Source: a virus. From it: a stretch of 21,561 nt of DNA. Numbering within the stretch: position 1 is the first letter of the stretch; each line of letters opens with the position of its first letter. The stretch spans positions 1 to 21,561 of IMG/VR virus record IMGVR_UViG_3300031658_000164, one strand, 5' to 3'. The notes below the pieces were generated by a model. It did no database searches. It saw only the letters and a program-made list of their open reading frames with translations, and was not told where the DNA came from. The position numbers and the translations under genes were made by a program. Below, in pieces: positions 1 to 21,561 of this stretch.

Positions 1-1
1 C

Positions 2-505
2 AACTTCCTGTATAAGTTGGGAATTAAAAACGAACCTAAAGTATCTGTACATATAGATGACTTTGATACTTGGAGTATGGATCATACTCTTTCATACATT
101 ATCGAACCCATGCTCAAGCAACTCAAATTGACCAAGCATGGAGCTCCTGATGTTGATAATAAAGATGTTCCAAAAGAACTCCGTCCTACTAAGAAAGAAC
201 TAACAGCATACACTAAAAATGGTGAGACTGATAGCAAGTTCTTCGATCGTTGGGATTGGGTAATGGGAGAAATGATCTTTGCCTTTGAGAGCAAACATGA
301 AGATTGGGAAGAACAGTTTCAATCAGGCGAACATGACACCCATTGGATCGAACTAACCGAAGGCAAGCATAAAGGTATGCACGAAATTGTTAAAGGACCT
401 AACGATACATTTGAAATCGATTGGAAAGGACGTACAGCATATCAGAAAAGAATATCAAACGGCTTTAGATTATTTGGTAAATATTATGAAAATCTTTGGG
501 ACTAA
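2..505 (+). CDS. Conserved T4-like marine phage protein, 5'-truncated by the window edge
   Basis: The frame is open to the left edge of the window (residues NFLYK precede the TTG at 17), so the true start probably lies outside and this is a partial gene. The visible protein is about 168 residues, acidic and rich in Trp and aromatic residues. Blocks such as DTWSMDHTLSYIIEPMLKQL, TKHGAP and FFDRWDWVMGEMIFAF recall a hypothetical protein that recurs in cyanophage-type T4-like genomes (from memory). No catalytic motif is evident. It is followed within 17 bases by the next small gene. The function is unknown. The gene is very likely real, and only its start is uncertain. Confidence 0.85.
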   Translation, partial: NFLYKLGIKNEPKVSVHIDDFDTWSMDHTLSYIIEPMLKQLKLTKHGAPDVDNKDVPKELRPTKKELTAYTKNGETDSKFFDRWDWVMGEMIFAFESKHEDWEEQFQSGEHDTHWIELTEGKHKGMHEIVKGPNDTFEIDWKGRTAYQKRISNGFRLFGKYYENLWD

Positions 506-510
506 GGAAG

Positions 511-518
511 TATAAATA
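511..518 (+). promoter_or_regulatory. T4-type late promoter motif TATAAATA
   Basis: An exact TATAAATA octamer lies between two genes. This is the -10 element recognised by the T4 late sigma factor gp55 with its co-activator gp33, and a gp33 homologue is encoded at 14667. It lies only 3 bases before the ATG at 522, so a transcript starting here would begin at or just inside that gene. It may serve mainly the downstream genes. Confidence 0.6.
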
Positions 519-521
519 GAT

Positions 522-683
522 ATGAGGAATAAGTACTGGAGAGTCTGGGCCAAGAGCCTAGGAGAAAAAGCAGGATCCTCAGATAAAGAAGCAGATATAA
601 TTGCAGTGGTAAGAACCATAATAGTTTTGGTTAATTTTATCACATGCTTTTTCATAATGAGTGGAGTACTACACAATTGGTAA
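522..683 (+). CDS. Small single-TM conserved phage protein (53 aa)
   Basis: The 53-residue protein begins MRNKYWRVWAKSLGEKAG, a basic, Trp-rich N-terminus. A hydrophobic segment follows at about residues 26-46 (IIAVVRTIIVLVNFITCFFI), so it is a small inner-membrane protein. The opening motif closely resembles tiny membrane proteins conserved in cyanophage-type T4-like phages, as I recall them. An AAGGAAG Shine-Dalgarno (SD) sequence lies upstream, about 11 bases from the ATG. The 3' end overlaps the next frame. The function is unknown. Confidence 0.8.
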   Translation: MRNKYWRVWAKSLGEKAGSSDKEADIIAVVRTIIVLVNFITCFFIMSGVLHNW

Positions 684-859
684 CAAAGAATGATGTAACT
701 GGAGATTCAATCCAGAGTAAAGTGTCAAGTAAAGCATACTTGGATAACTATGATGCTATATTTGGTAAGAAAGACCAGAAGAATGAGGATCGAGGCAGAT
801 ACGGTGAAGATGAAAGCAATAAAGACGAGATACCATCGAATTCTTTTCGGCCAGGATAG
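644..859 (+). CDS. Small conserved phage protein (VTKNDVTGDSIQSK family)
   Basis: This 71-residue frame starts inside the preceding gene. The central stretch VTKNDVTGDSIQSK...AYLDNYDAIFGKK resembles a short protein found widely in marine T4-like phages (from memory). The C-terminal third is charged and poorly defined. The start is uncertain: ATG 644 lacks a clear SD and overlaps the upstream gene by 40 bases, and TTG 677 is an alternative. The function is unknown. Confidence 0.6.
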   Translation: MLFHNEWSTTQLVTKNDVTGDSIQSKVSSKAYLDNYDAIFGKKDQKNEDRGRYGEDESNKDEIPSNSFRPG

Positions 860-950
860 CCCGTATAAACGGCATAATGTTGTGCCCGATAAAAAGAAGA
901 CCATTCCACGAAAGCGAAAGAATGGCAATATAAATAGTATAGAGGGTTAA
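810..950 (+). CDS. Small basic protein (46 aa), probable
   Basis: A 46-residue frame starts at ATG 810 inside the 3' end of the preceding gene and fills the otherwise empty stretch up to 950. It is very basic, with KTRYHRILFGQDSPYK followed by a KKK...RKRK tail. The HR-LF-DSP pattern looks like small phage proteins I recall from marine myoviruses, but I cannot name it. The SD is weak. The gene could be a chance frame, though it explains the gap better than non-coding DNA would. Confidence 0.45.
   Translation: MKAIKTRYHRILFGQDSPYKRHNVVPDKKKTIPRKRKNGNINSIEG
929..936 (+). promoter_or_regulatory. T4-type late promoter motif TATAAATA
   Basis: An exact TATAAATA lies 16 bases before the ATG at 953, with an AGAGGG Shine-Dalgarno between them. 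The spacing suits a late promoter with a short normal leader. It would drive the putative virion genes and the lysozyme that follow. Confidence 0.75.
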
Positions 951-952
951 AT

Positions 953-1216
953 ATGGCAGATCTATTAGACTTTGATTTCGGTTTCACGGCCGTAGACGAG
1001 AATGAATTAGAAGCAGTACAGAAGGTGACTTCTCAAGCTTCTTCAGCTTCGGCTAATGCTCATGAAGCAGAAGAGAAATTAAATAAGTTATATAATGCTA
1101 TACTACCTCTGTTATCAAATTTAAAGAAAAATCCGGAGAAGGAATATATCCTTTGGCCAAACCGTGTCGAGAAGATCGAGCAGTTTGAGGATTTAATTAC
1201 GGGAATTATAAAATAA
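953..1216 (+). CDS. Conserved T4-like protein MADLLDFDFGFTAVDE (87 aa)
   Basis: The 87-residue acidic protein has a short aromatic N-terminal motif (DLLDFDFGFTAVDENE), an alpha-helical, probably coiled-coil centre (about residues 22-62, Ala/Glu/Leu rich), and a C-terminal NPEKEYILWPNR block. The last block is reminiscent of a small protein conserved in cyanophage-like T4 relatives. AGAGGG lies about 6 bases upstream of the ATG, and a late promoter precedes it. The stop overlaps the next ATG by one base, which suggests translational coupling with the putative virion protein. The function is unknown, and a minor structural or assembly role is an inference. Confidence 0.8.
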   Translation: MADLLDFDFGFTAVDENELEAVQKVTSQASSASANAHEAEEKLNKLYNAILPLLSNLKKNPEKEYILWPNRVEKIEQFEDLITGIIK

Positions 1217-2049
1217 TGGCGATTTCATATCCTATTTCTCTTCTAGCTATCTCAGCCGCAAACACTGCAACTACAAGTAAGTCGTTGACAACTTTATCAA
1301 CTACTGCAGTTGAAGGTTTAAGTACTCTGAATGAAGCACCATATGCTATGTCAGAGTTTCTCAATTATGTGCATTCTACACCGTTTACCAGCCAGCTTAC
1401 AGGCAACCAAGCTGCCTCTGTAGCAGGTGCGTCCGTAACATCTGCAGATACAGCGGCCGCGGCCTCTAATAATTTCGGCTCGGCCTATTCACAACCAGGC
1501 TTTGATTTCCGTTTCCAGTTGTACGCGGGTTGGAATGCTTGGCAAGGCAGCTTTACTCAGGCAAATTTATATGTAACCAAGGCACCGACCGCTACTAACT
1601 CGTGGTATGATAATAGTAGCAACGTTTCTGTGCATATGGGTACTAGTACAATAGTCTTAGCGACAGCGTCTAACCCAGACTTTGCCGCGGCTAATGAGAT
1701 TATGTTCGAGTTTGATACTAGCTATGCAGGGCCTAGCGTAACAGGAGATACTGCAAATACCTCATCATCAGTCTCAGTTAGTGGCAACGGTGGAGGAACT
1801 ACATCCATGGCTAATAACACGTGGTATTCAATATCTAGCACGGCCTTCAACGGCGGCGCGAGACTTAGTGCAGACTTCATAAAGCATTTCCAGGCCGATG
1901 GTACTGCGCATTTTGAGAATACAACATGGCTCAAGATTTGGGTAAGAAATACCAGCACCAATAAAAGTGCCACGGTAATCCGAGAACAAGACATAAGACT
2001 CTACGGAGATTCTACAATATTTACAACGGGCGGAGGTTTCAATCCATGA
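1216..2049 (+). CDS. Putative virion/fibre protein (277 aa)
   Basis: The 277-residue protein is dominated by Ser, Thr, Ala, Asn and Gly with few charges. The N-terminal ~90 residues are Ala/Ser/Thr-rich. The rest looks like beta-sandwich material with repeated aromatic strands (FDFRFQLYAGWNAWQGSFTQ; TWLKIWVRN). There is no Cys, no signal peptide and no enzymatic motif. Composition, late context and a position before the lysozyme suggest a structural or adhesin-like particle component, but I do not recognise a family. It is coupled at both ends (TAATG at 1216; ATGA at 2046 with the Hint protein). It is more GC-rich than its neighbours in places (GCGGCCGCGG near 1453). Confidence 0.75.
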   Translation: MAISYPISLLAISAANTATTSKSLTTLSTTAVEGLSTLNEAPYAMSEFLNYVHSTPFTSQLTGNQAASVAGASVTSADTAAAASNNFGSAYSQPGFDFRFQLYAGWNAWQGSFTQANLYVTKAPTATNSWYDNSSNVSVHMGTSTIVLATASNPDFAAANEIMFEFDTSYAGPSVTGDTANTSSSVSVSGNGGGTTSMANNTWYSISSTAFNGGARLSADFIKHFQADGTAHFENTTWLKIWVRNTSTNKSATVIREQDIRLYGDSTIFTTGGGFNP

Positions 2050-2501
2050 GTTATATACATGAATCTATGCTCATTAATGCGGGCTCCGAGACTGTCTCAA
2101 TAGACGACCTTAGTATAGGAGATATGGTATCTGGTTGGAATATAATAACAGGTGTAGTTGAATTAACAGAAGTGACGAACATTATCATAGCAGATAGTTC
2201 TACAAATTATAAAGTTAATGATTTTATAATCTCTGAAGACCAACTTTTACTTGATCTGTCTATGGGTGTATATTCTATTAATCCTTCAACTGGTTTTAAT
2301 GCGTATACTACCGATGAATATACACCCAACCAATTGATAGTCGGCTATGTCATGTTTAGAACTGATGGAACTCGCGAAACTATTAATTCTATTGTAGCAC
2401 ATGCAGGAACTCATCGAAGTTATACAATATGCACTAATTTAACTAACTTTTTCGCAGATAATAAATTAGTGGCCTCAAATACTCAATGGATCAGAGCATA
2501 A
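2046..2501 (+). CDS. Degenerate Hint (intein/Hedgehog-like) domain protein, 151 aa
   Basis: The protein has the layout of an intein-type Hint fold with no extein N-terminal part. Residues 14-30 (SETVSIDDLSIGDMVSG) match intein block A. Residues 60-70 (FIISEDQLLL) occupy block B, with Gln66 where the catalytic His of TxxH is expected. Residues 135-145 (FFADNKLVASN) match block G and end in Asn145, followed by Thr and five more residues. The usual Cys1 is missing; the initiator Met or Ser2 falls near that position. It overlaps the upstream putative virion gene by ATGA. It may be a relic or a non-splicing Hint that modifies or caps the neighbour. The homology is judged by eye. Confidence 0.6.
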   Translation: MSYIHESMLINAGSETVSIDDLSIGDMVSGWNIITGVVELTEVTNIIIADSSTNYKVNDFIISEDQLLLDLSMGVYSINPSTGFNAYTTDEYTPNQLIVGYVMFRTDGTRETINSIVAHAGTHRSYTICTNLTNFFADNKLVASNTQWIRA

Positions 2502-2531
2502 TGAGTAATATTATACATATAGGAGAATAAA

Positions 2532-2996
2532 ATGTTTTGGAATAAAGATACAGATATTGATGTAGATCAGTTAAGAGAGACACTAATCATTGACGAGGGT
2601 CAAGTAAATGAAATTTATGAAGACCATCTGGGCTACGCAACTTTCGGAATTGGACACTTGGTCCTTGAATCTGATCCAGAGTTTGGACAAGATGTGGGAA
2701 CACCCGTCTCAGAAGAAAGAACAATCGAATGCTTCGAGCACGATGTACAGTCAGTACTTAAAGACTGTAAGAAGTTGCATGAAGGGTGGGACGGATACCC
2801 ACAAGAAGTAAAACAAGTTATTGCGAACATGATGTTCAATATGGGACTTACGCGCTTGAGTAAATTTAATAAGCACAATGCAGCGCTGCAGAGTGGTGAT
2901 TGGAAAGGAGCTGCTGTAGAAGGCAGAGATAGTAGATGGCACAAACAAGTGACGAACAGAGCAGAAAGATTAATGGAACGATTAGAGAACCTTTAA
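2532..2996 (+). CDS. e: T4-type lysozyme (endolysin, GH24)
   Basis: The 154-residue protein matches T4 lysozyme in length and layout. The catalytic triad spacing E-8-D-5-T is exact: Glu22, Asp31 and Thr37, within IDEGQ...YEDHLGYATFGIGH. T4 has E11, D20 and T26. The C-terminal helical lobe keeps the NMMFNMGLTRLSKF and SRWHKQVTNRAERL blocks. It has no signal peptide, so like T4 e it would need a holin to reach the murein. An AGGAG Shine-Dalgarno precedes the ATG by 6 bases. The first ~11 residues are an N-terminal extension relative to T4. It hydrolyses the MurNAc-GlcNAc bond of peptidoglycan for host lysis. Confidence 0.95.
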   Translation: MFWNKDTDIDVDQLRETLIIDEGQVNEIYEDHLGYATFGIGHLVLESDPEFGQDVGTPVSEERTIECFEHDVQSVLKDCKKLHEGWDGYPQEVKQVIANMMFNMGLTRLSKFNKHNAALQSGDWKGAAVEGRDSRWHKQVTNRAERLMERLENL

Positions 2997-3127
2997 AGGT
3001 TGAATCTAGCATTCCACAAGATAAACAGAAATATAAAGGTTGGTATTGGTGTTACGAAAAGAAAGGTCTTTTCAGACACTCAGACTGGCACAAAAGTTTA
3101 ACTGAACTAAATTTAACTAGTTCATAA
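2936..3127 (+). CDS. Small aromatic-rich protein overlapping the lysozyme 3' end, probable
   Basis: A 63-residue frame begins at an ATG inside the last 61 bases of the lysozyme gene and fills the stretch up to the next gene. The part beyond the overlap is basic and aromatic (KYKGWYWCYEKKGLFRHSDWH), which looks like real protein rather than random sequence. There is no convincing SD at ATG 2936, so an alternative start is possible. I do not recognise it. Its position next to the lysozyme makes a lysis or late role possible but unproven. Confidence 0.4.
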   Translation: MAQTSDEQSRKINGTIREPLKVESSIPQDKQKYKGWYWCYEKKGLFRHSDWHKSLTELNLTSS

Positions 3128-3138
3128 CGGAGAAAGAA

Positions 3139-3387
3139 ATGACACAGGTAATAAATTTAAAAGGTTCAGAGGGTACTCTGGCCTCAGATAGTAATGTCGG
3201 TTTTGCCACATTAGTTCGAGTGTTGAACAATAAAACAAGTGTACAAATTATCACTAAAAAGGCTGCCGGTGGAACTACATTAGCTACAGTAACAATGGGC
3301 GCAGGTGAAGTACTATATATTAAGAAGGCTCCATCCGATACTCTAATTGGTGTTGCGACTTCTTTGGCCGTAGCAGTAGCACAGTAA
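3139..3387 (+). CDS. Small beta-rich conserved phage protein (82 aa), probable virion component
   Basis: The 82-residue protein begins MTQVINLKGSEGTLASDSNV and continues with LVRVLNN, a Thr-rich strand segment and GEVLYIKKAPSDTL. It resembles ~80-residue proteins common in marine phages that start with a TQVINLKGS-like motif and carry an EV-(Y/F)(I/V)-K(K/A)-DTL block (from memory). It is short, beta-rich and without Cys, a signal peptide or a TM segment. That fits a small virion or decoration-type protein, which is an inference. A GGAG SD lies 8 bases before the ATG. It is the last gene before the promoter palindrome at 3400. Confidence 0.75.
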   Translation: MTQVINLKGSEGTLASDSNVGFATLVRVLNNKTSVQIITKKAAGGTTLATVTMGAGEVLYIKKAPSDTLIGVATSLAVAVAQ

Positions 3388-3399
3388 TAAACCATCTTA

Positions 3400-3430
3400 G
3401 GTCATATATGTTATAAATACATATATGACC
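3400..3430 (+). repeat. Perfect 11-bp inverted repeat with a late promoter in its loop
   Basis: GGTCATATATG (3400-3410) is exactly complementary to CATATATGACC (3420-3430). The 9-base centre holds TATAAATA. The right arm contains the ATG of the next gene. It may be an operator for a dimeric regulator, a transcript hairpin, or both. Confidence 0.8.
3412..3419 (+). promoter_or_regulatory. T4-type late promoter TATAAATA heading the curli-like operon
   Basis: An exact octamer is followed by CATAT and then ATG at 3425. If transcription starts about 6 bases after the octamer, as in T4-type late promoters, the transcript begins at the A of that ATG. I see no other promoter between here and 9953, so it probably drives the whole curli-like/cyclase run. 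The same TATAAATACATATATG string occurs on the minus strand at 21019-21004. Confidence 0.7.
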
Positions 3431-3721
3431 GAAATCTTTGAAATAATTGCGCAGGTCGGTGCCCCCATTGCTGGGGCTCTCGCTATGGGTGCTTTTATTT
3501 TCCTCATTATAAAACAAATATTAGAAGGTCTAATTGATAAGATTAAGACCCTTACTATGTTTTGTGAATCCTTAGAAAATAGGGCCAGAACAATGGCCAA
3601 TGAAATGATCAAGATTGATATGTTGGTCAGTTCCGCTTTAGAATTAAGACCCGATATAGAAAGAGTTGCTCGAGCAGAGAACTTTGTTGAAGATGGCAAA
3701 GTTGATGTACGGAGAGATTGA
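3425..3721 (+). CDS. Single-TM/coiled-coil protein A (98 aa)
   Basis: The 98-residue protein has one hydrophobic segment at about residues 13-32 (APIAGALAMGAFIFLIIKQI), preceded by a short N-terminus. A long amphipathic helix follows (about 33-75). The geometry resembles small phage membrane proteins, including some holins, but no family is certain. It aligns without gaps over about 63 residues with the next gene, so the two are probably paralogues. The ATG sits inside the right arm of the promoter palindrome with no SD, so it may be translated from a leaderless message. ATG 3485 is a less attractive alternative because it would cut the TM segment. The TGA overlaps the next ATG. Confidence 0.75.
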   Translation: MTEIFEIIAQVGAPIAGALAMGAFIFLIIKQILEGLIDKIKTLTMFCESLENRARTMANEMIKIDMLVSSALELRPDIERVARAENFVEDGKVDVRRD

Positions 3722-3978
3722 TGGGTGAAGTTAATGGTATAGTCCAAGCAATATCAGATTATGGTTTTCCTATAGTAGCATGTGTAGGGTTTGGATATTT
3801 CCTCTTTTATATATGGAAATTTATTAGTAACGAGATAGAACCAGAACTTGATAAAATGCATTTTGCTTTAATAAAACTAATTGATAGAGTACGAATGCTC
3901 GACCAAGACTTGATTCGATTGCAACAAAAAGTGAATGTGGTGTTAGAGTATAAAGAAAACGAGAAAAAGAAATCATGA
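3721..3978 (+). CDS. Single-TM/coiled-coil protein B (85 aa), paralogue of the preceding gene
   Basis: I choose ATG 3721, which overlaps the previous TGA (TGATG), rather than the TTG at 3718. A TM segment at about residues 15-35 (GFPIVACVGFGYFLFYIWKF) is followed by an amphipathic helix (ALIKLIDRVRMLDQDLIRLQ). This pattern recalls an uncharacterised protein in cyanophage-type genomes. It shares the G-x-P-I start of the TM and an R-x-R pair at equal spacing with protein A. Its stop overlaps the CsgF-like gene by ATGA, so it is co-translated with the secretion genes. A role as a holin, an inner-membrane anchor or an accessory of the curli-like machine is possible. None is shown. Confidence 0.8.
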   Translation: MGEVNGIVQAISDYGFPIVACVGFGYFLFYIWKFISNEIEPELDKMHFALIKLIDRVRMLDQDLIRLQQKVNVVLEYKENEKKKS

Positions 3979-4457
3979 AAATAACAGGAACACATTTGGG
4001 TATATTAGTAATAGCATTATATTTTGTATCACAAGCCGCTATGGCTGATGGCATAGTATTTAAGTTTAAGAGTCCATCATTTAGTGGACAGGGAACTTCT
4101 GCTCACTATTTAACTATTGAGAACCAAGAGAAGTCTAGGCAAGAAAAGATACAAGAAGACGTAGAAGCTGCTATAGAGAAAGCAGAAAGAGATGCTAATA
4201 ACACTACCCAAGCTAAGTTTTTAAGAAACTTGGAGAGTAGAATATATGCACAGATTGCTAAACAGTTAGTTGATAATATGTTTAACAACACTGAAAGCTC
4301 TACTTCAGGCTTCTTTGAGATAGAAGGTAACTCTATCACATACGAAACAATTATCGGTGGTGGCCCAGACGGAATGGATATCATAAGAATAACAGTCATT
4401 AGTGAAGATGGAACTACTACAACACTTGATGTCCCTATAGGTGCAGGTGGCTTTTAA
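3975..4457 (+). CDS. csgF: CsgF-like curli assembly factor
   Basis: The 160-residue protein has a signal peptide (residues 1-24, cleavage after AAMA). The mature N-terminus DGIVFKFKSPSFSGQG matches the CsgF opening (GTMTFQFRNPNFGG in E. coli from memory). In E. coli this part inserts into the CsgG channel. A Lys/Glu-rich helical insert follows at about 50-75. The segment at about 80-104 (KFLRNLESRIYAQIAKQLVDN) corresponds to the CsgF 'LDNFTQAIQSQIL' helix. The C-terminal beta domain (ETIIGGGPDGMDIIRITVIS) corresponds to the CsgF tail that mixes with the nucleator. It immediately precedes csgG with a one-base overlap. In bacteria CsgF couples the CsgG pore to fibre nucleation on the cell surface. 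Confidence 0.85.
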   Translation: MKITGTHLGILVIALYFVSQAAMADGIVFKFKSPSFSGQGTSAHYLTIENQEKSRQEKIQEDVEAAIEKAERDANNTTQAKFLRNLESRIYAQIAKQLVDNMFNNTESSTSGFFEIEGNSITYETIIGGGPDGMDIIRITVISEDGTTTTLDVPIGAGGF

Positions 4458-5350
4458 TGAAACTCTTTTACGGAGTGCTTCTGTTAGCTTTAACAGGTTG
4501 TGCCGGTATACCATCTATAGATGATAGTTGCACTACTGAATTTATGCAAGCATTCGGAGAATGTATAGAAGATGCTGTGGTGGTTACATTACCAGCATCT
4601 GAAAAACTGGCTAATTTACCACCAGCACGTGAGAAACCAGTTGTTGCGGTATATAAGTTTGAAGACCTGACAGGCCAGAGAAAGAGTAGAGAGAACCTTG
4701 CAGACTTCTCTACAGCAGTAACTCAAGGAGCAGATGCATTTGTTATTGATGCTTTAAAAACTGCAGGAAGGGGTACTTGGTTTAGAGTAGTAGAACGTAA
4801 GAATTTAGAAAATTTAATTAAAGAAAGACAGATTATTAGATCGGCCAGAGAAGAGTTTGAAAAGAAAGATTCGGATAAGAAGTTACAGCCGTTACTCTTT
4901 GCTGGTATTATTATTGATGGTGGTATTATAGGATATGATACTAACCTAGAAAGTGGAGGACGGGGAGCAAGATACTTAGGTATTGGTTCATCTGTTCAGT
5001 ATAAGAGGGATTCGGTAATCGTGAGTTTAAGGGCAACCTCAACTCTCACGGGTGAAATTTTGTTGAACGTACAGACGAAAAAATCTATCTTGTCTGTAGG
5101 TGGTGGTTATGATGTGTTTAGATTTGTCGATATGGACACTAAACTTGTTGAGATAGAAGACGGTAATGCCTTTACTGAGAGTGTGACTTATGCTACACGA
5201 GCAGCGATCGAAGAGGCAGTACTAGAGTTAATATACCAAGGCCATGATAGAGGTTACTGGGTAATAGAGAATGGACACAGACACCCCCATCAGCATGATG
5301 GGACAAATGATGTCCATTCTATAAAGGGAGAAGAGAATGAAGATGAATAA
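4457..5350 (+). CDS. csgG: CsgG-like outer-membrane curli secretion lipoprotein
   Basis: The 297-residue protein has a lipoprotein signal with lipobox LTGC (Cys15). It is followed by the CsgG domain: VVAVYKFEDLTGQ, DFSTAVTQGAD, a WFRVVERKNLENLIKERQII block, IIIDGGIIGYDTN, GGRGARYLGIG and FRFVDMDTKL. All are recognisable counterparts of E. coli CsgG, which is a nine-subunit outer-membrane channel. The constriction loop (about 75-84, RKSRENLADF) keeps the Phe (F84) but has Asp83 and Glu79 where E. coli has Asn55 and Tyr51. An extra Cys-containing segment (about 20-40) follows the lipidated Cys. The C-terminal tail is His-rich (GHRHPHQHDG). The length is close to the family's ~277. Confidence 0.93.
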   Translation: MKLFYGVLLLALTGCAGIPSIDDSCTTEFMQAFGECIEDAVVVTLPASEKLANLPPAREKPVVAVYKFEDLTGQRKSRENLADFSTAVTQGADAFVIDALKTAGRGTWFRVVERKNLENLIKERQIIRSAREEFEKKDSDKKLQPLLFAGIIIDGGIIGYDTNLESGGRGARYLGIGSSVQYKRDSVIVSLRATSTLTGEILLNVQTKKSILSVGGGYDVFRFVDMDTKLVEIEDGNAFTESVTYATRAAIEEAVLELIYQGHDRGYWVIENGHRHPHQHDGTNDVHSIKGEENEDE

Positions 5351-6194
5351 AAACTTCATGTTCGTGATGTTTGGACTTATGGGAATGTCAAATGTAATTG
5401 CAGGTGATGCGAACGATAATGAAATATTTATTGCCCAGACCGGAAACAATGTTGAGCTTACTATTCAACAAATCGGTGCAGGTAACAAATATGGTGGTGA
5501 TAATTTTAGTGGAACAGCTGTTGATATGACGATGACAGTCTCTGATTCGTATCTGGATTTAACACTTGATGGTGATTATAATAAAATGTTTGGTACAATC
5601 GCAACGAGTGGTTCTACTATTAATAACTTTATTACTGGTAACTATAATACATGGAACCAAAAGATTGGTGTAGCAAATACTGCTGACACTATGACCATTG
5701 ATTCTGCAATTACTGGAAACACAAACAGTATCGTATTTAGAGCTGGTAATGACGATGATACTTACAATCTAGCAACTCCACTGTATGGACAAACAGTAGC
5801 CGAGCAATTCTGGACAGTAAGTGGTAGTACTTGGTCAAGAACTAATAGTGGTCAAGCAGCCTTTTGGCAAACTTGGAATCCTACTGCAGGTTCAGCTGAT
5901 AGTTTGGATATGGATTTGGATGTAAATGGTTCAGATAACACCTTGAATGTATTTGTTAACTCTACTAATGCTACATTTGATTGGGACGTAACTGGTTCAG
6001 ATAACTGGATTCAAACTACAATGGAAGATGGTGCTGATAACAGTCAAACGGTTGGTGTGACTGGTTCTTACAATTATATATTCGTAGGCCAAAATACCGG
6101 TTCTACAGTCGGAGTCACTAACAATGCAATACTTGATGCAACATTTAATACAACACATTCGGACATTAATATTATACAGTCTGACGCTAACTAG
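5337..6194 (+). CDS. Secreted curlin-repeat (amyloid-like) protein 1
   Basis: The 285-residue protein has a signal peptide (about 1-23, ending VIAG). The mature protein opens with a double curlin-type repeat at residues 28-50: N-x5-Q-x-G then x7-QQ-x-G. Looser TGSDN/NGSDN/TGNYN turns follow at about 100, 127, 198, 220 and 243, each followed by alternating hydrophobic strands. This is consistent with a beta-solenoid. It has no Cys and is strongly acidic and Asn/Thr/Gly-rich. It begins inside the last 14 bases of csgG with AGGGAG 6 bases upstream. It is the probable cargo of the CsgG pore. It is longer and more degenerate than CsgA (~151 residues), so its fibre-forming ability is inferred. Confidence 0.8.
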   Translation: MKMNKNFMFVMFGLMGMSNVIAGDANDNEIFIAQTGNNVELTIQQIGAGNKYGGDNFSGTAVDMTMTVSDSYLDLTLDGDYNKMFGTIATSGSTINNFITGNYNTWNQKIGVANTADTMTIDSAITGNTNSIVFRAGNDDDTYNLATPLYGQTVAEQFWTVSGSTWSRTNSGQAAFWQTWNPTAGSADSLDMDLDVNGSDNTLNVFVNSTNATFDWDVTGSDNWIQTTMEDGADNSQTVGVTGSYNYIFVGQNTGSTVGVTNNAILDATFNTTHSDINIIQSDAN

Positions 6195-7287
6195 TATATT
6201 TCTTATGGGTTCGGTTTCGGCCGAGTCTATAGGAGGTATTACTGAACAGAAAGGCGTTGCTTCACTTGTCAGAAGTGGGGGTGAAGAGATTACTGTGTCG
6301 GTTTCATCTGTACCCGGAATTGAATTAAAGGATACTGCCGTTACCGGTAATGGTAGAATGTTGATTGAGTTCCTAGATGAAGAGCAACTATCTATTATAG
6401 AACACACTCGGATCTATATAGATGAAGCATATTATGATCCAGACCCATCTAAATCTAAGATGGCAATTCGTATGGTACAGGGAACTGCTAGGTTCACTTC
6501 AGGCCGTGGGAAAAGAATTAAAAAATCCAATGTGCAATTATCAACACCAACTGCTGAGATAGCTATACTCGGTACTGACTTTACTACAACCATTGATGAG
6601 ATAGGTCAATCACTTATTATTTTACTACCAGATGAAAAGACTGGTTTGTCTTCAGGTAAAATTATCATAAGCAATGCTGGTGGTACTGTAACCTTAGAAG
6701 AAGCATATCAAGCGTCTACTATATCATCATACGATAAGAGTCCAAGTGCACCCGTAAAATTGTCCGGAATAGATCCTAGTATGATTAGTAATATCTTTAT
6801 CGTTTCGGAACCCCAAGAAATTAAAGAAGTTAAACAACAAGAGGGCCTTCTATCAGAGAATGATAATGTTAATATACTAGATGTTGACTTCCTTGAATTT
6901 AATGAATTAGAGAAAGACTACTTAGAGTATGATGAACTAGAATTTAGTGAACTTGATATTGATTACTTAGCTGTAGATTTTCTGCAAGACGTATTAGATG
7001 TTCTTCAAGCATTAGATAAGGGTACTTCCCTAGATAGAAGCGCTTTAAGTTCGGGTATCAACCTTCAAGGAACTAAAGTTGGGTTTGATACAGATACCCA
7101 ATATAATAGTATAGTAGATAAAGGTGCAGATACCGTTAAATTCTTTAGGGATGTTGATGGAGTTATAAGTATAAGTATGTTACTTTCACAATCTGCTACA
7201 ATTAGAACGGTTTCCGATCAGAAAGAATCTGAAATAATATTAGGAGACGGACAGGGTATTATAATTAATATCACGCAGGTACAATAA
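6124..7287 (+). CDS. Secreted FecR-domain protein with an acidic repeat tail
   Basis: The 387-residue protein has a signal peptide (about 1-33, ending SVSA) that is encoded out of frame within the last 71 bases of the curlin gene. A FecR domain spans about 44-170. It contains GVASLVRSG near the start, MLIEFLDEEQLSI (about 79-91), and the hallmark STPTAEIAILGTDF (140-153), corresponding to the family's TP-x-A-x-x-(x)RGT-x-F with Leu-Gly in place of Arg-Gly. The second half holds an unusual acidic-aromatic repeat (about 252-292; units like DFLEFNELE and DYLEYDELE). Secreted FecR proteins of this type are often beside CHASE2 cyclases in bacteria, as here. It probably acts in the periplasm or at the outer membrane. 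ATG 6136 is an alternative start. Confidence 0.82.
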   Translation: MQYLMQHLIQHIRTLILYSLTLTSIFLMGSVSAESIGGITEQKGVASLVRSGGEEITVSVSSVPGIELKDTAVTGNGRMLIEFLDEEQLSIIEHTRIYIDEAYYDPDPSKSKMAIRMVQGTARFTSGRGKRIKKSNVQLSTPTAEIAILGTDFTTTIDEIGQSLIILLPDEKTGLSSGKIIISNAGGTVTLEEAYQASTISSYDKSPSAPVKLSGIDPSMISNIFIVSEPQEIKEVKQQEGLLSENDNVNILDVDFLEFNELEKDYLEYDELEFSELDIDYLAVDFLQDVLDVLQALDKGTSLDRSALSSGINLQGTKVGFDTDTQYNSIVDKGADTVKFFRDVDGVISISMLLSQSATIRTVSDQKESEIILGDGQGIIINITQVQ

Positions 7288-8060
7288 TGAATAAGTTTTT
7301 AAATTACATAGCACTATCTATTTGGGTACTATATCTAGTAGTCGCATGTCAGCCCGCAAAGGCCGATAATGAAATATATGTTACACAAACAGGGGACAAC
7401 CTTAGATTAGAATATCAGCAACTAGGAGATAACAATAAGATAGATACCGTATTATCTGGTTATCAACTGGATACTGCAATACTTCAGGAAGGTGATAGGA
7501 ACCAAGTATTGAGAAAGTCCCAAGGCATTAGTGGAGATTATAATCAAGTAGTAGTGGAACAATGGAATAACTCTACAAGCACAGATTACAATAGAATATG
7601 GATTGATATAGATGGCGATAATAATGGAGTAGATGTAGGACAGGGTTGCAAATTCTATTATAGTACATCAACCACATGCAGTAGAGATACACACGAACAA
7701 GCAGGCCATAATATGGAAATCAATATTGATGGTAGTAATAATGGAATACGTGGCGGCCAAAAGGCTGGTAGTGCTAATCCAGATCATGATCTAGTAATGG
7801 ATATCAATGGAGATAATAATGGTGTATTCTTTACGCAAGCAGGCTCTGGTTCTAAAGATTTAGATTTAACTATTAACAACGATGGTAATTCTGTAAGTAT
7901 TCAACAGTTGTATGGTACACATACAGCTACTATAGAACTCGATGGTACTAGTGGAACTGCATTAGACTTATTACAAAGCGGTACTGGAACACAATCATAT
8001 ACCTTAATGCAGAACTGTCTTACTATTGGCGGATGCTCTGTCTCGGTAGTGCAGCAGTGA
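7287..8060 (+). CDS. Secreted curlin-repeat (amyloid-like) protein 2
   Basis: The 257-residue protein has an N-terminal signal. VVAC (Cys21) could be a lipobox, and a PAKA site at 23-26 could be used by signal peptidase I. The mature start (residues 28-50, NEIYVTQTGDN...QQLGDNN) is nearly the same double curlin repeat as in protein 1. Clear repeats follow: DGDNNGVDVGQG (109-120), DGSNNGIRGGQKAG (148-161), NGDNNGVFFTQAG (174-186) and NDGNSVSIQQ (198-207), giving the pattern G-(D/S)-N-N-x-(I/V)-x3-Q-x-G. Two Cys pairs (121/131 and 244/250) suggest disulfides. It ends in VVQQ. It may be a nucleator (CsgB-like) to protein 1's fibre subunit. That role is inferred. Confidence 0.82.
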   Translation: MNKFLNYIALSIWVLYLVVACQPAKADNEIYVTQTGDNLRLEYQQLGDNNKIDTVLSGYQLDTAILQEGDRNQVLRKSQGISGDYNQVVVEQWNNSTSTDYNRIWIDIDGDNNGVDVGQGCKFYYSTSTTCSRDTHEQAGHNMEINIDGSNNGIRGGQKAGSANPDHDLVMDINGDNNGVFFTQAGSGSKDLDLTINNDGNSVSIQQLYGTHTATIELDGTSGTALDLLQSGTGTQSYTLMQNCLTIGGCSVSVVQQ

Positions 8061-8138
8061 GTGTTAGAAACTACGGATATTATATATTCCGAAAATACGG
8101 ATACCGAAACTCCAGAATAGGAACTAGGGTAGACATAT

Positions 8139-9953
8139 ATGTATAATTGGAAGGTAGTATTGATTACTATTCTCTTGCTTGTTACAGTAAGAATCCAAGA
8201 CCCTAAGTTATTAGAACAGTTTCGTTTAAACTACTTTGATTCCCTACAATCATATCAAGAACCGATCAAGGCCGATAATATAGTCATAGTAGATATTGAC
8301 GTAAAGGCCTTAGACACCTATGGACAATTCCCATTCAGTAGAGATATATACGCCGACTGGTTGAACTCTAGCCCAGAAAATAATGCATATGTGTTCAATA
8401 TGGGATTCACTGAGGCTGATAGATTCGGTAAAGACTCTGATCTTGCTGAGGCTATGGGAACTAGAGATGTAATACTATCATCCTTTGTGAGTAATAAATC
8501 CCAGGGTGATAAGCCGCCTAGGGGTTTCGGTAAACTTGGAAAGGGTGATCCGTCAGATTGGTTGTATTCATATAAGGGTATGCGTACTTCGGTCGTGGCT
8601 CAATATGCAGAAGGCGTAGGAGCTGTTACAGTTGCACCTTCGGTAGATGGTATAGTCAGAGAGTCACCCTTAGCTATCCTAGCTAATCAACACCTTTGGC
8701 CTTCCATAGCATTAGAGATATTACGAGTCTGGGAGTTCCAGCCTAACCTAGCAATTAAGATTAAAGACGCTGGAGTAGAGTGGGTAAGAATGGGAACTTT
8801 ACCACCAATGTATACAACGCCGAACTCTAATGTTCAAATAGCATACTGGAACGAATATGAGCGTATATCATTTGGAGACCCACTACCCGATGAAAAGATA
8901 ATCATACTAGGATTGAGTGCAGGGGGATTAGTCAACCCAGTGCCGACTCCGACTGGCGCTATGTTACCACACGACATTCAAGCACATTTAATATCTACTG
9001 TAGTAAATGGTATTCAAATTCAAAGACCATGGTATGCCGATCAGCTTGAACTTCTGCTGATTATCGGACTATCATTAATGATATTACTTATTGTATATCA
9101 AACTCCAACTTATATCTCAGCAATTGCATCACTAGGAATTATGGGTGGAACAATGTATACTGGTTATCATTTTTGGATGACAGAACTTTTACTGATAGAT
9201 GTCTTATTCCCTACAGTAACGGCCTTTATCGTATTCACTCATGCTTCATTCAATAGGTTCTATGTCACATATAAGCTAAAAGAACTGATTAAAGGTCAGT
9301 TCGGAACCTACCTATCTCCAGATATGGTCTATATGTTACAGAAAGATCCGTCTCTGTTAGCACTCGGCGGAGAAAGAAAGGAGATGTCCTTCTTGTTTAT
9401 GGACATTTGTGGGTTCACCCCCATATCAGAGTTCTATAAGAACAAAGACGACCCCGAAGGATTGGTGGTATTGGTCAATGAATTCCTAGATGCCATGACC
9501 AAAATCATACTAGCCAATGGTGGTACTATAGACAAATATATGGGCGACTGTATTATGGCGTTCTGGAATGCTCCATTAGCATGTGAGAACCATGCAGAGA
9601 TGGCAGTTAAATCATCAATAGAGATAGAGGCAAAGACTAATGAACTTAAAGCAGTATACGAAGAAAGGGGACTTCCAGATATTAATGTTGGTACTGGTGT
9701 CAATACCGGTGATTGCATTGTTGGGAATATGGGCAGTGAGTCGAGATTTGATTACTCTGTTATCGGAGACGCAGTCAACCTCGCAGCAAGATTGGAGGCT
9801 ACCGCTGCTAGGGGTGATTACCTAGAGTACAAGACAATCATATCCTCTTTCACCAGAGACCAACTTCCAGCAGAGTATATCTGTGAGGAGATTGGCAATA
9901 TCAAGGTGAAAGGCAAAGACGAACTTATAACCATATATTCTCCTAAGTTATAA
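8139..9953 (+). CDS. CHASE2-domain class III adenylate cyclase
   Basis: The 604-residue membrane enzyme has an N-terminal TM (about 4-19), a periplasmic CHASE2 sensor (about 25-295; VIVDIDVKALDTYGQFPFSR near its start), three TM segments (about 304-372), and a cytoplasmic cyclase domain (about 415-600). The catalytic residues are all present: metal Asp422 in FLFMDICGFT and Asp470 in DKYMGD, Lys466, and Asn547 and Arg551 in GDAVNLAAR. Ser540 sits at the adenine-specifying position, which is Asp in classical and Thr/Ser in class IIIb enzymes. It should convert ATP to cAMP in response to a periplasmic signal. Cyclase activity on GTP cannot be excluded. It is the last gene of the curli-like run, 78 bases after the curlin gene, and a weak AGGG SD is present. 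Confidence 0.92.
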   Translation: MYNWKVVLITILLLVTVRIQDPKLLEQFRLNYFDSLQSYQEPIKADNIVIVDIDVKALDTYGQFPFSRDIYADWLNSSPENNAYVFNMGFTEADRFGKDSDLAEAMGTRDVILSSFVSNKSQGDKPPRGFGKLGKGDPSDWLYSYKGMRTSVVAQYAEGVGAVTVAPSVDGIVRESPLAILANQHLWPSIALEILRVWEFQPNLAIKIKDAGVEWVRMGTLPPMYTTPNSNVQIAYWNEYERISFGDPLPDEKIIILGLSAGGLVNPVPTPTGAMLPHDIQAHLISTVVNGIQIQRPWYADQLELLLIIGLSLMILLIVYQTPTYISAIASLGIMGGTMYTGYHFWMTELLLIDVLFPTVTAFIVFTHASFNRFYVTYKLKELIKGQFGTYLSPDMVYMLQKDPSLLALGGERKEMSFLFMDICGFTPISEFYKNKDDPEGLVVLVNEFLDAMTKIILANGGTIDKYMGDCIMAFWNAPLACENHAEMAVKSSIEIEAKTNELKAVYEERGLPDINVGTGVNTGDCIVGNMGSESRFDYSVIGDAVNLAARLEATAARGDYLEYKTIISSFTRDQLPAEYICEEIGNIKVKGKDELITIYSPKL

Positions 9954-9956
9954 CGT

Positions 9957-9979
9957 TATTCCAAAATGTTCTAAGAAAT
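9957..9979 (+). repeat. Copy 1 of a 23-bp promoter-upstream repeat
   Basis: The element begins TATTCCAAAATGTTCTAA and recurs at 10674 with 22 of 23 bases identical. It begins 36 bases before the -35 box of the first early promoter. It may be an activator or repressor site. Confidence 0.7.
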
Positions 9980-9992
9980 CGTAAAATAAGTG

Positions 9993-10021
9993 TTGACAAA
10001 GTGCGTATATGGTAGTATAAT
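9993..10021 (+). promoter_or_regulatory. Sigma70-type early promoter P1
   Basis: The -35 is TTGACA (9993-9998) and the -10 is TATAAT (10016-10021), both perfect, with 17 bases between them. TATAATATACACATATTCA follows, identical to P2. It drives the small early genes from 10058. Confidence 0.93.
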
Positions 10022-10057
10022 ATACACATATTCAGAAAAAAGAGAAATGAAAAGATT

Positions 10058-10228
10058 ATGAAACTATATGATATGACTGATACAAACTTTGATAACTACC
10101 AAAACTTTATTATGGACAATGCAGATCTTTCAGAGGTAACCATATGTAATGGAGACACTCTATTGGAAGCGGCAGAGAATTCATACTTGTTAGAAGAGTT
10201 TATGCAGTCACCCCAATTCATTGCTTAA
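10058..10228 (+). CDS. Small acidic early protein (56 aa)
   Basis: This is the first open frame after promoter P1: MKLYDMTDTNFDNYQNF, ending SPQFIA. It is acidic, with many Asp, Glu and Asn residues, and no TM or metal motif. The SD is poor (AAAAGAT), and an earlier ATG at 10047 leads to an immediate stop. Small, acidic, strongly promoted early proteins of this kind are typical phage host-takeover candidates, but I recognise no family and assign no function. Confidence 0.6.
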   Translation: MKLYDMTDTNFDNYQNFIMDNADLSEVTICNGDTLLEAAENSYLLEEFMQSPQFIA

Positions 10229-10239
10229 GAGATACCTCT

Positions 10240-10491
10240 ATGTCATACTATACTCATACAGAATCACCCATCGGAAACTTCATTGAGAAGGACTTCGGTA
10301 ACAACTTTGAATACAGCGTTAACGAGACTGGTATGTTCCCAGAATACCCCCACATTGTATGGGTCGGAAGTGCTGCTACTGACCAAGGGTTTCGGTTTGC
10401 CAAAGTCAAGAAGACCGTAGCATATATTCTTACTGGAGAAGACACTCTGGAAAGATGGTTCTTAAAATCAAATCAGGAGTATGTAGTATGA
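10240..10491 (+). CDS. Unknown early protein (83 aa)
   Basis: The 83-residue protein begins MSYYTHTESPIGNFIEKDFG. Several aromatic strands (HIVWVGSAATDQGFRFAKVKKTVAYIL) suggest a small alpha/beta fold. No Cys, TM or catalytic motif is evident. It is 11 bases after the previous gene, and its TGA overlaps the next ATG (ATGA), so it is in the P1 operon. The function is unknown. Confidence 0.7.
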   Translation: MSYYTHTESPIGNFIEKDFGNNFEYSVNETGMFPEYPHIVWVGSAATDQGFRFAKVKKTVAYILTGEDTLERWFLKSNQEYVV

Positions 10492-10640
10492 TGTCAGTAA
10501 TGGATAAAGCGGCTGAAGAGTCCATTCTATGGAATGACCTAGTTATGCTCATAGAGGCTCAAGAGGCGTATAATGAAACGTACTATAGCAGTGAATATAA
10601 GCGTATCTCAGAACGGCTTCAAGCCTTAGAGTGTCTATAG
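10488..10640 (+). CDS. Unknown small helical early protein (50 aa)
   Basis: I place the start at ATG 10488. It overlaps the preceding TGA, has CAGGAG 7 bases upstream, and is followed directly by a second ATG. The frame is open further upstream to 10455, but that part has no SD. The 50-residue protein is acidic and helical (MDKAAEESILWNDLVMLIEA...YKRISERLQALECL), possibly a small coiled coil. It is the last gene of the P1 operon. The function is unknown. Confidence 0.65.
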   Translation: MMSVMDKAAEESILWNDLVMLIEAQEAYNETYYSSEYKRISERLQALECL

Positions 10641-10673
10641 TACGACCAATCATAGATCGGTTAGTTATATGCA

Positions 10674-10696
10674 TATTCCAAAATGTTCTAAAAAAT
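10674..10696 (+). repeat. Copy 2 of the 23-bp promoter-upstream repeat
   Basis: This is a near-identical copy of 9957-9979, with a single G-to-A difference. It begins 57 bases before the -35 of P2. The 21-base difference from copy 1 is about two helical turns, so both copies face the same side of the DNA relative to their promoters. Confidence 0.7.
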
Positions 10697-10730
10697 GTAC
10701 GTTTTAATGCAACTATTTCGCGCCAAGGTG

Positions 10731-10759
10731 TTGACAGATTGTCTATAACAAAGTATAAT
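10731..10759 (+). promoter_or_regulatory. Sigma70-type early promoter P2
   Basis: TTGACA (10731-10736), 17 bases, TATAAT (10754-10759), then ACACATATTCA as in P1. It drives the gene at 10792 and the metalloprotease. Confidence 0.93.
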
Positions 10760-10791
10760 ATACACATATTCAAAGATAAAGAAGAGAACAT

Positions 10792-10968
10792 ATGATACAG
10801 TTAATCGAAAATATCCATGCATACGTAGGTACTTATCCGACTGGATACGACCTAGTAGAATATGAGAAAGGAACTTGTCCGATATCTGATGGATATGTTC
10901 TATATGGATTTGATGAAATTGGACTCATGGTTGAGACTAACGCTCAACACGCATTCGTAAAGATATAA
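10792..10968 (+). CDS. Small unknown early protein (58 aa)
   Basis: The 58-residue frame begins MIQLIENIHAYVGTYPTGYD and contains GTCPISDGYVLYGFDEIGLM. It reads as a compact beta-rich domain without TM segments. An AGAAGAG SD-like stretch precedes the ATG. It lies directly after P2 and 10 bases before the metalloprotease gene, so the two are co-transcribed. I do not recognise a family. Confidence 0.65.
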   Translation: MIQLIENIHAYVGTYPTGYDLVEYEKGTCPISDGYVLYGFDEIGLMVETNAQHAFVKI

Positions 10969-10978
10969 GGAGAAGACT

Positions 10979-11425
10979 ATGCCAATGGTATTATTAAACG
11001 GCCAGATTAAGGGAAAGTCAAGCGGCATCATAGACTTATATGTGTACAACTTATGTAAAGAACTCGGCATCGGCAGGATGCATAGAAAACTCATTGAGAT
11101 AGACTTTGTCACGGATCAAGAAGGCCAGTTAGGCAATGCTTGGGGTTGTGTGAAAACTGGATATGCCCACATCAACATTGCACGTAAATGTATGGGTGAG
11201 AAAGTCAAGTATTCTGATATGATGCAGACCCTAGCTCATGAAATGGTTCATGTGAAACAATACTTCCGAAAAGAACTCGACGGATCTAATTGTAAATTCA
11301 AGTGGAAAGGTCGTAACGCAGAAGGTTACAAGTACGAGAACCAACCATGGGAACGTGAAGCATTCCGTAGAGAGGCTGGATTGTTCCAAAAATGCTGGCC
11401 TCATGAATTGGTACCACTGGTATAA
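10979..11425 (+). CDS. HExxH zinc metalloprotease-like early protein (148 aa)
   Basis: The 148-residue protein has a canonical HEMVH motif: His87, Glu88 and His91 within TLAHEMVHVKQY. A PWEREAFRRE segment near residues 123-132 could supply the third Zn ligand (Glu), as in phage SprT-like and gluzincin-like proteins. It has no signal peptide, so it would act in the host cytoplasm. A strong AAGGAG SD precedes the ATG, and it is the second gene after P2. Possible roles are cleaving a host protein early in infection or a head-maturation function. The early promoter favours the former, which is an inference. The substrate is unknown. Confidence 0.8.
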   Translation: MPMVLLNGQIKGKSSGIIDLYVYNLCKELGIGRMHRKLIEIDFVTDQEGQLGNAWGCVKTGYAHINIARKCMGEKVKYSDMMQTLAHEMVHVKQYFRKELDGSNCKFKWKGRNAEGYKYENQPWEREAFRREAGLFQKCWPHELVPLV

Positions 11426-11469
11426 AGCTCAGTTATAGTCATTATAATGAAAATAAATGAAGAAAGGTG

Positions 11470-11498
11470 TTGACAAAAGGTATAAGCTGTAGTATAAT
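11470..11498 (+). promoter_or_regulatory. Sigma70-type early promoter P3
   Basis: TTGACA (11470-11475), 17 bases, TATAAT (11493-11498), then ATACCTATATTAA. The sequence from the -10 to the start codon is nearly the same as at P4. It drives 11536-12493. Confidence 0.93.
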
Positions 11499-11535
11499 AT
11501 ACCTATATTAAGAATTAATGATAAGGAATCAAATT

Positions 11536-11748
11536 ATGAAAATCATCGTCCAAAGAACATCACCGGTAACAGGTAAAGATAACCACATGGTAGTATTTGC
11601 CACACATGAGCAGTTAATCGCTTGGCACGAGGGCGCTCTTATTCAAGATGCACTGCCTGATGCTACAGTGGATCAGAGAGAGTTTCTGATCTCTGGCTGT
11701 ACGCCAGCGTGTTGGGAGTCAATGTTCGGTGCGGAGGATGCAGCATGA
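11536..11748 (+). CDS. Conserved phage protein, C-terminal TPACWESMFG motif (70 aa)
   Basis: The start is ATG 11536, with AAGGA 9 bases upstream. The same leader precedes the gene at 12567, whereas the earlier in-frame ATG at 11518 lies upstream of that SD. The 70-residue protein MKIIVQRTSPVTGKDNHMVV... ends REFLISGCTPACWESMFG. That C-terminus resembles a small protein common in T4-like marine phages (from memory). Two Cys lie in GCTPAC. The function is unknown. Its TGA overlaps the next ATG. Confidence 0.7.
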   Translation: MKIIVQRTSPVTGKDNHMVVFATHEQLIAWHEGALIQDALPDATVDQREFLISGCTPACWESMFGAEDAA

Positions 11749-11957
11749 AGATTAATATGAATGCAGTAAAGGGTATCACCATGGGAACTATCGCAGGAGT
11801 TGCATTAGGTACTGCAATATCATTTGCAACCGACATTCCAGAAGTTCAGACAAGTCATTCATCCGGACAGTGTGTTAAGGTTATTAACTTCACAGAGTCG
11901 GACACATTCACTTGTGAGAACTTACCAAGCCGTTACAGTCACGTATGGGTCAAATAG
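11745..11957 (+). CDS. Small secreted or membrane-anchored conserved phage protein (70 aa)
   Basis: The start at ATG 11745 overlaps the previous TGA. The 70-residue protein has a hydrophobic N-terminal segment (about 10-28, GITMGTIAGVALGTAISFA) that is a signal or TM anchor. A periplasm-facing domain follows with two Cys (GQCVKVINF and FTCENLPSRYSHVWV) able to form a disulfide. The CENLPS...HVWV ending recalls conserved proteins of cyanophage-type myoviruses. It is an early gene of unknown function, with the stop directly abutting the next ATG. Confidence 0.75.
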   Translation: MKINMNAVKGITMGTIAGVALGTAISFATDIPEVQTSHSSGQCVKVINFTESDTFTCENLPSRYSHVWVK

Positions 11958-12275
11958 ATGATTAGAATTCTTAAAGAAGTAACCGACTGGGGTACCGAGA
12001 ATGTTTCTAATGGTACTTACTATGTAAACGAACACGGACAACTAGTTGCTTATATGCCCAAAGGTGGCGCTTATAAAGAATTCAACAAACCCATGAAACA
12101 GTTTTCTACATCACGTAGGAAGTTCAAAGAGCTAGGAGTCATTGATAATGGAGACTCCGGCACCCCAGTAAACGGTTCTAAGGGTAACACCTACTATGTC
12201 AAAGACGGTAAGTGTTCTTGCCCTGGGTTTAAATTCAGACAGAAATGCAAACACTTATTAGAGGTAGCAGCATGA
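11958..12275 (+). CDS. SWIM zinc-finger protein (105 aa)
   Basis: The 105-residue protein has a C-terminal SWIM-type zinc motif C-x-C-x8-C-x-H: Cys86, Cys88, Cys97 and His99 in GKCSCPGFKFRQKCKH. It is preceded by the usual YYVKDG strand. SWIM fingers bind DNA or proteins. The N-terminal 80 residues are basic and beta-rich. The ATG follows the previous stop directly, and its own TGA overlaps the next ATG, so it sits mid-operon behind P3. Small SWIM proteins occur in other T4-like phages. The target is unknown. Confidence 0.85.
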   Translation: MIRILKEVTDWGTENVSNGTYYVNEHGQLVAYMPKGGAYKEFNKPMKQFSTSRRKFKELGVIDNGDSGTPVNGSKGNTYYVKDGKCSCPGFKFRQKCKHLLEVAA

Positions 12276-12493
12276 ACAACAGTTTATCTTATTGCGATTA
12301 TATCGCTCATACAGTAGTAAAACCCGCACTAGACGTTGATGTAAAAGACAATGGCTGCACTTTATCTGCAGTAAGTAAAATACACATGGATCTAGCTAAA
12401 GAAGGTTGGATGCAGACCACTAAGCGCTCTATTGAAGTGACTGATGTGAATGGTAGAGAGTATAAAATTACCATTGAAGACATCACAAAATAA
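12272..12493 (+). CDS. Unknown early protein (73 aa)
   Basis: The start at ATG 12272 overlaps the SWIM gene's TGA, and the open frame further upstream lies inside that gene. The 73-residue protein begins MNNSLSYCDYIAHTVVKPAL and ends in a strand-rich KRSIEVTDVNGREYKITIED segment. There is no TM segment, and one Cys pair is far apart. It is the last gene of the P3 operon. I recognise no family. Confidence 0.7.
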   Translation: MNNSLSYCDYIAHTVVKPALDVDVKDNGCTLSAVSKIHMDLAKEGWMQTTKRSIEVTDVNGREYKITIEDITK

Positions 12494-12506
12494 TTGCATA
12501 AAAAGG

Positions 12507-12535
12507 TTGACAAAGGTGTTCAGCCGTAGTATAAT
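12507..12535 (+). promoter_or_regulatory. Sigma70-type early promoter P4
   Basis: TTGACA (12507-12512), 17 bases, TATAAT (12530-12535), then ATACCTATATTAA. It is a close copy of P3, including the leader up to the ATG. It drives 12567-13370. Confidence 0.93.
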
Positions 12536-12566
12536 ATACCTATATTAAATGATAAGGATTTAAATT

Positions 12567-12845
12567 ATGAATAGAATTGAGATGATCAAAGCGGCCGCAG
12601 AGAAAGGTCAAATTAAGAAAGCAATCGGAAACGTTGCTATTAGAAAGAAGTCAATCAAAGAAGAAATGAAGCTTCACAAGAAATTGACCAAGTCAATGAA
12701 AAAGGCAGGCCATCAAGCTCCATCAAGTTTGGAGGCATTTAGGCCAGAGAATATGTACTACACTGACAAAGAGACCCAAGAGTTTATTGCAGGTAGTTCC
12801 ATAATGGAAACATATGAATCTATGAGAAGTCAAGATGACTATTAA
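12567..12845 (+). CDS. Lysine-rich early protein (92 aa)
   Basis: The 92-residue protein has a strongly basic N-terminal half (about 18-47, with KKAIGNVAIRKKSIKEEMKL and KKLTKSMKKAG) that suggests nucleic-acid binding. The second half is acidic and helical (KETQEFIAGSSIMETYESM). AAGGA lies 9 bases before the ATG in the leader shared with 11536. It is the first gene after P4 and overlaps the next gene by 11 bases. No family is recognised. Confidence 0.75.
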   Translation: MNRIEMIKAAAEKGQIKKAIGNVAIRKKSIKEEMKLHKKLTKSMKKAGHQAPSSLEAFRPENMYYTDKETQEFIAGSSIMETYESMRSQDDY

Positions 12846-12978
12846 GAAATCACCAATTATGAATATGGTCGTGAGGCTCAATGCGCTTAAACGTGCAGAG
12901 TTATCGGCCAAGAATCCTGAATTTAAGAAGCTTTGGAAAGAGAAAAGAATTGCTCTTCTCGCTAAAGATAATGATTGA
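12835..12978 (+). CDS. Small basic conserved protein (47 aa)
   Basis: The 47-residue frame starts 11 bases before the end of the previous gene and ends overlapping the next. It reads MTIKKSPIMNMVVRLNALKR followed by AKNPEFKKLWKEKRI. It is basic and helical. The LNALKRAEL...KNPEFKKLW pattern resembles tiny proteins I recall from cyanophage-type T4-like phages, which supports a real gene. The function is unknown. Confidence 0.65.
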   Translation: MTIKKSPIMNMVVRLNALKRAELSAKNPEFKKLWKEKRIALLAKDND

Positions 12979-13153
12979 GTTCTTACATACACTTATGGGA
13001 ATAGGTGGTATAATCTTAATGGTTCTAATCACTTACATAAGCGTACACATGCAAGAAGAAAAATATCAAGGTAAAGGAATACCTCTGATGTGGGAAAAAG
13101 GCGGCCGATTTGCAAAGTACTTCGGCCATGATTCAAAGAAAGATGGAGAGTAG
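12971..13153 (+). CDS. Small single-TM early protein (60 aa)
   Basis: The start at ATG 12971 overlaps the previous gene by 8 bases. The longer frame from 12881 lies inside that gene and is unlikely. The protein has a TM segment at about residues 5-25 (LHTLMGIGGIILMVLITYIS) and then a basic, aromatic cytoplasmic or periplasmic tail ending in KDGE. It is an inner-membrane protein of unknown role in the P4 operon. Confidence 0.65.
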   Translation: MIEFLHTLMGIGGIILMVLITYISVHMQEEKYQGKGIPLMWEKGGRFAKYFGHDSKKDGE

Positions 13154-13154
13154 C

Positions 13155-13370
13155 ATGAAGACTACCTATATGGAAGTATCTTCCTATCAAGAAAGAAACC
13201 TCAAAGCAACTGTTTTAAGGACTTCAGGTCTAAAAGAGAATTACTATGGATGTAGGTTTTACATAGATGATAGCTCGTTAGGTATTGAATGGTACAAAAA
13301 TAAAAGTGAGCAGTATGCAGAAAATGCTGCAGAGAATTATGTACAGGGTATAAAGAAATACCCAGTCTAA
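13155..13370 (+). CDS. Unknown early protein (71 aa)
   Basis: The start is ATG 13155, just after the previous TAG, with GGAGAG upstream. The frame is open further upstream only inside the neighbour. The 71-residue protein is strand-rich (MKTTYMEVSSYQERNLKATV, CRFYIDDSSLGIEWYKN) and ends with a helical YAENAAENYVQGI segment. That segment resembles the C-terminus of small conserved marine phage proteins. The function is unknown. It is the last gene of the P4 operon. Confidence 0.7.
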   Translation: MKTTYMEVSSYQERNLKATVLRTSGLKENYYGCRFYIDDSSLGIEWYKNKSEQYAENAAENYVQGIKKYPV

Positions 13371-13380
13371 GTTTTGTTAG

Positions 13381-13427
13381 CCCCTTGATGACGCAGTTCT
13401 ACTCCTTATCAGAATGTCGTCAGGGGG
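13381..13427 (+). other. Imperfect hairpin abutting promoter P5
   Basis: CCCCTTGATGAC (13381-13392) can pair over 12 positions, three of them G-U, with GTCGTCAGGGGG (13416-13427), leaving a 23-base loop. The right arm ends exactly at the -35 of P5. No T-run follows, so it is a poor intrinsic terminator. It may be a partial terminator or an operator. Confidence 0.5.
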
Positions 13428-13456
13428 TTGACATATTAATAAAAATGTGTTATAAT
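13428..13456 (+). promoter_or_regulatory. Sigma70-type early promoter P5
   Basis: TTGACA (13428-13433), 17 bases, TATAAT (13451-13456), then ATACATATATC. It drives the large conserved gene at 13484 and, by read-through, gp33, DsbA and gp59. Confidence 0.93.
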
Positions 13457-13483
13457 ATACATATATCACATAAGGAGTAAAGT

Positions 13484-14659
13484 ATGGTAAGTAAAGTATT
13501 AGAAAAGGCCCGAGTAAAAGGTCGCAAAAACAGAGTCACTATTGACGACAAGTACATGGGTCCAGAGCCATGGTGGGATCATATCACTCCACCACCAACA
13601 GATGAAGCTGCTCGTAAATCAGCATGGGCACAAGGCGCTCAATGGTATAACTACTACTCAAAACCAAAAGACTATACTGCGACTACTTTAAAGTATGCCA
13701 AAGAAGTAATGAAGTTTGATAAAGAACAGATCAGTGCTCTCAAGGCAATTACAGATTGGGAATTAAACTATGGCATAGGAGCTATGACGAGACTACATTT
13801 CCGTGGGTGGAACCATGAAGATGTATACCTAGAAAGAGTTTCTAAACATTTAAATGCAATGGTCATTAAAGGTAAAGAAGTTGCCGTAGAAAAGAAAGAA
13901 GTTGCCGCTGATGCACCGGTGTTTATAAGTCCAGCACAAAGGTCTTATAATAACATGATGGAAACCATTCATGCAGACTGGGATGAAATAGTAATTGATT
14001 CTTGGATGGAAGGTAACTTTAAACCAGAATTTAATGTGTATGACCTATGGAAAAAGCATGGTCTTAAAAGTAATGTAGTTAATGCATTCAAAGCCAAGGT
14101 TCAATTTGAATATGACTTAGTGTCCGATTCTTATAATAAGAACTGTGAGCAAGCGGTTGAAGCATACTCTCACATATCATCAAGGCGTCAGAAGAAGATG
14201 CTGAACTTAATGGATGTTATCTTTGCTGACCTAGAGAAGTTGAAGACCAGTTTCAAAGCTGTTAAGATACCTAGAGCTAAGAAGCCTAAATCTACGGATT
14301 TACAAGTTGCCAAGTTACAGTATTTGCAGGAACATATCGAGTCCAAAGTCACTTCTATTAACCCAGTACTAATACCGACTAAAGAGATGTTATGGGTCTA
14401 CAACACTAAGCAGAAGGTGTTGACACAGTATGTAACTACGTCTACTAAGGGCTTTGAGATAAGTGGTAGTACCATTAAGAACTTTGATGATAGTCTGTCT
14501 AAAACAACTAGGTTAAGAAAGCCTCAGGATGTATTACCGGAAGTATTAAAACTCACCCCCAAACAGATGGACAAGAGAGTCTGGGATAAACTCACCACTA
14601 AGATAAGTGTACCAAACGGTCGGATCAATAAAGACTGTGTACTACTTAGGGTAATATAA
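13484..14659 (+). CDS. Conserved T4-like marine phage protein beside the replication cluster (391 aa)
   Basis: This 391-residue basic protein is the first gene after P5, with AAGGAG upstream of the ATG. The N-terminal ~130 residues are Trp/Tyr-rich (EPWWDH, WYNYYSKPKDY). The middle is helical. The C-terminal part carries LWVYNTKQKVLTQYV, ISGSTIKNFDDS and LRKPQDVL, then NGRINKDCVLLRV. Those blocks recall a long hypothetical protein conserved in cyanophage-type genomes. No enzymatic motif was found. Its position upstream of gp33/DsbA/gp59/gp32 suggests a role in replication or transcription, which is unproven. Confidence 0.8.
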   Translation: MVSKVLEKARVKGRKNRVTIDDKYMGPEPWWDHITPPPTDEAARKSAWAQGAQWYNYYSKPKDYTATTLKYAKEVMKFDKEQISALKAITDWELNYGIGAMTRLHFRGWNHEDVYLERVSKHLNAMVIKGKEVAVEKKEVAADAPVFISPAQRSYNNMMETIHADWDEIVIDSWMEGNFKPEFNVYDLWKKHGLKSNVVNAFKAKVQFEYDLVSDSYNKNCEQAVEAYSHISSRRQKKMLNLMDVIFADLEKLKTSFKAVKIPRAKKPKSTDLQVAKLQYLQEHIESKVTSINPVLIPTKEMLWVYNTKQKVLTQYVTTSTKGFEISGSTIKNFDDSLSKTTRLRKPQDVLPEVLKLTPKQMDKRVWDKLTTKISVPNGRINKDCVLLRVI

Positions 14660-14666
14660 GGAACAT

Positions 14667-14903
14667 ATGATTGAACAAAAGATTATGACGAGAAAGAGGT
14701 TCTCTACTGCGGTAGAAGGACTTGTTGCAAAGAGTAGGGATCTGTCTTATATAGAGGCAGCTGCTTACATCATAGAAGAACGAGGGATGGATTTTAAAAG
14801 TTTAAACAGACTTTTATCTGACTCCCTTAAACAAAAAATCGAGGCGGAAGCTACAGATTTAAACCTGCTTAGAATTAAGCAAACAAATAAACTACCAATA
14901 TAG
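14667..14903 (+). CDS. 33: gp33-like late-transcription co-activator
   Basis: The 78-residue protein aligns by eye with the C-terminal two thirds of T4 gp33. SYIEAAAYIIEERGMDFKSL matches T4's SYLEATTAFLEENSIPETQF. IEAEATDLNLL...QTNKLPI matches IQSEAIDENLL...KTNTLDFLL. gp33 bridges RNA polymerase to the sliding clamp and, with gp55, activates TATAAATA promoters. Such promoters are present in this window. It is shorter than T4 gp33 (112), lacking much of the N-terminus. It lies between the P5 gene and DsbA, in the order 33-dsbA-59-32. T4 keeps the same four genes together but in a different order. Confidence 0.82.
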   Translation: MIEQKIMTRKRFSTAVEGLVAKSRDLSYIEAAAYIIEERGMDFKSLNRLLSDSLKQKIEAEATDLNLLRIKQTNKLPI

Positions 14904-14912
14904 GAAAATATT

Positions 14913-15173
14913 ATGAGTAATGTGATTATACCTTCATCTCCCGAAGATAAGAAGCGAATCAAGGACTGTGTTATTGAGATCAGTAATGCTAAAACCCAGA
15001 TGGAAGCACAACGTGACTTCATTAAAGAAGCCATTAATTCTTGTGCAGAGGATGTTGAAGTTGATAAGAAGCATCTTAAAAAGATGGCAGATATCTACCA
15101 CAAACAAAACTTACTAGAAGTAGTAGGTGCGGTAGAAGATGTTGAAGCCTTATATGAGAGTGTAATGGCGTAA
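14913..15173 (+). CDS. dsbA: DsbA-like dsDNA-binding protein
   Basis: The 86-residue helical, charged protein lies between gp33 and gp59. In T4, the 89-residue DsbA (a late-promoter-region dsDNA-binding protein) sits in the same cluster. The MEAQRDFIKEAI segment and the KKMADIYHKQNLLEVV block resemble the T4 family, as I recall it. AGGA lies upstream. The TAA overlaps the gp59 ATG by one base. It is not the thiol oxidase of the same name. Assignment rests on position plus partial motif match. Confidence 0.7.
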   Translation: MSNVIIPSSPEDKKRIKDCVIEISNAKTQMEAQRDFIKEAINSCAEDVEVDKKHLKKMADIYHKQNLLEVVGAVEDVEALYESVMA

Positions 15174-15760
15174 TGATGGACCCTTTTGATTCTTATAAGT
15201 TATATAACGCACTCAAGCTTCACTTTGAAACTGATGGGTACGATGCAATCAAATATAATTATAAATCAAATGTGTCTGCTCAATCCTTTTTTAAGAGAAG
15301 GGATAAGTACTTCTTTGCTAAAGTTGCAAAGAACTATGAGAAGGATTTGTTAACATACTTTGTATCCAACTTCAAAAATGGAGTTGGGTATGTAGGTGAT
15401 ATGATTAATGAAGACGGACAAAGGAATTATTTAGATCATAAGAGAATACATGAATCAATACACCGTGTATTCTCAATTGATATAAATAGGATTAATGAAC
15501 AGGGTTTGATGTTTGATCAGAACTTTAAGAGTGAAGACGGACAACTACCCTTGGTCATTAAGTTATGGATGCAGGAAGAAATTAGTTTAGAGACTGTTGT
15601 CATTCTGAATTCCATATTTGGGTTTATTGGAAAAGAATCTGAGAAGATAACAGACACTATTATGTGGCCTGATACTAAACGGAAGATTGAAAAGTACACC
15701 CCATTTGTAAATTATAACAAAGATAAATGCATGAAGTTGTTGACAAATGTGTTTGTTTGA
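15173..15760 (+). CDS. 59: gp59-like helicase loader
   Basis: The 195-residue helical protein (T4 gp59 is 217) shares several blocks: SYKLYNALKLHFETDGYDAIKYNY (T4 ...GKYDVIKYNW), FFKRRDKYFFAKVAKNY (T4 YQKRRDKYFFQKLSEKY), VSNFKNGVGYVGDM (T4 ISNL...WIGDI) and the late ILNSIFGFI segment (T4 LLDSFLNII). gp59 loads the gp41 helicase onto gp32-covered forks and binds gp32 directly. The gp32 gene follows, and promoter P6 lies within the 3' end of this gene. Confidence 0.92.
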   Translation: MMDPFDSYKLYNALKLHFETDGYDAIKYNYKSNVSAQSFFKRRDKYFFAKVAKNYEKDLLTYFVSNFKNGVGYVGDMINEDGQRNYLDHKRIHESIHRVFSIDINRINEQGLMFDQNFKSEDGQLPLVIKLWMQEEISLETVVILNSIFGFIGKESEKITDTIMWPDTKRKIEKYTPFVNYNKDKCMKLLTNVFV

Positions 15761-15768
15761 TGTATAAT
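15740..15768 (+). promoter_or_regulatory. Sigma70-type early promoter P6 for gene 32
   Basis: TTGACA (15740-15745), 17 bases, TATAAT (15763-15768), inside the last codons of gp59. It gives gene 32 its own transcript with a leader of roughly 75-80 bases. Confidence 0.88.
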
Positions 15769-15780
15769 GTACTTATAATT

Positions 15781-15852
15781 ATGAATAAAGTGAAATACAA
15801 TAGAAACGGTAATAATACCGTAATACAATGCATATACAACGGAGTAATATAA
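15781..15852 (+). CDS. Possible 23-codon leader peptide abutting gene 32
   Basis: ATG 15781 opens a 23-residue frame, MNKVKYNRNGNNTVIQCIYN plus GVI, whose TAA directly precedes the gp32 ATG. No SD is visible, and the predicted transcript start lies only about 6 bases upstream. It may be a chance frame or a coupling or attenuation device. Confidence 0.25.
   Translation: MNKVKYNRNGNNTVIQCIYNGVI
15806..15821 (+). promoter_or_regulatory. Hairpin in the gene 32 leader
   Basis: ACGGTA and TACCGT form a perfect 6-bp stem with loop ATAA, 31 bases before the gp32 start. A TTAT at 15773-15776 could pair with the loop. T4 gene 32 has a leader pseudoknot used for gp32 autoregulation, so this is a candidate equivalent. 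Confidence 0.45.
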
Positions 15853-16761
15853 ATGTCATTTGCAAACCTAAAGAGCTCACGAGGCTCGTCAATCGACAAA
15901 CTCGTAAAAGCTGCAGAAGCAGTATCTACTAAAACAGATTCAAAATCCGGTTACGGTGATGATAGGTTTTGGAAACCAACCAGAGATAAAGCAGGAAACG
16001 GTTATGCCGTAATCCGATTCTTACCAGCACAAGAGGGTGAAGACCTCCCTTGGGTAAGGTATTGGGATCATGGCTTTAAAGGTCCTACTGGTCTTTGGTA
16101 CATTGAAAACTCTTTAACTTCAATTGGTCAAGATGATCCAGTAAGTGAAGCTAACGGTCTACTATGGAACTCTGGCCGGGATGAAGATAAAGCCGTTGCT
16201 AGAGACCGAAAGCGCAGGTTACACTATGTAAGTAATATCCTCGTTGTTTCAGATCCTAGTAACCCAGAGAACGAAGGTAAAATATTCCTTTATAAGTTCG
16301 GTAAGAAAATCTTTGATAAGATTATGGAATCAATGCAGCCTGCATTTGAAGACGAGACTCCTATCAATCCTTACGACTTCTGGGAAGGTGCTGAGTTTAA
16401 AATTAAGATCCGTAAAGTAGAAGGGTGGGTTAACTATGACAAGTCAGAGTTTGCTAAACCAGCCTCACTATTTGAGGGTGATGAAGAGAGACTAGAAGAT
16501 GTGTATGGGAAACTATACTCTCTGCAAGATTTCCTCAAGCCAGAGAACTACAAAACTTATGATGAACTGAAAGCTAAAATGAATAAGGTTCTAGGAGTTG
16601 ATGCCGGTGCTCCATCTATGGAAATGCCAGCAATGAATGTAGTTAATGAAACTCCAATGACAACGACTGCGACTGCTGCTCCAGTCATGGATGCTGCCGC
16701 CTCAAGTGATGATGAAGATGATACTTTATCATACTTTGCTAAGTTGGCTAAAGAGAACTAA
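15853..16761 (+). CDS. 32: gp32 single-stranded DNA-binding protein
   Basis: The 302-residue protein (T4 301) has the gp32 layout: a basic N-terminal segment, the OB core (NGYAVIRFLPA, about 50-60; WDHGFKGPTGLWYIEN, 71-86; a Trp/Tyr-rich middle), and an acidic C-terminal tail (SSDDEDDTLSYFAKL) that binds replication partners. The zinc site is gone: His73 remains, but there is no Cys in the protein, where T4 has Cys77, 87 and 90. GGAG lies 8 bases before the ATG. Promoter P6 and a leader hairpin precede it, and a strong terminator follows. It coats ssDNA in replication, recombination and repair. Confidence 0.96.
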   Translation: MSFANLKSSRGSSIDKLVKAAEAVSTKTDSKSGYGDDRFWKPTRDKAGNGYAVIRFLPAQEGEDLPWVRYWDHGFKGPTGLWYIENSLTSIGQDDPVSEANGLLWNSGRDEDKAVARDRKRRLHYVSNILVVSDPSNPENEGKIFLYKFGKKIFDKIMESMQPAFEDETPINPYDFWEGAEFKIKIRKVEGWVNYDKSEFAKPASLFEGDEERLEDVYGKLYSLQDFLKPENYKTYDELKAKMNKVLGVDAGAPSMEMPAMNVVNETPMTTTATAAPVMDAAASSDDEDDTLSYFAKLAKEN

Positions 16762-16780
16762 AGAATCCTGCCTTAGGATA

Positions 16781-16826
16781 AACCTGTTGACAGGTTATAG
16801 GGACTCTTAATTGAGTCCCTTTTTTT
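16781..16826 (+). terminator. Tandem hairpins with T-tract ending the early region
   Basis: AACCTG/CAGGTT (16781-16796, loop TTGA) is followed by GGGACTC/GAGTCCC (16800-16819, loop TTAATT) and then seven Ts (16820-16826). The second is a textbook rho-independent terminator for gene 32. The stop of the convergent tape-measure gene overlaps the T-tract. There is no matching T-tract on the minus strand. Confidence 0.93.
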
Positions 16827-18561
16827 ATCTACTGGCTAATGCTTCTCTACTTCTATTAGGTTTACTAGGTGACATAACATACGTATCCCCACCCCTAGTA
16901 GTAGAGTTATCTGATGTTACAGCATTCACTGCAGAAACAACTGTTGGTTGAGCAGATGATTTCTCTAACTCATTCTCACCAGACATAGTTTTAATCTCTT
17001 CGCCTTTCTCGTTAAGGCCATCACCTTGGACTTTCATAGAGTCTATAGCAGAGTCGCCCATAGTAAATACTTTGTTAAATCCGTTCATGAATGCTTCACC
17101 CGGAGTCTCACCTCCAGGCATAGCTGCTGCAATTGCATGCATCGCGCCTGATGCAACTGCAGACGGGAATGTAACAATCTTCTTAAATATCTTTAATAGG
17201 TTTAAAGCAACATTCTGAATTAAACCACCAATGCCGATATCAGCAATAGAATCTTTAATACTACCTATGAATCCTACAATAGTATCAGTGATAGAAGTGA
17301 ACAGATTACCTATAAGTTCAGAGAATGAGAATGAATCGAGTTGTTCAGAGAAGTTCTCAAATCCTAACTTACCTGCAATCCACGATATGCCATCCTTTAA
17401 TAGGTCTAATGGAAGACCAATAAAACCTTTAAGGAATCCAGCTATACCACCAAACAAGCCACCGATAATTCCTTCTAGGAAACCTTTTTCTGAGTACTTA
17501 TCAAACCCGGCCATGGCACCTTTAAATGTATCGAATAGAGCCATGACAACCGTGATTGGTAAGAATAATCTACCTAGTGTTCTACCGAAACCACCCGCAA
17601 CTTTAGCAACATTCTTAATAACACCAAAGATTGTTTTAAGAGTACTTGTTACTGGTTTCATTAGTTTGGATACACCACCACCAGGAATCGCACCTTTAAG
17701 AGAACGCAGACTCGTGCCTACGGCCTTAATTGGGGCTAGTACAAAGTCCTTAAGGCTCTTAACTGCACCACCTATAGCTTTAAAGGGTTTAGTAAGAGAT
17801 TGGAATAATCCTCCCAGTTTACCAAGTAACCCTGCTTTACCAAACTGGCCAACTGCTGTTCTAAATGTTTTTAATCCTGCAAATCCTGCAGTGAATGCCC
17901 TCTTGATATTGGTTAAACCCTTAGTTAGAGGCTTAAATACATCTCCAATACTATCTGCAATCTTTGCAATACGTGCCGATGCTCCTGTACCGAGACCCTT
18001 AATTGATGCGCCTAAACTCTTAGTGAATCCGGAGATGGATTTACCTAACCCCTTACCGATCTTAGCAAGATCAATTCCGAAAAGTTTAGTTACAGCATTC
18101 ACTGCTTTGAATATTACCTTAGTGAATACCTTAATAATTTTAGTAAATGATTCTGCCACACCCAATGCGAACCCAGCACCCAATGCCAATAGTGCAACTG
18201 GGATGGCAAGTAATGCTGCACTTACACCAGCAACCGGACCGTCAATCTTGCCAAGGTCTTCAGTGTTAGATAAGATACCTTCTAAAGCTTCTAATACATT
18301 ATCTGCATGTGCCCTTGCTTCTTTCTGCCTTTCTAAATCGGCAGGATCCTTAGACTGTAGAGTTCGGATCATTTCTTCCATACTCTTTCTTTGCTCATCA
18401 CTTAACTTAACGGAGTCATTTAATAGTTGATTCTGTAAGTTATCTGATAAAGCTTGATTGTCTGCAGCTGCCTTGGACAGAGTATTCTGTTCCTGCAACT
18501 CCTTTGTCAGGTTAGCAAATGGATCGCCTTGATTATCAGGTGGTGTAGGGTTATCTTTCAT
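16825..18561 (-). CDS. Tape-measure-like tail protein (578 aa)
   Basis: The 578-residue protein is close in length to T4 gp29 (590), the tail-length determinant. It has a charged helical N-terminus (1-110). A long Gly/Ala/Lys/Leu-rich amphipathic and hydrophobic middle follows, with repeated GKxL, KGLG and SLKG patterns and several TM-like segments (about 112-135, 340-365, 375-395, 430-450). The C-terminal tail is polar and Ser/Thr-rich. This is the typical composition of tape measures. It follows gp26, gp51 and an EF-hand membrane protein, and so is preceded by chaperone-like genes as in many long-tailed phages. The SD is AGGA, 6 bases upstream. A direct gp29 match cannot be shown by eye. 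Confidence 0.72.
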   Translation of the reverse strand: MKDNPTPPDNQGDPFANLTKELQEQNTLSKAAADNQALSDNLQNQLLNDSVKLSDEQRKSMEEMIRTLQSKDPADLERQKEARAHADNVLEALEGILSNTEDLGKIDGPVAGVSAALLAIPVALLALGAGFALGVAESFTKIIKVFTKVIFKAVNAVTKLFGIDLAKIGKGLGKSISGFTKSLGASIKGLGTGASARIAKIADSIGDVFKPLTKGLTNIKRAFTAGFAGLKTFRTAVGQFGKAGLLGKLGGLFQSLTKPFKAIGGAVKSLKDFVLAPIKAVGTSLRSLKGAIPGGGVSKLMKPVTSTLKTIFGVIKNVAKVAGGFGRTLGRLFLPITVVMALFDTFKGAMAGFDKYSEKGFLEGIIGGLFGGIAGFLKGFIGLPLDLLKDGISWIAGKLGFENFSEQLDSFSFSELIGNLFTSITDTIVGFIGSIKDSIADIGIGGLIQNVALNLLKIFKKIVTFPSAVASGAMHAIAAAMPGGETPGEAFMNGFNKVFTMGDSAIDSMKVQGDGLNEKGEEIKTMSGENELEKSSAQPTVVSAVNAVTSDNSTTRGGDTYVMSPSKPNRSREALASR

Positions 18562-18570
18562 CTGTCATTC

Positions 18571-18885
18571 CTATTTTTTAGTAAAGGCCTGTGCACCAAA
18601 GAATGCTGCTACAATACCTGCTACGGCTACAAAGTATGTTGGTGCCATAGAACCAAGAGTTGACTGAGCTTCATTCAATCCAGCCAATGCTGCAAGAACA
18701 ACTGCGAAAGGGTATAACAATAGACCCCATAGGGCAAACCAAGTCATTGTCCTCTGTGCATCTCGCATAGCATCTTGGTCATCAAGTTCTTTTCGCTTGA
18801 ATTCCAAGTACATTGCTTCTTCTTCCTTAGATACTTTACCATCGCCATTAGTGTCTGCTGGATGAGTTTTATTTTCTTCGGTCAT
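18571..18885 (-). CDS. EF-hand, two-TM conserved phage protein (104 aa)
   Basis: The 104-residue protein has a perfect EF-hand loop near its N-terminus: Asp11, Asn13, Asp15, Gly16, Lys17, Val18, Ser19 and Glu22 in DTNGDGKVSKEE. A charged helix follows. Two hydrophobic segments lie at about 49-69 (WFALWGLLLYPFAVVLAAL) and 80-100 (APTYFVAVAGIVAAFFG). Similar EF-hand membrane proteins occur in cyanophage-type genomes at the same place (from memory). The ATG overlaps the gp51 stop (ATGA). It sits between the tail chaperones and the tape measure. It could bind calcium. Its role is unknown. Confidence 0.82.
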   Translation of the reverse strand: MTEENKTHPADTNGDGKVSKEEEAMYLEFKRKELDDQDAMRDAQRTMTWFALWGLLLYPFAVVLAALAGLNEAQSTLGSMAPTYFVAVAGIVAAFFGAQAFTKK

Positions 18886-19016
18886 CTTTTATTTTCCTTT
18901 TTAATTCTTTCGTTCTCTTCCTTTATCCATTCCTGTAAAAGAGCAACATATATCTCTCTTTCCCACGGCATCATATTATCTAGTTCAGTTAAACTATAAT
19001 TATGATGCTGCATCAT
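18882..19016 (-). CDS. 51: gp51-like baseplate hub assembly protein (44 aa as a free ORF)
   Basis: From ATG 19016 the frame encodes MMQHHNYSLTELDNMMPWER followed by EIYVALLQEWIKEEN and a basic tail. The YSLTELxxMMPWER block matches what I recall of gp51 in marine T4-like phages. The frame continues upstream without a stop to the T7 slippery site at the end of gp26, and those 18 extra codons (YVGLSHDSLVNHYKTNFA) look like real protein. No SD precedes ATG 19016. The main product may therefore be a gp26-gp51 frameshift fusion rather than a free gp51. The TGA overlaps the EF-hand gene's ATG. Confidence 0.75.
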   Translation of the reverse strand: MMQHHNYSLTELDNMMPWEREIYVALLQEWIKEENERIKKENKR

Positions 19017-19063
19017 CGCGAAGTTAGTCTTGTAGTGATTAACTAAGCTGTCGTGAGAGAGGC

Positions 19064-19768
19064 CTACATAAAAAAACTTTGTAGTCCTTTTAATTCCGTA
19101 GAATTATCCTCTGTACATGCAGTACAATTAAATTCTACTGTCGTTTTTAACACCGGCATGGTTTCAAAGAAATTGGCCAGCGACTGGAATTGTGAAGTGT
19201 TTAAAGACTCTACAAAATCCTTCATCTTGGTCTTACCCTCGGATGCTGCAGGATATACATTATCTTCATCAAATACATTATCAATACATTTCATGATAAT
19301 ATCAAATGCAGTCTCAATAGAGTCCTCTTTATCCGGGTTTATAGATGATATATCATCGAATGATGGGTATCTCATTTTAACACCGACAGTATCGGTAATC
19401 ATGATTACACCATCATCTTCAGGTACATTAACTCCAATATCATCAAAGTTAACACTCACTTCGTTCTGTGTACTACAATGATCACACTTGACTTTAAGTC
19501 CGATTGATTCTCCAACAGACTTTGATCTAAGTTGTAAGAATAAGCTTTCAATATCAAATGTAGCTAATTTATTGATATTAATATCATCCATTACACAAGA
19601 GGATATCATATCCTTAGTTGCCTTAACAATCTGTTTCTGATCATTAGACTCTAGTGCCATCATTAATATCTTTTCCTCTTTTACTAAGTAAGGTCTAAAA
19701 GTAATAACCTGACCTGTAGAAGGGATAGTTGTTTCATAGCTTGCACTATTAAGTTTTGGTAATGCCAT
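19064..19768 (-). CDS. 26: gp26-like baseplate hub/tail assembly protein
   Basis: The 234-residue protein (T4 gp26 is 208) opens with MALPKLNSASYETTIPSTGQ and FRPYLVKEEKILMMALES, the family's characteristic N-terminus. It has two CxxC pairs, Cys95/98 (KCDHC) and Cys215/218 (NCTAC), that could bind zinc. The ATG has AGGAG upstream. The frame ends in AGT TTT TTT ATG TAG, where seven Ts form a -1 slippery heptamer just before the stop. A shift would enter the gp51 frame. In T4, gp26 takes part in hub assembly. Here it may act as a tail chaperone. Confidence 0.88.
   Translation of the reverse strand: MALPKLNSASYETTIPSTGQVITFRPYLVKEEKILMMALESNDQKQIVKATKDMISSCVMDDININKLATFDIESLFLQLRSKSVGESIGLKVKCDHCSTQNEVSVNFDDIGVNVPEDDGVIMITDTVGVKMRYPSFDDISSINPDKEDSIETAFDIIMKCIDNVFDEDNVYPAASEGKTKMKDFVESLNTSQFQSLANFFETMPVLKTTVEFNCTACTEDNSTELKGLQSFFM
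19070..19076 (-). other. Predicted -1 ribosomal frameshift site (T TTT TTT) joining gp26 to gp51
   Basis: On the minus strand the gp26 frame reads AGT TTT TTT ATG TAG. Slipping back one base gives TTT TAT GTA GGC and continues open for 62 residues through all of gp51 to the TGA at 18882. Position, perfect heptamer and an immediate 0-frame stop fit the tail-chaperone frameshift seen upstream of tape-measure genes. Confidence 0.7.
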
Positions 19769-19783
19769 TATAATCTCCTAAAA

Positions 19784-20413
19784 TTATATAAGTCCAGATG
19801 GTATTGCGCTTCTCAATGCTGACATTGTAGAAGAGAAAGGTCCTTCTGGTACATAGTTATCGTAACTAAATGTTACACTAATTTTCTGGACAGCACTTTC
19901 ACTATTATTGTCCAGAGTAATTCCAGCTACAGTAGTAGGAAAGGCATTTTCTAACCTAATACCATATACTGGAATATTCTTCTCATTCAATTGCTGTATT
20001 ACAACATCTGAAGTAAAATCTTTTTTAAATTTTGCACGGTATGTTTCAGTATTAAATACTTGTTCTAGCCAATCGTCAAACATAGTTTTCATGTAGTAAT
20101 CATTGGTAAGTAAAAAGGAACACGTCACATCTTCATTTATAAAACCATACGGTATCTTTACTGCATGTTTTTCTGCTTGATAATCCAGTGTTGCAATCTG
20201 TCTGCCTGGAATAGTGACCGTCTCACATAAGAGAGAAATATCCCTAGGGTCATTAACCATAGATTTAAGTCCACCACCAGATGTAATTGCACCTATGAGG
20301 CCTTTGACACTTAACAGGTTACCTTGAGGTGGAGTGAAGATAACTTGAAATCTATTTGTCTTTGCAAGTCCACCTCGTTTACCTATTGTGCTCTTTAAAT
20401 TGTCAATGGACAT
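19784..20413 (-). CDS. Tail-tube-like protein (gp19/gp54 fold family), 209 aa
   Basis: The 209-residue protein has GGLAKTNRFQVIFTPP near the start and LLCETVTIPGRQIATLDYQ (about 61-79). Then come VKIPYGFINEDVTCSFLLTN, a helical FDDWLEQVFN, and ENAFPTTVAGITLDNNS leading to ISVTFSYDNY. This order (N-x-F-x-V, x-PGR-x, Y-x-(D/E)-V-x-(F/C)-x-F, FPT, SV-(S/T)-x-SY) is shared by T4-type tail tube and tube-initiator proteins. With gp26 next to it, a baseplate tube-junction (gp54/gp48-like) role is as likely as the main tube gp19. An AAGGGGGT SD lies 6 bases upstream. It overlaps the upstream stop by one base. Confidence 0.7.
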   Translation of the reverse strand: MSIDNLKSTIGKRGGLAKTNRFQVIFTPPQGNLLSVKGLIGAITSGGGLKSMVNDPRDISLLCETVTIPGRQIATLDYQAEKHAVKIPYGFINEDVTCSFLLTNDYYMKTMFDDWLEQVFNTETYRAKFKKDFTSDVVIQQLNEKNIPVYGIRLENAFPTTVAGITLDNNSESAVQKISVTFSYDNYVPEGPFSSTMSALRSAIPSGLI

Positions 20414-21006
20414 TATTTACCCCCTTGGTAAACTTTTCGGGAATCAGCCCAGGCAGATCTAGCGCTCTTCTTCTTAAACTGTTGTATTGGTAGATATATT
20501 GCTGTCTCCCAATCTGTCATTGGTACTCTTGACATCTGCGACTTAACATGAGATACTAAATATCTTTTAAAGCATGGTTCAAATTCTTTGTACTTCTTAA
20601 CACCATTTAACAAATCATAGGTTAATCGGTTTAAACGAGTATCTGGTTTTAAATTCTTGGGTGCAAGTTTAAATAATTCATTTAATAATCTTGCTCTAGC
20701 AACAGGGTTAACATAATGGAGATTTAATCCATAGAATCCGCCTGGTGCAGGCCCTACAATAATAGTTAATGGAAATTTATCATAGTACGGTAGTGTTTCT
20801 TTTGTCTTAGGGTCATAGAAATACATTATCATATCACCCACACGAATTTTAGTCTGTTTCTCTAGTGCATCATCCTTAAGAATTTTACCTCTCGCAGGAA
20901 TAGCAAGCTCCTTTACCTTACTGGTAAACCATTCTTCTGATTTAGGAGTCCTAGATTGGATCCCTGCTCTGAATGCCGCGGCACTTAATTTATCGAATAT
21001 AGACAT
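20413..21006 (-). CDS. Conserved T4-like late protein, unassigned (197 aa)
   Basis: The 197-residue basic protein carries SEEWFTSKVKEL, a YFYDPKTKETLPYYDKFPLT block (about 62-81), GGFYGLNLHYVNP and EPCFKRYLVSHVKSQMSRVP, then a WETAIYLPIQQFKK ending. These blocks recur in marine T4-like phages in a late head or tail cluster, as I recall. I considered DNA end protector gp2, its T4 neighbour beside gp4, but the sequence I remember for T4 gp2 does not resemble it. The start ATG 21006 lies 5 bases after a TATAAATA and has no SD. It is probably structural or assembly-related. Confidence 0.75.
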   Translation of the reverse strand: MSIFDKLSAAAFRAGIQSRTPKSEEWFTSKVKELAIPARGKILKDDALEKQTKIRVGDMIMYFYDPKTKETLPYYDKFPLTIIVGPAPGGFYGLNLHYVNPVARARLLNELFKLAPKNLKPDTRLNRLTYDLLNGVKKYKEFEPCFKRYLVSHVKSQMSRVPMTDWETAIYLPIQQFKKKSARSAWADSRKVYQGGK

Positions 21007-21011
21007 ATATG

Positions 21012-21019
21012 TATTTATA
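21012..21019 (-). promoter_or_regulatory. T4-type late promoter TATAAATA (minus strand)
   Basis: The minus strand reads TATAAATACATATATG, with the ATG of the 197-residue protein 5 bases after the octamer. This is the same 16 bases as at 3412-3427. A transcript starting about 6 bases downstream would be leaderless. Confidence 0.7.
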
Positions 21020-21466
21020 CTATCCTTTTATTAGTTTAATACCAAGATTAGTTAAAGTGTCCTCTGTCCACACTTGAAACTTCCATCCCTTATGGTCTGC
21101 ATATTGCTGCGCAGCTTCCCACTTAGAGGTGTTCTTAATGTATGATGTCACCTCATTGATGTATCTTTTAGTTTTACGAGCGCCTTTCTTTGGTGGCATG
21201 GTTTGACTCTTGGGTTTAATCTCAATCAATATAATCTCTCTGTTATCGAGTTCGATTAATAAGTCTACATAGTATCTATGAAGTTTGTTATCGGTTTTAC
21301 ACTTATACGGGACAACAACCTCTTCACTATTCCATTTTTTAACTCTAGGATTAGACTCACACCATCTAAATGCCTGTCTTTCCCATAATGAACGATAAAC
21401 GACTTTACTGGCATCACCCATATACTTCCGTTTGTCTTTAATTGTGTATTTCCCTCTGTAAGCCAT
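21020..21466 (-). CDS. 4: gp4-like head completion protein with nuclease-like motif
   Basis: The 148-residue basic protein (T4 gp4 ~150) contains YMGDASKVVYRSLWERQAFRWC (positions 15-36), SEEVVVPYKCKTD, HRYYVDLLIEL, ILIEIKPKSQTMPPK and KWEAAQQYADHKGWKFQVWT. All are family blocks. The arrangement Glu29, Asp68, Glu82-x-Lys84 matches a TnsA/PD-(D/E)xK nuclease core, known to be similar to this family. gp4 completes filled heads so that tails can join. A late promoter lies 26 bases upstream on the minus strand, and the SD is weak. Confidence 0.9.
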   Translation of the reverse strand: MAYRGKYTIKDKRKYMGDASKVVYRSLWERQAFRWCESNPRVKKWNSEEVVVPYKCKTDNKLHRYYVDLLIELDNREIILIEIKPKSQTMPPKKGARKTKRYINEVTSYIKNTSKWEAAQQYADHKGWKFQVWTEDTLTNLGIKLIKG

Positions 21467-21474
21467 TATAAATA
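21467..21474 (+). promoter_or_regulatory. T4-type late promoter TATAAATA (rightward)
   Basis: This exact octamer directly abuts the gp4 start codon on the other strand and lies 37 bases before the ATG at 21512. It is the likely promoter of the rightward late gene cut by the window edge. Confidence 0.75.
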
Positions 21475-21491
21475 CCTATATAGTAAATTAT

Positions 21492-21499
21492 TATTTATA
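21492..21499 (-). promoter_or_regulatory. T4-type late promoter TATAAATA (leftward, for gp4)
   Basis: The plus strand reads TATTTATA, the complement of an exact TATAAATA, ending 25 bases before the gp4 ATG. It points at the rightward promoter 17 bases away, so the two transcripts overlap. Confidence 0.78.
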
Positions 21500-21511
21500 A
21501 GGGTAATATAT

Positions 21512-21561
21512 ATGGCTGAAAAGGATAAAGAAAACAGTGATGTAGATAAATTCGATGGCGG
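21512..21561 (+). CDS. Start of a rightward late gene, 3' part outside the window
   Basis: ATG 21512 opens MAEKDKENSDVDKFDG and runs off the window edge. The late promoter at 21467 precedes it, with AAGGG 8 bases before the ATG. The visible 16 residues are highly charged. Too little is present to name the product. Confidence 0.65.
   Translation, partial: MAEKDKENSDVDKFDG

Follow-up and report, generated by a model that had tools for sequence, protein, structure and literature searches.

In the 21,561-nucleotide stretch of viral DNA analysed here (the window), two genes on opposite strands begin in the same way, sharing 16 bases from a putative late promoter to the ATG, which raises the question of whether transcription of such genes could start on the initiation codon itself. 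The explanation favoured here, and considered quite probable, is that T4-type late promoters are fused to the start codon, generating a conserved class of leaderless late mRNAs that would carry 0-1 nucleotides ahead of the AUG (3 nucleotides for some gp25 genes). Host RNA polymerase with a phage late sigma factor of the gp55 type would recognise NATAAATA at -13 to -6, and transcription would begin six bases past the octamer, on the A of the ATG, or most likely one base farther where the gap between octamer and ATG is 6 bases. Because the predicted start is the A of the ATG, the mRNA would begin with AUG, would lack a Shine-Dalgarno (SD) sequence, and would be translated through recognition of the 5'-terminal AUG. 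The spacing and its conservation, the absence of an SD and a start-site signature are established by the comparisons described below, and the label 'late' is applied on the basis of the octamer and of homology with T4.

The two start regions and the identity of the window

The sequence TATAAATACATATATG has two exact matches in the window, at 3412-3427 on the plus strand and at 21004-21019 on the minus strand, confirming the 16-base identity from promoter to ATG that a sequence-only reading had noticed for the genes at 3425 and 21006. With up to three mismatches allowed there are 6 matches; 100 dinucleotide shuffles averaged 0.99 and never reached 6. The ATGs of both exact matches open ORFs. 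On the minus strand this is gp2, the DNA end protector (20413-21006, 197 aa; phrog_429, E=5.6e-52, with tblastn matches to annotated gp2 genes), and on the plus strand a 98-aa protein of unknown function (3425-3721; phrog_18771, E=6.8e-25). The gp2 start consists of an exact T4-type late octamer, TATAAATA (21012-21019), which is kept in orthologs as NATAAATA, a CATAT spacer of conserved length and variable letters (21007-21011, predicted -5 to -1), and the ATG (21004-21006), whose A at 21006 is the predicted transcription start from T4 numbering (PMC2988020) and the base-6 signature discussed below. The phrog_18771 start has the same exact octamer (3412-3419) and 5-base spacer (3420-3424), with the A at 3425 as the predicted start. 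The 5-base gap is free of an SD at both genes, as the sequence-only reading had also stated.

The common spacer letters are a coincidence within a conserved layout, since CATAT accounts for 6 of the 127 distinct contexts of 5 bases, the probability that two random sites share a spacer is 0.035, and the nearest relatives carry different spacers (GTAGT at gp2; CATGT or ACTAT at the 3425 gene). The idea that the two genes share a start region through homology or duplication was likewise rejected: the octamer layout is all that they have in common, and the spacers of their nearest relatives differ. The octamer TATAAATA itself occurs seven times in the window, versus 3.34 expected, at 511, 929, 3412, 15481 (within an ORF) and 21467 on the plus strand, and at 21019 and 21499 on the minus strand.

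The window also encodes gp32, a tail tube protein, a baseplate hub protein and, at 3975-9953, a curli-like cluster of CsgF, CsgG and a FecR-domain protein followed by a CHASE2-adenylate/guanylate cyclase (Pfam); two more proteins of this cluster have no Pfam match. The order of the CsgF-CsgG-FecR-CHASE2/cyclase block is the same in Pelagibacter phage HTVC008M and Methylophilales phage Melnitz, and among named phages the 3425 gene is found only in HTVC008M and Melnitz records (6 records). On the basis of this block order and of the distribution of the 3425 gene, the window is assigned to the HTVC008M/Mosig/Melnitz group of T4-like marine phages, as a short fragment of one such phage; a late sigma factor of the gp55 type and its co-activator gp33 are annotated in all three isolates. 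Two phrog_18771 paralogs lie side by side in the window (3425-3721 and 3718-3978), the second overlapping the first and having a weak holin-family match.

Spacing between the octamer and the start codon

Gaps were counted from each NATAAATA to the first ATG, no more than 45 bases away, that opens at least 40 codons. For HTVC008M and Mosig together, the histogram for gaps 0-12 reads 0, 0, 1, 0, 0, 16, 0, 1, 3, 0, 1, 1 and 0, with a broad hump beyond, and the 16 of 101 octamers at gap 5 compare with 4 of 384 for eight permuted octamers (1e-8). In 13 contigs, gap 5 was found for 57 of 335 N-octamers versus 7 of 1003 permuted octamers (Fisher 1e-28), and removal of the gp2 and phrog_18771 families leaves 41 of 158 octamer-linked starts at gap 5, in 29 families. 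The IMG/VR loci were picked via gp2, phrog_18771 and gp25 proteins, so that pooled IMG/VR totals are not a random sample (the pooled count leaves out 11 loci that overlap G001-G010); the fairer counts are those of the isolates and the 13-contig count minus the query families, although 10 of the 13 contigs were still found via those genes. In Melnitz, only 3 of 42 sites have gap 5, gp2 among them, a number that weighs against the leaderless explanation but exceeds the 2 of 409 for permuted octamers (p=0.007). A blind count of 7-mers at -12 to -6 of ATG-initiated ORFs in HTVC008M and Mosig ranked ATAAATA first (16) and AGGAGAA next (8). All 19 gap-5 sites of the isolates fall on annotated CDS starts (HTVC008M 9/9, Mosig 7/7, Melnitz 3/3), the genes including gp2, a gp25-type wedge protein, the tail tube cap, the tape measure gene and csgF in HTVC008M, and gp2 and a tail tube protein in Mosig.

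ATGs that open a reading frame number 3, 10, 6, 3 and 2 at gaps 0 to 4 and 138 at gap 5. The count of octamer-to-ATG distances across relatives, which had been proposed as a check, thus yields a sharp peak whose left edge is the smallest gap that accommodates the whole AUG. Could such a peak arise from accidental neighbours? Most of the genomes counted have a GC content of 33-40%, and coincidence already accounts for the letter-for-letter match between the two window sites; both points speak for chance. The permuted octamers, the conservation of the layout in diverged orthologs, and a count of 0 of 65 in the equally AT-rich T4 lead to its rejection, leaving it a negligible probability.

A fixed distance, taken by itself, would also be compatible with an ATG that acts as an initiator element of the promoter, without selection for a start codon at that distance. 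Here, the ATG at gap 5 opens at least 40 codons in 138 of 144 contexts, as compared with about half at other gaps, and promoters of the more distant class have no preference for ATG at bases 6-8; the initiator element is rejected on these grounds as very improbable. For GTG and TTG there is no gap-5 peak (4 versus 138 open ATG frames).

The predicted transcription start

In the T4 review the first T of the late octamer is numbered -13 (PMC2988020), which places +1 at base 6 past the octamer. Independently of this numbering, among 245 distinct promoters of the long-gap class in this phage group, a pyrimidine-purine step is most enriched at bases 5/6 (109 versus 59 expected, z 7.7), with secondary peaks at 7/8 and 12/13, and base 6 is preferentially A. 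A purine occupies base 6 in 24 of 32 T4, 19 of 20 Syn9 and 21 of 27 S-PM2 promoters. Short-class promoters have the A of the ATG as base 6, and 120 of 124 distinct gap-5 contexts carry a T or C immediately before it. Gap 5 is the smallest gap at which a transcript from base 6 holds the whole AUG, and the short class begins exactly there. A start about 6 bases past the octamer, on the A of the ATG, as the sequence-only reading had supposed, would agree with both the T4 numbering and the base-5/6 step, the latter being a sequence signature. The 5' ends themselves, expression late in infection and leaderless translation of the messages are inferred.

SD sequences and two late promoter classes

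Most of the remaining octamer-linked starts are farther off, ~14-44 bases from the octamer, and would make up another late promoter class of these genomes, mostly with an ordinary SD leader. An SD word at -18 to -5 was found in 9 of 139 short-gap contexts versus 154 of 247 long-gap contexts (p 7e-30), and shuffling of the long-gap leaders gave a mean of 27 with an SD word. The same phages normally use an SD, and the short class is a separate mode from the SD-led late genes. The gap-5 peak, together with the absence of an SD in the short class and its presence in the long class, strongly supports leaderless (0-1 nt) late messages. Against this explanation, the most abundant structural genes of the isolates use an SD, with SD-like leaders for gp23, gp18, gp19 and gp20 in HTVC008M and for gp23, gp18 and gp20 in Mosig; the short-gap mode is therefore not needed for strong expression.

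Both classes are adjacent in the window, with short-class octamers at 3412 and 21019, and long-class octamers at 929, 21467 and 21499. On the plus strand, the octamer at 929-936 is followed after 16 bases by the ATG at 953, the SD GAGGG lying between them at 942-946, and all 13 records of the family of its gene have gaps of 16-24. The plus-strand octamer at 21467-21474 precedes the ATG at 21512 by 37 bases, with the SD AAGGG at 21499-21503. The minus-strand octamer at 21492-21499 belongs to gp4 (ATG at 21466, gap 25, weak AGG), a family in which 0 of 75 octamer-linked starts have gap 5-6. The opposite-strand late octamers in the region 21466-21512 serve divergent genes, and if transcription begins at base 6 past each octamer, the starts expected at 21480 (plus) and 21486 (minus) would give divergent messages whose 5' ends overlap by ~7 bases.

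Conservation of the short gap in gene families

For gp2, two of 80 loci (L066 and L067) were omitted, the match having begun inside the gene. Among the other 78 orthologs the gap is 5 in 63 and 6 in 12 (75/78 at gap 5-6), and the three orthologs with no octamer have a close AAGG. From 1 to 4 codons separate the gp2 ATG from the first residue that matches the query, at an unchanged gap of 5-6, indicating that the octamer tracks the ATG and not the coding sequence.

The gene that precedes gp2 is gp4 (head closure, phrog_218), the stop codon of which directly adjoins the gp2 octamer, and the gp4 frame ends with the stretch AAAGGA, ~17-22 bases ahead of the gp2 ATG. This arrangement is suggestive of read-through, whereby the octamers are real, the first gene is translated from longer mRNAs by stop coupling or from a distant SD, and the short transcript serves the downstream genes only. 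If the AUG were irrelevant to the short transcript, gaps 0-4 should be as frequent as gap 5, which they are not. Moreover, AAAGGA is missing in more distant gp2 relatives, and the upstream AAGG is lost in many that retain gap 5-6. Read-through is accordingly held to be unlikely as the general explanation.

For phrog_18771, NATAAATA is found at gap 5-6 in 68 of 80 orthologs (gap 5 in 62, gap 6 in 6), with a further 3 at gap 7 or 8; the octamer is absent in the remaining 9, which count against the leaderless explanation.

In the case of gp25, 21 of 23 of the first loci already had gap 5-6 before 80 orthologs, mostly at new loci, were fetched with the HTVC008M protein; several loci repeat one sequence, and the 80 comprise 41 distinct contexts. 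Their gaps are 5 in 36, 6 in 20, 7 in 3, 8 in 19 and 9 in 2, with none farther and none octamer-less, such that 56 of 80 have gap 5-6 and 80 of 80 gap 5-9. One subgroup of these loci (L258-L337 being all 80) keeps gap 8, and suggests a conserved 3-nucleotide leader because the pyrimidine-purine step remains at bases 5/6. The gp25 gene of Mosig has gap 8 and that of Melnitz an SD leader. The orthologs at gaps 8 and 9, and the SD leader of Melnitz, stand against the leaderless explanation. An unusual start-site architecture is known for T4 gene 25 (PMC3014915).

Such cases raise the possibility that the class is in general nearly leaderless, with a leader of 1-4 nucleotides and SD-independent initiation. 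The 12 gp2 orthologs at gap 6 and the gap-8 gp25 subgroup would fit; the main peak, however, is at exactly 5, and the T or C that precedes nearly every gap-5 ATG is as expected if +1 is the A. A short leader throughout is thus judged improbable, slightly more so than read-through, and fusion of the promoter to the start codon remains the preferred explanation.

The octamer at position 511

The plus-strand octamer at 511-518 lies 3 bases before the ATG at 522 of a phrog_1679 gene (522-683). It had been cited as a third example of the arrangement, and it is indeed close to an ATG, but with gap 3 instead of 5 it falls outside the leaderless layout and counts against that explanation. Of its relatives, G005 has gap 5 at the phrog_1679 start, and L083 has one ATG at gap 3 and another at gap 6. 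The tandem ATGs of L083 are located near 7479-7492, and in the window the position of the second reads AGG, so that only the gap-3 ATG remains. Given these gaps in the window and its relatives, the gene at 511 probably depends on read-through, which it would exemplify, or on another start.

Translation and significance

If transcription starts on the AUG, the octamer-N5-ATG class may act as a late-only translation lock, a suggestion that we put forward tentatively and regard as doubtful. Here, an internal AUG with no SD would be silent or poorly used on earlier read-through messages, and only transcription with the late sigma factor would place the AUG at a 5' end and make the message readable. 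The phages may also tune host ribosomes for leaderless messages, as ribosomal protein S21 is annotated in Mosig (L163-L165), HTVC008M (L166, L249) and Melnitz (L338-L340). Mosig and Melnitz also annotate tmRNA and peptide deformylase, and the phages therefore carry several translation-related genes.

Both leaderless mRNAs and T4 late promoters are already known, and the new part would be their fusion as a conserved class. In the accessible parts of the open PMC literature, no report was found of leaderless late genes in T4-like phages. A survey of pelagimyophages describes late-promoter prediction as unsuccessful (PMC7029224). For Melnitz, 15 late promoters have been listed (PMC9004378), with no discussion of start-codon spacing found in the portion of that paper available. 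If the explanation is correct, leaderless translation would be a routine and conserved part of the late programme of widespread ocean T4-like phages, isolates of which grow on SAR11 and OM43. The simple rule of NATAAATA plus 5 bases plus ATG would find late promoters and fix gene starts, and the late genes with and without an SD in one genome would provide a natural pair for asking how ribosomes choose.

Comparison with known systems

T4 late promoters, which depend on gp55, gp33 and gp45 (PMC2988020), have the same octamer TATAAATA and a purine preference at base 6. In T4, however, start codons are at least 12 bases downstream, and an ORF begins at gap 5 or 6 for 0 of 65 octamers. The cyanophages S-PM2 and Syn9 share the same relaxed late octamer, NATAAATA (PMC2984593), but gap 5 is found for 0 of 38 octamers in Syn9 and 1 of 59 in S-PM2; in C48C1 it is found for 1 of 34. 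The combination of TATAAATA, 5-6 bases and ATG is found nowhere in Syn9, S-PM2, P-SSM2, KVP40, phiM12 or DLP6, and once each in T4, off annotated gene starts, and C48C1, at an annotated start. The gp2 start regions of nine other T4-like phages (raw stretches for KVP40 and SRB7757) have no octamer within 10 bases of the start; in C48C1 the octamer is more than 20 bases upstream, and SD-like stretches are present in X1, BUCT-ZZ01, ACP17 and VR7. The short layout is essentially missing in T4, Syn9 and S-PM2, and a trait of all T4-like phages is not supported.

Alphaproteobacteria are known for their ready use of leaderless messages, and in one of them, Caulobacter, 375 leaderless mRNAs are translated as efficiently as leadered ones (PMC4117421). 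As predicted for the phage class, these have the transcription start on the start codon and no SD, but they are cellular genes with host promoters and measured 5' ends, whereas the class described here has a phage late promoter and predicted 5' ends. The late promoters of phiKZ (TATG; PMC4666361) similarly overlap their own start site, but with another polymerase and another motif, and +1 is the G of TATG; in the present class the octamer is conserved and the bases before the ATG vary (GC, AC, TC and others). Finally, T4 gene e achieves late-only translation through an RNA structure avoided only by transcripts with late starts (PMC3014915). The lock considered here would reach the same end by different means, with a 5'-terminal AUG in place of an RNA structure.
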